From NCBI RefSeq assembly GCF_018279705.1, contig NZ_CP036498.1:4047001-4111000 (forward strand): 64,000 nucleotides of DNA, given 5' to 3'. Positions 1-64,000 of the stretch are shown in pieces. Under the pieces are notes generated by a model, which made no database searches, was not told where the DNA came from, and was given only the letters and a program-made list of their open reading frames with translations. The translations under genes and the position numbers were made by a program. Each line of letters starts with the position of its first letter. Positions within the stretch are counted from its first letter, which is position 1. The stretch comes from Tardiphaga alba. Its GTDB lineage: Bacteria; Pseudomonadota; Alphaproteobacteria; Rhizobiales; Xanthobacteraceae.

Positions 1-517
1 GGCGTCGGCGATGAGGGCGGACGGGCGCGGTCACCGATATGAAAATGCGCGTTCGCTGGTCGGCTATAACTTCGAAATTCCGGCGCTCGCCGATCTCAAG
101 AGTCTCCTCAAAACTCCGATGACCTGCCTCACCGCCGATGCGAACAACCGTCTGGGCCATTTCGACGACCTTCAGCGCCGCCCTAGTTTTGCGTTTCGAC
201 GTGTTAATCTGCGCAGAGGCTTCAAGAAAAGCCGGTATTTGTTCGGCCGGAATCCGCTTCTCAAATGCGGGCTCCAAGCGCTTCGCCCACTCGCTTGCCC
301 ATGCACGCTGAGCTTTGGAGTTTCCACGTATCGCGATTAGTGCAAACCGCAGAACGTTATCGCCATTCGCCTTTGGCCGTGGGTACCCTTCCCAAAACTG
401 ATCGTCTCGAAACTTAAGCAGCGCCTCAGTATCCTGCCGAAGCGTATTCGCCACTTCATAAGCTGACGCGATTAGATTGCGTCTAGCAACGGTCTCAGCT
501 TGGTCGAGTGCACTCAT
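1..517 (-). CDS. Hypothetical protein, 3' end outside window
   Basis: Open frame of at least 172 codons that runs off the left edge. The start chosen (ATG, 517) follows a GGGGAGG ribosome-binding site and lies 9 bases after the stop of the 67-residue gene upstream, so the two are probably co-transcribed. The N-terminal half is Glu/Arg/Ala-rich and looks helical and soluble; there is no signal peptide or membrane segment. I do not recognise a family. It belongs to a block of same-strand hypothetical genes that is richer in A+T than the rest of the window, so an accessory or mobile origin is likely, but no integrase is visible. Confidence 0.6.
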   Translation of the reverse strand, partial: MSALDQAETVARRNLIASAYEVANTLRQDTEALLKFRDDQFWEGYPRPKANGDNVLRFALIAIRGNSKAQRAWASEWAKRLEPAFEKRIPAEQIPAFLEASAQINTSKRKTRAALKVVEMAQTVVRIGGEAGHRSFEETLEIGERRNFEVIADQRTRIFISVTAPVRPHRRR

Positions 518-525
518 TGCATTGT

Positions 526-729
526 TCAACCTCCCCAACATTTGGAGGGGCCAACGCGAGCGATATCGGCATTAGCAATTATCCGCGTCTGCAGTTCAAT
601 TGCATCGGCGAAATCTTCCGGCTCGATAATCGGGAATCCGGAATTTTTCCCGAGCTTTTCGCCAATCTGCGCCGCGTGCGGCTCCGGATTGCCGCGACCA
701 GCCGAGCTTTTGATGGACTCACTTGTCAT
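526..729 (-). CDS. Small hypothetical protein (67 aa)
   Basis: Short ORF with ATG at 729 preceded by AGGACACAGCG. It ends 9 bases before the next same-strand gene, which supports it as a real operon member. The product is polar, starts with a Ser/Lys-rich stretch (MTSESIKSS) and has an acidic centre (EPEDFADAIELQ). No domain recognised and no secretion signal. It lies downstream of the excisionase-like gene in a probable integrated element. Confidence 0.5.
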   Translation of the reverse strand: MTSESIKSSAGRGNPEPHAAQIGEKLGKNSGFPIIEPEDFADAIELQTRIIANADIARVGPSKCWGG

Positions 730-793
730 CGCTGTGTCCTGACAATTATTTTACTGATGGTATTACGGAGGATCTCCGCTGACCGCCCACCTG

Positions 794-1114
794 TCAGTCC
801 GAATCTAACTTCGTGCCGCTGCTCATATTGCTGGCTGGCGATGAGTTGCCGTCGTACAGAGCACGCACGTTGGCGTGTCGCGCTCGATCGCTCGCCGCCT
901 TCAGGAAGGCGCGAACGCTCGCGACCTGTACTACAGTCACGCGCTCAGACAACTTGAGGGTCGCGAGCCTTCCTTCGGCGATCCATTTCCATACTGTCGA
1001 TCGTGACACGCCATGGACAGGGCCACCAACAGCGTACAGCCGCTCGATACGCACGGTGCCAGTAGCTGGCAGCCCGTCATCAAGTATTTTCGGAATTTGA
1101 GATTCATCATCCAT
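794..1114 (-). CDS. Excisionase/AlpA-like helix-turn-helix DNA-binding protein
   Basis: 106 residues from ATG 1114; a longer version would need a TTG start at 1132. Roughly residues 30-75 form a winged-helix or MerR-type DNA-binding unit of the AlpA/excisionase class: GVSRSTVWKWIAEGRL is the recognition-helix region and KLSERVTVV the wing. Small proteins of this class are typical of prophages, integrative elements and their regulatory modules, where they control excision or transcription. Context fits: it sits among unrecognised same-strand genes in an A+T-richer block. The DNA-binding call is good; the exact role is inferred. Confidence 0.65.
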   Translation of the reverse strand: MDDESQIPKILDDGLPATGTVRIERLYAVGGPVHGVSRSTVWKWIAEGRLATLKLSERVTVVQVASVRAFLKAASDRARHANVRALYDGNSSPASNMSSGTKLDSD

Positions 1115-1200
1115 ACCTGAACGATGAACCAATTCTGCAGAGAGTATTAGCTGTTTCTAATTCCGCGAATTCTGAGAATTTCCCAGATTTTTTCTGCGGA

Positions 1201-1863
1201 TTATTCTGCCAGGAAAGGGGTATTGATAAATTTCCCAACCAATTCACGAAGTTCTTCGCGAGAATTATGGAAGCCAACCACAACGGATTTCTTTCTCCGT
1301 CCCCCGCCTCCCGTAGGCAATGCACAGCGCAGTTTCATGTAGATTGACGTATTGAACAGGTCACGGCCCATATGCCGACTAAGATGGGGGCGGAGCAAAT
1401 CCCAAAGCGGTTCAAAGGGAATCAGGGTCCCATGTTCTTCGGCGAATTCCTCTATCAGTGTGACGAGGCCGTCGATTTCAAACTCGCACAGTTCTGTTCG
1501 TTTCTTCTTTGACTTCTTAGCCCGCAAAAGGCGGGCAATTTGGGCCTGCTTAAGTACCACGTACAGCATGGAGCGCTTCGGCCAGGTCTCGGGGTCACGA
1601 ACAACTCCAGCGAACAGAACTAACCGCAGATCGTCGAGCCAATAAGGCAGCGACTTGATATCGAACGGTCGTGGAGGGCCCTTACCATCCCAGCCAAAGG
1701 CCGTTGCTTTTCCCGAATTGATTGCATCGAACAACACACGACAAGATGCAGCGAACGTCCTTCCGACCGTAAGATAGTGCCGCCCTCGATAAGCGACCTT
1801 CTTTGCAGTAAGATTTTTCGAAAGCGGCGAATACACGTCCCGCGCTAATGTCCGCTCTCCCAT
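1201..1863 (-). CDS. Hypothetical protein (220 aa), translationally coupled
   Basis: The start is set at ATG 1863 because it overlaps the stop of the upstream small ORF in a TAATG arrangement; an earlier in-frame start at 1905 would overlap that gene. The protein has no signal peptide; a basic patch (RAKKSKKKR) lies near the middle and the C-terminal part holds RRKKSVVVGF. It could be a nucleic-acid-binding or replication-type protein of a mobile element, but I recognise no family. Codon use is less G+C-biased than in the genes to the right. Confidence 0.6.
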   Translation of the reverse strand: MGERTLARDVYSPLSKNLTAKKVAYRGRHYLTVGRTFAASCRVLFDAINSGKATAFGWDGKGPPRPFDIKSLPYWLDDLRLVLFAGVVRDPETWPKRSMLYVVLKQAQIARLLRAKKSKKKRTELCEFEIDGLVTLIEEFAEEHGTLIPFEPLWDLLRPHLSRHMGRDLFNTSIYMKLRCALPTGGGGRRKKSVVVGFHNSREELRELVGKFINTPFLAE

Positions 1864-2108
1864 TACACGATATGGCAACAGCCTCCAGGCTCGCCCTGCC
1901 CCCAAGATCGCCCATGCATCCCCTCACCAATAATGTTCAACGCATCGTGTACTGCGACGAAGGTCTTGGGCGCCTGTTTGTTGATGTACTTCAGCAAATG
2001 GCGTGACTTTGCCTGGGCTGGCTGGGCTTTCATTAGGGCTCGACTTGCATGAATCAATTGGAGCCGTAATTCTAGCTGCTGCCCCGCTACCGTCGAGTGT
2101 TGGTCCAA
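1863..2108 (-). CDS. Small hypothetical protein (81 aa from TTG, or 56 aa from ATG)
   Basis: The stop overlaps the start codon of the next gene (TAATG), the best evidence that this ORF is translated. The longest form starts at TTG 2108; an internal ATG at 2033 would give 56 residues (MKAQPAQAKSRH...). No family recognised. It is the first gene of the minus-strand block covering the left 2.1 kb. Confidence 0.4.
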   Translation of the reverse strand: MDQHSTVAGQQLELRLQLIHASRALMKAQPAQAKSRHLLKYINKQAPKTFVAVHDALNIIGEGMHGRSWGQGEPGGCCHIV

Positions 2109-2295
2109 ATGTGGTTTTCCGCACTCTTCGACAGATTAAATGTGAGTATTCCCAGTATTTTAGCCGTCGAATGCGAGTCCGGCAGGGGCACCATCGATCT
2201 CACATCAGCCGGAACGACCATCGGAGCCGCCGGTAGCCTCACCGGTTCCGGCGCCATCCGAAGAATGTCTGCATCTGCGCATGTGACATGAGATC
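2109..2295. other. Intergenic stretch, no gene seen
   Basis: Between the left-hand hypothetical block and the binding-protein gene. Only short overlapping ORFs with no recognisable product occur here. A boundary of the putative integrated element may fall in this stretch, but I found no direct repeat or tRNA that would mark an attachment site. Confidence 0.3.
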
Positions 2296-2329
2296 ACCTG
2301 CAGGCGCGATGATCGTCGCGTCTGCAGGT
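2296..2329 (-). terminator. Hairpin downstream of the binding-protein gene
   Basis: A 14-bp stem with one G.T pair (ACCTGCAGGCGCGA against TCGCGTCTGCAGGT) closes a 6-base loop about 20 bases after the stop of the gene at 2349. There is no clear T-run after it, so it may be a weak terminator or an mRNA-stabilising hairpin. Confidence 0.5.
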
Positions 2330-2348
2330 TCAGCGACCGGTCGTCTTG

Positions 2349-3572
2349 CTACTTCTTCGCCGTCACCATCGGGCATGCGCTGGCCGAGAGCGGCGCGAAG
2401 GCTTCATCGGCTTTCACCGTGGAGAGGATCTTGAGCACGTCATAGGGGTCCTTGACCTCGCTCTGCTTCCTCACTTCGGCCAGATACATGTCATGGACCA
2501 TCAGATTGTCCGGACGCAGCTTGCCGTTGCGCAGGAAGGCGTCGTCGAAAGTACGGCCCTGCAGATCCTTCACCACAGCTGCCGGATCCTTTGTGTTCGC
2601 CGCTTCCACCGACTTGATGTAGTTCAGCGTCGATGAATAGACACCGGCCTGCATCATGCTCGGCGGCTTGCCCATCTTGGCGGCGTAGCGCTTGGAGAAT
2701 TCGCGGGTGCGATCATCCATGTTCCAGTAGAAGCCGGAGGTGACGAGCAGCCCCTGCGCGCTCTTGAGGCCGACGCTGCGGATGTCGTTCACATCGAGCA
2801 GCAGCGCGATCATCTTCTGATCGCCGCCCATCAGGCCGAATTCCTCCGCCTGCTTGATGACGTTCTGCGTGTCGCTGCCGGCATTGGCCACGGCGATCAC
2901 CTTGGCGCCCGATGATTTCGCCGTCAGCAGTTGCGACGAGAAATCCGCCGTGTTGATCGGATGCGGTGCGCGGCCGAGTGCCTTGCCGCCGCCCTTCACC
3001 GCCACCTCGGTGACATCGCGCTCCAGCGCATGGCCGAACGCATAGTCCGCGACGATGAAGAAGAAGGTGTTGTCGCCGCGCTGGATCATCGCCTTGGCGG
3101 CGACATTGGCGAGCGCATAGGTGTTGTAGGTCCACTGGATGAAATTCGGCGAACAGAATTTTCCGCTCAGATCTGCCGAACCGCCGGCAGATGTAATGAA
3201 CATCTTGTTGCGCTCTTTGGCGAAGGTCTGCACGGCGATGCAGACCGACGACACCGGCACGTCGAGAATGACATCGACGCCTTCTTGATCGTACCACTGG
3301 CGCGCGATATTGCCGCCGACATCGGGCTTGTTGAGATGGTCGGCCTGGATGATCTGGATCGGCTTGCCGAGCGCCTTGCCGCCGCATTCCTCGATGGCGA
3401 GTTGTGCGGCCGCCACCGAGCCTGCACCACCATTGTCGGCGAACAAACCGGTCATGTCGGTGAGTACGCCGAATTTGAGCGGGCTGTCGTTCGCTGCGCG
3501 GACGATGGCCGGTGATGCGATGAGACCGAGACCGGTGGCACCCACGCCAGCCAAAAACGTACGACGCTTCAT
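2349..3572 (-). CDS. ABC transporter substrate-binding protein (Leu/Ile/Val-BP family), orphan
   Basis: 407 residues. The N-terminus MKRRTFLAGVGATG carries twin arginines and then a hydrophobic segment ending at a probable cleavage after IVRAA, so export by Tat or Sec to the periplasm is expected. The rest is a type I periplasmic binding fold: FGVLTDMTGLFADNGG at the start of lobe 1, and ADHLNKPDVGG, typical of the amide/urea/aromatic-acid-binding branch. No permease or ATPase gene lies nearby, so its membrane partners must be elsewhere. It is clearly related to the binding protein at 58464-59678. A perfect 16-bp palindrome lies about 150 bases upstream. The ligand cannot be told from sequence. 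Confidence 0.88.
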   Translation of the reverse strand: MKRRTFLAGVGATGLGLIASPAIVRAANDSPLKFGVLTDMTGLFADNGGAGSVAAAQLAIEECGGKALGKPIQIIQADHLNKPDVGGNIARQWYDQEGVDVILDVPVSSVCIAVQTFAKERNKMFITSAGGSADLSGKFCSPNFIQWTYNTYALANVAAKAMIQRGDNTFFFIVADYAFGHALERDVTEVAVKGGGKALGRAPHPINTADFSSQLLTAKSSGAKVIAVANAGSDTQNVIKQAEEFGLMGGDQKMIALLLDVNDIRSVGLKSAQGLLVTSGFYWNMDDRTREFSKRYAAKMGKPPSMMQAGVYSSTLNYIKSVEAANTKDPAAVVKDLQGRTFDDAFLRNGKLRPDNLMVHDMYLAEVRKQSEVKDPYDVLKILSTVKADEAFAPLSASACPMVTAKK

Positions 3573-3719
3573 ATCAGTTTTCTCCCTGTTGATTTTGTAT
3601 TTGCGGGGAGATTGCGTTGCGATGCGCGGTGACGCAAGACGCTGCGGCGTGTTTTCGGATCAAAGACGCGCGAATTGAGATGACCAAGCGCGATTGCCGC
3701 AACCATAAGTCAGCGAGCC

Positions 3720-3735
3720 ATTCACATATGTGAAT
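3720..3735. promoter_or_regulatory. 16-bp perfect palindrome, candidate operator
   Basis: ATTCACATATGTGAAT, in the gap between the DeoR gene (ends 3758) and the binding-protein gene (starts 3572, reading left). Position and perfect symmetry suggest a regulator site for the binding-protein promoter. Which regulator binds is unknown; the adjacent DeoR protein is one candidate. Confidence 0.45.
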
Positions 3736-3757
3736 TGGACGAAGAATGTAGGGCGTG

Positions 3758-4519
3758 TCACCCGGCGATCACGACCCGCGCCCCGCTAGCCGCGAACATC
3801 ACGCGCTGACTGTTGGCCGCATCGCCATCTGTCACGAGCGTCCAGTGCGGCGGCAACGGTGCCCAGGCATCCTGTTCGGCGCGTCCGAGCTTGGCTGCGT
3901 CGGCCAGCACGATCACATCTTTGGCCTGCTGCATCATCAGCGACTTCAGAGCGACCTGTTCGAGATCAGCTTCGCAAAGCCCGCGGCCATCGACCACGCC
4001 ATCGGCGCTCATGATAGCGCGGTCAGCCGTCATGCGGCGAAGTGCTTCGGCCGCCAGCGGCCCCATGGTGCTCATGCTGGTGGCGCGAATGGTGCCGCCG
4101 AGCACGATCAGCTCGATCCCCGGCGCCTTGGCGAGGAAAGGCAACAGCGCGAGATTATTGGTGATGATGCGCAGCTTGCGTTGCAGCAGCATCCGACCAA
4201 AGGCTGCCACCGTGGAGCCGGCATCGAGGATCAGCGTCTCGCCATCCGTGATGAGATCGGCGGCTGCCTGGGCGATCGCCTGCTTGGCTTTGCCCTGCAC
4301 GGCGATACGCTGGTCGAGCGTCGCCTCGGCCACATGGCCGGTGAGAATGGCGCCGCCATAGGTGCGGCGCACATGATTGTTCTTGGAAAGAAACTGCAGG
4401 TCGCGGCGGACGGTCGAGGCGGACACGTCGAAACGACGCGCGAGATCGTCGACATCGATCTCGCCGGCATTGAGCGCATCCAACAGGCGCGCCCGCCGTT
4501 CCTTGCTGCGCATCGACAT
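3758..4519 (-). CDS. DeoR/GlpR-family transcriptional regulator
   Basis: 253 residues, the usual length. Residues about 6-60 form the DeoR winged helix (RFDVSASTVRRDLQFLS, then RRTYGGAIL at the wing). The rest is the sugar-phosphate-sensing domain, with ILDAGSTVAAF forming the ligand loop. DeoR proteins are usually repressors released by a phosphorylated sugar intermediate. Its place just after the acid-sugar kinase and dehydrogenase genes suggests it senses a phosphorylated four-carbon acid and controls that operon. It is 68 bases from the dehydrogenase gene, with a hairpin between them. Confidence 0.9.
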   Translation of the reverse strand: MSMRSKERRARLLDALNAGEIDVDDLARRFDVSASTVRRDLQFLSKNNHVRRTYGGAILTGHVAEATLDQRIAVQGKAKQAIAQAAADLITDGETLILDAGSTVAAFGRMLLQRKLRIITNNLALLPFLAKAPGIELIVLGGTIRATSMSTMGPLAAEALRRMTADRAIMSADGVVDGRGLCEADLEQVALKSLMMQQAKDVIVLADAAKLGRAEQDAWAPLPPHWTLVTDGDAANSQRVMFAASGARVVIAG

Positions 4520-4536
4520 TGTTTCCCGGCCCCTTC

Positions 4537-4566
4537 CCTGACGCTTCGTTACGTCATCGCGTCAGG
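4537..4566 (-). terminator. Hairpin between dehydrogenase and DeoR genes
   Basis: CCTGACGC and GCGTCAGG form an 8-bp perfect stem with a 14-base spacer in the 68-base gap. It could lower expression of the downstream regulator by partial termination or be a DeoR site. No T-run on the minus strand. Confidence 0.3.
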
Positions 4567-4587
4567 AGCCGGGGACGTCAAGCCGAC

Positions 4588-5583
4588 TTAAGCCGCCTTC
4601 GGCGCGAGATCGACCGCCTGGCGCAGCGCCTCGATCAGGCTGCGCTCGTCGGCAATGCCCTTGCCGGCGATGTCAAAGGCAGTGCCGTGGTCCACCGAAG
4701 TGCGGATCACAGGCAGGCCAACGGTGATGTTGACGCCGGATTCGAGGCCGAGCACCTTGATCGGACCATGGCCCTGATCGTGATACATGGCGACCACCAT
4801 GTCGTAGTCGCCGCGACCAGCGAGGAAGAACAGCGTATCGGCCGGCAGCGGGCCACGCACGTCCCAGCCCTTGGCCTGGCACTTCTCGACGGCAGGCGTG
4901 ATCTTCTCGGCTTCCTCGCCATATCCGAACAGGCCGTTCTCGCCGGCATGCGGATTGATGGCGCAGACGCCGATCTTCGGATTCTTGATGCCGGCCTTTA
5001 CCAGCACCTCATGGCCGCGCGTGATGACGCGCTCGACCAGGCCCGGCTCGATCTTCTTGATGGCGTCGATCAGGCCGATATGCGTGGTCACGTGAATGAC
5101 GCGCAGCTTCGGCGAGACCAGCATCATCGACACTTCCGGCGTGCCGGTGAGATGCGCGAGCAGCTCGGTATGGCCCGGATATTTGTGCCCGGCCGCATGC
5201 AGCGCTTCCTTCGAGAGCGGCGCGGTGCAGATGCCCTGGGCGAGCCCGGCCTGCACCACCTGCACGGCCTTTTCGATATAACGATAGGCGGCTTCACCAG
5301 CCACCGGCGAGTTCTGTCCGAACGGCAAATCGGCCGGCACGTTCTTCAGATCGACGCACTGCACATTCTTCGACGCGAAATTCGCATCTTTTGCATCCGC
5401 GAGCGCATCGACTTCGAGCGACGAGCCGACGATCTTGCCGGCCTGACGCAGGCGGCCAGCATCGCCGATCACCAACATGTTGCACAGCGCCTGCGCTTCC
5501 GGCTGGGCGAGCGCCTTCATGATCACTTCGGGGCCAATGCCGGCCGGATCGCCCATGGTGATCGCAATGGTCGGACGGGTCAT
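4588..5583 (-). CDS. pdxA2: 4-phospho-D-threonate/D-erythronate 3-dehydrogenase, PdxA2 type
   Basis: 331 residues, the normal PdxA length. The N-terminus holds ITMGDPAGIGPE, the family signature. Metal-ligand histidines occur in HTELLAHLTG and in YHDQGHGPIK. It overlaps the kinase gene by 4 bases (ATGA). True PdxA acts in pyridoxal phosphate synthesis; PdxA proteins next to a DUF1537 kinase are the PdxA2 branch, which oxidises and decarboxylates 4-phospho-D-threonate or 4-phospho-D-erythronate to dihydroxyacetone phosphate. I assign it to that catabolic role by context. The stereochemistry of the substrate cannot be read from sequence. Confidence 0.88.
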   Translation of the reverse strand: MTRPTIAITMGDPAGIGPEVIMKALAQPEAQALCNMLVIGDAGRLRQAGKIVGSSLEVDALADAKDANFASKNVQCVDLKNVPADLPFGQNSPVAGEAAYRYIEKAVQVVQAGLAQGICTAPLSKEALHAAGHKYPGHTELLAHLTGTPEVSMMLVSPKLRVIHVTTHIGLIDAIKKIEPGLVERVITRGHEVLVKAGIKNPKIGVCAINPHAGENGLFGYGEEAEKITPAVEKCQAKGWDVRGPLPADTLFFLAGRGDYDMVVAMYHDQGHGPIKVLGLESGVNITVGLPVIRTSVDHGTAFDIAGKGIADERSLIEALRQAVDLAPKAA

Positions 5584-6833
5584 GAGAAGCTTCCTTTGGT
5601 TCGGACGGCGCGAAGACGTTCGCTGATACGGATAAGGCTCATCTCGTCACCAAAGGCACCGGCCTTGGTGGCGATGGGCACGGAGAGTTGGCCAAGCGTA
5701 AGGCCGAGCGACACGCCCGGCTCGATTTCATCGGCAAGGCGGATGCCGTTGACGCCGAAGCGCGACAGCAGCGCTGCAGCGGTCTCGCCGCCAGTGGCCG
5801 CGAAGGCACCGATGGATGGCGCGACGCTTTCCAGCGTCACGGCGAGGCCTTCAGCGAGCTTGGGGCCGAGCGCCATATTGAGTTCGCCTTCCATCATGAT
5901 CTCCACCAGCGCGTCGCCGCCGGAGCCAAGATGCTTCGAGACGCTCGCTGCGAGCGTTACGCGCTCTGGTGCATTGGCATCGAGCAGAGTCTCAGGCGCC
6001 ACCGGGAAATGTTTCACGGTGCCGGTTGCTTCGAGCTTTCGCGCAGCCGAGCGCGAGGCGCCGGCGACCGAGCCCACCACGATCAAGGTGCCCTGCTCAC
6101 TCACGGGAATCTTCAAAGGCTCGACTGCATTGCCGGCATCGAGGCCAGCCAGCGCATGGGCGAGACCGGCGCTGCCGATGAAGAAGGTCGCCTTCGACGC
6201 ATGCAGGCTCGCTTCGGCAATCAAATGCAGATCGTGATCGGTCTCGGCGTCACAGGACGCGACGACATCGCCTTCGGCTGCGAGCTTGGCAAAGACGGAT
6301 TTGAGATTGCCGCCACGGATGGTGGCGAGCGTCACCTTCTCGCCGCGGATGCCGGCGGTGGCCAGCACATCGACGAGATCGGCATTGGGATAGGTGTGGT
6401 CGCGCTGCCAGACTTCGGCGTCTTCAAGCGGCGCGCCCTTCACAAGGATACGGCCATCGATCGTGGTACGGCCGGTGGCCGGAAACGCCGGAGCGAACAC
6501 ACCAAAGCCGGCGCCGACATTGGTTTTGAGATAATCGAGCGCAGCCTTCGTCTCAGCTGCGGGTTGGCCCCGCAGCGTCGAGTCGATTTTCTTGAACAGC
6601 GTGCGGCCGGGCTCGCACAAACGAGCCAGGATATCCGCATGCCGCTTTGCTGCGTCCGCGGCACTCATGCCGCGGCTCGCCGCATCATAGGCCATGACCG
6701 GAAGCTGGTGATCCGACGCATCGGATATTTCGCCCCATGTCACCGCGGCTGCCTGTCCCCTTCGCCCAAAAGCGATGGCGCAGTCTGCAGCACCGGTGAG
6801 ATCGTCCGCGAGGATCAGCCAGCGATCAGTCAT
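5580..6833 (-). CDS. dtnK: Four-carbon acid sugar kinase (DUF1537 family)
   Basis: 417 residues, as expected for the family. The N-terminal substrate domain begins LILADDLTGAADCAIAF, the family signature. The C-terminal nucleotide-binding domain contains FAATGGETAAALL. Members phosphorylate D-threonate, D-erythronate or related four-carbon acids at O4, feeding the PdxA2 dehydrogenase encoded next (4-base overlap). The permease gene lies 2 bases upstream. The symbol assumes D-threonate; a D-erythronate kinase (DenK-like) is equally possible. Confidence 0.88.
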   Translation of the reverse strand: MTDRWLILADDLTGAADCAIAFGRRGQAAAVTWGEISDASDHQLPVMAYDAASRGMSAADAAKRHADILARLCEPGRTLFKKIDSTLRGQPAAETKAALDYLKTNVGAGFGVFAPAFPATGRTTIDGRILVKGAPLEDAEVWQRDHTYPNADLVDVLATAGIRGEKVTLATIRGGNLKSVFAKLAAEGDVVASCDAETDHDLHLIAEASLHASKATFFIGSAGLAHALAGLDAGNAVEPLKIPVSEQGTLIVVGSVAGASRSAARKLEATGTVKHFPVAPETLLDANAPERVTLAASVSKHLGSGGDALVEIMMEGELNMALGPKLAEGLAVTLESVAPSIGAFAATGGETAAALLSRFGVNGIRLADEIEPGVSLGLTLGQLSVPIATKAGAFGDEMSLIRISERLRAVRTKGSFS

Positions 6834-6835
6834 GT

Positions 6836-7867
6836 TTAGTGTCCAGCTGCTGGAGCCGAGGATGCCGGCACTTCTGCAGGCGTGGCGGCTGCTTCTTCTG
6901 CCGGCTCGACTTCTCGGCCGACGATCTTTGCAGTCCAGGCGGTGGCGATCGGCACCAGGATGGCGGTGACGACGACGCAGGCTGCAACCAGGATGGTCGC
7001 AGGTGCGGCGGCTTCCGCATAGGCCGGGTTGGCGGCAGCGACGATGGCGGGCACGGCAGCCGCGTTCCCTGCGGTCGAAGCCGCTGCGACACCGGCGACG
7101 CCATTGCCGCCGATCAGGCGGTCAGCGAAGAACAGCGGAATGCCGGTGAACACGACGACGGCGACGCCCATGCCGAGGCCGAGCAGACCAGCCTGCCAGA
7201 CCTTGCTGAGATCGAGACCTGCACCGAGCGCGAAGGCGAAGAACGGAATCATCACCGGGATCGCCTTGCTGAGGAATTCGCGCATCTCGCGATCGAGATT
7301 GCCGATGAGCATGCCGACGGCCAGCGGCAGGATCGCGCCGACCAGCGTCTGCACCGGGAATGCCGACAGACCGGCGACACCGAGCGTGATCATGGTGAGG
7401 AACGGGCCGCTTTCCAGCGACATGATGGTGTAGGCACCGACGTCACGCGGACGGCCATACTGGCCCATCAGCGCCATGTAGAGGCCGCCATTGGTGTCGT
7501 TCATCGAGGCGACGATGGCGAGGGTCGAGAGACCGGCGAACATGCCGGCGGTCACAGGGGCTTCAGCGAAGCCGAGGACGCGGCCGAAGATCAGGCCGAG
7601 CACCATGGCGGTGGCGACCTTTACGATCAGCAGCGTGCCGCCCTTTTTGACGATGTAGGGGGTCGCCTTGATGTCGATGCTGGCGCCCATGCAGACATAG
7701 AACACGGCGAGAATGGTCAGGGCGCCCGAGAACAGCGCGCCGGTGAAGGAGCCGAAATATTTCGGGGTGCCGGGGAAGAAGGTCGCGATAAGCGCGCCGG
7801 CCAGAAGCGGGACCACCATCATACCGCCCGGGACTTTTTCAATCGCCCGTTTAATTGGAATCTGCAT
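6836..7867 (-). CDS. kdgT: 2-keto-3-deoxygluconate permease (KdgT) family transporter
   Basis: 343 residues from ATG 7867, chosen because GAGG lies 9 bases upstream; the longer reading from 7978 has an unrelated charged extension. The protein is almost entirely hydrophobic, with about ten membrane helices, and begins with the family's typical [15 protein letters not shown]. It is the first gene of a tight operon with the acid-sugar kinase and dehydrogenase, so the imported substrate is probably D-threonate, D-erythronate or a similar four-carbon acid rather than ketodeoxygluconate. The C-terminus is a Glu/Ala/Pro-rich tail. Confidence 0.88.
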
Positions 7868-7886
7868 TTTCGTATTCCTCTGCCTA

Positions 7887-7978
7887 TTTTGCGCATTTTG
7901 CCCTAACGGCCCCAGCGCGGGCGGCGGTTTATGCGCATGACACGCAAATGACAACCCTGTTTTGCGCATTGTGCGCAT
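7887..7978. promoter_or_regulatory. Cluster of four TGCGCAT motifs upstream of the acid-sugar operon
   Basis: TGCGCA occurs at 7890, 7932, 7963 and 7972, each followed by T; two copies are in the longer form TTTTGCGCATT. They lie 20-110 bases upstream of the permease start on the minus strand. DeoR proteins often bind several short repeats in a promoter, so this is a good candidate operator region for the DeoR protein at 3758-4519. Assignment is inference. Confidence 0.45.
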
Positions 7979-8150
7979 CTTCTAAAAGTGTCTTAACGCC
8001 GGCTGGTTCCCGGCTCCCCTGCCACGGAAATCTCGCAATATTCCCGAAATCGACGTCGGATCGGTGCAAAACAGCGCTGAACAAAGGTGGCTGGAGACGT
8101 TTTACGCAAGGACGCTGCAAGCCCGTCGCAGCGGCCGCAGCCTTGCCGCA

Positions 8151-8185
8151 ACAAAAAGCGCCGGCCTGAAGGTTCAGGCCGGCGC
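8151..8185 (-). terminator. Rho-independent terminator of first dppA-type gene
   Basis: A perfect 13-bp stem (8158-8170 with 8173-8185) followed on the minus strand by a five-T run. It starts about 50 bases after the stop of the gene at 8237. Confidence 0.88.
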
Positions 8186-8236
8186 GCCGGTTCGTCAGGA
8201 TGTGACGGCAATGAGGCGATCAGTCGCCTGCCGCGA

Positions 8237-9865
8237 TCAGTCCTTCTTGTCGATGTTCCAGAACATCGGGATAGCCGCGCCCGAGGTGACGCCGGTCAGC
8301 GATTTCCGCCACACGCTTGGCACCTTGTATTCGCCGAGCGGGATGTAGATCACCTTGTCATAGACTTCCTTCTGCACTTCGGCGGCGAGCTTCTTCTGCT
8401 CGTCCGGCGAGGTCGCACGCGCATATTTGTCGCGCAGCTCTTCCAGCTTGGCGTCTTCGGTCCAGCCGAACCAGCCGCCATTGCTCTTGCCGCGACCCGA
8501 GGTCGAGACGTTGGCGATCGGATTCAGGATGTCGGCGACGACCCAGTTGGTGAAGAACATGTTCCAGCCGCCTTCCTTCACAGGCTTCTGGCTGGCGCGG
8601 CGGGTGACGACGGTCTGCCAGTCGGTGGCCTGCACCTCGACCTTGAAGCCGGCATCACGCAACTGCTGTGCGGCGACGATCGGCTGCGCCTTCAGCGTGG
8701 TGACGTCGGTCGGCGCCATGATGACGACGGGCGTGCCGTCGTAACCGGATTCCGCGAGCGCCTTCTTTGCGGCCTCCATGCCGTTGCCCTTGATCAGCGT
8801 TTCAGCGCCGGCATCGGTGGCATTTGGCGTGTTGCAGCCGAACACCGCGCCGCACACCGTGTAGTATTTGGGATCGCCGACCAACGCATCAAGCACAGGC
8901 TTCTGGCTCAGCGCCAAAAATGCCGCGCGCCGGACTTTCGGATTATCGAAGGGCGGATTGAGGAAGTTCATGCGACCCAGCGTCTGGAAGCCGAGTGTGT
9001 TGAGTACCTCGACCTGCAGATCCTTGTCCTTCGACAGGATCGGTAACAAGTCGAACGGACCGTTCTCCATGAAATCGATGTCGCCGGATTGCAGCGCATT
9101 CACTGCGGTCTGTGCGTCGGGCATGGTGATCCATTCGACGCGATCGACCTTCACCACCTTGCCACCGGCCTGCCAATCGATCGGCTCGGAGCGCGGCTTG
9201 TACTCCTTGAACTTCTCGTAAACGACCTTCACGCCCGGCTGGAATTCAGCCTGCACGAATTTGAACGGACCCGAACCGATCTGCTCAGGGATCGACTTGT
9301 CGGTCGGCGTTTCAGCAAGACGCTTCGGCATCATGAACGGCACGGCCGAGGACGGCTTGCCGATCGATTCCAGAACGAGGCCGTAGGGCTCCTTCAGCGT
9401 CAGCACGATGGTCTTGGCATCGGGTGCCTCGATGCTCTTGGTGAAGTCCATGAGCTTCTGGCCCATGCCGTCGCGGGCACCCCAGCGCTTCAGCGAGGCG
9501 ACGCAATCTTCTGCCGTCACCGGTTTGCCGTCGTGCCACAACAGGCCGTCGCGGAGCGTGAACGTATAGACCAGCTTGTCGTCGGAGACCTTCCAGTCGG
9601 CCATCTGCGGCTTGATCTCGTATTTCGAGTTCATGCCGAGCAGCGTGTCGTACACCATGTAGCCGTGATCGCGGGTGATGTAGGCCGTGGTAATGATCGG
9701 ATCGATCACGCGGAGATCCGAATGCATCACCGCGGTAATCGTCTTGCCGGCCGCATCCGCGGGCGACGACATCATCGGCAGCGCGAGCGCAGCAGCGAGT
9801 GCCAGGCCAGGCAGCGTGACTTTTGTGAAGGAAGTGGAGTGCCGCCAACGTGACATCATAGACAT
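8237..9865 (-). CDS. Peptide ABC transporter substrate-binding protein, family 5 (DppA/OppA type), copy 1
   Basis: 542 residues from ATG 9865 (AGGAGAGATCG precedes it); the upstream in-frame start at 9943 lacks a site. A signal peptide spans about residues 14-39 (basic head, then LALAAALALPMMSSPADAA). The mature part is a solute-binding protein family 5: DTLLGMNSKYEIKPQMADWK and FTLRDGLLWHDGKPVTAEDC are characteristic. It should bind di- or oligopeptides or a similar amine-containing ligand in the periplasm and feed the DppBC-DF transporter encoded at 14-17.8 kb. A nearly identical copy lies at 10914-12542. Confidence 0.92.
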   Translation of the reverse strand: MSMMSRWRHSTSFTKVTLPGLALAAALALPMMSSPADAAGKTITAVMHSDLRVIDPIITTAYITRDHGYMVYDTLLGMNSKYEIKPQMADWKVSDDKLVYTFTLRDGLLWHDGKPVTAEDCVASLKRWGARDGMGQKLMDFTKSIEAPDAKTIVLTLKEPYGLVLESIGKPSSAVPFMMPKRLAETPTDKSIPEQIGSGPFKFVQAEFQPGVKVVYEKFKEYKPRSEPIDWQAGGKVVKVDRVEWITMPDAQTAVNALQSGDIDFMENGPFDLLPILSKDKDLQVEVLNTLGFQTLGRMNFLNPPFDNPKVRRAAFLALSQKPVLDALVGDPKYYTVCGAVFGCNTPNATDAGAETLIKGNGMEAAKKALAESGYDGTPVVIMAPTDVTTLKAQPIVAAQQLRDAGFKVEVQATDWQTVVTRRASQKPVKEGGWNMFFTNWVVADILNPIANVSTSGRGKSNGGWFGWTEDAKLEELRDKYARATSPDEQKKLAAEVQKEVYDKVIYIPLGEYKVPSVWRKSLTGVTSGAAIPMFWNIDKKD

Positions 9866-10089
9866 TCGATCTCTCCTGACTTGAATCTGGTCATAGGCCG
9901 ATGATTGCTTATGCAATGCGATCCATTTTTGAGCGTTTCGCATTTGTCTTTATGATTTAGACTTCAAAGACTTGCATCAAGCAGGAGGCGCGTCAATCGC
10001 GATTTCGTCGCGTACCGAAACGTCGCAGCGCGCGACGGAATATGCGGAGTGCGAGCGAAGAGAGAGGGTCGGAAGCTGCGCGCACTTGT
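9866..10089. other. Upstream region of dppA copy 1, duplicated at copy 2
   Basis: The first ~130 bases resemble the region upstream of copy 2 (around 12543-12690): both hold TTGCATCA and GTCAATCG blocks in the same order. The duplicated unit therefore includes promoter DNA. No sigma-54 or clear -35/-10 signal was recognised. Confidence 0.4.
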
Positions 10090-10200
10090 CCCTCATCCTG
10101 AGGAGCGCACTCTTGTGCGCGTCTCGAAGGATGGCGGCACGCTCGGAGCCGAGCCAGCTCATGGTTCGAGACGGCGCTGCGCGCCTCCTCACCATGAGGG
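10090..10200. repeat. Interspersed palindrome, family E, copy 1
   Basis: Imperfect palindrome starting CCTCATCCTGAGGAGCGC and ending CTCCTCACCATGAGG, with GTCTCGAAGGATGGCGGC and TTCGAGACGGCG in the middle. About 85% alike by eye to the copy at 10707-10820 and in the same orientation. Confidence 0.8.
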
Positions 10201-10271
10201 CTGCGCTGTAGCGCTTGACTCCACGGCCCCAGCCGCCATCCTCACTCGGCTTAAAGCGGGGCGAGACGCGC

Positions 10272-10580
10272 ATGCTGGAAGGGGCTTGTGTCTACATCTT
10301 GCGATGCGCCGACCGTAGCTACTATGTCGGCATCACGCGCGGCGATCCCGAACTGCGACTAGCGCAGCACAATGTCGGGAGCTTTCCCAGCTATACAATC
10401 ACACGCCGTCCCGTTGAAATGGTGTTCGTCGAGTGGTTCGAGCGGATCACTGATGCCATTGAAAGCGAGCGCCAGATCAAGCGCTGGAGCCGCGCCAAGA
10501 AGGAAGCCCTGATCCGAGGCGATTTTGCCGCATTGCGGATGCTGGCGTCGCGGAAGGGGCGGAGCAAACCGTGCGTGTGA
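10272..10580 (+). CDS. GIY-YIG nuclease family protein (short, stand-alone)
   Basis: 102 residues from ATG 10272. VYILRCADRSYYVGITRG is the GIY-YIG core (the usual tyrosines at YI and YVG, then R in DPELRLAQHN). WFERITDAIESERQIKRWSRAKKEALI is the following helix with the metal-binding Glu. Single-domain proteins like this (UPF0213/YhbQ type) are presumed DNA endonucleases; often they are misannotated as UvrC. It stands alone, opposite in strand to the binding-protein genes on both sides, and is flanked by same-orientation copies of palindrome family E. A role in repeat mobility is my hypothesis. Confidence 0.85.
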   Translation: MLEGACVYILRCADRSYYVGITRGDPELRLAQHNVGSFPSYTITRRPVEMVFVEWFERITDAIESERQIKRWSRAKKEALIRGDFAALRMLASRKGRSKPCV

Positions 10581-10603
10581 CGACCGCTGGAGCTTTTCTG
10601 CAC

Positions 10604-10652
10604 ATGATTCGAGACGCGGGCCTTTGGCGCGCTCCTCACCACGAAGGTGGTG
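10604..10652. repeat. Partial family E palindrome (right half)
   Basis: CATGATTCGAGACGCGGG...GCGCGCTCCTCACCACGAAGG matches the right half of family E. It starts about 25 bases after the GIY-YIG stop. Confidence 0.55.
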
Positions 10653-10706
10653 GGTGGGGCTGGATATGGACGAAGCGGCCGCAAGCTCTCCCCTTATCAA
10701 ACTCCG

Positions 10707-10820
10707 CCCTCATCCTGAGGAGCGCGCTCTTGCGCGCGTCTCGAAGGATGGCGGCAAGCTCCGAGCCAAACCAACTCATGGTTCGAGACGGCGCCAAGTG
10801 GCGCCTCCTCACCATGAGGG
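10707..10820. repeat. Interspersed palindrome, family E, copy 2
   Basis: Same architecture and orientation as 10090-10200, so the GIY-YIG gene is bracketed by direct repeats. Arms: CCTCATCCTGAGGAGCGCGC and CGCCTCCTCACCATGAGG. Confidence 0.8.
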
Positions 10821-10837
10821 ACTGTGAGTGTGCGCTC

Positions 10838-10878
10838 CAAAAACAAAAAACGCCGGCCTGATTGCTCAGGTCGGCGTT
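10838..10878 (-). terminator. Rho-independent terminator of second dppA-type gene
   Basis: A 13-bp stem with one G.T pair (10849-10861 with 10866-10878) followed on the minus strand by TTTTTTG. The stem core matches the terminator of copy 1, showing that the terminator was duplicated with the gene. Confidence 0.85.
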
Positions 10879-10913
10879 CGGTTGCTTCACACGGACCGCC
10901 GAAGCAGAGGTGA

Positions 10914-12542
10914 TCAGTCCTTCTTGTCGACGTTCCAGAACATCGGAATGGCCGCGCCCTGGGTCAGGCCGGTGATCGAAGTGCGCCAGATGCTGGGCAC
11001 CTTGTATTCGCCGAGCGGAATGTAGATCACCTTGTCGTAGATCTCCTTCTGGATCTCGGCGGCAAGCTTCTTCTGCTCGTCAACGCTGGTCGCACGGGCA
11101 TACTTGTCGCGCATCACTTCCAGCTCGGCATCTTCGCTCCAGCCGAACCAGCCGCCATTGCTCTTGCCGCGGCCGGAGGTCGCGACGTTGGCGATCGGGT
11201 TCAGGATGTCCGCACCGACCCAGTTGGAGAAGAACATGTTCCAGCCGCCTTCCTTCACAGGCTTCTGGCTGGAACGACGGCTGATGATGGTCTGCCAGTC
11301 GGTGGCCTGCACTTCGACCTTGAAGCCGGCATCGCGCAGCAGCTGAGCACCGACGATTGGCTGCGTCTTCAGCGTGGTCACGTCAGTCGGCGCCATGATG
11401 ACCACCGGGGTGCCGTCATATCCAGCTTCGGCAAGCAGCTTCTTGGCCTCGGCGACGCCATTGCCCTTGATAAGGGTTTCGGCGCCGACATCGGTGGCAT
11501 TCGGCGTATCGCAGCCGAACACCGCACCGCAGACCTTGAAGTATTTGGGATCGCCGACCAGCGCATCCAGCACCGGCTTCTGGTTCATCGCCAGGAAGGC
11601 CGCGCGGCGGATCTTCGGATTGTCGAAAGGCGGATTGAGGAAGTTCATGCGCGTGAAGGTCTGGAAGCCCAGCGGATTGAGCACCTCGATCTTCAGCTCC
11701 GGATCCTTCGACAGGATCGGCAGCAGGTCGTAGGGACCATTCTCCATGAAGTCGATGTCGCCGGACTGCAGCGCATTCACCGCGGTCTGCGCATCGGGCA
11801 TGGTGATCCATTCGACGCGATCGACCTTGACCACCTTGCCGCCGGCCTGCCAGTCGGTCGGCTCGGAGCGCGGCTTGTACTCCTTGAACTTGTCGTAGAC
11901 GGCCTTCACGCCCGGCTGGAATTCCGACTGCACGAATTTGAACGGACCGGAGCCGATCTGTTCGGGAATCGACTTGTCCGGCGCGGTCTCGGCGAGGCGC
12001 TTCGGCATCATGAACGGCACGGCCGAAGACGGCTTGCCGATCGACTCGAGCACAAGGCCGTAGGGCTCCTTCAGCGTCAGCACGATCGTCTTGGCATCGG
12101 GCGCCTCGATGCTCTTGGTGAAGTCCATGAGCTTCTGGCCCATGCCGTCGCGGGCGCCCCAGCGCTTCAGCGAGGCAACGCAGTCTTCCGCGGTCACCGG
12201 CTTGCCGTCATGCCACAGCAGGCCGTCGCGCAGGGTAAATGTATAGACGAGCTTGTCGTCGGAGACCTTCCAGTCGGCCATCTGCGGCTTGATCTCGTAT
12301 TTCGAGTTCATGCCAAGCAAGGTGTCATACACCATATAGCCGTGGTCGCGGGTGATATAGGCGGTGGTGATGATCGGATCGAGCACGCGCAGATCGGAAT
12401 GCATCACCGCGGTGATGGTCTTGCCGGCGGCGTCCGCGGGCGACGACATCATCGGCAGCGCGAGCGCGACGGCGACTGCCAAACCCGGCAACGTAAACTT
12501 CGTGATGGCCGCAGACTGCCGCCAACGTAACATATCAAACAC
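10914..12542 (-). CDS. Peptide ABC transporter substrate-binding protein, family 5 (DppA/OppA type), copy 2
   Basis: 542 residues. The start is GTG 12542, 7 bases after AGGAG; ATG 12533 would be further from the site. Signal peptide as in copy 1 (LAVAVALALPMMSSPADAA). The mature proteins are alike over their whole length, differing mainly in scattered residues of the C-terminal half (for example SKDPELKIEVLNPLGFQTF against SKDKDLQVEVLNTLGFQTL). The pair looks like a recent tandem duplication. Both copies read away from the dppBC-DF operon and probably serve it, perhaps with different peptide preferences. Confidence 0.92.
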   Translation of the reverse strand: MFDMLRWRQSAAITKFTLPGLAVAVALALPMMSSPADAAGKTITAVMHSDLRVLDPIITTAYITRDHGYMVYDTLLGMNSKYEIKPQMADWKVSDDKLVYTFTLRDGLLWHDGKPVTAEDCVASLKRWGARDGMGQKLMDFTKSIEAPDAKTIVLTLKEPYGLVLESIGKPSSAVPFMMPKRLAETAPDKSIPEQIGSGPFKFVQSEFQPGVKAVYDKFKEYKPRSEPTDWQAGGKVVKVDRVEWITMPDAQTAVNALQSGDIDFMENGPYDLLPILSKDPELKIEVLNPLGFQTFTRMNFLNPPFDNPKIRRAAFLAMNQKPVLDALVGDPKYFKVCGAVFGCDTPNATDVGAETLIKGNGVAEAKKLLAEAGYDGTPVVIMAPTDVTTLKTQPIVGAQLLRDAGFKVEVQATDWQTIISRRSSQKPVKEGGWNMFFSNWVGADILNPIANVATSGRGKSNGGWFGWSEDAELEVMRDKYARATSVDEQKKLAAEIQKEIYDKVIYIPLGEYKVPSIWRTSITGLTQGAAIPMFWNVDKKD

Positions 12543-12884
12543 TCAAGCTCTCCTGACTGGATTCTCACCATCGACCGACGATCGATTGTGCAACGCGATA
12601 GAATTTTAGGCTGCTTCGCGTATTGCCTTTGTTAATTAGGCATTCGAGCCTTGCATCATGCGCGATGCCGGTCAATCGTGTTTTCGACGCGATGCATCGA
12701 CTCGCTCCAAACAACGCATTTGACAGAATCTGTGCGCAACGAAACGGGCGATGCACATCGTTAATTTGCAAAGGCAATCGCACTGCTGCAAAGTCGGGAA
12801 TGAGAGCCCGCGACGTATCCCCAATGATCAACCTGTGTCGCGCGACCATCGACGACGAAATTCTCACCCAAGAGGAATGACTTG
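12543..12884. other. Divergent promoter region between dppA copy 2 and the M20 gene
   Basis: 342 bases with no gene. The left ~150 bases resemble the upstream region of dppA copy 1; the right part should hold the promoter of the M20 peptidase. No operator or sigma-54 motif was recognised. Confidence 0.4.
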
Positions 12885-14018
12885 ATGAATCCCGCCGAAC
12901 TCCCCTTCGATCTCGATGACATGCTCAAAGGCCTGCGCGTCTGGGTCGAGTGCGAAAGCCCCACCTGGGATGCGAACGCTGTCAACAGCATGCTCGATCT
13001 CGCTGCGCGCGATATGCAGATCATGGGTGCGACCATCGAGCGCATCGCGGGACGTCAGGGTTTCGGCGGTTGCATTCGCGCCCGCTTCCCCCACCCGAAG
13101 TTTGGCGAGCCCGGCATTCTGATCGCCGGTCACATGGACACGGTGCATCCGGTCGGCACCATCGAGAAACTGAAATGGCGCCGTGATGGCGAGCTCTGCT
13201 ACGGCCCTGCCATCTGCGACATGAAGGGCGGCAATTACCTGTCGGTCGAAGCGATCCGCCAACTGGCCAAAATTTCCTACACCACGCCGCTGCCCATCAC
13301 CGTTCTGTTCACGCCGGATGAAGAAGTCGGCACCCCCTCCACCCGCGACGTGATCGAAGCCGAAGCTGCCCGTAACAAATATGTGCTGGTTCCGGAGCCC
13401 GGTAGCGCCAACAACGGCACGACCTCCGGTCGCTACGCCATCGCCCGTTTCAACCTCGAAGCGATCGGTCGCCCCAGCCATTCCGGCGCAACGTTGTCGA
13501 ACGGTCGCTCGGCGATCCGCGAGATGGCCAAGAAGATCGTGCAGATCGACGAGATGACCGGCCCCGATTGCACCTTTAGCGTCGGCATCGTGCATGGCGG
13601 ACAATGGGTCAACTGTGTTGCCTCATCCTGCACCGGCGAAGCACTCAGTATGGCGAAGCGTCAGGAGGATCTCGACAAGGGTGTCGAGCGCATGCTTGCT
13701 CTCTCAGGCACCGAGAATGACGTGCAGTTCAAGGTCACCCGCGGCGTTACCCGCCCGGTCTGGGAACCTTCCGCAGCAACGCTGGCACTATTCGAAAAAG
13801 CCAAGGCCATCAATGCAAGCCTCGGCCTGCCCGAACTCACCCATGGCAGCAAGGGCGGCGGTTCGGACGGCAATTTTACCGGCGCCATGGGTATCCCGAC
13901 GCTCGACGGCCTTGGCGTGCATGGCGCCGACATGCACACGCTCAACGAATATATCATCGCGCAGAGCTTGGTCGATCGCGGTCGCCTGATGGCGGGATTG
14001 CTGGCGACACTCGATTGA
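12885..14018 (+). CDS. M20-family metallopeptidase (carboxypeptidase G2 / ArgE-DapE type)
   Basis: 377 residues from ATG 12885; AAGAGGAATGACTTG precedes it. Zinc-site motifs are in the right order: GHMDTVHP (His and Asp), CDMKGG, the catalytic Glu pair in TPDEEVG, VPEPGS, and a final His in GVHGADMH. The dimerisation domain lies between, around GRPSHSGATLSNG. There is no signal peptide, so it acts in the cytoplasm. It lies between peptide-binding-protein genes and the dpp permease operon, suggesting it cleaves imported dipeptides or N-acyl amino acids. A terminator hairpin follows. Confidence 0.9.
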   Translation: MNPAELPFDLDDMLKGLRVWVECESPTWDANAVNSMLDLAARDMQIMGATIERIAGRQGFGGCIRARFPHPKFGEPGILIAGHMDTVHPVGTIEKLKWRRDGELCYGPAICDMKGGNYLSVEAIRQLAKISYTTPLPITVLFTPDEEVGTPSTRDVIEAEAARNKYVLVPEPGSANNGTTSGRYAIARFNLEAIGRPSHSGATLSNGRSAIREMAKKIVQIDEMTGPDCTFSVGIVHGGQWVNCVASSCTGEALSMAKRQEDLDKGVERMLALSGTENDVQFKVTRGVTRPVWEPSAATLALFEKAKAINASLGLPELTHGSKGGGSDGNFTGAMGIPTLDGLGVHGADMHTLNEYIIAQSLVDRGRLMAGLLATLD

Positions 14019-14031
14019 TGCAGTTTCGACC

Positions 14032-14061
14032 GGTCCGCGCATCGCATGGGATGCGCGGACC
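14032..14061 (+). terminator. Terminator-like hairpin after the M20 gene
   Basis: A perfect 12-bp stem (GGTCCGCGCATC, 14032-14043, with GATGCGCGGACC, 14050-14061) and a 6-base loop, 14 bases after the stop. It separates the M20 gene from the sigma-54 promoter just downstream. A five-A run but no T-run follows. Confidence 0.6.
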
Positions 14062-14069
14062 ACAAAAAG

Positions 14070-14085
14070 TGGCACGCTACTTGCT
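14070..14085 (+). promoter_or_regulatory. Sigma-54 (RpoN) -24/-12 promoter of the dpp operon
   Basis: TGGCACGCTACTTGCT matches the RpoN consensus TGGCACG-N4-TTGCW at every fixed base. It points at dppB, whose start is 144 bases further on. Sigma-54 with NtrC commonly drives nitrogen-scavenging transporters, so the operon is probably induced by nitrogen limitation; the activator site was not identified. Confidence 0.8.
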
Positions 14086-14228
14086 ACCTTTTTGATCACT
14101 GAATTTCGGGTTGAGGTGTATCGCCACTGTTCTCACTGATGAAGATCAATTGCTGTGCGCCCGTGACGTTTCCGGTTGACCGATACGGTCCAGTTACGTT
14201 CGATCAACACGACCAATAGGACAACGTT

Positions 14229-15170
14229 ATGCTCGGATATCTCATTCGCCGAATTCTGGCGGCCATTCCCGTGATGGGCGTGGTGGCGCTGTTTGTGTTC
14301 CTGCTGTTGCGACTGACGCCAGGCGATCCCGCCGCGATCATCGCCGGCGACAATGCGACGCCCGAAACCCTGGAGCGCATTCGCACCCAGCTCGGTCTCA
14401 ATGAGCCGCTCTATATCCAGTTCGTCACCTGGATCGGTCGTCTGCTGCATGGCGATCTCGGCACCTCGCTGATTTCCAATGTGCCGGTGCTGAAGATGAT
14501 CTCCCAGCGCATGGAGCCTTCGATCTCGATCGCCGTCAGCGTGATGATTGTCTCGATCCTCGTTGCCGTGCCGCTCGGCGTGATCGCCGCATGGAAGCAT
14601 GGCACTTGGATCGATCGTTTCGTGATGGCGCTGTCGGTGATCGGCTTCTCCGTCCCCGTCTTCGTGATCGGCTATGTGCTGATCCAGATCTTTGCGATCG
14701 AACTGCGCTGGGTGCCGGTGCAGGGCTTCCGCAGTATATTCAAGGGATTTGGCCCGTTCTTCGAACGCATGGTGCTGCCGACGATCGCGCTCTCCTTCAT
14801 CTATGTCGCGCTGATCGCCCGCATGACGCGCGCGGCGATGCTCAACGTACTCGGCGAGGACTATGTCCGCACCGCACGCGCCAAGGGCATCACCGAGCGC
14901 GGCGTGCTGATGCGCCACGCGCTGCGTAACGCCGCGGTGCCCGTCATCACCGTGATCGGTACCGGTCTCGCGCTGCTGATCTCCGGCGTCGTCGTGACCG
15001 AGAGCGTGTTCAACCTGCCGGGCATCGGCCGTCTCACCGTGGATGCGGTGCTGGCGCGCGACTATCCGGTGATCCAGGCCATGATCCTGCTCACCTCCGG
15101 CATCTACGTGACCATCAACTTGCTGATCGACCTCGCCTACTCGCTGCTCGATCCCCGTATTCGTTACTAG
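14229..15170 (+). CDS. dppB: Peptide ABC transporter permease, DppB type
   Basis: 313 residues. The N-terminus MLGYLIRRILAAIPVMG and the loop RLTPGDPAAIIAGDNATPE are typical of DppB/OppB. Six membrane helices can be placed, and the EAA loop that contacts the ATPase is at RAKGITERGVLMRHALRNAAVP. It is first in a dppB-dppC-dppDF operon; the next gene starts 12 bases after its stop. Likely substrate: di- or oligopeptides delivered by the DppA-type proteins at 8.2 and 10.9 kb. Confidence 0.93.
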   Translation: MLGYLIRRILAAIPVMGVVALFVFLLLRLTPGDPAAIIAGDNATPETLERIRTQLGLNEPLYIQFVTWIGRLLHGDLGTSLISNVPVLKMISQRMEPSISIAVSVMIVSILVAVPLGVIAAWKHGTWIDRFVMALSVIGFSVPVFVIGYVLIQIFAIELRWVPVQGFRSIFKGFGPFFERMVLPTIALSFIYVALIARMTRAAMLNVLGEDYVRTARAKGITERGVLMRHALRNAAVPVITVIGTGLALLISGVVVTESVFNLPGIGRLTVDAVLARDYPVIQAMILLTSGIYVTINLLIDLAYSLLDPRIRY

Positions 15171-15182
15171 GACTGAAGACAG

Positions 15183-16067
15183 ATGGCGATCGATACACTC
15201 CCCAACGCAGCCGTACCGTCGCGACGCGGTCCGTCCTTCGGCTTCCTCACCTCCTCACCGATCATCGCAATCGCGACGATCTGCCTGGTGCTGGTCATCG
15301 CTTCGGCGATTTTCGCGCCGTGGCTCACCTCACATGATCCGCAGCAACTGGTGCCCGCCAACCGCCTGAAGCCGGCGGGCGGCGAATTCTTGCTCGGCAC
15401 CGACGCTTACGGCCGCGATCTCTTGTCGCGTATTCTGTATGGCGGCCGTATCTCGCTGCTGATCGGCCTCGGCGCCGCCGTGACCTCGATTGCGATCGGC
15501 CTGTTCATCGGCCTCGTCTCCGGCTTCTTCCGTTATGTGGATGCCGTGATGATGCGCATCATGGACGGCCTGATGGCCATTCCGAGCATCCTGCTCGCCA
15601 TCGCCGTCGTGTCGCTGTCCGGCGCCAGCCTCACCACGGTGCTGATCGCGATCACCATTCCGGAAATCCCGCGCGTCGCGCGTCTGGTCCGCTCGGTGGT
15701 GCTGTCGGCGCGTGAAGAGCCCTATGTGGAAGCGGCGATCTCGCTCGGCACCAGCATGCCGAAGATCATGTGGAAGCATCTGGTGCCGAACACCGTGGCG
15801 CCGCTGATCGTCCAGGGCACCTATGTGGCAGCCTCGGCGATCCTCACCGAAGCGATCCTCTCCTTCTTGGGCGCCGGCATCTCGCCGGAAACGCCGAGCT
15901 GGGGCAACATCATGGCCGAAGGCCGCCAGTTCTTCCAGATCAAGCCCTCGCTGATCTTCTGGCCGGGTCTCCTGCTCTCTATCGCCATCCTTTCGGTCAA
16001 CCTGATCGGCGACGCCGCGCGCGACGCACTCGATCCCCGCATGAAGCAGCGGGAGGCCGGCAAATGA
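15183..16067 (+). CDS. dppC: Peptide ABC transporter permease, DppC type
   Basis: 294 residues. An N-terminal cytoplasmic tail and first helix (IIAIATICLVLVIASAIFAPWL) precede the periplasmic loop RLKPAGGEFLLGTDAYGRDLLSR cut short here to its core GTDAYGRD, the DppC/OppC hallmark. The EAA loop is ISLGTSMPKIMWKHLVPN. The gene overlaps the ATPase gene by 4 bases (ATGA). Confidence 0.92.
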   Translation: MAIDTLPNAAVPSRRGPSFGFLTSSPIIAIATICLVLVIASAIFAPWLTSHDPQQLVPANRLKPAGGEFLLGTDAYGRDLLSRILYGGRISLLIGLGAAVTSIAIGLFIGLVSGFFRYVDAVMMRIMDGLMAIPSILLAIAVVSLSGASLTTVLIAITIPEIPRVARLVRSVVLSAREEPYVEAAISLGTSMPKIMWKHLVPNTVAPLIVQGTYVAASAILTEAILSFLGAGISPETPSWGNIMAEGRQFFQIKPSLIFWPGLLLSIAILSVNLIGDAARDALDPRMKQREAGK

Positions 16068-17758
16068 ACGCATCAGTGAGCAACTCTGTGAACGCAAGTC
16101 CTAACGACCGTCCCATCGCACTCGAAATCGAAAACCTCGTTGTCGGCGTCGGCAAGGACGGCAAAGGCAAGAAGATCATCGACGGCATTTCGCTGCAGGT
16201 GCGCGAAGGCGAGACGCTCTGCGTGGTCGGCGAAAGCGGCTCCGGCAAATCGGTGACCTCGCTCGCCACCATGGGCCTGTTGCCAAAGGATTCGCTCAAA
16301 GCCATCGGCGGCACTATCAAGCTGGTAGGCGAGGACGTGCTGAAGGCCAGCGACGGCCGCCTGCGTGATCTGCGCGCCACCACCATGGCGATGATCTTTC
16401 AGGAGCCGATGACGGCGCTCAATCCGGTCATCCCCGTGGGCAAGCAGATCGACGAAGTGCTCCGCACGCATACCGACCTGTCGGCTTCGGCGCGTCGTGC
16501 AAAAATTCTCGACATGATGGAGCAGGTTCGCCTGCCCGACGTGAAGCGGATCTATTCGTCCTATCCGCATCGCCTCTCCGGCGGCCAGCGCCAGCGCATC
16601 ATGATCGCGATGGCGCTCGTGCTCGAACCGAAGCTCCTGATCGCCGACGAACCCACGACGGCGCTCGACGTGACGACACAGGCGCAAATTCTAAAACTGA
16701 TCCGCGACCTGCAGAAGGACCACGGCACCGCCGTGCTGTTCATCACCCATGACATGGGCGTGGTCGCGGACATCGCCGACCGCGTCGCTGTGATGCGCAG
16801 CGGTCGTCTGGTGGAGACGGGGCCGCTGAAGCAGATCCTGGCCAAGCCGGAGATGGATTACACCCGCAACCTGCTATCCTCGGTGCCGAGTCTGGTGCCG
16901 CGCGCGGCACGCGCGGAAGACGGTTTCCATCCGGTGGTGCTGGAAGCCAACGAGCTCGGCAAGGTCTATCGCGAGCGCTCGTTCTTCGGTAAAGCCCGCG
17001 AAGTGCATGCGGCGAAGGACGTGACGCTGACCCTGCGCAAGGGCCGCACCCTCGGCATCGTCGGAGAGAGTGGCTCAGGCAAATCCACTGTAGCCCGCTG
17101 CATCGTCCGTCTGATCGATCCGACCTCGGGCGGTATTCGTCTCGCCGGCCGCGAGATTTCCGGCCTGTCGCGTGGCGCATTGCAACCGCACCGCAAGAAG
17201 ATCCAGATCGTATTCCAGGATCCGTATCGCTCGCTCAATCCGCGCATCACCGTTGGTGAATCCATCATCGAGGGGCCGATCAATTACGGCGTCAAGCGCT
17301 CGGTGGCGATGGCACGTGCGCGCGAATTGCTCGAACTGGTCGATCTGCCCGCGGACGCGGTGTCGCGTTATCCGCACCAGTTCTCCGGCGGCCAGCGCCA
17401 GCGTATCGCCATTGCGCGTGCGCTCGCCCTCGATCCGGAAGTTCTCGTGGCGGACGAAGCGGTGTCGGCACTCGACGTGTCGGTGCAGGCGCAGGTGCTG
17501 AAGCTGCTGGACGACATCCAGACCCGGCTTGGCATCGCGATCCTGTTCATCACCCACGATCTCCGCGTCGCCGCGCAGATCTGCGACGATGTCGCGGTGA
17601 TGCAGCACGGCAAGGTTGTGGAACAGGGGCCGGCGGCGGAAGTCCTCGCAAATCCGCAGCAGGCCTATACGAAGCAGCTGCTTGACGCAGCGCCCGGACG
17701 AGGATGGGATTTCGCCAATTTCCGTCCGGTCGATCCCGCCGTGGTGGCTTCGGCCTAA
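16064..17758 (+). CDS. Dipeptide ABC transporter ATP-binding protein, fused DppD-DppF
   Basis: 564 residues from ATG 16064, overlapping the dppC stop. Two complete ABC domains lie in one chain: Walker A motifs GESGSGKSVT and GESGSGKSTV, signatures LSGGQRQRI and FSGGQRQRI, Walker B motifs LLIADEPTTALD and VLVADEAVSALD. The oligopeptide-transporter C-terminal zone follows each domain. This fused form replaces separate DppD and DppF, as in GsiA. The first domain normally ends with a Cys cluster region in DppD; here it is short. A longer upstream reading in the same frame is only the shadow of dppC. Confidence 0.93.
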   Translation: MNASVSNSVNASPNDRPIALEIENLVVGVGKDGKGKKIIDGISLQVREGETLCVVGESGSGKSVTSLATMGLLPKDSLKAIGGTIKLVGEDVLKASDGRLRDLRATTMAMIFQEPMTALNPVIPVGKQIDEVLRTHTDLSASARRAKILDMMEQVRLPDVKRIYSSYPHRLSGGQRQRIMIAMALVLEPKLLIADEPTTALDVTTQAQILKLIRDLQKDHGTAVLFITHDMGVVADIADRVAVMRSGRLVETGPLKQILAKPEMDYTRNLLSSVPSLVPRAARAEDGFHPVVLEANELGKVYRERSFFGKAREVHAAKDVTLTLRKGRTLGIVGESGSGKSTVARCIVRLIDPTSGGIRLAGREISGLSRGALQPHRKKIQIVFQDPYRSLNPRITVGESIIEGPINYGVKRSVAMARARELLELVDLPADAVSRYPHQFSGGQRQRIAIARALALDPEVLVADEAVSALDVSVQAQVLKLLDDIQTRLGIAILFITHDLRVAAQICDDVAVMQHGKVVEQGPAAEVLANPQQAYTKQLLDAAPGRGWDFANFRPVDPAVVASA

Positions 17759-17769
17759 CCCATCCTCCC

Positions 17770-17845
17770 CGTCATTGCGAGGAGCGAAGCGACGAAGCAA
17801 TCCAGTTCTTGGCTTTCTGGATTGCTTCGCTTCGCTCGCAACGAC
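17770..17845. repeat. Interspersed palindrome, family A, copy 1
   Basis: Starts GTCATTGCGAGGAGCGAAGC, passes through GAAGCAATCCAG, and returns through CTGGATTGCTTCG to GCTCGCAACGAC. The right end is slightly decayed. It lies between the dpp operon and the M81 gene. Confidence 0.85.
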
Positions 17846-17867
17846 GACTGAAAGCATTGAGCACTTC

Positions 17868-19391
17868 ATGACCCGTATCGCCGTCGGCGGCTTCCTGCAC
17901 GAAACCAATACTTTTGCCCCTACCAAGGCCACCTATGAGGCCTTCGTGCATGGCGGCGGCTGGCCGTCGATGACCCATGGCGCCGATGTGCTGAAAGTGA
18001 TGCGCGGCATCAATGTCGGCCTGGCCGGCTTTGTCGAGGAAGCGGAAGCCCGCGGCTGGGAGCTGATCCCCACCATCGCCTGTGGCGCCAGCCCGTCGGC
18101 GCATGTCACCGAAGACGCCTATGAGCGCATCGTCGGCGAGATGATCGACGGCATCAGGAAGGCGATGCCGCTGGATGCGGTCTATCTCGATTTGCACGGC
18201 GCCATGGTGACCGAACATCTCGACGATGGCGAAGGCGAGATCGCGCGTCGCGTGCGCGAGGTCATCGGGCCGGATATTCCCTTTGTCGTGAGTCTCGATC
18301 TGCACGGCAACATCTCGCCGGAGAGCGTCGAATACACCGATGCGCTGATCGCCTATCGCACCTATCCGCATGTGGACATGGCCGATACCGGCCGCGCCTG
18401 CGCCCGTCATATGGAGCTGCTGCTCGCCGGCAACCGCTTCGCAAAAGCGTTCCGGCAACTGCCGTTCCTGATCCCGATCTCCTGGCAGTGCACCAATGAC
18501 GAGCCGACCAAGCGCATCTACCAGATGCTGGCGGCGATCGAGCATGACCAGGTGCCGACGCTCTCCTTCTGCCCCGGATTCCCCGCCGCGGATTTCGAGC
18601 ATTGCTGCCCGAGCGTGTTCGCCTATGGCGTGACTCAGGCCGATGCCGATGCGGCGGCAGACACCGTGGTCAATCTGGTGCTCGGCCATGAGAACGATTT
18701 CGACGGCAAGATCTGGCAGCCCGATGAAGGCGTGCTGCATGCGATGGAGCTCGCGAAGACACTCGACAAGCCGGTCGTCATCGCCGACACGCAAGACAAT
18801 CCCGGCGCCGGCGGCGACAGTGACACCACCGGTATGCTGCGCGCGCTGGTGAAGAACAAGGCGATCAAGGCCGCCCATGGCGTGATCTATGATCCCGCTG
18901 CCGCCAAGGCCGCGCATGAAGCCGGTGAAGGCGCAACCGTCAAACTCTCCATCGGCGGCAAGTCCGGCATTCCCGGCGATGCGCCTTATGAGAACACGTT
19001 CGTCGTCGAGAAACTCTCCGACGGCAAATTCGTCGCGCCCGGCCCCTATTACGGCGGCCGTGACATGGACATGGGCCCCTCCGCCTGCCTGCGCATCGAC
19101 GATGTCCGCGTCGTCATCTCCTCTCACAAGGCGCAGCTCGCCGATCAGGCCATGTATCGCTATGTCGGCATCGAGCCAACCGAGCAGAACATTCTGGTCA
19201 ACAAGAGCTCGGTGCATTTCCGTGCCGATTTCGAGCCGATCGCAGGCCAGCTGATGATCTGCGCGGCGCCCGGCGCGATGCCGGCGGATACATCCGTGCT
19301 GCCCTGGAAGCATTTGCGCCCCGGCATCAAGCTGAAGCCGAATGGGGCGCCGTTCACGCCTGATACTGCATCGCCGACCCTCGCTCCCTAG
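17868..19391 (+). CDS. M81-family metallopeptidase (MlrC-like)
   Basis: 507 residues from ATG 17868. The N-terminus IAVGGFLHETNTFAP is the M81 signature; DLHGAMVTEHLDDGEGE and SLDLHGNISPE hold further conserved Asp/His residues, and DTQDNPGAGGDSDTTGML marks the C-terminal domain. The prototype MlrC hydrolyses linearised microcystin, but most M81 proteins lie in peptide- or amino-acid-use operons of proteobacteria, as here beside a Dpp system. I infer a cytoplasmic role in degrading unusual imported peptides. The ribosome-binding site is weak, and repeat A1 ends only 22 bases upstream. Confidence 0.85.
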   Translation: MTRIAVGGFLHETNTFAPTKATYEAFVHGGGWPSMTHGADVLKVMRGINVGLAGFVEEAEARGWELIPTIACGASPSAHVTEDAYERIVGEMIDGIRKAMPLDAVYLDLHGAMVTEHLDDGEGEIARRVREVIGPDIPFVVSLDLHGNISPESVEYTDALIAYRTYPHVDMADTGRACARHMELLLAGNRFAKAFRQLPFLIPISWQCTNDEPTKRIYQMLAAIEHDQVPTLSFCPGFPAADFEHCCPSVFAYGVTQADADAAADTVVNLVLGHENDFDGKIWQPDEGVLHAMELAKTLDKPVVIADTQDNPGAGGDSDTTGMLRALVKNKAIKAAHGVIYDPAAAKAAHEAGEGATVKLSIGGKSGIPGDAPYENTFVVEKLSDGKFVAPGPYYGGRDMDMGPSACLRIDDVRVVISSHKAQLADQAMYRYVGIEPTEQNILVNKSSVHFRADFEPIAGQLMICAAPGAMPADTSVLPWKHLRPGIKLKPNGAPFTPDTASPTLAP

Positions 19392-19398
19392 CGAGGGT
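19377..19398 (+). terminator. Hairpin overlapping the M81 stop codon
   Basis: ACCCTCGCT and AGCGAGGGT form a 9-bp perfect stem with a 4-base loop that overlaps the TAG stop, followed by TCTTG. It may be a weak terminator or may separate expression of the M81 and M20 genes. Confidence 0.4.
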
Positions 19399-19445
19399 TC
19401 TTGAACAAGCAAGATCGTTGAAACGCTCTTATCCGAGGAAACCCC

Positions 19446-20606
19446 ATGCCCACACTCGAACGCATCGACGCTTTCGCCGACGAACTCACCGCCATCCGTC
19501 GTGATCTTCACGCGCATCCGGAAATCGGTTTTGAGGAAGTCCGCACCTCCGGCATCGTCGCCGACAAGCTCGCAAGCTGGGGCATCGACGTGCATCGCGG
19601 CCTCGGCGGCACCGGCGTTGTTGGCACGCTGAAGGGCAAGGGTTCGGGCACCAAGCGCATTGGTCTGCGCGCCGACATGGACGCGCTGCCGATGGAAGAG
19701 AACACCAATCTCGCCTGGCGCTCCACCATTCCCGGCCGCTTCCACGGTTGCGGCCATGACGGCCACACCACCATGCTGCTCGGCACCGCGCGCTATCTCG
19801 CCGAAACCCGCAATTTCGACGGCACCGTGCATTTCATCTTCCAGCCCGCCGAAGAAGGTCTCGGCGGAGCGCGCGCGATGATCAAGGACGGGCTGTTCAA
19901 GCAGTTTCCGTGTGACGAGATCTACGGCCTGCATAACGCGCCCGACATGAATCACGGCGAAGTCGGCATCTTCCCCGGCCCGGCCATGGCAGCAGCGGAC
20001 TTCTTCGACATCCATATCAAGGGCTATGGCGCACACGGCGCGATGCCGGAGCGCTCGAAGGATCCGGTAGTCATCGCAATGACGCTCGGCCAGGCGATGC
20101 AGTCCATTGTGAGCCGCAATGTCGATCCGTTCCAATCGGCCGTGTTGTCGATCACCCAGATCCATTCGGGCTCGGCCTATAACGTCATTCCCGACGACGC
20201 GAAGCTCTGCGGCACCGTGCGCTGCTTCTCGGAAACCGTACGCCAGCAGATCCGCGATCGCATGCACAAGCTCGCCGCGGGCATCGCGACCGCTTTCGAT
20301 GTCGAAATCAAGGTCGATATCCGCGACGGTTTCAGCGTGCTGGTGAATCAGGAAGAGCACAGCAAGGCCGTGGAAGACGTTGCGCGCACCATTGTCGGCG
20401 ATGCCAATGTGATCACGCGCTCGAAGCCGAAGATGGGCTCGGAAGATTTCGCCGACATGCTTCATGCCGTGCCCGGCGCTTACTTCTGGGTCGGTCATGA
20501 AGGCTCGGTGCCGGTGCACAATCCCGGCTTCTATCTCGATGACAAGATCCTCCCGATCGGTGCCAGCATGTTTGCCCGCATCATCGAAACCCGGCTGCCG
20601 GCGTAA
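19446..20606 (+). CDS. M20-family amidohydrolase (hippurate hydrolase / IAA-amino acid hydrolase type)
   Basis: 386 residues; GAGGAAACCCC precedes the ATG. RRDLHAHPEIGFEE, RADMDALPM, FHGCGHDGHT and FQPAEEGLGGA are the ordered metal and catalytic motifs of the HipO/AmhX branch, which removes acyl groups from N-acyl amino acids. KMGSEDFADML and the final HNPGFYLDD are also typical. No signal peptide, so cytoplasmic. It follows the M81 gene by 54 bases on the same strand and probably takes part in the same peptide or N-acyl amino acid breakdown. Confidence 0.92.
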   Translation: MPTLERIDAFADELTAIRRDLHAHPEIGFEEVRTSGIVADKLASWGIDVHRGLGGTGVVGTLKGKGSGTKRIGLRADMDALPMEENTNLAWRSTIPGRFHGCGHDGHTTMLLGTARYLAETRNFDGTVHFIFQPAEEGLGGARAMIKDGLFKQFPCDEIYGLHNAPDMNHGEVGIFPGPAMAAADFFDIHIKGYGAHGAMPERSKDPVVIAMTLGQAMQSIVSRNVDPFQSAVLSITQIHSGSAYNVIPDDAKLCGTVRCFSETVRQQIRDRMHKLAAGIATAFDVEIKVDIRDGFSVLVNQEEHSKAVEDVARTIVGDANVITRSKPKMGSEDFADMLHAVPGAYFWVGHEGSVPVHNPGFYLDDKILPIGASMFARIIETRLPA

Positions 20607-20611
20607 CTCTC

Positions 20612-20725
20612 CGTCATTGCGAGCACAGCGAAGCAATCCAGCCTTTTTCCGTCAGGAAGAACTGGATTGCTTCGTCGCCCTAGCGAATTGGCTTTGCCAA
20701 TTCGCCAAGGATCCTCGCAATGACG
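20612..20725. repeat. Interspersed palindrome, family A, copy 2
   Basis: GTCATTGCGAGCACAGCGAA to CCTCGCAATGAC, with an extra inner inverted repeat (GCGAATTGGC / GCCAATTCGC) that the other copies lack. Confidence 0.8.
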
Positions 20726-20787
20726 GCGTTGAACAACACGGCCGGACGTGCTTCAAAAACAATAATAATAACGGGAGAGAAACCGAC

Positions 20788-21678
20788 ATGGCCTATGAGA
20801 CCATTCTTTACAGCGTCGAGGACCAGATCCTCACCATCACGCTAAATCGCCCCGACAAGCTCAACGCCTATAACGCCACCATGCAGGCGGAGATGATCGA
20901 CGCCTTCGACAAGGCGGATGCCGACGACAATGTGCGCGCCATCATCATCACCGGCGCCGGCCGCGGGTTTTGCGCAGGCGCGGACCTATCCTCCGGCGGC
21001 AATACGTTCGACCGCGATGCGCGGCGCGGCCCGGTGCGCCGCAATGCCGATGGCAGCGTCGATTACAGCGACGAGATGGTGCGCGACGGCGGCGGACAGG
21101 TGACGCTGCGCATGTTCAAGTGCCTCAAGCCCGTCATCGGCGCCATCAATGGCCCCGCGGTCGGCATCGGCGCCACCATGCAACTCGCCATGGATATCCG
21201 CATCGCCTCGGAAAATGCGCGCTTCGGTTTCGTGTTCTCCCAGCGCGGCATTGTGCCAGAGGCCGCATCGAGCTGGTTCCTGCCGCGCATCGTCGGCATC
21301 TCCCAGGCGCTGGAATGGTGTTATTCCGGCCGCGTCTTCCCGGCGCAGGAAGCCCTCGCCGGCCGCCTCGTCAGCAAGGTGGTGCCGCATGACGAGCTGT
21401 TGCCCACCGCACGCGCGCTGGCCAAGTCGTTCATGGAGAAGACGGCGCCGGTCTCGGTCGCACTGATCCGGCAGATGATGTGGCGCCTCTCCGCCATGGA
21501 CGATCCCATGGAAGCCCACAAGATCGACAGCCGCGGCATCTATGCCCGTGGCCGCTCGGACGATGTGAAAGAAGGCGTCGTCGCCTTCCTTGAAAAACGC
21601 CCGGCGGAGTTTAAGAACAAGGTCAGCGCCGACATGCCCGATTATTTTCCGTGGTGGGACGAGCGCGGTTACAAATAG
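20788..21678 (+). CDS. Enoyl-CoA hydratase/isomerase family protein
   Basis: 296 residues from ATG 20788 (CGGGAGAGAAACCGAC upstream). The crotonase fold is clear: LNRPDKLNAYN, the first oxyanion-hole segment GAGRGFCAGADLSSGG, the second NGPAVGIGATM, and a catalytic-region Glu in GIVPEAASSW. An insertion between the two segments (RDARRGPVRRNADGSVDYSD) is somewhat long. It should hydrate or isomerise an acyl-CoA in the cytoplasm. Its place after the amidohydrolase suggests disposal of a released acyl group, but this is inference; the alpha/beta hydrolase gene follows 18 bases later. Confidence 0.9.
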   Translation: MAYETILYSVEDQILTITLNRPDKLNAYNATMQAEMIDAFDKADADDNVRAIIITGAGRGFCAGADLSSGGNTFDRDARRGPVRRNADGSVDYSDEMVRDGGGQVTLRMFKCLKPVIGAINGPAVGIGATMQLAMDIRIASENARFGFVFSQRGIVPEAASSWFLPRIVGISQALEWCYSGRVFPAQEALAGRLVSKVVPHDELLPTARALAKSFMEKTAPVSVALIRQMMWRLSAMDDPMEAHKIDSRGIYARGRSDDVKEGVVAFLEKRPAEFKNKVSADMPDYFPWWDERGYK

Positions 21679-21696
21679 GACCTTGCAAGCGAGATC

Positions 21697-22371
21697 ATGA
21701 CTTATTCGACGCCCTCCGATCGTCCATCCGAGGGCGTCGTTTTTCTGCACGGCATCAGCCGCTCCTTCCGTTCCCTCATCAAGCTGCAGCAGGCCGTGGA
21801 CAAAGCCGGCTTTGCCACGCGGAACATCGGCTATCCCAGCCGCGAGAAGCCGCTGTCCGATCTGGTGGATGACATTCATCCAGCCATCGCGCCCTTTACC
21901 GAAGCGAATGACGGCGCCACGCATTTCGTCTGCCATTCCATGGGCGGCCTGCTGGCGCGCGCCTATATCGCGCGCTATCGCCCTGCTCGGCTGGGTCGCG
22001 TGGTGATGTTGGGCACGCCGAATGGCGGCAGCGAGATCGCGGACCGGCTGAAGGACAGGATGCTCTATCGGCTGTATTTTGGCCCGGCAGGACAGCAGCT
22101 GGTGACGAAGCGCGACGCGGACACCGAAGCGCTGCTGCCACCGGTGGATTATCCCGTCGGCATCATCGCCGGCAATCGCTCGCTCGACCCCATCGCCTCG
22201 CGTTTCATGCTGCCGGGTGCGGACGACGGGCGCGTCACCGTTGAACGCACGAAGCTCGATGGGATGGCGGATCACGTCGTGATCCCGGCGTCGCATGCGT
22301 TCATGATGAAGACCAAAGCGGCGATCGCACAGACGATCGCGTTTTTGCAGGATGGCCGGTTCAATTGCTGA
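21697..22371 (+). CDS. Alpha/beta hydrolase (lipase/acyltransferase type)
   Basis: 224 residues. VVFLHGISRS forms the oxyanion strand; the nucleophile elbow is CHSMGGLLAR, with Ser in H-S-M-G-G. The catalytic His is probably in HVVIPASHAF. There is no signal peptide. Distantly related to PGAP1-like and LipA-type esterases; the substrate is unknown. It follows the enoyl-CoA hydratase by 18 bases and may be co-transcribed. Confidence 0.82.
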   Translation: MTYSTPSDRPSEGVVFLHGISRSFRSLIKLQQAVDKAGFATRNIGYPSREKPLSDLVDDIHPAIAPFTEANDGATHFVCHSMGGLLARAYIARYRPARLGRVVMLGTPNGGSEIADRLKDRMLYRLYFGPAGQQLVTKRDADTEALLPPVDYPVGIIAGNRSLDPIASRFMLPGADDGRVTVERTKLDGMADHVVIPASHAFMMKTKAAIAQTIAFLQDGRFNC

Positions 22372-22373
22372 CT

Positions 22374-22461
22374 GTAGGGTGGGCAAAGCGCAGCGTGCCC
22401 ACCGTCACGCGCACGACACTTGAAGGTGGGCACGGCGCAAGAGCGCCTTTGCCCACCCTAC
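22374..22461. repeat. Interspersed palindrome, family C, copy 1
   Basis: GTAGGGTGGGCAAAGCGCAG to GCGCCTTTGCCCACCCTAC, almost filling the 96-base gap between two convergent genes; it may serve as a bidirectional terminator. Confidence 0.85.
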
Positions 22462-22467
22462 AAAAGA

Positions 22468-24513
22468 TCAGGCCGTCTTGATCGCGGCGAGAAAACGCTC
22501 GACCTGATCGCGCATCTGGCCCGACTGGCGCGACAGATCGTCGGACGCCGCGAGCACATCGCCGGCCGATGATCCGGTGTCGCCCGCCATGTCGGTGACG
22601 CCGCTGATGGTGCGCGAGATTTCGTTGGCGCCCTGCGCAGCATGCTGGACGTTGCGCGCGATTTCCTGCGTCGCGGCGCCCTGCTCTTCCACAGCGCTGG
22701 CGATGGAAGATGCGATCTCGTTCATGGCGCCGATGGTGCCGGTAATGGCACGAATGGCATCCACGGCATCGCCGGATGACGACTGGATCGCCGCGATCTG
22801 GGTGCGGATTTCCTCGGTGGCCTTCGCTGTCTGGCCCGCAAGGCTCTTCACCTCGGACGCCACGACCGAGAAGCCGCGACCGGCCTCGCCGGCGCGCGCC
22901 GCTTCGATGGTGGCGTTGAGCGCCAGCAGATTGGTCTGGCTGGCGATTTCGGTGATGAGATTGACGACGTCGCCGATCCGCTCGGCGGCAGATGACAGCG
23001 CCATCACGGTGTCGTTGGTGCGGCCGGCCTCCTCCACCGCCTTCTGGGCGATGGCGGCGGAATGCGACACCTGACGACCGATCTCGACCACAGAACTCGA
23101 TAGCTCTTCCGCAGCCGCGGCAACGGTCTGCACATTGGTGGACGTTTCGGTGGAGGCCGCCGTCACCACCGTAGCCTGACGGATGGTTTCGCCGGCCGTG
23201 GTAGAGAGCGACTCCGCGGTGCCGTGAAGCTGCGAGGACGCCGTGGTCAACGACGACAGCAAAGCTCCGATCTCGTCATCGAAGCGACCGGTGAGCTCGG
23301 TGACGCGCGCGGTGCGCTGGCTGCGGCGGTTGATCTCCTCGGCCTCGCGGGCGCTGAGTTCATTCGTCTTGATCATATTGTCCTTGAAGAAGGCGACCGC
23401 GCGCGCCATGCCGCCGATCTCGTCGCGGCGATCGGTGCCGCCAATGTCTGTGGTCACATCACCATTGGCGAGATCGGTCATCGATGCCGATAGGTCGCCG
23501 ATCGGACGGGTGATGCTGCGTGCCATGGCCAGCACCGCAGCGCCGCTGATCAAGAGCGCCAACAGCATCAGCACCGAGGCGATTGTCAGCGTGCTGGCGG
23601 CATCGGCCTTCTTGCTTGTCACGGTCCTGGAGAGTTGATCGGCGAGACCGTCTTCGATGGCTTTCAGGAGGTCGATGCGCGCGGTGCTCGCGTCGAACCA
23701 GGTCTTGCTGTCCAGCCCCTTGAAGTCGCCGGTAAGGCCGCCCTGCTCGATGGTCTTGCGCATGGCATCGACGCGCTCGATGACGGGGCCAGCCAAGGTG
23801 CGCGTAAACAGTTCCAACGCCTGCGGCGTTGCCGATGCGCGGAAGGCAGCGAAGAAGCCTTCCTGCCCGGCCGCAAGGCCGATGCCGCGCGAAAAGGCCG
23901 GCAGTTCGAACTTGCCAGCGGCGATGGCGCCGGCATTGAGCGCCCGCTCCTGCCCTGCGCGTTCCTTGCCTTCGATCAGATTGGCATAGGCAGAGATCGC
24001 TTTGGAGATATCATCATCGCTGCTGAGCTTTGCGATGCCGGTGATGACCGCGATCTGGCGCGCAATGTTCTCGGTCATGCGGCCGACAGCGGCGGGTGGC
24101 GCGATGGAGAGTGCATCGACGTCACTGCGCAGCGCATCGAGTTTGCCGATGACGTCGGCGGCGCGATCCGCTGCCGCTGCGAGATCGCTTGCGGGTGCAC
24201 GCTTCAATTCGCCAAGTGCCGGAAGCGCGACGGCGCGTTCGACATCCGTGCGCTTCCGCTGCTCCGGCAATTCGCTGCGCATCTGCGCGCCCTTGCTGCT
24301 GAGGAAGGCGGAGGTCATGCCGCGTTCCTTTTGCAGTTCATGCACGAGGCGGCTGAGTTTCGTGACACCTGCTGCGACCGGCTGCAGCCGATCCATCTCG
24401 CCATAGACGCGCGCCTTGCTGGCGACTTCATAGGCCGCCAGCGCGGCAACGATGATCAGAGGAAGAATGGCGGAGAGAGCAATGCGATAAAGAATCTTGG
24501 TGTGCTTCAACAT
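22468..24513 (-). CDS. Methyl-accepting chemotaxis protein with nitrate/nitrite-sensing-type (NIT) domain
   Basis: 681 residues from ATG 24513 (GAGGTGACC just upstream). A membrane helix at about 8-30 is followed by a helical periplasmic domain of ~270 residues of the NIT class, starting around [20 protein letters not shown], the family signature. A second helix ([22 protein letters not shown]) leads into HAMP and then the signalling domain with the hairpin tip [22 protein letters not shown], shown here only for its core. It should sense nitrate, nitrite or a similar small ligand and signal to CheA. No che genes are nearby. Confidence 0.92.
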
Positions 24514-24589
24514 GGTCACCTCGGGGATGACACACGTTTTACGCGTATAATGGTAAAGGAACCGGTGGATCGAAGTGACCAAAGTTTGG

Positions 24590-25567
24590 TCACTCCATCA
24601 GCAGTGCCACACGGCCAATTGCCTTTCGATCGGTCAACAAGCGCATCGCTTGAGCAACATCGGCAAGCGGTAACCGATCGGAAATGTTTGGACGGATCTT
24701 TCCAGCTTCGGCCCATGCGAGCAGAGTCTTGATGCGCTCTTCGCCGATCTTCGGATCGCGCCGCGCGGCTTCGCCGGCACGGACGCCGAGCACGCTGGCG
24801 CCCTTGATGAGGACGAGGTTCGTCTTCGCCACGCCAATGCCGCCGGTGAAGCCTATCACCAGCAGGCGGGCTCCCCAATTGATGCAGCGGAGGCTCTGCT
24901 CGAAAATATCACCGCCGACAGGATCGAACACGACATCGGCGCCCCGCCCGTCGGTGATGCGCTTGACAGCATCCTTGAACGGTCCGGCGCTATAGAGGAT
25001 GCCGTGATCGGCACCGCGGGCTTTGGCGACATCGAGCTTCTGCTGCGAGGATGCTGCAGCGATGACCGTGGCGCCGAGGAGCTTGCCGATCTCGACTGCG
25101 GCGAGACCAACGCCACCGCCTGCACCATGCACCAGAAGCACTTCGCTTGCGCGCAACTGCCCGCGATCCACCAGCGCATGATGCGCGGTGCCGTGCGCGG
25201 CGAGGAAGGTGGCGCCTTCCGCATAGTCGAAGGTCGAGGGCAGCGGCGTGAGTTGCGACGGCGTCACCACGACTTCCTCCGCATAGCCGCCGAAGCGCAG
25301 CTTGACGATGACGCGATCGCCGACCTTGAATCCGGTCACATCACCTGCGACCTCACTGATATCGCCAGCGGCTTCCATGCCAGGCGTGAAGGGCAGTTCG
25401 GGCTTGAGCTGATACTCGCCGGCGGCCATCAGGATATCCGGAAAGTTGATCCCAGCGGCGCGGATGCGGACGCGGACCTGGCCGGGCTTCAGCACCTGCG
25501 AGGCAAACTCTTCAAGGCGCAACGTTTCGGGCGAACCAAGTTCACGGCAGACAATCGCTTTCGGCAT
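24590..25567 (-). CDS. NADPH:quinone oxidoreductase family protein (zinc-less MDR)
   Basis: 325 residues. GroES-like N-terminal part ([20 protein letters not shown]) and Rossmann part with [20 protein letters not shown]. The zinc-binding cysteines of alcohol dehydrogenases are absent, which places it in the quinone-reductase branch. Likely reduces quinones or alpha,beta-unsaturated carbonyls with NADPH in the cytoplasm. Its ATG overlaps the stop of the DsbA-fold gene by 1 base (TGATG), so the two are coupled. Confidence 0.92.
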
Positions 25568-26181
25568 CAGGCAGCACTCCGGCGCTGCAGCGCTTCGCGG
25601 ATCAGCGGCATCCGATCATTGCCGAAATACATGTCGGTCTTGTCGAGATAGATGGTGGGCGAGCCGAAGCCGCCGCGCGCCATGACTTCGTCCGTGTTGC
25701 GTTTCAATTCATCCTTGATGGCCTGCTCACTGATCCCAGCGAAGAACGGCGCGGGATCGAGACCGGTGCGCTTGCAGACTTCCGTCAGGACGTCGTCCTT
25801 CGAGATGTCCTGATCCTCGCCCCAGTAGATCTCGAACACATGGCGCGCGAAAGGCACCATGTTTTCCGGCTGTTCATGCAACAGCCAGATGCAGCCGCGC
25901 ATGGCCTTGACGCTGTTCACGGGAAACACGGTGGGCGGCATCTTGATGGCAAGGCCGGAGTGGCGTGCCCAGTCGCCGAGGTCCTTCTTCATGTAGCGCG
26001 CCTTGGCGGGCACCGGTGTTTCACGCGACGCATAGACCGACGGATTGATGGTGTTGAAAATGCCGCCTACCAGGATCGGGCGCCAGGAGATCTCGACATT
26101 GACCTCCTTCGCCAGCGGCTGGATGTTGTGGAAGGCGAGATAAGTCCAGGGGCTCGAGCAGTCGAAGAAGAATTCGATCAT
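25567..26181 (-). CDS. 2-hydroxychromene-2-carboxylate isomerase / DsbA-family protein
   Basis: 204 residues. The N-terminal FFFDCSSPWTYLAFHNIQPL is the thioredoxin-fold start of the kappa-GST/HCCA isomerase family, with Ser-Pro in place of a CxxC; YWGEDQDISKDDVL and ARGGFGSPTIYLDKTDMYFGNDR are conserved in it. Members use glutathione to isomerise aromatic breakdown products. Coupled to the quinone reductase gene, consistent with a detoxification or aromatic-breakdown pair; the substrate is not known. Confidence 0.88.
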   Translation of the reverse strand: MIEFFFDCSSPWTYLAFHNIQPLAKEVNVEISWRPILVGGIFNTINPSVYASRETPVPAKARYMKKDLGDWARHSGLAIKMPPTVFPVNSVKAMRGCIWLLHEQPENMVPFARHVFEIYWGEDQDISKDDVLTEVCKRTGLDPAPFFAGISEQAIKDELKRNTDEVMARGGFGSPTIYLDKTDMYFGNDRMPLIREALQRRSAA

Positions 26182-26225
26182 GGGGTGTTTCCTCGCTTTG
26201 TTTTCTTTGTCAACTCGCTCCCCAT

Positions 26226-26328
26226 GTCATCACCCGCGAAAGCGGGTGATCCAGTACACTCCGAAGCAGCGGTGTTTACTGGATCGCCCGGTCCTAGCGC
26301 GCAATTGCGCGCACGGCCGGGCGATGAC
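26226..26328. repeat. Interspersed palindrome, family B, copy 1
   Basis: GTCATCACCCGCGAAAGCGG, then GGGTGATCCAGTA, then TTTACTGGATCGCCCGGTC, ending GGCCGGGCGATGAC. Confidence 0.85.
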
Positions 26329-26336
26329 AAGGAAGT

Positions 26337-27047
26337 TTATTGCTGCTGCTGCGCCTGCGCGTGCGATGGCTGATCGACGCCGAACATGATCTTCCGCGCC
26401 TGTTCATCCATCGGCTTGCGCTCGGCCTTCCCCACCGCCAGACCCGCCTGCACCTGCGGCCGGGCACGGAGCAGTGCGTACCAGCGCTTCACATGCGGGA
26501 AATCATCCAGCGTAAGGCCCTGCGCCTTGTGGGTCATGATCCACGGAAAACAGGCCATGTCGGCGATGGAATAGTCGCCAGCGATATAGTCGCGGCCATC
26601 AGCGAGATGCGCATTGAGCACGCCATAGAGGCGCTTCGCCTCGCGGGTGTAGCGATCGATGGCATAGGGAATCTTTTCGGGGGCGTAGAGCAGGAAGTGC
26701 CCGTTCTGGCCGAGCATCGGGCCGAGGCCGCCCATCTGCCACATCACCCATTGCACCACATTGAACCGACCGCGCTGGTCGGATGGCATGAAGCGGCCGG
26801 ACTTTTCGGCGAGATAGATCAGGATCGCACCACTCTCGAACATGGTGATGGGATCGCCACCATCGGCCGGCGCGTGATCGACAATGGCCGGCATGCGCCC
26901 ATTAGGAGAAAGCTTAAGGAAATCCGGCTGGTGCTGGTCGCCGCGGCCGAGTTGCATCGGCACCACCGTGTAAGGCAGGCCGCATTCCTCCAGCATGATG
27001 GTGATCTTCCAGCCGTTCGGCGTCGGCGCGTAATGCAGGTCGATCAT
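26337..27047 (-). CDS. Glutathione S-transferase family protein (YfcG/Ure2-like)
   Basis: 236 residues from ATG 27047; the longer reading from 27392 runs into repeat A3. The thioredoxin-fold N-terminal domain (LHYAPTPNGWKITIMLEECG) and helical C-terminal domain (QMGGLGPMLGQNGHFLLYAPE) match the YfcG/YghU branch, which act as glutathione-dependent disulfide reductases rather than conjugating enzymes. The tail is Gln-rich (QAQQQQ). It lies beside the other thiol/redox genes, separated by a family B palindrome. Confidence 0.9.
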   Translation of the reverse strand: MIDLHYAPTPNGWKITIMLEECGLPYTVVPMQLGRGDQHQPDFLKLSPNGRMPAIVDHAPADGGDPITMFESGAILIYLAEKSGRFMPSDQRGRFNVVQWVMWQMGGLGPMLGQNGHFLLYAPEKIPYAIDRYTREAKRLYGVLNAHLADGRDYIAGDYSIADMACFPWIMTHKAQGLTLDDFPHVKRWYALLRARPQVQAGLAVGKAERKPMDEQARKIMFGVDQPSHAQAQQQQ

Positions 27048-27073
27048 CGGGGTTTTTCCCTCTTGTTTCTCCG

Positions 27074-27152
27074 TCGTCATTGCGAGCGTAGCGAAGCAAT
27101 CCAAAGGCAACAAGACTGGATTGCTTCGTCGCTCCGCTCCTCGCAATGACGG
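27074..27152. repeat. Interspersed palindrome, family A, copy 3
   Basis: GTCATTGCGAGCGTAGCGAA to CTCCTCGCAATGAC, between divergent genes. Confidence 0.85.
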
Positions 27153-27219
27153 AGCATGTACAGCGGCCGTGGAACATGGCAGACAGGCGGCCAGAACGAA
27201 CAATTCCGGGGAGCGAACA

Positions 27220-28242
27220 ATGCTGTTTCCAACCACCATCGCCGGCTCATTGCCGAAGCCCGAATGGCTCGCCGAGCCCAATAAATTGTGGCCGACCTGG
27301 CGTGCCCAGGGCGAGGAGCTGCAACGCGCCAAGCGGGATGCCACGCTGCTGGCGGTCAAGGTGCAGGAAGATGCGGGCATCGACATCGTCACCGATGGTG
27401 AACTGGCGCGGCAGCACTTCGTTCACGGCTTCCTCGAAAAGGTCGAGGGCATCGACTTCAAGAACAAGGTCGAAATGGGCATCCGCAACGATCGCTACAA
27501 GGCGATGGTGCCGCAGGTGGTTGCGCCGCTGCAGCTCCGGGGCCGCGTGCATGATTTCGAAGCGCAGGTGGTGCGCGCGCATACCAGGAACAAGTTCAAG
27601 TTCACTTTGCCCGGCCCGATGACCATCATCGACACGCTCTCGAACAGCCATTATGGCGATCGCGTCGAGATGGCATTTGCCTTCGCCGAACTCCTCAATC
27701 AGGAAGCTCTCGCGCTGCAGGCCGATGGCGTCGACATGATCCAGTTCGACGAGCCCGCCTTCAATGTGTTCATGAAGGACGCCGCCGACTGGGGCGTCAA
27801 GGCGCTGGAGCGCGCAGCGCGCGGCCTCACTTGCGCCACCGCCGTTCACATCTGCTACGGCTACGGCATCAAGGCCAATACGGACTGGAAGGAAACGCTG
27901 GGCGGCGAATGGCGGCAGTACGAAGAGATCTTCCCGGCCATCGACGCGTCGCCGATCCAGCAGGTCGCCATCGAATGCCGCAATTCGCGCGTGCCGCTGG
28001 AATTGCTCGGCCTCTTGAAGAACAAGGTCGTACAGGCCGGCGTGATCGACGTCGCCAGCGATGAGGTGGAGACTCCGGAAGATGTGGTCGCCACCATCGA
28101 GGCGGTGATGAAGCACGTGCCGAAGGAGCGCATCGTCGCCACGACCAATTGCGGCATGGCGCCGATGCAGCGGAATATTTCGGAAGCAAAACTGCGGGCG
28201 CTGGGTGCGGGGGCGAAGCTGGCGCGGGAGAAGTTGGGGTAG
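27220..28242 (+). CDS. Methionine synthase-like protein (MetE C-terminal domain, stand-alone)
   Basis: 340 residues from ATG 27220 (GGGGAGCGAACA upstream). It corresponds to the C-terminal barrel of cobalamin-independent methionine synthase only: TTIAGSLPKP at the start, and zinc ligands recognisable as His/Cys in AVHICYGYG, Glu in AIECRNSR and Cys in TTNCGMAPM. The long N-terminal MetE half is missing. Stand-alone forms may methylate homocysteine from other donors or serve other thiol methyl transfers. Neighbouring genes are glutathione/thiol enzymes. Confidence 0.88.
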   Translation: MLFPTTIAGSLPKPEWLAEPNKLWPTWRAQGEELQRAKRDATLLAVKVQEDAGIDIVTDGELARQHFVHGFLEKVEGIDFKNKVEMGIRNDRYKAMVPQVVAPLQLRGRVHDFEAQVVRAHTRNKFKFTLPGPMTIIDTLSNSHYGDRVEMAFAFAELLNQEALALQADGVDMIQFDEPAFNVFMKDAADWGVKALERAARGLTCATAVHICYGYGIKANTDWKETLGGEWRQYEEIFPAIDASPIQQVAIECRNSRVPLELLGLLKNKVVQAGVIDVASDEVETPEDVVATIEAVMKHVPKERIVATTNCGMAPMQRNISEAKLRALGAGAKLAREKLG

Positions 28243-28260
28243 CCTCCGTCCACTCCAAAG

Positions 28261-28375
28261 CCGTCATCCTGAGGTGCTCGCCGACTTCGGCGAGCCTCGA
28301 AGGACGACGGCGGGCACGCCGGTGCTTGCGGCCCATCCTTCGAGGCTCGCAAGTGCTCGCACCTCAAGATGACGG
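28261..28375. repeat. Interspersed palindrome, family E variant, copy 3
   Basis: GTCATCCTGAGGTGCTCGCC, CCTCGAAGGACGACGG, CCATCCTTCGAGGCTCGC and GCACCTCAAGATGAC. Same plan as 10090-10200 but with GTCAT/ATGAC ends. Confidence 0.8.
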
Positions 28376-28999
28376 GGGAGTTTTTTTGGATGCCGTAGAA
28401 TGCAGCACCGGCCTGTATCCAGCACGGAAGGCACGTAGCGTTGATGGCGGTGTCAGCAGTTGGGCATCGTGGAGACTATCATTGATCTCCGCATACCCCG
28501 CGAATGACCACCGCCACACACGCCCCTGCGCAATCAGATAGCTGTCACTATCAGCTTCCACCATCGCGCCATCCGGCAGCGCATCGACCGGCCCTTCAAG
28601 CGAATGCATCCGCTTCCCGCGCCTCTCCAGTCGCTCCGCATGCAGCACACGGTCGATCTCCGTCGCCTTCACGCCAGAGACACCATTGCCCTGCTCCCAT
28701 GCCGCGCGAAACCGGTTGGCATCGTCTCTCCGGCAATAGAAACACGGGCGATGGCCAGCGGCGAAGGATGTCGCCTCGTCGAGGAAAAACAGTTCGGTCC
28801 AGCTCTGCCGCGCCATCACATCGCGGCGGCGGCCGCGGAATTCGCAGACGCAGGTGATCCAGGCCGGATTCGACCAACGGCGGTTCAGCAGTGTTTTGGT
28901 GGCGGGATCATGAATGATGCCGCGGTTGCCGGTGAACAGGCCGCGGTCGGGAACGGCGACGATATCGCCAAAGGGGGTGACACGGTTTTGGAGGGGCAT
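28364..28999 (-). CDS. Conserved hypothetical protein (211 aa)
   Basis: The start at ATG 28999 is preceded by GGGAGACGCGCGAC. Soluble protein without signal peptide. Motifs that may matter: RRWSNPAWITCVCEFRGR near residue 40 and a CFYCRRDDANRF segment, a CxxC pair within a helix-like context reminiscent of small zinc or nucleic-acid-binding sites. C-terminal region YLIAQGRVWRWSFAGY. I do not know a function. The 3' end overlaps the right end of repeat E3 by 12 bases, so the C-terminal residues (KKTPPSS) may derive from the repeat. Confidence 0.75.
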   Translation of the reverse strand: MPLQNRVTPFGDIVAVPDRGLFTGNRGIIHDPATKTLLNRRWSNPAWITCVCEFRGRRRDVMARQSWTELFFLDEATSFAAGHRPCFYCRRDDANRFRAAWEQGNGVSGVKATEIDRVLHAERLERRGKRMHSLEGPVDALPDGAMVEADSDSYLIAQGRVWRWSFAGYAEINDSLHDAQLLTPPSTLRAFRAGYRPVLHSTASKKTPPSS

Positions 29000-29024
29000 G
29001 TCGCGCGTCTCCCTTGCTCTGTCT

Positions 29025-29124
29025 GTCATCGCCCGGCTCGACCGGGCGATCCAGTAAACACCGGCCTGTCGATCAAGCCGCGCCGCCTGTGTTTACTGGA
29101 TCACCCGCTTTCGCGGGTGATGAC
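29025..29124. repeat. Interspersed palindrome, family B, copy 2
   Basis: GTCATCGCCCGGCTCGACCG, GATCCAGTAAACACCG, TGTTTACTGGATCACCCGC, ending GGGTGATGAC. It is B1 seen in the opposite orientation. Confidence 0.85.
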
Positions 29125-29148
29125 AGTCAGTGCGTATGACAGTCGGCG

Positions 29149-29673
29149 CTACGCCGCCCCATCCCGCATCGGCGGCTGGAACGACAGACCGAGATCCCAC
29201 GGGAAGAAGATCCACGTGTCCTGCGACACTTCGGTGATGAACGTATCCACCAGCGGGCGGCCCATCGGCTTCGCATAGACGGTGGCGAAATGTGCGTCGG
29301 GCAGCATGTCGCGCACCATGCGGGCGGTCTTGCCGGTATCGACGAGATCATCGACGATCAACAGGCCCTTGCCGGTGCCGTTGCCGAGCTTTGTCGTGGC
29401 ATCGGAGACGCCCTTCAGTACCTGCAATTCGCCGCGCTTGTTGTGGTCGTAGCTTGCGATGCAGACCGTATCGATCACGCGGACACCGAGTTCGCGCGCC
29501 ACGATCGCCGCCGGCACGAGGCCGCCGCGGGTGATCGCCACGATCGCATTGAAGGGGCCAGCGCTGTTGAGCCGCCAGGTCAATGCGCGGCAGTCGCGGT
29601 GAAATTGATCCCACGACACCGGAAATGCCTTGCCGGCGCGCTCCTGCGCGCTCAGTTCCGGATGTTCAGCCAT
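29149..29673 (-). CDS. gpt: Xanthine phosphoribosyltransferase
   Basis: 174 residues. The PRPP-binding motif [15 protein letters not shown] and the N-terminal [22 protein letters not shown] are the type I phosphoribosyltransferase core; overall it resembles E. coli Gpt, which salvages xanthine and guanine to XMP and GMP. Cytoplasmic or membrane-peripheral. The CinA-type gene lies 22 bases upstream on the same strand. Confidence 0.92.
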
Positions 29674-29695
29674 ATCTCACTCCTAGAAAAAACGT

Positions 29696-30433
29696 CTATT
29701 GCTTCGCGGCTGCAAGCGCCGCAAGCATCTCTTTCACCGCGTCCATGGCGGCATCGAGCTTGGCCTGGTCGCGCGAACGCACCACGAGATTGGTGTTCGG
29801 CTTGCCGGCGTCATCCATGAACGGATAGCTGCCAATGATCGTATCGGGATGCGCCGCGGCGATCTCGCGCAAGGGGCCGCCGACATCGCCCTCGCGGGCA
29901 TTGGCCTTCACGGTGTCCGACAGCATGCGCACGCCCGATTTCAGCTTCGGCGCCACGATGTCCATCATCGCCTGCATGATGCTCGGCACGCCGGCCATGA
30001 CGATCACATTCTCGATCTTGAAACCCGGCGCGAGGATGGTCGCGCTCTGGATCAGGTCGGCGCCATCGGGAATGCGCGCCATGCGGAGGCGGGCCTCGTT
30101 GAGGTCGGCGCCAAAGCGCTCCTGGAAACGCGCCACCACTTCCGGGTGATGATCGATGTTGACGCCAAACGCCTTGGCGACGGAATCCGCGGTAATGTCG
30201 TCATGGGTCGGCCCGATGCCGCCCGTGGTAAAAACGTAATCGTAGCGTTTGCGCAGGGCGTCGAGGGCCGCCACGATATCGGCCTCGTCATCGGAGACCA
30301 CGCGGACCTCCTTGAGGTCGATGCCGATATTGGTGAGGTATTCGGCGATATAGCCGATGTTCTTGTCCTTGGTCCGGCCGGACAGGATTTCGTCGCCGAT
30401 CACCAGAATGGACGCCGTCACGATCTCGGTCAT
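29696..30433 (-). CDS. Competence/damage-inducible protein A, N-terminal domain only (MoaB/Mog fold)
   Basis: 245 residues. SILVIGDEILSGRTKDKN is the CinA/molybdopterin-binding N-terminal motif; FTTGGIGPTHDDITADSVAKAF is the conserved MoCF loop. The C-terminal nicotinamide-deamidase domain of full CinA is absent. Function may be an ADP-ribose/CoA-type pyrophosphatase as in COG1058 proteins, or molybdopterin-related; sequence alone does not decide. Followed closely by gpt on the same strand. Confidence 0.88.
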   Translation of the reverse strand: MTEIVTASILVIGDEILSGRTKDKNIGYIAEYLTNIGIDLKEVRVVSDDEADIVAALDALRKRYDYVFTTGGIGPTHDDITADSVAKAFGVNIDHHPEVVARFQERFGADLNEARLRMARIPDGADLIQSATILAPGFKIENVIVMAGVPSIMQAMMDIVAPKLKSGVRMLSDTVKANAREGDVGGPLREIAAAHPDTIIGSYPFMDDAGKPNTNLVVRSRDQAKLDAAMDAVKEMLAALAAAKQ

Positions 30434-30655
30434 GTGTCACTTCCTCGCCTAACCCAGAACCATGCGCAGGCATTGCCCTCGATGTCACCCGGTTATGCCG
30501 CCTAAACGTGCAGCGTCCAGCCGTTTTTTAGGGCAGCGCCTCCGCATCCCCACCCAATTGCTCGTCTTTGACGCATATCGCGCTGGCCCGACCCTTGCTA
30601 CCGTCTCGTCTGGTCGTGCAATCTAGAACACGGGCTCGAGCACAGTTAGGGGTAT

Positions 30656-32074
30656 ATGGCAGTCGCGTTCGACGAAATGAATGGGCTCGATGGCGCTCTC
30701 CGCCCGGCCTATGAGGAACTCTCTCGCTGGCTTGCCGAGACGCCGCCGGACGCACTCGAACATCGCCGCGCCGAGGCCGAGTTGCTGTTTCGCCGGATCG
30801 GCATCACCTTCGCCGTCTATGGCGAGGCGGAATCCACCGAACGGTTGATCCCCTTCGACGTCATCCCCCGCATCATTTCCGGCAAGGAGTGGTCGCGGCT
30901 GGAAGCCGGCCTGAAACAGCGCACCCGCGCCATCAACATGTTTCTGAAGGACCTCTATCACGGCCGCGACATTTTGCGCGCCGGGGTGGTGCCGGATGAT
31001 CTGGTGTTTCAGAACCCGGCATTCCGGCCGGAGATGAATGGCCAGGACGTGCCGCACGACGTCTATGTCCATATCGCGGGGATCGACATCGTCCGTACCG
31101 ATCCCGACGAGTTCTATGTGCTGGAGGACAATGCCCGCACGCCTTCCGGCGTCTCCTACATGCTGGAGAACCGCGAGATCATGATGCGGCTGTTTCCCGA
31201 CCTGTTCGCGCGCCACCGCGTGGCGCCCGTGGAGAAATATCCGGACGAGCTGTTGTCGTGTCTCCGTTCGGTAGCGCCGCGCTCGGCCTCCACCGAGCCG
31301 ACCGTCGCGCTGCTCACGCCCGGCGTCTACAACTCCGCCTTCTACGAGCACTCGTTCCTGGCCGACAAGCTCGGCGTCGAACTGGTCGAGGGCCGCGACC
31401 TCATCGTCAAGAATGACGAGGTGTTCATGCGCACCACCGAAGGGCTGAAGCGCGTGGACGTGCTGTATCGTCGGCTCGACGACGACTACATCGACCCCCT
31501 CACCTTCCGGCCGGATTCCGCGCTCGGCGTGCCCGGCCTGATGTCCGCTTACATGGCCGGCAATATCACGCTGGCCAACGCCGTCGGCACCGGGATCGCC
31601 GACGACAAGGCGATGTACAGCTACATGCCGGACATCGTGAAATTCTATCTCGGCGAAGAGCCGATCCTGAAGAATGTGCCGACCTGGCGCTGCCGTGAGG
31701 CCGGCGACCTCGCTTACGTCCTCGACAATCTCGGCGACCTCGTCGTCAAGGAAGTGCATGGCTCCGGCGGCTACGGCATGCTGATCGGCCCGGCGGCGAC
31801 GAAGGCGACCATCGAGGCCTTCCGCGACAAGCTGAAGCGCGAGCCGGAAGGCTTCATCGCCCAACCGACGCTGGCGCTCTCGACCTGCCCGACCTGCACG
31901 GCGTCGGGGCTTGCACCGCGCCATGTGGATCTCAGGCCGTTCGTGCTCACGGGCAGCAAGAACATCAATGTCGTCCCGGGCGGCCTCACGCGCGTGGCGC
32001 TGCAGGAGGGATCGCTGGTGGTGAATTCGAGCCAGGGCGGCGGGACCAAGGATACGTGGATTCTGGATGAGTAA
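30656..32074 (+). CDS. Circularly permuted ATP-grasp protein (type 2, DUF404/DUF407)
   Basis: 472 residues. The N-terminal conserved block is RRIGITFAVYGEAESTERLI; YVLEDNARTPSGVSYMLENR and LVVKEVHGSGGYGMLIGP are nucleotide- and metal-binding blocks; SSQGGGTKDTWIL closes the protein. Proteins of this family are predicted peptide or amide ligases, forming an acyl phosphate from ATP and joining it to an amine. First gene of the Anbu cluster (with alpha-E, transglutaminase and Anbu protease), for which a peptide synthesis or modification role has been predicted but not shown. Confidence 0.92.
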   Translation: MAVAFDEMNGLDGALRPAYEELSRWLAETPPDALEHRRAEAELLFRRIGITFAVYGEAESTERLIPFDVIPRIISGKEWSRLEAGLKQRTRAINMFLKDLYHGRDILRAGVVPDDLVFQNPAFRPEMNGQDVPHDVYVHIAGIDIVRTDPDEFYVLEDNARTPSGVSYMLENREIMMRLFPDLFARHRVAPVEKYPDELLSCLRSVAPRSASTEPTVALLTPGVYNSAFYEHSFLADKLGVELVEGRDLIVKNDEVFMRTTEGLKRVDVLYRRLDDDYIDPLTFRPDSALGVPGLMSAYMAGNITLANAVGTGIADDKAMYSYMPDIVKFYLGEEPILKNVPTWRCREAGDLAYVLDNLGDLVVKEVHGSGGYGMLIGPAATKATIEAFRDKLKREPEGFIAQPTLALSTCPTCTASGLAPRHVDLRPFVLTGSKNINVVPGGLTRVALQEGSLVVNSSQGGGTKDTWILDE

Positions 32075-32077
32075 CTC

Positions 32078-32170
32078 CGTCATTGCGAGGAGCCGAAGGC
32101 GACGAAGCAATCCAGGGGCCGCGCAAAGGAAGAACTGGATTGCTTCGTCGCTCCGCTCCTCACAATGACG
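32078..32170. repeat. Interspersed palindrome, family A, copy 4
   Basis: GTCATTGCGAGGAGCCGAAG to CTCCTCACAATGAC. It lies 4 bases after the ATP-grasp stop, inside the Anbu cluster. Confidence 0.85.
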
Positions 32171-32203
32171 ATTGAGAGTATTTGAGAAAGACCATTATCG
32201 CCC

Positions 32204-33148
32204 ATGCTGTCGCGCACCGCTGAAAACCTGTACTGGCTGGCCCGCTATATCGAACGCGCAGAATATCTCGCGCGTACCATCGAGGCGACGCTGCGTGTCA
32301 CCGCGCTGCCAAGCGCCTATGTCGGGCAGACCAATGAATGGGACTCGGCACTGCAGACCGCAGGGATGAATTTCGGCTTCCACGCCAAGCAAGAGATCGC
32401 CGATGAAGAGAGCGTCGTCGAATACATCGCGTTTGCGCCCGACAATCCATCATCGATCCGCAACTGCATCGAGGCCGCGCGCCTGAATGCACGCTCGGTG
32501 CGTACCGCCCTCACCGGCGAGATGTGGGACACCATTAACGGCGCCTGGCTGGAATTGCAGTCGGTCTGGAGCAACGGCACCAAATCGCGCGAGCAACTCG
32601 CGCGTTTCCTGCGCTTCGTGCAGGAGACCTCGCTGCGCTTCGACGGCTCGGCCTACCGCACCATGCTGCGCAACGATGCCTACTGGTTCTCGCGGCTCGG
32701 CCTGCATCTGGAGCGCGCCGACAACACCGCGCGCATTCTCGATGTGAAGTATCATCTGCTGCTGCCGCAGGACGAGCATGTCGGCGGGCCCCTCGATTAC
32801 TATCAATGGACCTCGATCCTGCGCTCCGTCTCGGCGCTCACGGCCTATCACTGGGTCTATCGCGAGACGCTGAAACCGTGGCTGATTGCGGATCTGTTAA
32901 TCCTCAACGACACGCTGCCGCGCTCGCTGGCGAGTTGCTATGGTAATCTCGTCCGCAATCTCGACCAGATCGGTGTCGCCTATGGCCGCCAGGGGGCCGC
33001 CCAGCGCCATGCCCGCGGTATCCGCAACCGACTTGAACACAGCCATATCGACGATATCTTCCAGCGCGGCCTGCATGAATTCATCCAGGAATTCATTGCC
33101 GACAACAATCGGCTGGGCGAAATCATCGGCAAGCAGTATCTGATCTGA
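32204..33148 (+). CDS. Alpha-E domain protein (DUF403)
   Basis: 314 residues, all-helical and rich in Glu, Arg and Leu. N-terminus MLSRTAENLYWLARYIERAE is diagnostic of the family. Function unknown; it is found almost always with the circularly permuted ATP-grasp protein and a transglutaminase, and is assumed to act with the ATP-grasp enzyme. The transglutaminase gene starts 2 bases after its stop, so translation is coupled. Confidence 0.92.
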   Translation: MLSRTAENLYWLARYIERAEYLARTIEATLRVTALPSAYVGQTNEWDSALQTAGMNFGFHAKQEIADEESVVEYIAFAPDNPSSIRNCIEAARLNARSVRTALTGEMWDTINGAWLELQSVWSNGTKSREQLARFLRFVQETSLRFDGSAYRTMLRNDAYWFSRLGLHLERADNTARILDVKYHLLLPQDEHVGGPLDYYQWTSILRSVSALTAYHWVYRETLKPWLIADLLILNDTLPRSLASCYGNLVRNLDQIGVAYGRQGAAQRHARGIRNRLEHSHIDDIFQRGLHEFIQEFIADNNRLGEIIGKQYLI

Positions 33149-33149
33149 C

Positions 33150-33986
33150 ATGCGCCTCCGTATCGCCCATTCCACCACCTATCGCTATGAGCCGCCGGCC
33201 TCCGGTGTCATCCAGATTCTGCGCATGACGCCCGGAAGCCATGACAGCCAATATGTCGCCGACTGGCAGATCGACGTCTCCACCGACTCGCGCCTCGACA
33301 GGCACGAGGATGCATTCGGCAACGTCACCCATGTGCTGACCCATGGGCCGCTGTCGGATCTCACCGTCACCGTGGAGGGACTGATCGAGACCCAGGACAC
33401 TGGCGGGGTTCTGCGTGGCACCGACGAGCGCTTTCCGCCGAGCCTGTTCCTGCGCCCGACCGAGCTCACCGACATGACGCCCGCAATGGAGGCTTTCGTC
33501 CGCGAGCTGGCACCGACCGCGGACAGCGATGCGCTCGGCTATCTGCATGCGCTGATGCTCGGCATCAACACGCATATGACCTTCGACACCGACCCGACCA
33601 GCAGCGGCACCACCGCCAGTGAGGCCTTCTCGTTGAAGCGCGGCGTGTGCCAGGACTACGCGCATATTTTCATCGCCTGCGCGCGGATGGGCGGCATCCC
33701 GGCCCGTTTCGTCTCCGGCCATTTCTGGCGCGCCGACGGCGCGAATCAGCAGGAGGCTGGTCACGCCTGGGCCGAGGCGCATGTGCCCGGTCTCGGCTGG
33801 GTCGGCTTCGACCCGGCCAATGCCATCTGCACCACCGACGCCCATGCCCGCATCGCGATCGGCCTCGATTATCTCGGTGCTGCGCCGGTCCGCGGCACCC
33901 GCTATGGTGGCGGAATGGAGACACTGACCGTCGCGGTGCGGGTGGACAAGGTTTCGGATCGCGGGCAGTCGCAGTTCCAGAGCTAG
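33150..33986 (+). CDS. Transglutaminase-like cysteine protease of the Anbu cluster
   Basis: 278 residues. An N-terminal beta domain (STTYRYEPPASGVIQILRM) precedes the papain-like core: the catalytic Cys in LKRGVCQDYAHIF, the His in EAGHAWAEAHVPG, and the Asp in GWVGFDPAN. No signal peptide. Members of this branch are thought to be peptidases or amidases that undo or trim amide bonds made by the ATP-grasp partner. Translation is coupled to the alpha-E gene. Confidence 0.92.
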   Translation: MRLRIAHSTTYRYEPPASGVIQILRMTPGSHDSQYVADWQIDVSTDSRLDRHEDAFGNVTHVLTHGPLSDLTVTVEGLIETQDTGGVLRGTDERFPPSLFLRPTELTDMTPAMEAFVRELAPTADSDALGYLHALMLGINTHMTFDTDPTSSGTTASEAFSLKRGVCQDYAHIFIACARMGGIPARFVSGHFWRADGANQQEAGHAWAEAHVPGLGWVGFDPANAICTTDAHARIAIGLDYLGAAPVRGTRYGGGMETLTVAVRVDKVSDRGQSQFQS

Positions 33987-33996
33987 GCTCCGCATC

Positions 33997-34077
33997 GTAG
34001 GGTGGGCAAAGCGTAGCGTGCCCACCTCCAAGTGCACGGCTGGGGATGGTGGGCACGCTACGCTTTGCCTACCCTAC
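33997..34077. repeat. Interspersed palindrome, family C, copy 2
   Basis: GTAGGGTGGGCAAAGCGTAG to GCTTTGCCTACCCTAC, between the transglutaminase and Anbu genes. Confidence 0.85.
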
Positions 34078-34157
34078 AGATGCCCATTTTTCAGCCGCGA
34101 CCGGTTGCCCGGCCGGCCATCGGCGCGTAAGACGCTTGCAGGTTCAAGGGGCTTGCG

Positions 34158-34898
34158 ATGACCTATTGCTGCGGAATTCTGGTGAAAGACGGCCTGGTGA
34201 TGATCGCGGACACGCGCACCAATGCCGGCCTCGACAATGTCTCCACCTTTCGCAAGCTACACATCTTCAACCAGCCCGGCGATCGCATCATGGCGATCGC
34301 CTCCGCCGGCAATCTGGCCATCAGCCAGTCGGTGCTCTCGACCCTGAGCGAGGGGCTGGAGAATCCCGATACGGGCGAGATCGAGACGCTGCTGAATGCG
34401 CCGACCATGTTCCAGGCCGCCAAGCGGATCGGCCGGGCAATCCGCCATGTCTCCTCCACCGAAGGCAAGGCGCTGCAGGCCGAGGATATCAACTTCGACG
34501 TCTCGTTTCTGTTCGGCGGCCAGATCGCCGGCGCCAAGATGCGGCTGTTCATGATCTACCCGGCCGGCAATTTCATCGAATGCACGGTGGACACGCCTTA
34601 CTTGCAGATCGGCGAGCATAAATACGGCAAGCCGGTGCTGGATCGCGCGATGCATTACGATGTCGAATTGTATGAAGCGCTGAAGACCGGCTTGATCTCG
34701 ATGGATTCGACCATGCGCTCGAATATCGGCGTCGGCCTGCCCATCGATGTGCTGGTGGTGCGCACCGATGTCTGCGACGCCGATCTCAATCATCGCATCG
34801 AGGCCGGCGAACCCTATTTCCACGACCTGCGCTCGCGCTGGTCGGCGGCGCTGCGCGCGGCGCATCAGAACATTCCGCGCCCGCCGTATAAAAGTTGA
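34158..34898 (+). CDS. Anbu proteasome-like peptidase (bacterial proteasome homologue)
   Basis: 246 residues, the Anbu length. After Met removal Thr2 would be the N-terminal nucleophile; Asp18 (ADTRTNAG) and Lys33 (FRKLH) are the matching catalytic residues of the Ntn-hydrolase fold. MAIASAGNLAISQSVL and the C-terminal LPIDVLVVRTD are also typical. Anbu forms ring- or helix-like assemblies; its protease activity and substrate are unsettled. The genomic link with ATP-grasp, alpha-E and transglutaminase genes is conserved across many bacteria and is complete here. Confidence 0.92.
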   Translation: MTYCCGILVKDGLVMIADTRTNAGLDNVSTFRKLHIFNQPGDRIMAIASAGNLAISQSVLSTLSEGLENPDTGEIETLLNAPTMFQAAKRIGRAIRHVSSTEGKALQAEDINFDVSFLFGGQIAGAKMRLFMIYPAGNFIECTVDTPYLQIGEHKYGKPVLDRAMHYDVELYEALKTGLISMDSTMRSNIGVGLPIDVLVVRTDVCDADLNHRIEAGEPYFHDLRSRWSAALRAAHQNIPRPPYKS

Positions 34899-34902
34899 GA
34901 TC

Positions 34903-35004
34903 GTAGGACGTTTAGAGCGCAGGCGCGCAGCGCCGGCGCGAAACCCATCACCACACATTCCGGAGCTTGTTGTGATGGGTTTCGCTGCGCTCTACCCATC
35001 CTAC
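34903..35004. repeat. Interspersed palindrome, family D
   Basis: GTAGGACGTTTAGAGCGCAG, CGCGAAACCCATCA, TGATGGGTTTCGCTGCGC, ending CCCATCCTAC. Its right part overlaps the possible first codons of the broken GNAT gene. Confidence 0.8.
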
Positions 35005-35489
35005 ATATGGCGCCCAATGACGGCCGCCGATCTCCCCATCGTCAAGTCACTCGCCGACATCATCCATCCCGCCTTCCCCGAAAGCGAGGCCGTGTTCGCT
35101 AATCGCCTCGCGCTGCATCCAGATGGCTGCGCGGTGCTGGACGGCGATGACGGGCTCAGGGGTATGTGCTGAGCCATCCCTGGATCGACCGTTCACCGCC
35201 GCCGCTTGATGCCGTGCTGGCGCCGGTCGCTGTGCCCACGACCTATTACATCCACGATCTTGCGCTGCTGCCCGAGACCCGTGGCAGCCGCGCCGGCACG
35301 GCGATTGTCAGCCTCCTCAAAGCCCGTGCACGCGAACACAACCTCCCCAATATGACCCTTGTTGCCGTCAACAATTCGGTCCACTTTTGGCAGCGGCAGG
35401 GCTTCAGCGTCACCGATGATCCCGCGCTGGACGCCAAGCTTAAAAGCTACGGCGATCAGGCGCGCTTCATGACGCGAGACCTCACCTAG
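34975..35489 (+). pseudogene. GNAT-family N-acetyltransferase, frameshifted
   Basis: The first frame gives RPMTAADLPIVKSLADIIHP and DGCAVLDGDDGLRG, then stops at 35172. The next frame continues with YVLSHPWIDRS, DLALLPETRGSRAGTAIV (the acetyl-CoA loop) and VNNSVHFWQRQGF to 35489. Adding one G to the GGGG run at about 35159-35162 restores one protein of ~157-171 residues reading GLRG-YVLSHPW. So this is a one-base loss in a short G run, either a real inactivation or a sequencing error. The start is uncertain: ATG 35017 is native-looking, whereas ATG 34975 lies inside repeat D. Confidence 0.75.
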
Positions 35490-35522
35490 AACACTGCAAT
35501 TCAAAAACCAGGGAAGAAACCA

Positions 35523-36281
35523 ATGACCGCCAAGATCGCCATCGTCACCGGAGCCGGCACCGGCGTCGGCCGCGCCGCCGCGCTCGCGCTGATGAATACG
35601 GGCTTCACCGTCGTGCTCGCCGGCCGCCGGCTGGAGATGCTGCAGGAGACGCAGAAGCTCGGCGCTGCGAGCGGCGGCAAGAGCCTGCCCGTGACTGCCG
35701 ACATGCAGGACCCCGCCTCGATCGCGGCGCTGTTCGCCAAGACCGTGCAGGAATTCGGCCGCCTCGACGTGCTGTTCAACAATGCCGGCATGGGCGCGCC
35801 TGCGATCCCGTTCGAGGATCTCGGCCTCGAGCAATGGAAGGCCGTGGTGGACACCAATCTCACCGCGCCGTTCCTGTGCACCCAGCACGCCTTCCGCATC
35901 ATGAAGGACCAGACCCCGCGCGGCGGCCGCATCATCAATAACGGCTCGATCTCGGCGCATGCGCCGCGCCCGTTCTCGGCCGCCTATACCTCCACCAAGC
36001 ACGCCATCACCGGCCTGACAAAAGCCAGCAATCTCGACGGCCGCGCCTATGACATCGCTGTCGGCCAGGTCGATATCGGCAATGCCGCGACCCCGATGAC
36101 CGACCGCATGGTCAACGGCCCCGGCGTGCTGCAGCCCGACGGCACCTCGAAGCAGGAGCCGCGCATGGATGCGAAGGCGGTTGGTGATGCCGTGGCTTAC
36201 ATGGCCGGCCTGCCGCTGGACGCGAATGTGCTGACGATGACCGTGATGGCGACGAAGATGCCGTTCGTGGGGCGCGGCTGA
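35523..36281 (+). CDS. SDR-family oxidoreductase
   Basis: 252 residues. [15 protein letters not shown] is the dinucleotide-binding glycine loop, NNAGMG the structural motif, and YTSTK the catalytic Tyr-x3-Lys, with Ser in [20 protein letters not shown] after strand 2 suggests NADP(H). Substrate unknown. It starts 34 bases after the broken GNAT gene. Confidence 0.9.
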
Positions 36282-36321
36282 GGACACCAAAACACCGCTG
36301 CCCGCCGACACAAATCGACTT

Positions 36322-36337
36322 GTATCCTAAGGGATAC
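36322..36337. promoter_or_regulatory. Operator-like inverted repeat before the toxin-antitoxin pair
   Basis: GTATCC-TAAG-GGATAC, a perfect 6-bp inverted repeat ending 5 bases before the toxin ATG and overlapping its ribosome-binding site. Most likely the autoregulatory site of the HigA-type antitoxin. Confidence 0.6.
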
Positions 36338-36342
36338 TGGAT

Positions 36343-36633
36343 ATGATCGAGATTAAATCGAGTGTTGAATTCGACCAATGGATCGACACGCTTCGCGATC
36401 GACGGGCAGCGGCCAAGGTATTCGACCGCATCGAGCGACTACAGGACGGTAATCCGGGGGATGTTAAGCCCGTGGGTGACGGCGTCCTCGAAATGAGGAT
36501 CAACTATGGTCCGGGCTATCGTGTCTACTATACACATCGAGGCGCAGTGATCGTCCTCCTTTTGTGCGGCGGAGATAAATCGACACAGGCCAAGGATATT
36601 CGGCGCGCGATCCAAATCGCTGGAAGATGGTGA
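36343..36633 (+). CDS. higB: HigB/RelE-type toxin (addiction module killer protein)
   Basis: 96 residues with the RelE-fold pattern of the HigB-like PF05973 group: FDQWIDTLRDRRAAAKVFDRIERL, then GDGVLEMRINYGPGYRVYYT and the strand AVIVLLLCGGDKSTQAKDI, quoted only for their cores. Such toxins cut mRNA on the ribosome. Toxin-first order is normal for HigBA. The antitoxin begins 8 bases after the stop. Confidence 0.9.
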   Translation: MIEIKSSVEFDQWIDTLRDRRAAAKVFDRIERLQDGNPGDVKPVGDGVLEMRINYGPGYRVYYTHRGAVIVLLLCGGDKSTQAKDIRRAIQIAGRW

Positions 36634-36641
36634 GAAGCGTC

Positions 36642-36959
36642 ATGACACATTTCAAGAAATTCGACGTTGCGGAACACCTCAATGATGCAGACACGATCGC
36701 GGCGTATCTGACCGAAGCCTTCGAGAGCGATGATGCTGCGATCATCGCACGATCAATCGGGACAGTAGCTCGCTCGAAGGGAATGGCAGCGGTCGCAGAT
36801 CGCGCCGGCGTCTCGCGCGAAAGCCTCTACAAGTCTCTGAATGGGCAATCCAAGCCCGAGTTCGAGACGATCCGAAAGGTGCTTGCTGCTCTGGGCGTAA
36901 GGCTCGTTGCCGAAGCGGTTACAGAGACAGACGCAGTTGTCGATCCAGAAGCCGCCTGA
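36642..36959 (+). CDS. higA: HigA-type antitoxin (addiction module antidote, HTH)
   Basis: 105 residues from ATG 36642; an ATG at 36627 would overlap the toxin by 7 bases. FDVAEHLNDADTIAAYL is the family N-terminus. The helix-turn-helix is GVSRESLYKSLNGQSKP, with FETIRKVLAALGVRL after it. It should bind and neutralise the toxin and repress the pair through the inverted repeat at 36322-36337. Confidence 0.9.
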   Translation: MTHFKKFDVAEHLNDADTIAAYLTEAFESDDAAIIARSIGTVARSKGMAAVADRAGVSRESLYKSLNGQSKPEFETIRKVLAALGVRLVAEAVTETDAVVDPEAA

Positions 36960-37035
36960 TCACGCTTGAGGCGCCGCCACCGACATTGCATGACCTCTCC
37001 CGCCGCGGCATCATTGCAGCGGTTTCGGGGGATTC

Positions 37036-38286
37036 ATGCTTCAGCTTCAGTCGGCATTCGGCGTCATCGCATTGCTTGGCCTTGCCTGGCTGTGCGGTGA
37101 AAATCGCAGCAAGGTGTCGCTGCGCAAGGCAGCGATCGGACTAACCGTCACCATCGCAACGGCTGTTGTTCTCCTGAAGCTGCCGATCGTGGCGCACGCC
37201 TTCGGGGCGATCAATGACGCGGTCTCGACCATTGCGGCAGCATCCCGCGCCGGCACATCCTTCGTGTTCGGCTATCTCGGCGGCGGCGCGCTGCCGTTTG
37301 ATCTGAAAGCGCCCGGCGCCGATTTCGTCCTGGCCCTGCAGGCCCTACCCGTGGTGCTGGTCATCAGCGTGCTGACGACGCTGCTGTTCTATTGGCGTAT
37401 CCTGCCGCCCATCGTGCGCGGCATGGCGTGGCTGTTGGAGCGCACGCTCGGCATCGGCGGCGCAGTCGGCCTCTCCACGGCTGCGAACATCTTCCTTGGC
37501 ATGGTGGAAGCGCCGCTCTTCATCCGTCCCTATATCGCGCAATTGACACGCAGCGAGCTGTTTCTGGTGATGACCGGCGGCATGGCGGGGATTGCCGGCA
37601 CGGTGCTGGTGCTCTACGCGACCTTCATGGCGCCGCTGCTGCCGGATGCCTCGGCGCATTTCGTCATTGCCTCGGTTCTATCGGCACCGGCCGCGATCCT
37701 GGTCAGCCTGATCATGGTGCCGGAGACCGAAGACCGCCGCACCGACGGCCTGCTGGCCAAACCGGACTCACCCGCGAACAGCACGATGGACGCCATTGTC
37801 AGAGGCACGACGGCGGGCATCGAACTGCTCGTCAATATCGTGGCGCTTCTGCTGGTCTTCGTTGCACTGATGTATCTGATGAATGCGATCCTGATGTTGT
37901 TTCCGACCATGGGTGGCACGCCGCTGACGGGGCAACGCATCGTCGGCTATCTCATGGCGCCAATCTGCTGGCTGATGGGCCTGCCATGGGATCAGGCGCT
38001 CACCGCGGGATCGCTGATGGGCGTCAAGACGATCCTCAACGAGCTGATCGCCTATGTGCAGCTCAGCAAGCTTGCACCGGACGCACTTGATCCGCGCTCG
38101 CGCCTCATCATGCTCTATGCACTGTGCGGCTTCGCCAATTTCGCCAGCCTCGGCATCATGATCGGCGGCCTCGGCACCATGGCGCCCGAACGGCGTAATG
38201 AAATCAATGCGCTCGGATTGAAGTCGATCCTGTCAGGCACACTGACGACGTGCCTCATGGGCGCCATCGTCGGCGTACTCAACTGA
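37036..38286 (+). CDS. Concentrative nucleoside transporter (CNT/NupC family)
   Basis: 416 residues, about ten membrane helices. CNT motifs are intact: GGMAGIAGTVLVLYA, the GVKTILNELIAYVQL segment containing the Asn-Glu pair that contacts nucleoside and cation, and CGFANFASLGIMIGGL. Imports nucleosides with H+ or Na+ across the inner membrane. It stands alone between the toxin-antitoxin pair and the ugp operon. Confidence 0.93.
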   Translation: MLQLQSAFGVIALLGLAWLCGENRSKVSLRKAAIGLTVTIATAVVLLKLPIVAHAFGAINDAVSTIAAASRAGTSFVFGYLGGGALPFDLKAPGADFVLALQALPVVLVISVLTTLLFYWRILPPIVRGMAWLLERTLGIGGAVGLSTAANIFLGMVEAPLFIRPYIAQLTRSELFLVMTGGMAGIAGTVLVLYATFMAPLLPDASAHFVIASVLSAPAAILVSLIMVPETEDRRTDGLLAKPDSPANSTMDAIVRGTTAGIELLVNIVALLLVFVALMYLMNAILMLFPTMGGTPLTGQRIVGYLMAPICWLMGLPWDQALTAGSLMGVKTILNELIAYVQLSKLAPDALDPRSRLIMLYALCGFANFASLGIMIGGLGTMAPERRNEINALGLKSILSGTLTTCLMGAIVGVLN

Positions 38287-38397
38287 CGCGCGATTGTGCG
38301 TCCTAAAATCCGTCCAATTCCGAGTTGTTCGTTTCGTGCGACAACTTTTCTTTGCAAATATCGCCGTTTTCCGCGGGATTTTGCAGCTTCCATCAAA

Positions 38398-38415
38398 CTG
38401 TAATCGCACTGTCAA
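38398..38415 (+). promoter_or_regulatory. Pho box upstream of the ugp operon
   Basis: CTGTAAT-CGCA-CTGTCAA: two direct 7-mers, each 6/7 to the PhoB half-site CTGTCAT, with the standard 4-base spacer, 55 bases before ugpC. Supports PhoB-dependent induction under phosphate limitation. Confidence 0.7.
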
Positions 38416-38470
38416 ATATCTCGCCTATCGGTGCCGCCATCGACGCACGCAATGTTGATGGAGCTGCACG

Positions 38471-39625
38471 ATGGCGAAGATCGAACTCAGCGGTATCCGC
38501 AAGACGTTCGAAGGCAATGAGATCCTCAAGGGGATCGACCTTGCTATCGACGATGGCGAGTTCATCGCGCTTATCGGGCCCTCCGGTTGCGGCAAATCCA
38601 CACTACTGCGGATTATTGCCGGTCTCGAAACACAAGACTCCGGCAATGTGCGTATCGACGGAGCTACCGTCGATGGTGTCAGGCCGAGCGCACGTAACCT
38701 CGCGATGGTGTTTCAATCCTACGCGCTGTATCCGCATCTGTCGGTGTTCGACAATATCGCCGTGCCGCTGCGCATGCGTCGGCTGTCGGCGCTGCAGCGT
38801 TTCCCCCTGCTCGGCCAACTATTTCCCGATCGCCATCGCATCGAACGCAGTATTCGCGACGATGTGGAGCGTGTCGCTGCGCAACTCGAAATCACCCCGC
38901 TCCTGAAGCGCAAGCCAGGACAGCTGTCCGGCGGCCAGCGCCAGCGCGTCGCGGTCGGTCGCTCCATCGTGCGCGATCCCGTCGGCTTCCTGTTCGATGA
39001 ACCGCTCTCCAATCTCGATGCCAAACTGCGCGTGCATATGCGCGCCGAGATCGCGCAGCTGCATCGGCAGATGCAGAGCACCTTCATCTATGTGACGCAT
39101 GACCAGGCCGAGGCCATGACCATGTCGAACCGCATCGCGGTCATGATCGCCGGCCATATCGTCCAGATCGGCGCACCCGCCGATGTCTATGAGAATCCGC
39201 GCGACCTGCGCGTCGCCGAATTTGTCGGTAGTCCGAAGATCAACGTCCTGCCCGGCTCGGTCGGCAGCGACGGTGCACTCGACGCACTCGGCCAACGGCT
39301 CGGCCTGACCACATCGGCATCCGCAGGCCGCTGCAGCATCGGCGTTCGTCCCGAGCGTATCCGGCTGGGTGACGGCAGCTTTGCCGGCACGGTCGTGCAT
39401 CTTGAAAACCTCGGTGCAGAGGCTTTCGTCCATATCAAGCACGATGCGATCGATTTGCCCGTGGTCGCGCGCATCGATCACGATCGCCCGCTGCCCGTGA
39501 TCGGCAGCAAGATTGCCTTTTCGTTCGCGCCCGACGCCGTGCGGGCCTTCGATGCGCAGGGCCGTCGCATCGACACACGGCAGCAGGCACAGCGGGAAAA
39601 GACGCTGGAGGCGGCCTTTGGTTGA
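38471..39625 (+). CDS. ugpC: sn-glycerol-3-phosphate-type ABC transporter ATPase (UgpC/MalK class)
   Basis: 384 residues. Walker A GPSGCGKSTLLR, Q-loop region VFQSYALYPHLSVFDN, signature LSGGQRQRVAVGR, Walker B GFLFDEPLSNLDAKL, and a C-terminal regulatory domain (MalK class). Compared with most UgpC proteins it has a longer helical insert around RMRRLSALQRFPLLGQLF. First gene of an operon with two permeases, a binding protein and two phosphodiesterases, preceded by a Pho box. Confidence 0.9.
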   Translation: MAKIELSGIRKTFEGNEILKGIDLAIDDGEFIALIGPSGCGKSTLLRIIAGLETQDSGNVRIDGATVDGVRPSARNLAMVFQSYALYPHLSVFDNIAVPLRMRRLSALQRFPLLGQLFPDRHRIERSIRDDVERVAAQLEITPLLKRKPGQLSGGQRQRVAVGRSIVRDPVGFLFDEPLSNLDAKLRVHMRAEIAQLHRQMQSTFIYVTHDQAEAMTMSNRIAVMIAGHIVQIGAPADVYENPRDLRVAEFVGSPKINVLPGSVGSDGALDALGQRLGLTTSASAGRCSIGVRPERIRLGDGSFAGTVVHLENLGAEAFVHIKHDAIDLPVVARIDHDRPLPVIGSKIAFSFAPDAVRAFDAQGRRIDTRQQAQREKTLEAAFG

Positions 39626-40559
39626 CCTCACCGCATCGTCCTCAACCATCCCCGACACCCGCGTCGCGATGGCACCAAAAGCGCGTCGCGTGAGTCGCAC
39701 CGGCGCGGCTTTGGTGATGTCCACACCAGCCATCATACTGATGCTGCTGATGCTGATCGGCCCACTCTGTGCCGTCATCGCGCTGTCCTTCACCGATTAT
39801 CAGCTCGGCGCCCCTTCGCTCGCCTGGATCGGCCTGGCCAACTACCAGGAGATGCTCGACGATCGCGTGTTCTGGATCGGGCTCACCAACACCATCGTCT
39901 ACGTCGCCATCGTGGTGCCTCTTGCTGTGGGCCTCGGCCTCGGCGTCGCGCTGCTGATCGAGAGCGGCAGCAGCCTGCGCAGCTGGTATCGCACCATCTA
40001 TTTCCTGCCGGTCATGGCCACGCTGATCGCCATGTCCATCGTCTGGGAGTTCATGCTGCATCCGCAGTTCGGTCTCATCAATGCGCTGCTCGCGAGTATC
40101 GGCCTCGAGGGCTATAGCTGGCTTCAGGATCGTCGCACCGCGCTCTACGCGCTCTGCGCCATCGGCATCTGGCAGGCCCTCGGCTTCAACATGGTGCTGT
40201 TCCTCGCCGGCCTGATGTCGATCCCGCGCCACCTCTACGACGCCGCCGAGATCGACGGCGCACGTAGCGGCTGGGATAAGTTCCGCCTCGTCACCTGGCC
40301 GATGCTCGGGCCAACCACTTTGTTCGTCGTGGTCATCACCAGCATCCGCGGCTTCCAGGTGTTCGACACCGTGCATGTGCTCACCAAAGGCGGCCCATCG
40401 AAATCCACGGAAGTGCTGATCCATCGCATGTATGTGGAAGGGTTCGAGTTCTTCCGCTCCGGCTATGGCGCGGCGCTCACGGTCGTGTTCCTCGCTTTCG
40501 TGCTGCTGCTCACCCTCATCAAGGCAAAACTCGCCGGTCGCCGGGTGCATTACACATGA
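39618..40559 (+). CDS. ugpA: ABC transporter permease, UgpA/MalF class
   Basis: 313 residues from TTG 39618, 6 bases after GGAGG and overlapping the ugpC stop; ATG 39669 is the alternative (296 residues). Six membrane helices, IILMLLMLIGPLCAVIALSF being the first; the EAA loop is DAAEIDGARSGWDKFRLVTWP. It overlaps ugpE by 4 bases. Confidence 0.9.
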   Translation: MVDLTASSSTIPDTRVAMAPKARRVSRTGAALVMSTPAIILMLLMLIGPLCAVIALSFTDYQLGAPSLAWIGLANYQEMLDDRVFWIGLTNTIVYVAIVVPLAVGLGLGVALLIESGSSLRSWYRTIYFLPVMATLIAMSIVWEFMLHPQFGLINALLASIGLEGYSWLQDRRTALYALCAIGIWQALGFNMVLFLAGLMSIPRHLYDAAEIDGARSGWDKFRLVTWPMLGPTTLFVVVITSIRGFQVFDTVHVLTKGGPSKSTEVLIHRMYVEGFEFFRSGYGAALTVVFLAFVLLLTLIKAKLAGRRVHYT

Positions 40560-41389
40560 CAAAATCCCGCTCGCTCGCTTGGCCCGTCATCCGCCACACG
40601 CTGCTGCTGCTCGGCGCCGTGGTGATGCTGCTGCCCTTCATCTGGATGATCTCGACAGCGTCGAAGCCGCAGACCGAGATCTTCACCACCGATGTCCATC
40701 TGATCCCGCAAACCTTCGCGCTGTGGGACAACCTGCAGACGGCCTTCGGCAAGGCCGATCTCGCCCGCTTCCTGATCAATGGCGTGATCGTCACCGTCGC
40801 CATCTTCTTGCTGCAGGTGCTGGTCGCGCTGCCCGCCGCCTATGCGCTGGCCAAGCTGCGCTTCGTCGGTCGCGACGTGCTATTCGCGCTAGTGCTGTTC
40901 TGCATCCTGATCCCGCCGCAGGCCACCGCAATTCCGGTGTTCCTCCTGCTGCATCATCTCGGCATCCTCGACACCTATGCCGCGCTGGTGGTGCCGTTCA
41001 CCATCTCCGCCTTCGGCATCTTCCTGATGCGCCAGTTCTTCAAGACCGTGCCCGACGATCTCATCGATGCCGCGCGCATGGATGGCATCAGCGAATTCGG
41101 CATCGTCTGGCGCGTGATGCTGCCGACCGCCATTCCCGCCCTCACCGCCTTCGGTATCTTTTCGGTCGTCGCGCACTGGAACGACTATTTCTGGCCGCTG
41201 ATCGTGCTCACCAGCGAGCACCTGCGCACGCCGCCGCTCGGCGTCGCTGCTTTCCGGAACGAGGAAGCAGGCACCAACTACGGCCCGCTGATGGCCGCTG
41301 CCATCGTCATCATCGCGCCGCTCGTCGTCGCGTTCCTGCTCGCCCAGCGCCGCTTCATCGAAGGCATCACGCTGACGGGCATCAAGTAG
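40556..41389 (+). CDS. ugpE: ABC transporter permease, UgpE/MalG class
   Basis: 277 residues. N-terminal helix HTLLLLGAVVMLLPFIWMIST; the family's first extracytoplasmic loop; EAA loop DAARMDGISEFGIVWRVMLP. Pairs with the upstream UgpA-type permease (ATGA overlap) to form the membrane channel. Confidence 0.92.
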   Translation: MTKSRSLAWPVIRHTLLLLGAVVMLLPFIWMISTASKPQTEIFTTDVHLIPQTFALWDNLQTAFGKADLARFLINGVIVTVAIFLLQVLVALPAAYALAKLRFVGRDVLFALVLFCILIPPQATAIPVFLLLHHLGILDTYAALVVPFTISAFGIFLMRQFFKTVPDDLIDAARMDGISEFGIVWRVMLPTAIPALTAFGIFSVVAHWNDYFWPLIVLTSEHLRTPPLGVAAFRNEEAGTNYGPLMAAAIVIIAPLVVAFLLAQRRFIEGITLTGIK

Positions 41390-41423
41390 TTCCTTACTGT
41401 CCAACCCCAACAGGAGACTTCCC

Positions 41424-42707
41424 ATGCTGATGAGATCGACCCTCGCGGCTCTCGCCCTGCTGACCGGCGTTGCCGGTGCGCAAGCGCAGACCCAGACCGA
41501 AGTCGTGTTGCAATACCCCTTCCCCGAGCTCTTCGCTGACACGCACAAGAAGATCGCCGAGGAATTCGCCAAGGTGCGCCCGGACATCAAGGTGACCATG
41601 CGCGCGCCTTACGAATCCTATGAAGACGCGACCCAGCGCGTGCTGCGCGAAGCCGTCACCAATCAGGTGCCCGACGTCACCTTCCAGGGCCTGAACCGCA
41701 TCCGCGTGCTGGTGGACAAGAACATCCCGGCGCCGCTCGATGGCTACATCGCTGCCGAAAAGGATTTCGACAAGCAGGGATTCCATCAGGCGATGTATGA
41801 CATCGGCAACACGAATGGCAAAGTCTATGCGCTGCCCTTCGCGATCTCGCTGCCGGTCGTCTATGTGAACACCGATCTCGCCAAGAAGGCGGGCGCCGAC
41901 ATCGACAATCTGCCCACCACCTGGGACGGGCTGTTCGACCTCGCCAAGAAGATTCGCGCTACGACTCCGGGCGCCAATGGCATGACCTATGCCTGGGACA
42001 TCACCGGCAACTGGCTGTGGCAGGCGCCGGTGTTTGCCCGTGGCGGCACCATGCTGAATGCGGATGAAACCAAGGTCGCCTTCAACGGTCCGGAAGGCCA
42101 GGCCGCGATCCGCACCATCGCCCGCGTCGTCACCGATGGCGGCATGCCGAATTTCGACCAGCCCGCCAGCCGCGCCGCTTTCGCCGCCGGCAAGACCGGC
42201 ATTCACATCACCTCGACGTCTGATCTCAACAAGATCACCCAGATGATCGGCGACAAGTTTGTGCTGAAGACCCACACCTTCCCCGAGGTGATCGCGCCAA
42301 ATGGTCGCCTGCCCGCCGGCGGCAATGTGGTGATGATCACGGCGAAGGACAAAGCCAAGCGCGATGCGTCCTGGGAAGTCGTCAAGTTCTGGACCGGTCC
42401 GAAGGGCGCGGCGATCATGGCCGAGACCACCGGATACATGCCGCCGAACAAGGTCGCCAACGACACCTATCTCAAGGATTTCTACGTTAAGAACCCGAAC
42501 AACTACACCGCCGTGAAACAGCTGCCGCTGCTTACCAAGTGGTACGCTTTCCCCGGCGACAACGGCCTGAAGATCACCGACGTGCTGAAGGATCACCTCA
42601 ACAGCATCATCTCCGGTGCCCGCACCAAGGAGCCGGATGCCGTCCTCGCCGACATGACCGCCGACGTGCAGAAGCTGCTGCCGAAGTCGGTCGGCGCTGC
42701 GAAGTAA
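41424..42707 (+). CDS. ugpB: Extracellular solute-binding protein family 1 (UgpB type)
   Basis: 427 residues with a signal peptide to about residue 22 (LAALALLTGVAGAQA). Family 1 fold: IKVTMRAPYESYEDATQRVL, YALPFAISLPVVYVNTDLAK and a hinge around KFWTGPKGAAIMAETTGYMPP. By analogy with UgpB it should bind sn-glycerol-3-phosphate or glycerophosphodiesters; the Pho box and adjacent phosphodiesterases support a phosphorus-containing ligand. It is divergent from E. coli UgpB, so the ligand is inferred from context. Confidence 0.85.
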   Translation: MLMRSTLAALALLTGVAGAQAQTQTEVVLQYPFPELFADTHKKIAEEFAKVRPDIKVTMRAPYESYEDATQRVLREAVTNQVPDVTFQGLNRIRVLVDKNIPAPLDGYIAAEKDFDKQGFHQAMYDIGNTNGKVYALPFAISLPVVYVNTDLAKKAGADIDNLPTTWDGLFDLAKKIRATTPGANGMTYAWDITGNWLWQAPVFARGGTMLNADETKVAFNGPEGQAAIRTIARVVTDGGMPNFDQPASRAAFAAGKTGIHITSTSDLNKITQMIGDKFVLKTHTFPEVIAPNGRLPAGGNVVMITAKDKAKRDASWEVVKFWTGPKGAAIMAETTGYMPPNKVANDTYLKDFYVKNPNNYTAVKQLPLLTKWYAFPGDNGLKITDVLKDHLNSIISGARTKEPDAVLADMTADVQKLLPKSVGAAK

Positions 42708-42768
42708 CACGCACGACATCGGCTGCGGAGCCACGCGCTCCGCAGCCCTTTCTTCCATGAGGGCGGCC

Positions 42769-43590
42769 ATGAAACTGATCCATTTGAGCGACATCCATCT
42801 CACGACCCCTGGCAACACCATCGGCGGCCGCGATCCCCGCGCCAATTTCGAGCGTGCGCTGACACATATTCTGCGCGATCACGCCGACGCCGAACTGATG
42901 GTGATCACCGGTGACCTCTCCGATTGGGCCGACCGTTCTGACTACGAATGGCTGAAGGCCCGCCTGCAGGAGTTTCCGCTGCCCGTACGCCTATGCATCG
43001 GCAATCACGACGACCGCGCGACCTTTCTCAGCGTGTTCCCGGAATGCAATGAAGGCGGCTTCGCGCAAGGCGTGAAGGACATCGCCGCCGGCCGTTGCCT
43101 GTTCCTCGATACATGGGGGCCGGAAAGCCATGCGGGCTTCTATTGCGAGGCGCGCCAGCAATGGCTGGAACAGCAGCTTTCCGAAAGCGACGGCCCGTTC
43201 TTCCTGTTCATGCATCACAATCCGATCCCGACGCATCTCGCCCCGATGGATGCCATCGGCCTGCACGATGATGTCGCGTTCCGCCGCATCGTCGGCCGCC
43301 ATCGCGACAAGATCCGTCACATCTTCTTCGGCCACTGTCATATCCCGATGGCCGGCTCCACCGCCGGCGTGCCGACCACCTCGCTGCGCGGCACCAACCA
43401 TGCGAGCTATGTGAATTTCGCCGAAACCAAAATGCTGCTCGGCTCGGACCTGCCGGAATCCTACGGCGTCGCCTTTATCGGCGAGGACTACGTGACCGTG
43501 CACATGATCGAATTCGGCTACCAGGGCGAAATCCGCTCCGGCGGCTCGCCCGACTACACCGCATGGGACCGGGAGACCATGCAGCGATGA
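42769..43590 (+). CDS. Metallophosphodiesterase 1 (GpdQ/CpdA-like)
   Basis: 273 residues from ATG 42769, which follows GAGGG; ATG 42757 has no site. All metal-binding motifs of class III phosphodiesterases are present: LSDIHLT, ITGDLSDWADR, IGNHDDR, FMHHNP and FGHCHIPM. GpdQ proteins cleave glycerophosphodiesters to glycerol 3-phosphate and an alcohol, CpdA-like ones cleave cAMP. The ugp operon context favours the first. No signal peptide, so cytoplasmic. Overlaps the second phosphodiesterase gene by 4 bases. Confidence 0.9.
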   Translation: MKLIHLSDIHLTTPGNTIGGRDPRANFERALTHILRDHADAELMVITGDLSDWADRSDYEWLKARLQEFPLPVRLCIGNHDDRATFLSVFPECNEGGFAQGVKDIAAGRCLFLDTWGPESHAGFYCEARQQWLEQQLSESDGPFFLFMHHNPIPTHLAPMDAIGLHDDVAFRRIVGRHRDKIRHIFFGHCHIPMAGSTAGVPTTSLRGTNHASYVNFAETKMLLGSDLPESYGVAFIGEDYVTVHMIEFGYQGEIRSGGSPDYTAWDRETMQR

Positions 43591-44441
43591 AGTTCGTCAT
43601 CCTCACCGACACGCATTTCGTCCCGGCCGGCCGCAAGCTCTACGGGCTCGATCCCGCCGCGCGCCTGTCGATCGCGGTGGATAAGATCAACGCAACGCAT
43701 CGCGACATCGCTTTCGTCATCGTCACCGGCGACCTCGCCCATTGGGGCGAGCAAGGTGCTTATGAAAGCCTCGCGGCGCAACTCGGTCGGCTGAATGCTC
43801 CAGTGATCACCATGCTCGGCAATCACGACAAGCGCGACGCCTTCCGCACGGTCTTCCCGAACGCCGATCGCGACGACAACGGCTTCGTGCAAAGCGTCCG
43901 CGTGACGGACGCCGCCACCATCATCACGCTGGACACGCTGAACGAGGACACGCCGGACCATGCCGGTCTGCTCTGCGACGCGCGCTTGAAATTCCTGGAC
44001 GACGCCCTCGCCTCAGCGCCGAGCGATCGACCGTTGCTGCTGTTCCAGCACCATCCGCCCTTCGACAGCGGCCTGCGCTACATGGACACGATCAAGCTCG
44101 CCAATGGCGAAGCCGAGTGGGAGGTGATCGCCCGCACGCGAAAGCCGGACTATCTGTTCATGGGGCATCTGCATCGCCCGATCGCCGGGAGCTGGCGCGG
44201 CATTCCGTTCCACATCCAGCGCGCACTGACGCATCAGGTCGCGTTCGACTTCGAGGCAGAAGGTCACATTCCCGGCTCGCATGAAGCACCGGACTATGCG
44301 TTCGTCACCGTGGACGACGGCAATATCGTGATCCACCAGTGCTCGTTCCTGTATGACGGACCGCGCTTTTCGCTGCACGATGCGGAAGCGCAGGCGGCGC
44401 AGTCGGTGGAAGAACTCAGGCCTTCACTTCCACCGTCTTGA
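43587..44441 (+). CDS. Metallophosphodiesterase 2 (GpdQ/CpdA-like)
   Basis: 284 residues from ATG 43587, overlapping the stop of the first gene (ATGA). Motifs: LTDTHFVP, VTGDLAHWGEQ, LGNHDKRDAF, FQHHPPFDSG and MGHLHRPI. It is only moderately like phosphodiesterase 1, so the two probably split substrates rather than being a recent duplication. Last gene of the Pho-box operon; its 3' end overlaps the convergent cupin gene by 26 bases. Confidence 0.9.
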   Translation: MKFVILTDTHFVPAGRKLYGLDPAARLSIAVDKINATHRDIAFVIVTGDLAHWGEQGAYESLAAQLGRLNAPVITMLGNHDKRDAFRTVFPNADRDDNGFVQSVRVTDAATIITLDTLNEDTPDHAGLLCDARLKFLDDALASAPSDRPLLLFQHHPPFDSGLRYMDTIKLANGEAEWEVIARTRKPDYLFMGHLHRPIAGSWRGIPFHIQRALTHQVAFDFEAEGHIPGSHEAPDYAFVTVDDGNIVIHQCSFLYDGPRFSLHDAEAQAAQSVEELRPSLPPS

Positions 44442-44991
44442 ACTGCGCCGGCAGGATCACCTCGAGCAATTCGCAATTGTCGGAATAATCGCGGATCAGA
44501 TGTTTGATGCGCGGCGGCTGGGTCCAGCACGAGCCCTGCCGCATGGTCTGTTCGCCGACGCCGTCCATATAGGTCTTCACCCAGCCGTTCAGCACATAGA
44601 CGAGCTGAAACTCGGCGTCGTGATAGTGCAGCTTGGAGACTTCGTTCGGATCGCATGGCGCAATCAGCCGGATCACATGCGCTTGCGCCACGCCACCGCT
44701 CGCTTCGGCCACGCCGAGATCGCGGTATTTCGCGTAAGCGCGCAGGCCAGCTGCAAAGTCCTCTTCGCGATAATGGCTGATCGCTGGCCGCTGCTTGAGT
44801 CGCTTGGCCGACACAGGAGCGGCGACCGCTTTCTTGGCTAGGGCTTTCTTGGCTATGGCTTTCCCTGGCTTGGCGGAAGGTGCCTTCTTGGCAACCTTGG
44901 CTGCGACAGACTTACGTGAAGCAGCTTTGGCCGCGGCCTTTGCGACAGATTTCTTGGCAATAGTTTTCGACGTTCGCTTCTGCTTCGCCAT
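44416..44991 (-). CDS. Cupin protein with a histone-H1-like Lys/Ala tail
   Basis: 191 residues in two parts. Residues 1-65 are a low-complexity basic tail (AKKSVAKAAAKAASRKSVAA and similar), like bacterial H1-type proteins that bind DNA or polyanions. Residues ~70-190 are a cupin: KLHYHDAEFQLVYVLNGWVK and GSCWTQPPRIKHLIRDYS hold the possible metal-binding His/Glu. Cupins of this type bind a metal and a small acid or act as sensors. The tail suggests DNA or nucleoid association. I see no signal peptide. Convergent overlap with the phosphodiesterase gene. Confidence 0.85.
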   Translation of the reverse strand: MAKQKRTSKTIAKKSVAKAAAKAASRKSVAAKVAKKAPSAKPGKAIAKKALAKKAVAAPVSAKRLKQRPAISHYREEDFAAGLRAYAKYRDLGVAEASGGVAQAHVIRLIAPCDPNEVSKLHYHDAEFQLVYVLNGWVKTYMDGVGEQTMRQGSCWTQPPRIKHLIRDYSDNCELLEVILPAQFKTVEVKA

Positions 44992-45305
44992 GATGCACTT
45001 CCCATGCGCCTATCGAACAGCGATCGACGCGGCGCGCAAACTAACTGTAGTTCCTGGGTGCAGCAATTCGTCAAAACTGTTGAGGGATGAATGCCTGCAA
45101 CCGGAAGACGCGAAATCACAATAATTATCCAACAATTCATAGCGCGATTTCGTCGGTGAAAGGTCAGTGTGAAGATACCGGCCACACGTCAATCGATGCG
45201 ACATGGCGCGCTTTGTATAGACAAGACTATTAGCCTATCGCGCAATGAGCGGGTTACCGCGATCGTTCAACGCTGCCGCCGCGCACCGGTCTCCCCTTAA
45301 CCAAT
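44992..45305. other. Intergenic region between cupin and groES, left part
   Basis: Divergent promoter region; the cupin promoter should lie here on the minus strand. No repeat family, no ORF with a recognisable product, and no motif I can name apart from the CIRCE-like site to the right. Confidence 0.4.
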
Positions 45306-45332
45306 CTGGCACCCGTCACATTTGAGTGCCAA
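45306..45332 (+). promoter_or_regulatory. CIRCE-like HrcA operator of groESL
   Basis: CTGGCACCC-N9-GAGTGCCAA, the CIRCE plan (consensus TTAGCACTC-N9-GAGTGCTAA). The right arm is close to consensus, the left arm has two changes that break pairing. Lies 130 bases before groES. HrcA repression with heat release is expected but weakened. Confidence 0.7.
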
Positions 45333-45461
45333 ATTATTTGGTAGACACCCTTGCCCGTCGGGAACGATCGGCCTATCTCCGCACCAGTCATGCTGGCACT
45401 TCCTGCCCATGACTGCTAATTTTGCAATTTTCTAGCGATTACAGAAACTTAGGAGGACTGC

Positions 45462-45782
45462 ATGAAATTCCGTCCGCTTCACGACCGCGTCGTGGTCAAG
45501 CGTATCGACGCCGAAGAGAAGTCTGCTGGCGGCATCATCATCCCGGACAGCGCCAAAGAGAAGCCCTCCCAGGGCGAGATCGTCTCCGTCGGCCCCGGCG
45601 GCCGTGACGAAGCCGGCAAGCTGGTCCCGCTCGACGTCAAGGTCGGCGAGCGCGTGCTGTTCGGCAAGTGGTCTGGCACCGAAGTGAAGATCGACGGTCA
45701 GGACCTCCTGATCATGAAGGAAAGCGACATCATGGGCGTCCTCGAAGGCGCTGCCGCTCCTGCTGCCAAGAAGAAGGCCTAA
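45462..45782 (+). CDS. groES: Co-chaperonin GroES
   Basis: 106 residues; TTAGGAGGACTGC precedes the [23 protein letters not shown], then [18 protein letters not shown] (the mobile loop that docks on GroEL), and [15 protein letters not shown]. The C-terminus carries an Ala/Lys tail ([10 protein letters not shown]), a bit longer than in the shortest GroES proteins. Caps the GroEL ring in the cytoplasm. Same operon as groEL, 49 bases apart, behind a CIRCE-like operator. Confidence 0.97.
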
Positions 45783-45813
45783 GGGCCTCTCCTTCCTTTC
45801 CCTTCCCTCCTGA

Positions 45814-47475
<1,662 letters not shown>

Positions 47476-47510
47476 GGGTCCGCGCTGTTCAAGCGAACAA
47501 GCAAATGCAG

Positions 47511-47541
47511 AACCCCGGCAGCGATGCCGGGGTTTTTGTTT
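47511..47541 (+). terminator. Rho-independent terminator of groESL
   Basis: A 10-bp perfect stem (AACCCCGGCA with TGCCGGGGTT), 4-base loop, then TTTTTGTTT. Confidence 0.93.
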
Positions 47542-47599
47542 GTGTAGTCGGTGGTCGAACGCTGTGTGTCAGGAGCCAGGTCGCGCAAAACGAAGCGCG

Positions 47600-47944
47600 T
47601 CAACTCCCAGCCCCCACCTCCGCCGCGCCATCGCTCATCGAATGCGCCAAGATCACCATCAGCAGCCCCGGAAACCGCGCCTCGATATCCGCCGCACGCA
47701 CCGCGTTCTGATGCTCGACGCCCTTCTTGCTGGTCTGCACCAGCCCGGCCTCGCGCAGCACGCGAAAATGGTTCGACAATGTAGACTTGGCGATGGTCGG
47801 GCACGGCGAGGCCGCCGTGCAGGACAGGCAGCCGCTTTCCTGCAGCAGGCCGCGAACAATCTGCAGCCGGATGGGATCGGCCAGCGCCGAAAGCACGCCG
47901 GATAGCGTGATGTCCTTCGTCGCGGGGTGAACGAACTGTGCCAT
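47600..47944 (-). CDS. ArsR-family transcriptional regulator
   Basis: 114 residues from ATG 47944; the upstream ATG 47987-47989 lies inside the inverted-repeat operator, so the shorter start is preferred although its ribosome-binding site is weak. Winged helix: LADPIRLQIVRGLLQ, then CPTIAKSTLSNHFRVLREAG. A Cys cluster just before the recognition helix (SGCLSCTAASPCP) could bind a metal or sense oxidants. Divergent from the SDR gene, with a perfect 9-bp inverted repeat between them, so it probably represses that gene and itself. Confidence 0.88.
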   Translation of the reverse strand: MAQFVHPATKDITLSGVLSALADPIRLQIVRGLLQESGCLSCTAASPCPTIAKSTLSNHFRVLREAGLVQTSKKGVEHQNAVRAADIEARFPGLLMVILAHSMSDGAAEVGAGS

Positions 47945-47975
47945 GAAAAAAGATATAGGCGCCCCCTTGCGCTCG

Positions 47976-48006
47976 TTCAATAGTCCCATACTTCCGAACT
48001 ATTGAA
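47976..48006. promoter_or_regulatory. ArsR operator: 9-bp perfect inverted repeat
   Basis: TTCAATAGT-N13-ACTATTGAA in the divergent ArsR/SDR intergenic region. Confidence 0.75.
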
Positions 48007-48029
48007 ACACCCAACGGGGGATCACGATC

Positions 48030-48782
48030 ATGACCAAGACATTCGAAGGCAAAGTGGCACTCGTAACCGGCGCCTCCAAAGGAATCGGTGCTGAAATCGC
48101 CCTCCAGCTTGCCGCTGCCGGCGCCGCGGTCGGCGTCAATTACGCGTCCAGCAAGGAGGGAGCCGATAAGGTGGTGGCGGCGATCACGGCCAAGGGCGGC
48201 AAGGCGATTGCTGTGCATAGCGATCTCGCCTCATCCGGCGGCGCCACCGCGGCGGTTGCCGAGACAGTCAAAGCGTTCGGGCCGATCGACATCCTGGTCA
48301 ACAATGCCGGCGTCTACGCCTTCGGTGGCCTCGATGACATCACGCCGGAGCATTTTCACAGCCAGTTCGATCTCAATGTGCTGGGGCTGTTGCTGACGTC
48401 GCAGGAAGCTGTCCGGCACTTCAATGCGAACGGCGGCAGCATCATCAATATTTCATCGGGTGTCTCGACCATGGCTCCGCCGAACAGTGCAGTCTACACC
48501 GCGACCAAGGCGTCGGTGGATGCCATCACCTCGGTTCTCTCGAAAGAACTTGCGCCGAAGAAAATCCGCGTCAACGCCGTCAATCCCGGCATGATTGTCA
48601 CCGAAGGCGTAGTGTCCGCCGGTTTTCATGAAGGCGAGATGCGCAACTGGGTCGAGAGCGTGACGCCGCTTGGTCGCGTCGGCAAGGTCGAGGAGATCGC
48701 CTCAGTGGTCGCATTCCTTGCATCAGATGCGGCGTCCTACGTCACTGGCGAGACGCTTCATGTCACAGGCGGCGCGCGCTAA
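48030..48782 (+). CDS. SDR-family oxidoreductase (FabG-like), ArsR-regulated
   Basis: 250 residues; GGGGGATCACGATC precedes the start. VTGASKGIGAEIALQL is the glycine loop, NNAGVYAFG, Ser in INISSGVS and YTATK the catalytic residues; FLASDAASYVTGETLHVTGG is the typical C-terminus. Classical SDR, NAD(P)-dependent, cytoplasmic. Divergently transcribed from the ArsR regulator; as an inducible reductase it may deal with reactive carbonyls or quinones, but the substrate is unknown. Confidence 0.92.
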   Translation: MTKTFEGKVALVTGASKGIGAEIALQLAAAGAAVGVNYASSKEGADKVVAAITAKGGKAIAVHSDLASSGGATAAVAETVKAFGPIDILVNNAGVYAFGGLDDITPEHFHSQFDLNVLGLLLTSQEAVRHFNANGGSIINISSGVSTMAPPNSAVYTATKASVDAITSVLSKELAPKKIRVNAVNPGMIVTEGVVSAGFHEGEMRNWVESVTPLGRVGKVEEIASVVAFLASDAASYVTGETLHVTGGAR

Positions 48783-48813
48783 TATTGCAACCACATTTTC
48801 GAAAGCGAAGCAT

Positions 48814-48840
48814 AGCTCCGGCAGCAAAGCCGGGGCTTTT
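48814..48840 (+). terminator. Rho-independent terminator after the SDR gene
   Basis: A 9-bp stem with one T.G pair (48814-48822 with 48829-48837) followed by TTTTATTTT. Confidence 0.85.
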
Positions 48841-48980
48841 ATTTTCAATGACGCCTGAGATCAGTGCTGTCACACACGCCCCCTTCCCGCCGCATTTTCT
48901 TCAGGTTCGGTTCACCCGCAGCACGTAATTCTTCTGCGCTGGCTGATGACATGCATCGGCCTCGAGTTTGGAGAATGCCC

Positions 48981-49256
48981 GTGAAGAAATTTGCTTTTGC
49001 TATTGCCGCTGCCGTCACGATTGGCCTGGCTTCGCTGGTCTCGCCCGCTTCGGCGACGACGATCACCATCGACAAGACCAATGTCGCTGCGCCGCTCACA
49101 GATTTCTCGTCGCAGCACCGTCATTATCATCGCGGCCCCCACCACGCCCGCCGCACGACCGTGATCCGTCGTGGTCCGGTCTGCACCGTGCGCACCGTCG
49201 TGAAGCGTGGCCCTTACGGCCGCCGCGTCGTGAACAAGGTTCGCGTCTGCCGCTAA
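48981..49256 (+). CDS. Small secreted Arg/His-rich protein
   Basis: 91 residues from GTG 48981, 7 bases after GGAG; ATG 48975 (93 residues) is too close to that site. Signal peptide KKFAFAIAAAVTIGLASLVS ending at PASA. The mature chain is short and basic: HRHYHRGPHHARR, then an Arg/Gly/Val-rich C-terminus with two Cys (GPVCTVRTVV and VRVCR), perhaps one disulfide. Similar small basic periplasmic proteins are common in this family; no function known. Strong terminator downstream. Confidence 0.75.
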   Translation: MKKFAFAIAAAVTIGLASLVSPASATTITIDKTNVAAPLTDFSSQHRHYHRGPHHARRTTVIRRGPVCTVRTVVKRGPYGRRVVNKVRVCR

Positions 49257-49280
49257 GCGACAGCACCAGCCAAAAGATCA

Positions 49281-49309
49281 AGGCGGCGCAATCCTGCGCC
49301 GCCTTTTTT
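49281..49309 (+). terminator. Rho-independent terminator
   Basis: A perfect 10-bp stem (AGGCGGCGCA with TGCGCCGCCT), 4-base loop and a T6 run. Confidence 0.93.
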
Positions 49310-49325
49310 ATTGGCGATCAACGGA

Positions 49326-49718
49326 TCACTCATCGTCAGGTTCAGGCCCCGGCGGCATTTGTGGCATCGACGGGTTTTGCGGGCGCTGCGGCGCTGACGG
49401 CTGCGTGCGGTCACGGACCATCGGCCCCTGCCCGCGGGTGACCTGGTTCGGCGTGGCCGCTTGCGGCGGATAGAAGACGTCGTAGCAGGCGCGGCTCAAA
49501 CGAGGGCTGGCATCTCGCAAGCAGTTCTCCACCCGCCTCTCATCCGGCATGGCCGTCGCGCATAAGCGAAACGCGTCGGGCATGCAGGCCTCGCGCTGCG
49601 CATCGGTGCCACCCTGCGCATGCACGGTGACGACGGTTCCAATCATCACCGCTGCTGCCATCATACCTGATGCAAGCTTTGAGACATTTTTATTCAAGGT
49701 CACACTGTTCGAGGCCAT
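49326..49718 (-). CDS. Periplasmic Cys-containing hypothetical protein
   Basis: 130 residues from ATG 49718; the longer frame to 49859 overlaps the neighbouring transglutaminase gene. Signal peptide with hydrophobic core GMMAAAVMIGTVVTVHA. The mature part has the pattern C-x6-RLC, then NCLRDASPRLSRACYDVF, a four-Cys helical-hairpin arrangement seen in small exported proteins of Bradyrhizobium-type genomes. The C-terminal half is Pro/Gln/Met-rich and disordered. Function unknown. Confidence 0.75.
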   Translation of the reverse strand: MASNSVTLNKNVSKLASGMMAAAVMIGTVVTVHAQGGTDAQREACMPDAFRLCATAMPDERRVENCLRDASPRLSRACYDVFYPPQAATPNQVTRGQGPMVRDRTQPSAPQRPQNPSMPQMPPGPEPDDE

Positions 49719-49821
49719 AGCCTGGTGTCCTCCGCGCTTGTGACAAATCAAATTCATCACTCCGCTCTCAGTTCCCCATATGCTCGCGCATCGCTGCTGA
49801 AAATGGCGGCTCGTTTGCGAA

Positions 49822-50652
49822 TCAATTGGGGCGCAACGCGACGCCTTCATCGACTTCATCGGTCCATACCTTGAAGCTCAACAGCGTATTCGGCCCGAAG
49901 GTCTGCGTGATCGGGACATCGGCTGCATCGCGCCCCTGTGCGATCAGCACGCGGCCGATGCGCGGGATATTGTTGCGGGCATCGAATGTGTGCCAGGCCC
50001 CACCGAGATAGGCCTCGAACCAGCCGGCGAAGTCGCCATCGGCCCACGGCTTCGGCATGCCGATATCGCCGAGATAGCCGGTACAATAGCGCGCGGGGAT
50101 ATTCATGCAGCGACAGAAGGTGATCGCGAGATGCGCATAGTCGCGGCACACGCCTTTGCCCTCGTTGTAGACATCCCACGCGGTCATCGTCGCGCGGGCA
50201 TGCAGATAATCGAACGCGATGTGATTGTGCACGAAATCGCAGATCGCCTGCACGCGCGCCCAACCCGGCAAGGTTTTCTCGAACAGCCGCCACGCTGTTT
50301 CCGACAGCCGATCGGTCTCGCAATAGCGGCTGCCGAGGAGATAGACGATGGTCTCCGCCGGCAGATCTTCCACGGCATGCTGAAACGCCGTCGGCACGAT
50401 GGCGTCGGGTTTGCCGCTGTCATTGACGATGCCATCGGCGGTCAGCCGCATCCGGCCGGCGGGCGCCACAATGCGGCTGCACCAGTTGCCGAAGCCATCG
50501 CGATAGAGCGTGATCGGCACCGCCGGCTCCGTCACCAGAAAGTCCGGCACGATGACATCCGACGCGCGGGTGAAATGCGTGCCCATCACGATTAGCATCG
50601 GCGTGGCCTGCGGGAAATCGTAGACCATCTCGTAGCCGACGCGGATCTTCAT
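49822..50652 (-). CDS. Transglutaminase-like protein, second copy, atypical active site
   Basis: 276 residues. N-terminal beta domain (YEMVYDFPQATPMLIVMGTH) and papain-like core with Cys in GKGVCRDYAHLAITF and ARYCTGYLGDIG. Where the catalytic His is expected the chain reads DFAGWFEAYLGG, so His is missing, while Asp in WHTFDARNNIPR remains. It may use another residue or be a binding protein. Unlike the copy at 33150 it lies outside the Anbu cluster and has no ATP-grasp neighbour. Confidence 0.85.
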   Translation of the reverse strand: MKIRVGYEMVYDFPQATPMLIVMGTHFTRASDVIVPDFLVTEPAVPITLYRDGFGNWCSRIVAPAGRMRLTADGIVNDSGKPDAIVPTAFQHAVEDLPAETIVYLLGSRYCETDRLSETAWRLFEKTLPGWARVQAICDFVHNHIAFDYLHARATMTAWDVYNEGKGVCRDYAHLAITFCRCMNIPARYCTGYLGDIGMPKPWADGDFAGWFEAYLGGAWHTFDARNNIPRIGRVLIAQGRDAADVPITQTFGPNTLLSFKVWTDEVDEGVALRPN

Positions 50653-50819
50653 GCAAATTACCTCACTGCTTCAACAGCATGCACAGTTCTCTCCGGCAAT
50701 TGCGAGCACAAAGCGCGGCATTGCAGCGCGATCCACCCCAATGCGGAGAAATAGATAGCTAATCGCGGCGAATAGGCGCACCGTCATCCGATGCCAGATG
50801 TTCACAGCGACGCGCGCGT

Positions 50820-51092
50820 ATGACCACCAGATCGCGGCGCGAAAGCATCACGTTCAAGCATCCTTTTCGGCTGGCCAGCATCGACAGGCTGCTTCCAGCC
50901 GGCACCTACGATGTCGTCACCGACGAAGAGATGATCGAAGGCTTGTCCTTTGCGAGCTATCGGCGCGTGGCGACCATGATCACCGTGCCCTGCGCGCCGC
51001 CGCATGGCAATTCCATGGAAATGATGTCCATTGGCTCGCTCGAATTGTCCGATGCCCAGCGCATCGATGCGAGCGCCCCTAATGACGGATGA
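50820..51092 (+). CDS. Small hypothetical protein (90 aa)
   Basis: Polar, beta-rich-looking chain (SITFKHPFRLASIDRLLPAG, then YDVVTDEEMIEGLSF) without signal peptide. Its stop overlaps the start of the next small gene by 11 bases, supporting co-translation. Ribosome-binding site poor. Family not recognised. Confidence 0.65.
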   Translation: MTTRSRRESITFKHPFRLASIDRLLPAGTYDVVTDEEMIEGLSFASYRRVATMITVPCAPPHGNSMEMMSIGSLELSDAQRIDASAPNDG

Positions 51093-51378
51093 GCCGGTCG
51101 AACTCGACAGCCGCCGCGGCATGGCCGCACAGAAGGCCACCGATCTTCGCCGCGCGCTCGCGGATGTCGAAGCGAATGCGAAAAACTTGCGCAATCGCCA
51201 GAGCGAGATCGAAGTGCAACTGCTCGCCACGCGCGCGACCACCTGGCCGGAAGTGGCCGCCAATGCGCGCTATGTTCTCAATCTCTATGCCGCATCGCTT
51301 GGCCCGCAAGACACCCGGCATCGCGACCTGATCGCCATGGTGCTCGATGACTTCACGCGCCTCGCCAGAAACGACTGA
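51082..51378 (+). CDS. Small hypothetical protein (98 aa), helical
   Basis: Starts at ATG 51082 inside the end of the previous gene. Residues about 14-60 (QKATDLRRALADVEANAKNL) look like a long amphipathic helix or coiled coil. No secretion signal. Unknown function; likely co-expressed with its two small neighbours. Confidence 0.65.
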   Translation: MTDEPVELDSRRGMAAQKATDLRRALADVEANAKNLRNRQSEIEVQLLATRATTWPEVAANARYVLNLYAASLGPQDTRHRDLIAMVLDDFTRLARND

Positions 51379-51414
51379 TCTTCTGCGCGGCGAACGACAA
51401 CAAAGGAGACCATC

Positions 51415-51690
51415 ATGGCCCTGACACGCGGCGCCTATCAGAGTTTTGATGACGACCGCGGTGTCGTGCGTTTCTCGATGAAGAATGCCGAAGTGGAGGT
51501 TGCGTGCGCCATCTCGACATCGGCGATGGACGATCTGGAGAAATCGAGCCGGACCAAACCAGAGCAGCGCGAAGAGCAATTCATGCGGCTGCGCGATCGC
51601 ATCGAGGACAGCGCGAACAAAAAGTTCGAGAAAAATGAGTTCGAAGGTACGCCGCGCGGAATCATCTTGCGCAGTGTCGATTTCCGCTGA
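51415..51690 (+). CDS. DUF1488-like small protein
   Basis: 91 residues, AAAGGAGACC upstream of the ATG. FDDDRGVVRFSMKNAEVEVACAIS, abbreviated here, and the helical middle part followed by a final strand are the pattern of DUF1488-type proteins. Cytoplasmic; function unknown. Third gene of a small cluster of hypothetical proteins. Confidence 0.7.
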   Translation: MALTRGAYQSFDDDRGVVRFSMKNAEVEVACAISTSAMDDLEKSSRTKPEQREEQFMRLRDRIEDSANKKFEKNEFEGTPRGIILRSVDFR

Positions 51691-51731
51691 CCGAGATCAG
51701 AGAACTACGCGACCAAGGCCTGAGCTAAAGC

Positions 51732-52916
51732 TCAGTCCAGGCTGGCGACGACGACGACGCGGCGGACTTCACCGCGGCGATAGGCCTGCAGGAACTTGTC
51801 GTATTCCTTGAAGGAAATGCAGCCGTTGGAATCGCCGTTGGGGCCCAGCAGGTAGCTATGGGTGAGCAGGCCGTTGCGGCCGTAGATCGCGCTCTCGCCG
51901 CCGAGCGGCGTCATGCGCAGCGCGGCGACGCCATGGAACAGGGCTTCGCGCGGCTTGAGATCGTAGATGTGCGGCGGGGTCACGCCGCGCATGCGCTCAT
52001 GCGCATAAGCGGGATTGTCCATCCGCGAACCCAGGCCCGAATGCGCCTCGAGCTTGGTACCGTCCGGCATGTAGACGCGCTTGGCGGTGATGTCATAGAC
52101 CGCGGTGAGACGATCCATGTCGGTCGGCTCGGGCGACGCCGACGTCGCGTCCTGGCCGTTCGGCAACACGCCGCCGTCGGAGCCGGCATAAGCGAGCACC
52201 GGGCCGCTCTGCGGGGATTTGCCGCCGAACAGCTTGTCGAAAATATTGAGGCTGGCGTTCTTCGGCTGGGTGGCCAGCGCCATGCGGGCGCGCTGCACCA
52301 GCGCGTCATGACCGAAAGCGCCGCCCTTCGGCGTGGCGGCCTGCGCGGTCTGCTGATGGGTCTGCGATGCACCGGCATCGGTCGGGCGGGCATTGGGCGT
52401 CGGGATGCTGGCGACGAGCTGCTTGACCGTCGGCGCCGGCTGCATCAGCGCGACTTCCTGCGGCTTGGCCGGTGCCGGCACGGTCGGCTCCACAGCGCTC
52501 CAGCGCTGCGCGAAGCGATCCGGCGGTGCGCCCATCGAGGACGGCGCAAACCAGGCGACCTGCTGCTTCGCCTGCGGTGCTGCGACCGGTGCGGAGCCTG
52601 CAAGCGGCGCGCGGCGCGCGGGTTCAAAACGATCGGTGAAATCGGCGTTCTGTTCGGCGCGGGCGACGCGCTGACCGAAACGTTCGGCAAATGAGGAGGT
52701 CGATACGCCGGCATCGGGTGCGATGCTCGCGGTCACCATGGACGGCTCGACATCGCTGAAGAGCTTGCCAGCCAGTGTCCATCCACCCGTCAGAGCTACG
52801 GCAGCAAGGGCGCCACCGACGATGAACATGCGTGAGTTCGAGTTTGACTGTGTCACGTAACGACCTTGGCGCGAGGGCGCGGACTTCGTCTTCAACGCAT
52901 GTTCACTATTACTCAT
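51732..52916 (-). CDS. DUF2778 protein (LD-transpeptidase-like), membrane-anchored
   Basis: 394 residues from ATG 52916. One N-terminal membrane anchor (MFIVGGALAAVALTGGWTLA, about residues 30-49), then ~220 residues of Ala/Pro/Gln-rich linker, then a C-terminal DUF2778 domain from about residue 270: LTAVYDITAKRVYMPDGTKL, GVAALRMTPLGGES, and the catalytic-looking HSYLLGPNGDSNGCISFKEY with Cys. DUF2778 domains act on peptidoglycan peptides (also in type VI effectors). Location in the periplasm and a wall-modifying role are inferred. Confidence 0.85.
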   Translation of the reverse strand: MSNSEHALKTKSAPSRQGRYVTQSNSNSRMFIVGGALAAVALTGGWTLAGKLFSDVEPSMVTASIAPDAGVSTSSFAERFGQRVARAEQNADFTDRFEPARRAPLAGSAPVAAPQAKQQVAWFAPSSMGAPPDRFAQRWSAVEPTVPAPAKPQEVALMQPAPTVKQLVASIPTPNARPTDAGASQTHQQTAQAATPKGGAFGHDALVQRARMALATQPKNASLNIFDKLFGGKSPQSGPVLAYAGSDGGVLPNGQDATSASPEPTDMDRLTAVYDITAKRVYMPDGTKLEAHSGLGSRMDNPAYAHERMRGVTPPHIYDLKPREALFHGVAALRMTPLGGESAIYGRNGLLTHSYLLGPNGDSNGCISFKEYDKFLQAYRRGEVRRVVVVASLD

Positions 52917-53307
52917 ACGCCTGACGCCCGACACAAAAGCTCTGTGTCCCCTGCCGCTGCGCCGGTGGATCGGACGATCCACGGCAGCATTCCGCAGGAG
53001 TGCGGAGCGCCATTAAGGCGAGTTTTAGTTAAATGCGAATTAATCGGAGGTCCCCCAACGAATGCCTGACTAAAGGCCTGCCAATCATGGCCTTTTTGAG
53101 TTTCGAGGCAAGCGTTTTGGCGGTTCCCGCGACGGTTTTTGACGTCCCGTTTCGGGACAGGATCCGTCGCGAAATGCGCTCCAGTGCACAGCCCCGGCCG
53201 TTGCTCAGGCAGATGCAGATCAGGCCGATGGATCTTGTCCGCAGCTACTCTGCGTGATGGAACACACCTGAAGAGTGCCCCATCCAGGCCCTAGGTGACT
53301 GAAAAGG
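52917..53307. other. Intergenic region, possible tiny ORF at 53087-53257
   Basis: 391 bases. The only candidate is a 56-codon ORF from ATG 53087 (MAFLSFEASVLAVPATVFDV...) with AAAGG upstream, ending RPMDLVRSYSA. Nothing supports it beyond length, so I do not call it. No repeat family seen here. Confidence 0.3.
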
Positions 53308-54006
53308 TTAATAATTCAGCTTCGGATACCAGTCGGTTCCACGCCCTTCCGGCGTGCAGTCGAGGATGTTCCAGATCGGCATCAGGTCGGGCGCACCGCG
53401 CGGATCCTGGCCCGGATCGGCGGTCGCGGCGAACATCTCACCGGCCCAGAAGTGGCGGATGGAACCGTCCCGGCGAGTGAAAATGTTTAAGGCCGCATCG
53501 TCCCCGCCATCTTTGGTCATCCCGAAATAATCGCGGCTGAAGTCGCCGGACGGGTCCGAAAACAACGGCAGGTGGTGCCAGCCACGCGCACGCTTGAACG
53601 CGGTGAGTCGCGCAATCGGCGAGCGCGCGATCACGGCCAGTGCGACACGTTGGGTGATATCGGGCACCTCGCCATCCCAGGCCGACAGCAGCGAGGTACA
53701 CATCGGGCACGGCTGCTCGCGCTGCGGGCCGAACATGTAGGAGTAAGTGACCAGCGTCTGCTTGTCGCCGAACAGGCCTTCCAGCGACACCGGACCGTTC
53801 TCGCCGATGAATTGATAGTTCGTGGTGACCGCGCCGCCATCGGGCAGCGCACGGCGCATCTCGGCGACACGCTCGATATGGCGGCGCAGCTCGATCTCCT
53901 CGATCAGCAATGCATTTCGCGCGGCACGGTAATCCGCACTCTCATTGGGGAAGCGCACGGTATTCGATTTCACGAGTTCGGCAGCGGGGATCAGGGACTC
54001 GGTCAT
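53308..54006 (-). CDS. DUF899 family thioredoxin-like protein
   Basis: 232 residues from ATG 54006, preceded by an excellent GGAGGTGAT site. ALPDGGAVTTNYQFIGENG and REQPCPMCTSLLSAWDGEV are the family blocks; CPMC sits where thioredoxins carry the redox CxxC. The C-terminal WNILDCTPEGRGTDWYPKL is also typical. Cytoplasmic, possibly a peroxidase or thiol oxidoreductase; the activity has not been settled for the family. Confidence 0.88.
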   Translation of the reverse strand: MTESLIPAAELVKSNTVRFPNESADYRAARNALLIEEIELRRHIERVAEMRRALPDGGAVTTNYQFIGENGPVSLEGLFGDKQTLVTYSYMFGPQREQPCPMCTSLLSAWDGEVPDITQRVALAVIARSPIARLTAFKRARGWHHLPLFSDPSGDFSRDYFGMTKDGGDDAALNIFTRRDGSIRHFWAGEMFAATADPGQDPRGAPDLMPIWNILDCTPEGRGTDWYPKLNY

Positions 54007-54126
54007 GGCATCACCTCCGTGGAATGATTGAACGCCCGTGACTGGAAGACGTTGCGGAACCGGGGAAACCGACACGGACAATTCCGGAGATTGACGTCGC
54101 CGATGCGCCTGTCATTGAGTACCGGA

Positions 54127-54666
54127 ATGCGCCTGTTTCATTTCAGCGAAGAGAACCATATCGAGGTCTTCATGCCGCGGCCTACGCCACGGCCGGTGCC
54201 GGGCTTCGACGCGCCATTGGTCTGGGCGATCGATGACTGGCATCAGGCGATGTATCTGTTTCCGCGCGACTGTCCGCGGATCTTCGTCTGGCCGGTGACG
54301 ACGACGACACCGGAATACGTCACGGCCTACCACAAGATGACCTCCTGCCGGATGGTCGCGCATATCGAGCTCGGCTGGCTCGATCGGCTCGCGCAGACCA
54401 CGATCTATCGCTACGAACTGGCGCCCGATGGCTTCGAGTCGCTTGGCGATGCCGGCATGTTTGTCTCGCCGGCGCCGACCATGCCGATCGCTGTCGAGCG
54501 CATCGACAACCTGGAAAAAGCGTTGAGCGATGCCGGCGTGGAGTTGCGCGTGCTGCCGTCGCTGAAAACGCTGGAGCCCTTGTGGGAGACCTCGCTTCAC
54601 GTCAGCGGCATCCGCCTCAGCCAGGCCTCCGACGGACCGATCATGCCGCCGCGACTGGTGAATTGA
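54127..54666 (+). CDS. Conserved hypothetical protein (DUF6886-like)
   Basis: 179 residues from ATG 54127, starting MRLFHFSEENHIEVFMPRPT; ATG 54103 is the alternative. FHFSEE followed by IEVF and then LVWAIDDWHQAMYLFPRDCP is the hallmark of a small family with an ADP-ribosyltransferase-like look, though I cannot show activity. Cytoplasmic. Divergent from the DUF899 gene. Confidence 0.75.
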   Translation: MRLFHFSEENHIEVFMPRPTPRPVPGFDAPLVWAIDDWHQAMYLFPRDCPRIFVWPVTTTTPEYVTAYHKMTSCRMVAHIELGWLDRLAQTTIYRYELAPDGFESLGDAGMFVSPAPTMPIAVERIDNLEKALSDAGVELRVLPSLKTLEPLWETSLHVSGIRLSQASDGPIMPPRLVN

Positions 54667-54681
54667 GTGGCTCTTTCTTTT

Positions 54682-54840
54682 CCCTCCCCGGAGCGAAGCG
54701 ACTGGGGAGGGTGGCGCGGCGCGAGCACTTGCGAGCGACGTGACGGGTGGGGTCTCTCCCCACGTGACGTCTGTTCGTGGGGAGTTACCCCACCCCCGCC
54801 TATCGGCGGACCCTCCCCATTCGTTTCGCTCCGGGGAGGG
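54682..54840. repeat. Interspersed palindrome, family F
   Basis: CCCTCCCCGGAGCGAAGCGA to TTCGCTCCGGGGAGGG, with inner GGTGGGGTCTCTCCCCAC and GTGGGGAGTTACCCCAC elements. About 160 bases, larger than the other families. Confidence 0.8.
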
Positions 54841-54872
54841 AGGCCATCGGCAGCGACGCGTTTCGCCTCACC

Positions 54873-54907
54873 TTGACACTCGAACTAATCACGGATAAAC
54901 AGTATCC
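54873..54907 (+). promoter_or_regulatory. Promoter and operator of the Rrf2/AhpD-like operon
   Basis: TTGACA (54873-54878), a 17-base spacer, then TAAACA (54896-54901) form a plausible sigma-70 promoter. The inverted repeat GGATA-N5-TATCC (54893-54907) covers the -10 element, a good place for autorepression by the Rrf2 protein encoded 24 bases further on. Confidence 0.6.
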
Positions 54908-54930
54908 ACGATTTGTTGGAGGCTGCCCCG

Positions 54931-55434
54931 ATGAAGATGAGCGATGGTGTCGAGCAGGCCATTCACAGCGTGGCCATGATGGCGGGTCTCACCGCTGATG
55001 GCGTGCTGTCCGCCGCCGCGCTCGCTGATTTTCACGGTGTCTCCACCAGCTATCTTCTAAAACATCTGCAGGCGCTGTCCGGCGCCGGCATCGTGATGAC
55101 AAAGCCCGGCCCGACCGGCGGCTATCGTCTGGCGCGCATGCCTGCAGACATCACGTTGCTCGACGTGGTGCTGGCGATCGAAGGCCCCGCCCCCGCGTTT
55201 CGCTGCGCCGAGATCCGCCAGCGCGGCCCCAATCCGTTGCCGGGCAAGCCGAAGATGCCCTGCGCCATCAATGCCGCGATGCTGCGCGCCGAACGCGTCT
55301 ATCGCGACGAACTCGCCAAGGTCACTCTTGCCGACATCATCGGCGATCTCCGCAGCAAGGACACCGACGGCGCCATCGCCGCACGCGGCTGCGCGTTCCT
55401 TGCACACAACGAACGGCGCCGCAGCGCCAATTGA
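54931..55434 (+). CDS. Rrf2-family transcriptional regulator
   Basis: 167 residues from ATG 54931, 8 bases after GGAGG; TTG 54913 would include that site. The N-terminal winged helix is LADFHGVSTSYLLKHLQALSGAG and GPTGGYRLARMP. Cys residues in FRCAEIRQRG and KMPCAINAAM are two of the usual cluster/sensing positions, separated by a longer insert than in IscR/NsrR; a third is at ARGCAFLA. It may sense redox or nitrosative stress and control the AhpD-like gene 42 bases downstream. Confidence 0.9.
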   Translation: MKMSDGVEQAIHSVAMMAGLTADGVLSAAALADFHGVSTSYLLKHLQALSGAGIVMTKPGPTGGYRLARMPADITLLDVVLAIEGPAPAFRCAEIRQRGPNPLPGKPKMPCAINAAMLRAERVYRDELAKVTLADIIGDLRSKDTDGAIAARGCAFLAHNERRRSAN

Positions 55435-55476
55435 ATTTCAAATCATCATCTCATCCCACATCCCAGGAGAACGACC

Positions 55477-55941
55477 ATGACCGCCCGTCTCAATTTCGCC
55501 AAAGCCGCCCCGGATGCCTACAAGGCCGTCTCCGCCCTTGACAGCTACGTTGTCAAGGACAGCGGCCTTGAGCCTGCAATCGTCCACCTCATCAAGCTGC
55601 GCGCGTCGATCATCAATGGCTGCGCCTTTTGCGTCGATATGCATGTGAAGGAGTCGCGTCACGACGGGCTGAGCGAACAGTGGATCAACATGATGTCGGT
55701 CTGGCATGAAGCCACCGTCTACTCGCCGCGCGAGCGCGCGTTGCTCGGCTGGGTCGATGCCGTCACGCTGATCGCAGCGACGCGCGCGCCCGACGCCGAT
55801 TACGAAGCACTGCGGGCCCACTTCTCCGATGAGGAGTGCTTCAAGATCACCACCGCAATCGCGGCGATCAATGTCTGGAATCGCCTCGCAGTCGCCTTCC
55901 GCCTTCCCCATCCGATCGACAAGCCGAAGGCTGCGGCCTGA
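55477..55941 (+). CDS. Carboxymuconolactone decarboxylase family protein (AhpD-like)
   Basis: 154 residues; AGGAGAACGACC upstream. The CxxC-x-x-H site is in NGCAFCVDMHVKESRHDG, as in AhpD-type alkylhydroperoxidases. WHEATVYSPRERALLGWVDA is the second conserved helix. Likely a thiol peroxidase or reductase partner in the cytoplasm, under control of the upstream Rrf2 regulator. Confidence 0.92.
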   Translation: MTARLNFAKAAPDAYKAVSALDSYVVKDSGLEPAIVHLIKLRASIINGCAFCVDMHVKESRHDGLSEQWINMMSVWHEATVYSPRERALLGWVDAVTLIAATRAPDADYEALRAHFSDEECFKITTAIAAINVWNRLAVAFRLPHPIDKPKAAA

Positions 55942-55961
55942 ATCATCCGACTGCGCAACGG

Positions 55962-55990
55962 AAAAGCCCGGCGGAGATGCCGGGCTTTTT
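55962..55990 (+). terminator. Rho-independent terminator after the AhpD-like gene
   Basis: An 11-bp perfect stem (AAAAGCCCGGC with GCCGGGCTTTT) followed by TTTG. Confidence 0.92.
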
Positions 55991-56176
55991 TGTTGGTGCA
56001 CGCGTGCACAGCAACATTTCCAGGGCGGCGAAGCTTTTTGTTGCCTCAGCAACTAATCCGTGAGAACATTTATCAATCGGGCGCATCGAGAGCAATTCAA
56101 TTGCCGCGCCGCTGCAGGGAGAGAAACGATGACGGACCGCATGCGCGGGACCGAATGCGATGCTGCGCGCCCGCGC

Positions 56177-56695
56177 CTAGCCGGCCGGAGCCGTGACGGC
56201 ATCGAGATTGCCGTGAATGCGCCGCAGCAGGTCGATCAGAACCTCGCGCTCGCTTTCCGCGAGGCAGGACAGCAGCCGCTGTTCGCGTTCCAACGCCGCC
56301 ACGATGACCGCATCGTGAGTCTTGCGCCCCTTCGCCGTCAGCTTGATCGAATGCGTGCGCGCATCGCGCCGATCGGTGCCGATGGCCACCAGCCCCCTGC
56401 CCTCCAGCATCGACAGCGTGCGGCTGACCGGCCCCTTGTCGAAGCCGATGACCTGACAAATCCGCGAGGCTGGAATCCCGGGCTCGATCGCCAGCAAAGA
56501 CATGATGCGCCATTCGGTGACGTTCACGCCGAAATGCGACTGATAGAAAACGGTCGCGCTGTTCGACAGTTTGTTGGCGATGAAGGTGATGAAGGCAGGA
56601 ACATAGCGTTCGAGATCGAGCAACTGCGCATGGGCTTCATTGCGCACGGGCGCGTCGATCTTCGGCATGTGTTTGTCCGCCTGTTTTCTGCCCAT
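56177..56695 (-). CDS. MarR-family transcriptional regulator
   Basis: 172 residues from ATG 56695; ATG 56668 (MPKIDAPV...) is possible. Winged helix with recognition region ASRICQVIGFDKGPVSRTLSML and wing GTDRRDARTHSIKLTAKG. MarR proteins usually sense an aromatic acid. It is divergent from the CYP199A-type gene, 113 bases apart, and probably controls the P450-ferredoxin-binding protein operon in response to the substrate or its CoA ester. Confidence 0.9.
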   Translation of the reverse strand: MGRKQADKHMPKIDAPVRNEAHAQLLDLERYVPAFITFIANKLSNSATVFYQSHFGVNVTEWRIMSLLAIEPGIPASRICQVIGFDKGPVSRTLSMLEGRGLVAIGTDRRDARTHSIKLTAKGRKTHDAVIVAALEREQRLLSCLAESEREVLIDLLRRIHGNLDAVTAPAG

Positions 56696-56744
56696 CCGCC
56701 GCGGCCTCGTTTGTCTGTTCAAGCCAGCCCCGATCCGGGCCGCT

Positions 56745-56770
56745 CGTATCATTCGAGACATAGAGATACG
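56745..56770. promoter_or_regulatory. Inverted repeat in the MarR/P450 intergenic region
   Basis: CGTATC-N14-GATACG, 39 bases before the P450 start. Candidate MarR site; the half-sites are short, so confidence is low. Confidence 0.35.
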
Positions 56771-56808
56771 CGACGACAATTGCCAAGAAGAAAACAGGGA
56801 GACGCCCC

Positions 56809-58074
56809 ATGGTCGCATTGAGCTATTCCAATACGGCGCCATCAGTGCCGGTCCTCGCCTTCGATACACAAGCAGAGGACCAAGCGTTCCCGCGCATTCC
56901 GACACTCGACGTCGATCCATTCGCCATCGACTTCTTCGCCGATCCGCATCCGACCCATGAGGTGCTGCGCGAAGCCGGGCCTCTGGTCTATCTGCACAAA
57001 TGGAACGTCTATGCGGTCGCCCGCTACGCGGAAGTCCATGCCGTGCTGAACGATCCCGCCACCTTCTGCTCCAGCCGCGGCGTCGGCCTCAGCGACTTTG
57101 CCAAGGAGACCCCGTGGCGGCCGCCGAGCCTGATCCTCGAAGCCGATCCACCCGCGCATACCCGCACCCGTGCGGTCCTGAGCAAGGTGCTGTCCCCCGC
57201 CGTGATGAAGACGCTACGCGACGGTTTCGTGGCCGCAGCAGATGCGAAAGTGGACGAGTTGCTGGAGCGCCGCAGCTTCGATGCGATCGCCGATCTCGCG
57301 GAAGCCTATCCGCTCTCGGTGTTTCCCGATGCGATGGGGCTGCAGAAGGAAGGGCGTGAAAACCTGCTGCCTTATGCCGGCCTCGTCTTCAATGCGTTCG
57401 GCCCGCCCAACGAATTGCGCCAGAACGCCATCGCCCGCTCGGCCCCGCATCAGGCCTATGTGCAGGCGCAGTGCCAGCGCGAGAATCTCGCGCCCGGCGG
57501 CTTCGGCGCCTGCATCCATGCACGCGCCGATACGGGCGACATCACGCCTGACGAAGCACCGCTGCTGGTGCGCTCGCTGCTCTCGGCGGGACTGGATACG
57601 ACGGTCAACGGCATCGGCGCCGCGGTCTACTGCCTGGCGCGCTATCCCGAAGAGTTTGCAAGGCTGCGTGCGGACCTCTCCCTCGCCCGCAACGCTTTCG
57701 AGGAAGCCGTGCGCTACGAGAGCCCGGTGCAGACCTTCTTCCGCACCACGACGCGCGCTGTCGAGATCAGCGGCTATCGCATCGGCGAAGGCGAGAAGGT
57801 GCTGATGTTCCTCGGCGCCGCCAATCGCGATCCGCGCCGCTGGGACGATCCCGCGCGCTACGACATTACCCGCAAGACATCCGGCCATGTCGGTTTCGGC
57901 TCGGGCATCCATATGTGCGTCGGCCAGCTGGTCGCGCGGCTGGAGGGCGAAGCCATGCTGTCGGCCCTGGCGCGCAAGGTGAAGAGCATCGCGATCAGCG
58001 GCGAAATCACGCGCCGCTACAACAACACACTGCGCGGGCTCGAAAGCCTGCCCGTCACCTTCACACCTGCCTGA
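56809..58074 (+). CDS. Cytochrome P450, CYP199A-type (para-substituted benzoate demethylase class)
   Basis: 421 residues; GGGAG precedes the ATG. Heme loop GFGSGIHMCVGQL with Cys ligand, I-helix SAGLDTTVNG, K-helix EEAVRYESP. Long stretches agree with what I recall of CYP199A2/A4 of Rhodopseudomonas palustris (for example CSSRGVGLSDF, RPPSLILEADPPAHTRTRAV), so the substrate is probably 4-methoxybenzoate or a similar para-substituted benzoate, oxidised to 4-hydroxybenzoate. Cytoplasmic; electrons come from the ferredoxin encoded 7 bases downstream. Confidence 0.93.
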   Translation: MVALSYSNTAPSVPVLAFDTQAEDQAFPRIPTLDVDPFAIDFFADPHPTHEVLREAGPLVYLHKWNVYAVARYAEVHAVLNDPATFCSSRGVGLSDFAKETPWRPPSLILEADPPAHTRTRAVLSKVLSPAVMKTLRDGFVAAADAKVDELLERRSFDAIADLAEAYPLSVFPDAMGLQKEGRENLLPYAGLVFNAFGPPNELRQNAIARSAPHQAYVQAQCQRENLAPGGFGACIHARADTGDITPDEAPLLVRSLLSAGLDTTVNGIGAAVYCLARYPEEFARLRADLSLARNAFEEAVRYESPVQTFFRTTTRAVEISGYRIGEGEKVLMFLGAANRDPRRWDDPARYDITRKTSGHVGFGSGIHMCVGQLVARLEGEAMLSALARKVKSIAISGEITRRYNNTLRGLESLPVTFTPA

Positions 58075-58081
58075 GGATACA

Positions 58082-58405
58082 ATGCCGAATATCACGTTCA
58101 TCCACCCCGATGGCCACGCGCAAAACGTCGATGCGGCGCTCGGCGACAGCGCCATGTCGGCGGCGACGCGGGCCGGGATCGACGAAATCGTCGCCGAATG
58201 CGGCGGCAGCGCTGTCTGCGCGACCTGCCATGTCTATGTGGACGACGACTGGCTGACGCGTGTCGGCGATGTCAGCGGCGACGAGAGCGAATTGCTGGAA
58301 GGCGTGGCCACCGACCGGCTGCCGAACAGCCGCCTCTCCTGCCAGATCAAGATCACCGAGGCGCTCGACGGCCTCGTATTGCGACTGCCGGAGCGGCAAA
58401 TCTAG
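58082..58405 (+). CDS. [2Fe-2S] ferredoxin partner of the P450 (palustrisredoxin/putidaredoxin type)
   Basis: 107 residues. Cluster ligands Cys40, Cys46 and Cys49 in ECGGSAVCATCHVYVDD and a fourth Cys in NSRLSCQI: the putidaredoxin spacing. GAGG lies before the ATG. It carries electrons from a ferredoxin reductase to the CYP199A-type P450 encoded just upstream. No reductase gene is in the window. Confidence 0.93.
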   Translation: MPNITFIHPDGHAQNVDAALGDSAMSAATRAGIDEIVAECGGSAVCATCHVYVDDDWLTRVGDVSGDESELLEGVATDRLPNSRLSCQIKITEALDGLVLRLPERQI

Positions 58406-58463
58406 CTCCACCGCGACCGGCAACGTCCGGACCCGCGCAACAAATCACACAGGGGAATGGACC

Positions 58464-59678
58464 ATGAAGAGCTACAAGACAGTTCTAGCCGCCGCGGCGT
58501 CCTGCTTGATGGCAAGCGCCGCACATGCGCAGGTGTCGGACGATGTCGTCCGCATCGGCGTGTTGAACGATATTTCCGGAGTGTTTCAGGACACCAACGG
58601 CATGGGCTCGGTAGAAGCCGCGCGCATGGCCGCCGAGGATTTCAACGGCGGCGGCAAGAATATCAAGGTGGAGATCGTCTATGCCGATCACCAGAACAAG
58701 GCCGATGTCGGCTCCGCCATCGCTAAAAAATGGCTGGATGTGGACAAGGTCGATGCCATCGTCGACGTGCCGAATTCGTCGGTCGGCCTCGCCATCAACA
58801 ATATCGCCCGCAACACCAAGATGACGTTCCTCGCCTCGTCCACGGCGACCTCCGACCTCACCGGCGCGCAATGTTCGCCGAACACCATCCAGTGGGTCAA
58901 CGATGCCTGGGCCACCGGCAACACCACGGCGCAGGCGATGATGCAGCGCGGCGGCAACGACTGGTATTTCATCACGGTGAATTACGCGCTGGGCCAAGGC
59001 ATCGAGGCCGAAGCCACGAACTACATTACCAAGAACGGCGGCAAGGTGCTGGGGTCGTCGAAGCACCCGCTCGGCACTTCGGACTTCGCCTCGCTGCTGC
59101 TGCAAGCTCAAAATTCGAAAGCGAAAGTGATCGGCCTCGCCAATGCCGGCGCCGACACCATCAACCTCGTCAAGCAGGCCAACGAATTCGGCATGCAGGA
59201 CGGCCCGCAGAAGCTCGTTGCGTTCCTGATCTTCATCAACGACGTCCACGGCATGGGGCTGAAGACCGCGCAGGGCCTGCTGCTGACGGAAGCCTTCTAC
59301 TGGGACATGGATGACGACACCCGCGCCTTCGCCAAGCGTTTCGCACAACGGCCGGGCATGAACGGCAAGATGCCGAGCGGCAACCAGGCCGGCGTCTATG
59401 CCTCGACGCTGGCCTATCTCAACGCGGTCGCCGCCAAAGGCAGCGACGATGCCGGCGTGGTGGTGCCGCAGATGAAGACGTTCAAGGGCAAGGACAAGCT
59501 GTTCGGCGACGTCACGATCCGCGCCGACGGCCGCGTCATCCATCCGATCTATCTGTTCGAGATCAAGAAGCCCGCGGAATCGAAATATCCGTATGACTAT
59601 TACAAGCTGCTCGCGACCGTTCCGGCCGAGAAAGCGTTCCGTCCGATGAACGAAGGCGGCTGCGCGCTGGTGAAGTGA
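58464..59678 (+). CDS. ABC transporter substrate-binding protein (Leu/Ile/Val-BP family), aromatic-acid cluster
   Basis: 404 residues from ATG 58464 (GGGGAATGGACC upstream). Signal peptide AAAASCLMASAAHAQ. Type I binding fold: RIGVLNDISGVFQDTNG, YADHQNKADVG, INDVHGMGLKTAQGLL. Shares these blocks with the protein at 2349-3572. It lies 58 bases after the ferredoxin gene, so its ligand is probably the aromatic acid that the P450 oxidises. No permease genes nearby. Confidence 0.9.
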   Translation: MKSYKTVLAAAASCLMASAAHAQVSDDVVRIGVLNDISGVFQDTNGMGSVEAARMAAEDFNGGGKNIKVEIVYADHQNKADVGSAIAKKWLDVDKVDAIVDVPNSSVGLAINNIARNTKMTFLASSTATSDLTGAQCSPNTIQWVNDAWATGNTTAQAMMQRGGNDWYFITVNYALGQGIEAEATNYITKNGGKVLGSSKHPLGTSDFASLLLQAQNSKAKVIGLANAGADTINLVKQANEFGMQDGPQKLVAFLIFINDVHGMGLKTAQGLLLTEAFYWDMDDDTRAFAKRFAQRPGMNGKMPSGNQAGVYASTLAYLNAVAAKGSDDAGVVVPQMKTFKGKDKLFGDVTIRADGRVIHPIYLFEIKKPAESKYPYDYYKLLATVPAEKAFRPMNEGGCALVK

Positions 59679-59690
59679 GCTAGATACGAC

Positions 59691-59721
59691 AAAGGCCGGG
59701 TTGAGCGTTCAACCCGGCCTT
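59691..59721 (+). terminator. Terminator-like hairpin after the P450 operon
   Basis: A 13-bp stem (AAGGCCGGGTTGA with TCAACCCGGCCTT), 4-base loop, T-poor tail. Confidence 0.7.
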
Positions 59722-59735
59722 CGCGTTTCGAATTT

Positions 59736-59771
59736 TACAGGGTGGGCAATACGTAGCGTGCCCACCCTACA
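59736..59771. repeat. Interspersed palindrome, family C, short form
   Basis: AGGGTGGGCAATACGTAGCG then GTGCCCACCCT: only the outer arms of family C, joined directly. Between convergent genes. Confidence 0.7.
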
Positions 59772-59782
59772 GATTCAGCCTC

Positions 59783-60772
59783 TCAGTACAGCTTCGCGCC
59801 GGCGGCATCGACGACCTTGCCCCAGCGGACATGGTCTTCGCGGATGGTCTGCGCAAAGGCTTCGCGCGTCGAGGTGGTGACGCTGAGGCCCTGGGCTTCG
59901 AGACGCTCCTTCACATCCGGCAATGCGCCGATGCGGACCACTTCGGCATTGAGGCGATCGACGATGGCGTCGGGCGTGCCGGCAGGCACGACCAGACCGA
60001 ACCAGCTGTCGACGACAAAATCCTTGATGCCGGCTTCAGCAGCGGTCGGCACATTCGGCAGCTGCGGCGAGCGCTCGCGGCTGGTGACGAGAAGACCCTT
60101 CACCTTGCCGTCGCGGATCTGCGGCGCCAGCATGGTCAACGTGTCGAAGGACAGGTTGACCTGATTGCCGAGCAGCGCATTCACCGCAGGTGCCGAGCCC
60201 TTGAACGGGACATGCAGCAGGTCGGTGTCGGTGAGGCTCTTGAACAGCTCACCGCTCAGATGGCACAGCGTGCCCGGCCCGCACGACGAATAGGTGAACT
60301 TGCCCGGCTCCTTCTTCGCCGCAGCGACCAGCTCCTTCGCGGTCGAGACCGGCGCATCCGGGCTGGCGGCGAGCACGTAAGGCACCGAGGTCAGGTTCGA
60401 CACCGGGACAAAACTCTTGAACGGGTCGAACTGCACCTTGGTGTTGATATGCGGCAGGATGGTGAGCTGGCCGGCGGGCGCCAGCGACAGCGTGTAGCCA
60501 TCGGGATCGGCCTTGGCGACGGCTTCGGCCGCGATCGCCGTGCCGGCGCCGGCCTTGTTCTCGATCACCACGGTCTGCTTCAGCGCTTCACCGAGCTTGT
60601 CGGCAAAGACGCGTGCGGAAATATCGGCAGCGCCGCCCGGCGGGAACGGAACGACAAGCTTGATCGGACGGCTCGGCCAGACGTCAGCCGCGCAGGCCGC
60701 ACCGACGCCCGTGGTCAGCATGACCGAAGCGAAAGCGGCAGACAGAAGACGGAACAACAGGACGGAGCGCAC
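59783..60772 (-). CDS. Bug-family tripartite tricarboxylate transporter binding protein, orphan
   Basis: 329 residues with a signal peptide ending GVGAACAAD. WPSRPIKLVVPFPPGGAADI is the Bug/TctC N-terminal block; VVIENKAGAGTAIAAEAVAK and PDGYTLSLAPAGQLT are further family blocks. Binds carboxylic acids, nicotinate or aromatic acids in the periplasm. No TctAB membrane genes are in the window, as is common for these amplified proteins. The ligand may be related to the nearby aromatic-acid operon, but this is speculative. Confidence 0.92.
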   Translation of the reverse strand: MRSVLLFRLLSAAFASVMLTTGVGAACAADVWPSRPIKLVVPFPPGGAADISARVFADKLGEALKQTVVIENKAGAGTAIAAEAVAKADPDGYTLSLAPAGQLTILPHINTKVQFDPFKSFVPVSNLTSVPYVLAASPDAPVSTAKELVAAAKKEPGKFTYSSCGPGTLCHLSGELFKSLTDTDLLHVPFKGSAPAVNALLGNQVNLSFDTLTMLAPQIRDGKVKGLLVTSRERSPQLPNVPTAAEAGIKDFVVDSWFGLVVPAGTPDAIVDRLNAEVVRIGALPDVKERLEAQGLSVTTSTREAFAQTIREDHVRWGKVVDAAGAKLY

Positions 60773-61220
60773 GGGTGTGATCCTTTGGTTGAAGACGTTG
60801 TTTCACCGCTGCCCGCAGACACGATTCACCGGTCCCGCTCGCAAGAGCAGGTTGGAAAACCGGACAATGGTGGCTGTTTTTGTGACCGCCTGGGGCGCCT
60901 TGCGGCGCTTTCGGCGGCTTGGGAAGCAGCTTTATTAGCTAGCTAAAAATGTCATCGAAGCCCCGTTTCGACAAGGAAACGGGTTTGCAAATGCAATCCG
61001 CCGCAGAGTGGATTGCTATCGTGTTGCCACCTTCCGGCGACAAAATGCTTCTCTTCGCCCAATTGGCGGGGTCTGCCGCAGCGGAATCCTTCTCCGGCAG
61101 CCCCATCAGGACGGATTGACGACCTGCAAGGAACGCCCGGGCGGGACCGGCTGTTTGCCCCTGCTCCGCGGCTGTTGCAAAAGCACATGCGGTGATCATC
61201 TACACGACGGGAGTTCGATT
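60773..61220. other. 448-base intergenic region before the GreA-family gene
   Basis: Holds a perfect 12-bp palindrome TTAGCTAGCTAA (60935-60946) and a perfect 8-bp hairpin CCCGTTTC-GACAAG-GAAACGGG (60962-60983), about 240-290 bases before the GreA-family start. An antisense ORF (60939-61199) has no recognisable product. The region may carry a promoter and a structured leader. Confidence 0.4.
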
Positions 61221-61703
61221 TTGAGCGTTGCCTTCACCAAGGAAGAGAGTGCCGAAACGGCGTCGGAGACCCAGCTCCCCGACCGCCCGATTTCGCCGCA
61301 CCCGAATCTCGTCACCGAAGCGGGATTGAAGGCCCTGGAACGCCAGCTCGACGAGGCGCGCGCCGCCTATGAGGCGGCGCAGGCGATCGAGGACGTCAAT
61401 GAAAAGCGACGGCAGTCGGCGATCCCCGGCCGTGACACCCGCTACTTCGCCGAGCGCGTGCGCACGGCGCAGGTGATAGCGAAGCCCGAGACCACAGATA
61501 TCGTAGCCTTCGGCAGCACGGTGACCTTCCAGCGCGACGACGGGCGCGTGCAGACCTATCGCATCGTGGGCGAGGACGAGGCCGATCCGAAAGCCGGCTC
61601 GATCTCCTTCGTCTCGCCGGTGGCCAAGGCGCTGACCGGCAAAGCCGTCGGCGACGTCGTGGAGGCCTCCGGTCAGGAACTGGAAATCACGAAAATCGCG
61701 TGA
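61221..61703 (+). CDS. greA: GreA/GreB-family transcription elongation factor
   Basis: 160 residues from TTG 61221, with GGGAG 8-9 bases upstream; no ATG is in a sensible place. N-terminal coiled coil ~35-90 (HPNLVTEAGLKALERQLDEA) and C-terminal FKBP-like domain (FGSTVTFQRDDGRVQTYRIV, then AKALTGKAVGDVV). Stimulates transcript cleavage by backtracked RNA polymerase. It is divergent from the usual GreA (acidic tip region altered to AIPGRDTRYFAERV), so probably a second paralogue. Confidence 0.88.
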   Translation: MSVAFTKEESAETASETQLPDRPISPHPNLVTEAGLKALERQLDEARAAYEAAQAIEDVNEKRRQSAIPGRDTRYFAERVRTAQVIAKPETTDIVAFGSTVTFQRDDGRVQTYRIVGEDEADPKAGSISFVSPVAKALTGKAVGDVVEASGQELEITKIA

Positions 61704-61724
61704 CGCGGCGCGATGGCATCACGC

Positions 61725-61781
61725 AACGAAACGGCCCACGGCGCGATCCTCTCAAGGATCACTCCGTGGGCCGTCTCATTT
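61725..61781. terminator. Bidirectional terminator hairpin between convergent genes
   Basis: ACGGCCCACGG (61731-61741) pairs with CCGTGGGCCGT (61764-61774), with an inner GATCCT/AGGATC stem and outer ACGAAA/TTTCGT; serves the GreA-family and AraC genes. Confidence 0.7.
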
Positions 61782-61797
61782 CGTCAGAGCGCGTGGC

Positions 61798-62256
61798 TCA
61801 GCCGTTCATCGACTGGATGCGATATTTCGCAGGCGAGACGCTGAAGCGACGGCGGAAGCTGCGATGGAAGTAGGACAGCTCGTTGAAGCCGCAGGCCGCA
61901 GCGACTTCGCTGATCTTGAGCATGCACTGCTTGTCTTCGGTGAGCATGCGGCGGGCCTTGTCGAGGCGCAGCTGCATGATGCGGTCGGTAATGCTCAGCC
62001 CCGAACCCTGCAACAGGTCCTGGACGTAGCGGACGGAGAGGCCGAGCTTCTCGGCGACCACCCGCGTGGAGAACTGCTGGTCGGCGAAGCTCTCATTGAT
62101 CTGGTTGATGACGCTGGCAATGCGCGCGCCGCGCAGGCCGCCAACATCGGTCAGATTGACGGGATCCGTCTGGACGGGCGCCTCGTGCACCTTGGCGGTG
62201 ACGTGGTTGCTCGTGAAGTCGGAGTGGCTGCTGAAGGCAAGGTTTGTGTTTTCCAT
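61798..62256 (-). CDS. AraC-family transcriptional regulator, short form
   Basis: 152 residues from ATG 62256. The AraC HTH pair fills the C-terminal two thirds: VVAEKLGLSVRYVQDLLQGSG and ISEVAAACGFNELSYFHRSF, ending with SPAKYRIQ. The N-terminal 50 residues are too short for a cupin sensor domain, so it either lacks a ligand domain or is a partial duplicate. Target unknown. Confidence 0.88.
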   Translation of the reverse strand: MENTNLAFSSHSDFTSNHVTAKVHEAPVQTDPVNLTDVGGLRGARIASVINQINESFADQQFSTRVVAEKLGLSVRYVQDLLQGSGLSITDRIMQLRLDKARRMLTEDKQCMLKISEVAAACGFNELSYFHRSFRRRFSVSPAKYRIQSMNG

Positions 62257-62350
62257 GTTCCCAATCACCGCCCATTTCAGTGTGTGCGGAGGTATGTCGG
62301 CGGGAACCCCATCAAAGGTTCAATGGAACGTATAATTTTATTCAGGGGGC

Positions 62351-63838
62351 TTAACGGCCGCCGAGCTCCGGCGGCGGCGAACGGTCGAGGACATCGCCCT
62401 TGGGGCCCGTGAGCAGGTCGATCTCCACCTGCTCGATCACCAGCGGACCCCGCTTGCGGGTGAGATTGGCGACCCGCTCGATCCCCGCAAAGGCCTCCTG
62501 CCACTCCTTCTGGCCGGCGGCGTTGATGGCGCCGACCAGCAGCAGCTTGCCCGACAACTGCGCTTGCGTCGGCTCCGGCATGTTCACCCAGCGAATACGC
62601 TCCGCCCGCTGGGCCACGCAGGTGCCTTTCGGCAGATAGAAGGTCAGCCAGCTGGTCGTGCCGTAATCGGGCACCAGGATGCAGGTGGCGCCGGTGCGCT
62701 GACGCACGGCCTCGATCTCGGCTGCGAGTTCGACGAAGCCGACACCGATGCTGCGCACGGTAGCGTCGCGCTTGTAGCCGGACAGGAGGCCGGTATTGGC
62801 CTGGACCACCAGCGCCACGAACAGCACGGCGCCGCCCGGCCCGGCCCAGCGCAGGCAGAAATCGACCGAGCGCTGGGTCCGCGGGCTCCACCGCACCATG
62901 GTGGCGGCGACTGCCGCGGCAATGGCGAAAGCGGGATAGACCGGCGCCAGCCAGTTGGCCTCGACCCGCGCATGCAGCGCGTGCCAGACGAAATACAGGC
63001 TGATCACCCAGAACATGACGCTGACCAGCACCCGCGCCGGCAGTGCGCCGGGATTGCGGCGCGCCAGCGCGTAGAGGCCCATGGTGCCGAGGATGAACAC
63101 CAGCGGGGTCGCGAAGGCGAACTGGGTCGGGACCAGTTCGGCGACATAGACCGGGTTGAAATGTTCAATGCGGGCGCGGCCGAGCTGCTTGATGAACGAC
63201 ACCCATTGGTGATCGGCATTCCAGAACAGCACCGGCGAGAACACCGCGAAAGCGACGATGCCGCCGAGATAGGGCCATGGCGAGAGCAGCCAGCGCCGCA
63301 TCCGCGGCACGGCAACGAGCCAGATCAGGATCGCGGCGCCGAAGAACAGCGCCGTGTATTTCGACAGCAGCGCGATGCCCACGGCGACGCCGACTGCAAG
63401 CCACCAGACGCCCTGCCCGGTCGCCGCCACCTGCGCCAGCGCCAGCAGCACGAAGCTCGACGCCACCAACAGCGGCGCGTCGGGCGTCACGATCATCAGG
63501 CCGACCGAGGTGATCATGGTGGCGTTGAGCAGCAGCATCGACGACACCGCGATGCGCTTGCCGCCGAACAGGAGTTCGGCCGTGCGGTAGATCGCCCAGC
63601 TCATGGGCAGCGTCAGCAGCACCGAGACGACGCGCACGCCGAACGGCGTGTCACCCGCGATCATGGTGCCGAGCCGGATGACGACGGCGACCATCGGCGG
63701 ATGGTCGTAATAGCCGCCGGCCAGATGCCGCGACCACATCCAGTAATAGGCTTCGTCGAAGGTCAGCGGCGTCCATGCGGCCGCGATGAGCCGGATCACC
63801 ACCAGCGCGATCACCGCGGCAAAGGCGCCGCGGACCAT
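62351..63838 (-). CDS. GT39-family membrane glycosyltransferase (ArnT-like)
   Basis: 495 residues from ATG 63838, 6 bases after CAGGAG; GTG 63859 overlapping the upstream stop is the alternative. About ten membrane helices. Catalytic acidic pair and family motif in PLTFDEAYYWMWSRH, then YYDHPPMVAVVIRL. C-terminal periplasmic part with ATCILVPDYGTTSWLTFYLP. Transfers a sugar from a polyprenyl phosphate to an envelope lipid or protein in the periplasm. The upstream GtrA-like partner could supply or flip the sugar donor. Confidence 0.92.
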   Translation of the reverse strand: MVRGAFAAVIALVVIRLIAAAWTPLTFDEAYYWMWSRHLAGGYYDHPPMVAVVIRLGTMIAGDTPFGVRVVSVLLTLPMSWAIYRTAELLFGGKRIAVSSMLLLNATMITSVGLMIVTPDAPLLVASSFVLLALAQVAATGQGVWWLAVGVAVGIALLSKYTALFFGAAILIWLVAVPRMRRWLLSPWPYLGGIVAFAVFSPVLFWNADHQWVSFIKQLGRARIEHFNPVYVAELVPTQFAFATPLVFILGTMGLYALARRNPGALPARVLVSVMFWVISLYFVWHALHARVEANWLAPVYPAFAIAAAVAATMVRWSPRTQRSVDFCLRWAGPGGAVLFVALVVQANTGLLSGYKRDATVRSIGVGFVELAAEIEAVRQRTGATCILVPDYGTTSWLTFYLPKGTCVAQRAERIRWVNMPEPTQAQLSGKLLLVGAINAAGQKEWQEAFAGIERVANLTRKRGPLVIEQVEIDLLTGPKGDVLDRSPPPELGGR

Positions 63839-63855
63839 GCGAAGCTCCTGCGCCG

Positions 63856-64000
63856 TCACCGCTTGCGCCACACGAACAGGCCGGACATGGCGTAGTTCCA
63901 GACCACGCCCATCAGCGCGCCGGCGGCACCGGCGAGCCACCAGATCGGCTCGTTGTCATAGACCGAGAAGGCCACGCCGACATTGGCGAGCAGACCGACG
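63856..64000 (-). CDS. C-terminal end of a GtrA-like membrane protein
   Basis: 47 codons, start beyond the window. The chain ends WWLAGAAGALMGVVWNYAMS-GLFVWRKR (WWLAG...NYAMSGLFVW), typical of the last helix of GtrA-type flippases, alone or fused to a polyprenyl-phosphate-sugar synthase. The TGA overlaps a GTG of the glycosyltransferase gene, so they form one operon. Confidence 0.75.
   Translation of the reverse strand, partial: VGLLANVGVAFSVYDNEPIWWLAGAAGALMGVVWNYAMSGLFVWRKR

Follow-up and report, generated by a model that had tools for sequence, protein, structure and literature searches.

A small GIY-YIG nuclease gene of Tardiphaga alba lies between two copies of a REP-type palindromic repeat in the same orientation, and relatives of this gene in other genomes lie between copies of the repeat type that matches their own nuclease clade. 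The gene is associated with the repeats, and the association is specific. The locus probably represents the "master" copy in a REP system comparable to a REPtron, with a small GIY-YIG nuclease standing in the place of the RAYT. The window analysed here is a stretch of 64,000 nucleotides of the T. alba genome (contig NZ_CP036498.1, positions 4,047,001 to 4,111,000 of the forward strand), and coordinates refer to this window unless another genome is named.

The nuclease locus of Tardiphaga alba

The nuclease gene runs on the + strand from an ATG at 10272 to a stop codon at 10580 (10272..10580) and encodes 102 amino acids, in which PF01541 (E 1.2e-17) is the sole Pfam domain found at E values up to 1. 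Upstream lies a full repeat of family E (about 10088..10205, + strand; genomic repeat profile E 5.5e-27; ssDNA fold z -5.15), composed of two inverted hairpin halves at 10090-10133 and 10160-10200 with their tags outermost. Downstream, a half repeat of the same family (10589..10648, + strand; profile E 3.9e-7), degenerate in sequence and with an ssDNA fold z of -1.34, starts 9 nt past the GIY-YIG stop codon and occupies the identical position beside the relative in genome G001 (locus L035). It is followed by a second full repeat at about 10704..10823 (+ strand; profile E 6.2e-27; ssDNA fold z -5.55), which has the same orientation as the upstream repeat and halves at 10707-10750 and 10777-10820 (single-half fold z -5.05 and -4.15). 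The two bracketing repeats share 87% identity over 101 nt (10090-10190 versus 10707-10807). The profile used to place repeats in the window was built from 30 genomic copies; it sets the full repeats at 10087-10202 and 10704-10823, and it also detects a weak further family-E copy at 28260..28376 (+ strand; E 3.3e-8). An earlier note on this DNA had described a 102-residue GIY-YIG gene between family-E repeats of the same orientation, with an additional half copy, and the PF01541 match, the repeat alignment and the repeat profile all bear this description out. The note had also placed the insertion between duplicated dppA genes. The neighbours, which lie outside the nuclease-repeat system, are indeed a gene for an oligopeptide/dipeptide-type substrate-binding protein (8237..9943, - strand) and its tandem paralogue (10914..12542, - strand), with 86% DNA identity across 300 nt, but "dppA" is an approximate name for them because no NCBIfam equivalog, DppA included, scored above its cut-off. 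Rfam at gathering thresholds gave 0 matches in the window, PADLOC gave 0 matches, and NCBIfam gave 0 matches for the GIY-YIG protein. Elsewhere in the window, two copies of another repeat family (GTAGGGTGGGCAAAGCG...GTGCCCACC) occur at 22374-22434 and 33997-34057.

Residues Y8, Y18, R29, H33 and E66 of the protein, which we take to correspond to the I-TevI/UvrC catalytic set, are invariant in 25 of 25 aligned rows (the window gene included), and among 145 rows labelled by repeat type (see below) E66 is present in 145, R29 in 144, and H33, Y8 and Y18 in 143 each. Because these residues are nearly invariant across the labelled clades, the GIY-YIG proteins of these clades look active. The AlphaFold model of the window protein has a pLDDT of 90.4, and its nearest solved folds are UPF0213 (E 4e-5 and 6e-4), which is matched by sequence profile too, and Slx1 (E 0.003 and up); the protein thus shares its domain and fold with UPF0213-type proteins (PDB 1zg2, 1ywl) and with Slx1. 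The window genome (G000; one contig of 5.86 Mb) contains three GIY-YIG matches, namely the nuclease gene, uvrC and a 94-aa GIY-YIG frame (L002, G000:C1:302424-302633) located some 0.2 kb away from a tRNA-Ala gene, without bracketing repeats.

Structure and genomic copies of the repeat

The full unit of family E consists of two inverted halves, each of the form CCTCATCCTGAGGAG-stem-GTCTCGAAGGATG, with a variant in which CATGG/CCATG replaces CATCC/GGATG. The stem of the window repeat is bulged, at about 10 + 6 bp, and when the window halves are folded as ssDNA the four outer bases stay unpaired. These bases form the tag, which, as judged by eye, is CCTC in the window (CCTC-ATCC) and CGTC in other loci. 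The repeats are REPIN-like in that they comprise two inverted imperfect hairpins with short unpaired CCTC/CGTC tags outside. REPINs are described as inverted REP doublets (Bertels and Rainey 2011, PMC3116915), and the inverted doublets of the window, like REPINs, each form a single large hairpin when folded as ssDNA (z -5.55 and -5.15 for the whole units). The inner stem was perfect over at least 4 bp in 142 of the 164 distinct halves from the fetched loci, compared to 12.4 when 3' arms were shuffled, and these inner stems comprise 34 different arms; outer arms were complementary in 165 of 170 cases, compared to 76.5 expected by shuffling. Hairpin pairing is conserved as the sequence of the repeat drifts.

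Scoring of 40 out of 103 candidates put the family-E repeat at no fewer than 40 distinct sites across the 5.86 Mb genome. Among these 40 scored sites, the sole pair less than 1 kb apart is the two copies beside the nuclease gene. A hand estimate (40 repeats, 250 nt per side, one gene, 5.86 Mb) puts the bracketing of the gene by chance at about 3 in a million. Genome G001 contains three repeat halves at an even spacing of 307 bp (G001:C1:2313706-2314362), apparently repeat-plus-spacer units arrayed in tandem, and three downstream units about 171 bp apart at its nuclease locus. Many relatives of the nuclease (L060-L083) end in a C-terminal tail like HPSRRPPxAGSSG, which looks as if it is encoded by an overlapping repeat, so that the repeat may supply C-terminal residues of the protein.

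Repeats bracket the gene in genus, family and phylum

Six of the 18 genomes of the genus, G000 included, contain the nuclease gene or a relative of at least 55% identity, and five of these six loci are clearly flanked on either side by family-E repeats or halves; at the sixth (L039), the only matches are weak ones to halves of a different type (E 0.001-0.004). The 20 more distant GIY-YIG loci retrieved from the genus (L040-L059) gave no family-E match at E <=0.01. In the family, 82 of 296 genomes contain a relative at E <=1e-15, for a total of 94 genes (one gene in 70 genomes, two in 12), and all 94 loci were retrieved. Among the 92 of these genes with enough flank to be scored, repeat half-elements were found on both sides of 71, on one side of 19 and on neither side of two, so that 90 of 92 had an element on at least one side. 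By comparison, of the 5,398 control positions, which were taken within 80 named loci and not within the family loci, none had elements on both sides and 124 had an element on one side. That homologues would be bracketed more often than chance allows had been set beforehand as a test of the idea, and both this comparison and the one that follows come out in its favour.

A scan of named genomes provided a best 80 loci, mostly titled as alpha-proteobacteria from Bradyrhizobium to Caulobacter. These loci were examined by a test that is agnostic to the repeat, in which the similarity between the 200 nt 5' and the 200 nt 3' of the gene was compared to that of sliding controls (10,777 controls in all; four of the 80 loci were dropped for short flanks). 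In 56 of the 76 evaluable loci the gene ranked above all sliding controls from the same locus, and in the other 20 it did not. By eye, the aligned flank stretches are the same kind of repeat in diverging versions. Repeat density in the best 80 loci was 6.6-6.9 per kb within 100 bp of the gene versus 0.03-0.10 per kb at 2-10 kb, and the regular expression used for these densities matched on both sides of 45 loci, on one side of 23 and on neither side of 12. From a draw of 398 genomes of the phylum, 27 of the window-type loci found were taken; one of them, L290, had already been counted within the family. Three loci were truncated, and 18 of the 24 evaluable loci reached a score of 40. Flanking copies were direct in 43 and inverted in 22 of the 65 among the best 80 loci that reached the score; they are direct in the window.

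It is barely credible that repeats simply land beside any small intergenic gene, so that the locus would be a product of chance or of an insertion hot spot. REPs are reported to be mostly intergenic (PMC3733652), as such an account would have it, but the complete lack of two-sided bracketing among the control positions argues against it, as do the more distant relatives of the gene. Of 42 distant relatives matched in other classes of the phylum, 40 were fetched, and only four of the 40 were bracketed, two of them with controls that scored equally or nearly so; unlike the window clade, these relatives, which we take as putative UPF0213-like proteins, are rarely bracketed. Among 49 relatives on viral contigs, two of the 45 evaluable reached the score, both with the same score, and neither uvrC (L003) nor L002 of the window genome is bracketed. 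In the two viral contigs in question (L358 and L359), which may be prophage or host sequence, the sequences to either side of the relative match each other. Relatives at E <=1e-10 were found in three of 72,556 plasmid records.

The repeats also lie close to the gene. Upstream, the median distance from the end of the nearest element to the start of the domain is 14 nt (75 of the 94 family loci); downstream, the median distance from the stop codon to the start of the element is 16 nt (79 of 94), and the element touches or overlaps the stop in 26 of these 79. Such proximity to the start and stop codons could be taken to mean that the flanking repeats are selected as terminators or operators of the nuclease gene, which we regard as very improbable, since regulation of this kind predicts nothing about matching copies elsewhere in the genome or about their match to the nuclease clade, to which we now turn.

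Repeat type matches nuclease clade

A protein tree was built for 161 loci labelled by the repeat type in their flanks (16 were without any). On this tree, which is based on few columns and has 79 of its 158 forks open, the 145 labelled loci show 21 label changes, compared to a mean of 71.6 and a minimum of 65 in 500 shuffles; the regular expressions behind the labels were devised after the alignments had been viewed, which makes this result descriptive. Among the 20 loci titled Bradyrhizobium, labels change once compared to 6.0 times when shuffled, and the repeat type therefore tracks the gene rather than the host genus. When clades were assigned from the protein alone, using reference rows from the tree of which some came from genomes of the test set (e.g., L161 and G272), protein clade and flank type agreed in 93 of the 94 family genes: 43 clade-A genes were flanked by type A, 50 clade-B genes by type B, and one clade-B gene by type A. 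Ten of the 12 genomes with two genes have one gene in type-A and the other in type-B repeats, and the other two have both genes in type B.

The same correspondence extends to copies away from the gene. When exact halves were counted across the 296 genomes, the medians for type A and type B, respectively, were 25 and 1 in genomes with clade A (n=33), 1 and 22 in genomes with clade B (n=39), and 27 and 21.5 in genomes with both clades (n=10). The opposite repeat type was the commoner in nine single-clade carriers (three of clade A and six of clade B), and the two types were equal in one. Within genus g25, all six genomes with only clade A have more type-A repeats and both genomes with only clade B have more type-B repeats. 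The window genome, which has a clade-A gene, contains 35 type-A and 19 type-B halves. This match between clade and type, both beside the gene and genome-wide, is evidence that the earlier note had not foreseen.

Carriers, non-carriers and the turnover of repeats

The presence of repeats in the 296 genomes was examined with a pattern covering both repeat types, and the reversed pattern, used as a control, matched in none of the 296. The 82 carriers of the gene had a median of 38.5 matches and none had zero, compared to a median of 5 matches among the 214 non-carriers, 73 of which had zero. Counts in carriers include the bracketing copies; after four matches per carrier were subtracted, the median was 34.5 and two of the 82 carriers were at zero. 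Genomes are not independent, and counts were compared at the genus level only; there, the median of carriers was higher in 17 of the 17 genera holding both states, also with four matches subtracted. The expectation that genomes without the gene would lack the repeats thus holds statistically and fails in its strict form, as 56 of the 214 non-carriers contain at least 20 repeats. The 16 richest non-carriers (at least 50 repeats each) are all without a gene of this clade: in 14 of them every GIY-YIG gene is a distant one, and the remaining two have no GIY-YIG gene.

The tandem transporter site was compared among genomes of the genus. The nuclease gene is present at this site in G001, together with extra repeat copies, while the tandem genes in G002, G005, G007, G015 and G017 are without such an insertion; the relative of the nuclease gene in G002 sits at a different place. 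What remains in G014 (L203) is the half copy together with the downstream unit and a few terminal bases of the gene; the upstream unit and the rest of the gene are gone, and the best reading of this non-carrier is that it retains a remnant of the nuclease locus, i.e., that the gene has probably been lost. Bradyrhizobium loci with clade-A genes align over most of 20 kb, which indicates that the gene stays put within this lineage. Repeats away from the gene were compared at orthologous sites (71 comparisons from 23 repeat clusters), where 28 had a repeat in both genomes and 43 in one, with "absent" meaning that the regular expression did not match, so that a decayed repeat would count as absent. 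One such site has a dimer in L096, a single half in L093 and none in L097. No target-site duplication was found by eye at the empty sites, a point against the proposed REP system. Presence and absence at orthologous sites, a feature shared with REPINs, reflect gain or loss of repeats, with either direction possible.

The distribution among carriers bears on the possibility that the nuclease is a tolerance enzyme, which would trim or resolve the cruciforms and stalled forks that the repeats cause, as Slx1 might, and would not move the repeats. The gene would then be kept beside the repeats because the two are co-inherited and repeat-rich genomes need the nuclease. The higher repeat numbers in carriers are consistent with this account, as are the closest folds (UPF0213 and, with weaker E-values, the branched-DNA nuclease Slx1) and the fact that the gene is single-copy in 70 of 82 carriers with surroundings conserved within a lineage, as in the long Bradyrhizobium alignments. 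Nevertheless, we think it unlikely, as it leaves unexplained both the close bracketing (medians of 14 nt before the domain start and 16 nt past the stop) and the 93 of 94 agreement between repeat type and clade, and repeat-rich genomes without the gene exist.

Other GIY-YIG clades and their repeats

An initial reading, in which repeats were lacking at the genus's 20 more distant GIY-YIG genes, was dropped because the repeat-agnostic test found most of them bracketed by other repeats; it holds for family E alone. Of 52 other GIY-YIG loci taken (one was dropped for its flank), 40 of 51 were bracketed by some repeat scoring at least 40, each of them outscoring all controls from the same locus, and bracketing was below this threshold at 11 of the 51, among them uvrC and L002. 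No p-value is drawn from the cross-locus null, which is inflated by the sharing of REP families among loci (9.6% of cross pairs score 40 or higher). By eye, the repeats beside these loci belong to other REP families, and their labels also follow the tree, with five changes compared to 20.0 among 40 labelled loci. The REP families flanking five further GIY-YIG groups (labels D-H; L040-L059 and L165-L193) are different ones, among them canonical CGTC REPs and a Br-REP2-like repeat. Repeats of the CGTC type bracket several loci of these clades, e.g., CGTC-ATGGCCGGG-CTTGT-CCCGGCCAT-CCAC, and CGTC-AT is found beside several distant GIY-YIG genes; the repeats beside L044 and L048 have a stem of 8-9 bp, a loop of 4-5 nt and a CCA tail. 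GIY-YIG clade E is flanked by ATTCCGGG repeats at eight loci, on both sides in six. By eye, these resemble the consensus of Br-REP2 of Bradyrhizobium (PMC5082802), an element for which the available part of the published account names no partner enzyme.

Comparison with RAYT/REP systems

RAYT genes are described as flanked by REPs and as coevolving with them (PMC2817692), and a folded REP is reported to be cleaved in vitro by TnpA-REP (PMC8266576). In the features of genome organisation tested, the system described here is RAYT-like, with the possible exception of the orientation of the flanking copies. As in RAYT/REP systems (REPtron, TnpA-REP), a genome contains one or two genes for the nuclease, which are tightly bracketed by REPs; many repeat copies are scattered through the genome; enzyme and REP co-diversify; and the repeats occur as inverted doublets that fold into hairpins. 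In a possible departure from RAYT/REP systems, in which the flanking REPs are inverted to each other, flanking copies here may be direct or inverted (43 versus 22). It is not a RAYT system, having the wrong domain and the wrong tag: the enzyme is a GIY-YIG protein (PF01541) rather than a Y1/HUH tyrosine transposase (PF01797), the tag is CCTC/CGTC, unlike that of the GTAG REPs of RAYT systems, and the partner of these REPIN-like repeats is a GIY-YIG gene, not a RAYT.

It could be argued that another enzyme (a RAYT or an IS transposase) moves the repeats and that the GIY-YIG gene is merely carried along as a passenger, given that REPs elsewhere are ascribed to RAYTs (PMC2817692, PMC3116915) and that CGTC REPs are suggested to be moved perhaps by a broad range of transposases (PMC3733652). 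However, the Y1 transposase domain PF01797, the transposase class covered by the search, was not found in G000 or in 10 other good genomes of the genus (11 of 11) and gave one weak match among all 18, whereas a control search matched in five of 14 named genomes, E. coli included. Together with the finding that repeat type tracks the GIY-YIG gene itself, this makes such a passenger role improbable.

A close description of the repeats is that of the CGTC superfamily, one of two large REP superfamilies, predominantly alpha-proteobacterial, with tags CGTC/TGTC/CCTC, a stem starting with AT, families with stems of 8-9 bp, loops of 4-5 nt and a CCA tail, and dimers (Di Nocera et al. 2013, PMC3733652). 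The window repeat shares the CCTC tag, the stem starting with AT and the dimers; as compared by the text description of that survey, it differs from the 8-9 bp families in its longer, bulged stem. CGTC REPs are said there to "apparently lack a dedicated transposase" (PMC3733652). In contrast to that account, in which, as far as its available text goes, no associated transposase was found, a GIY-YIG gene accompanies the repeats here. The main text of a 2025 REP survey is without mention of transposases or nucleases (PMC12306157), and no paper linking GIY-YIG proteins to REPs was present among the matches listed in open PMC, a search in which few subscription papers or bioRxiv preprints were covered.

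A proposed role for the nuclease

The earlier note had proposed a GIY-YIG analogue of the RAYT/REP system, and the bracketing, the repeat counts and the match between clade and type support that proposal; the nuclease would then be the enzyme that cuts and moves the repeats. From these patterns we infer an enzymatic role in the cutting, binding or mobilisation of the repeats. In the proposed mechanism, the nuclease would bind its own REP folded as a hairpin, either single-stranded on the lagging strand or as a cruciform, and would cut at the tag or close to it. DNA hydrolysis by GIY-YIG enzymes proceeds with no covalent intermediate, so that re-insertion of the freed or copied unit into intergenic DNA would be left to host replication and repair. 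A point against the proposal is that we know of no strand-transfer chemistry among GIY-YIG enzymes. The gene would remain mostly single-copy and fixed in place within a lineage, and the repeats would turn over and could outlive a lost gene.

That each version of the enzyme pairs with its own version of the repeat suggests that the nuclease is the missing partner of a repeat class thought to be partnerless. With evenly divided confidence, we extend this proposal to GIY-YIG nucleases as a second, independent class of REP-mobilising enzymes. By hydrolysing folded DNA, with no HUH chemistry involved, several GIY-YIG clades would each drive a REP family of their own (the CCTC/TTCGA type as well as the canonical CGTC type). 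These nucleases would be the missing partner of the CGTC REPs, and their systems would span the alpha-proteobacteria. REPs are common in bacteria, and the CGTC superfamily gains a named candidate enzyme with a measured specificity pattern, which makes the question of its enzyme accessible to bench experiments on small proteins and oligonucleotides. If the proposal is true, REPs have entered into partnership with a nuclease on at least two occasions, the enzymes being unrelated, and there would be an enzymatic cause behind the dynamics of intergenic repeats in rhizobia and their kin.
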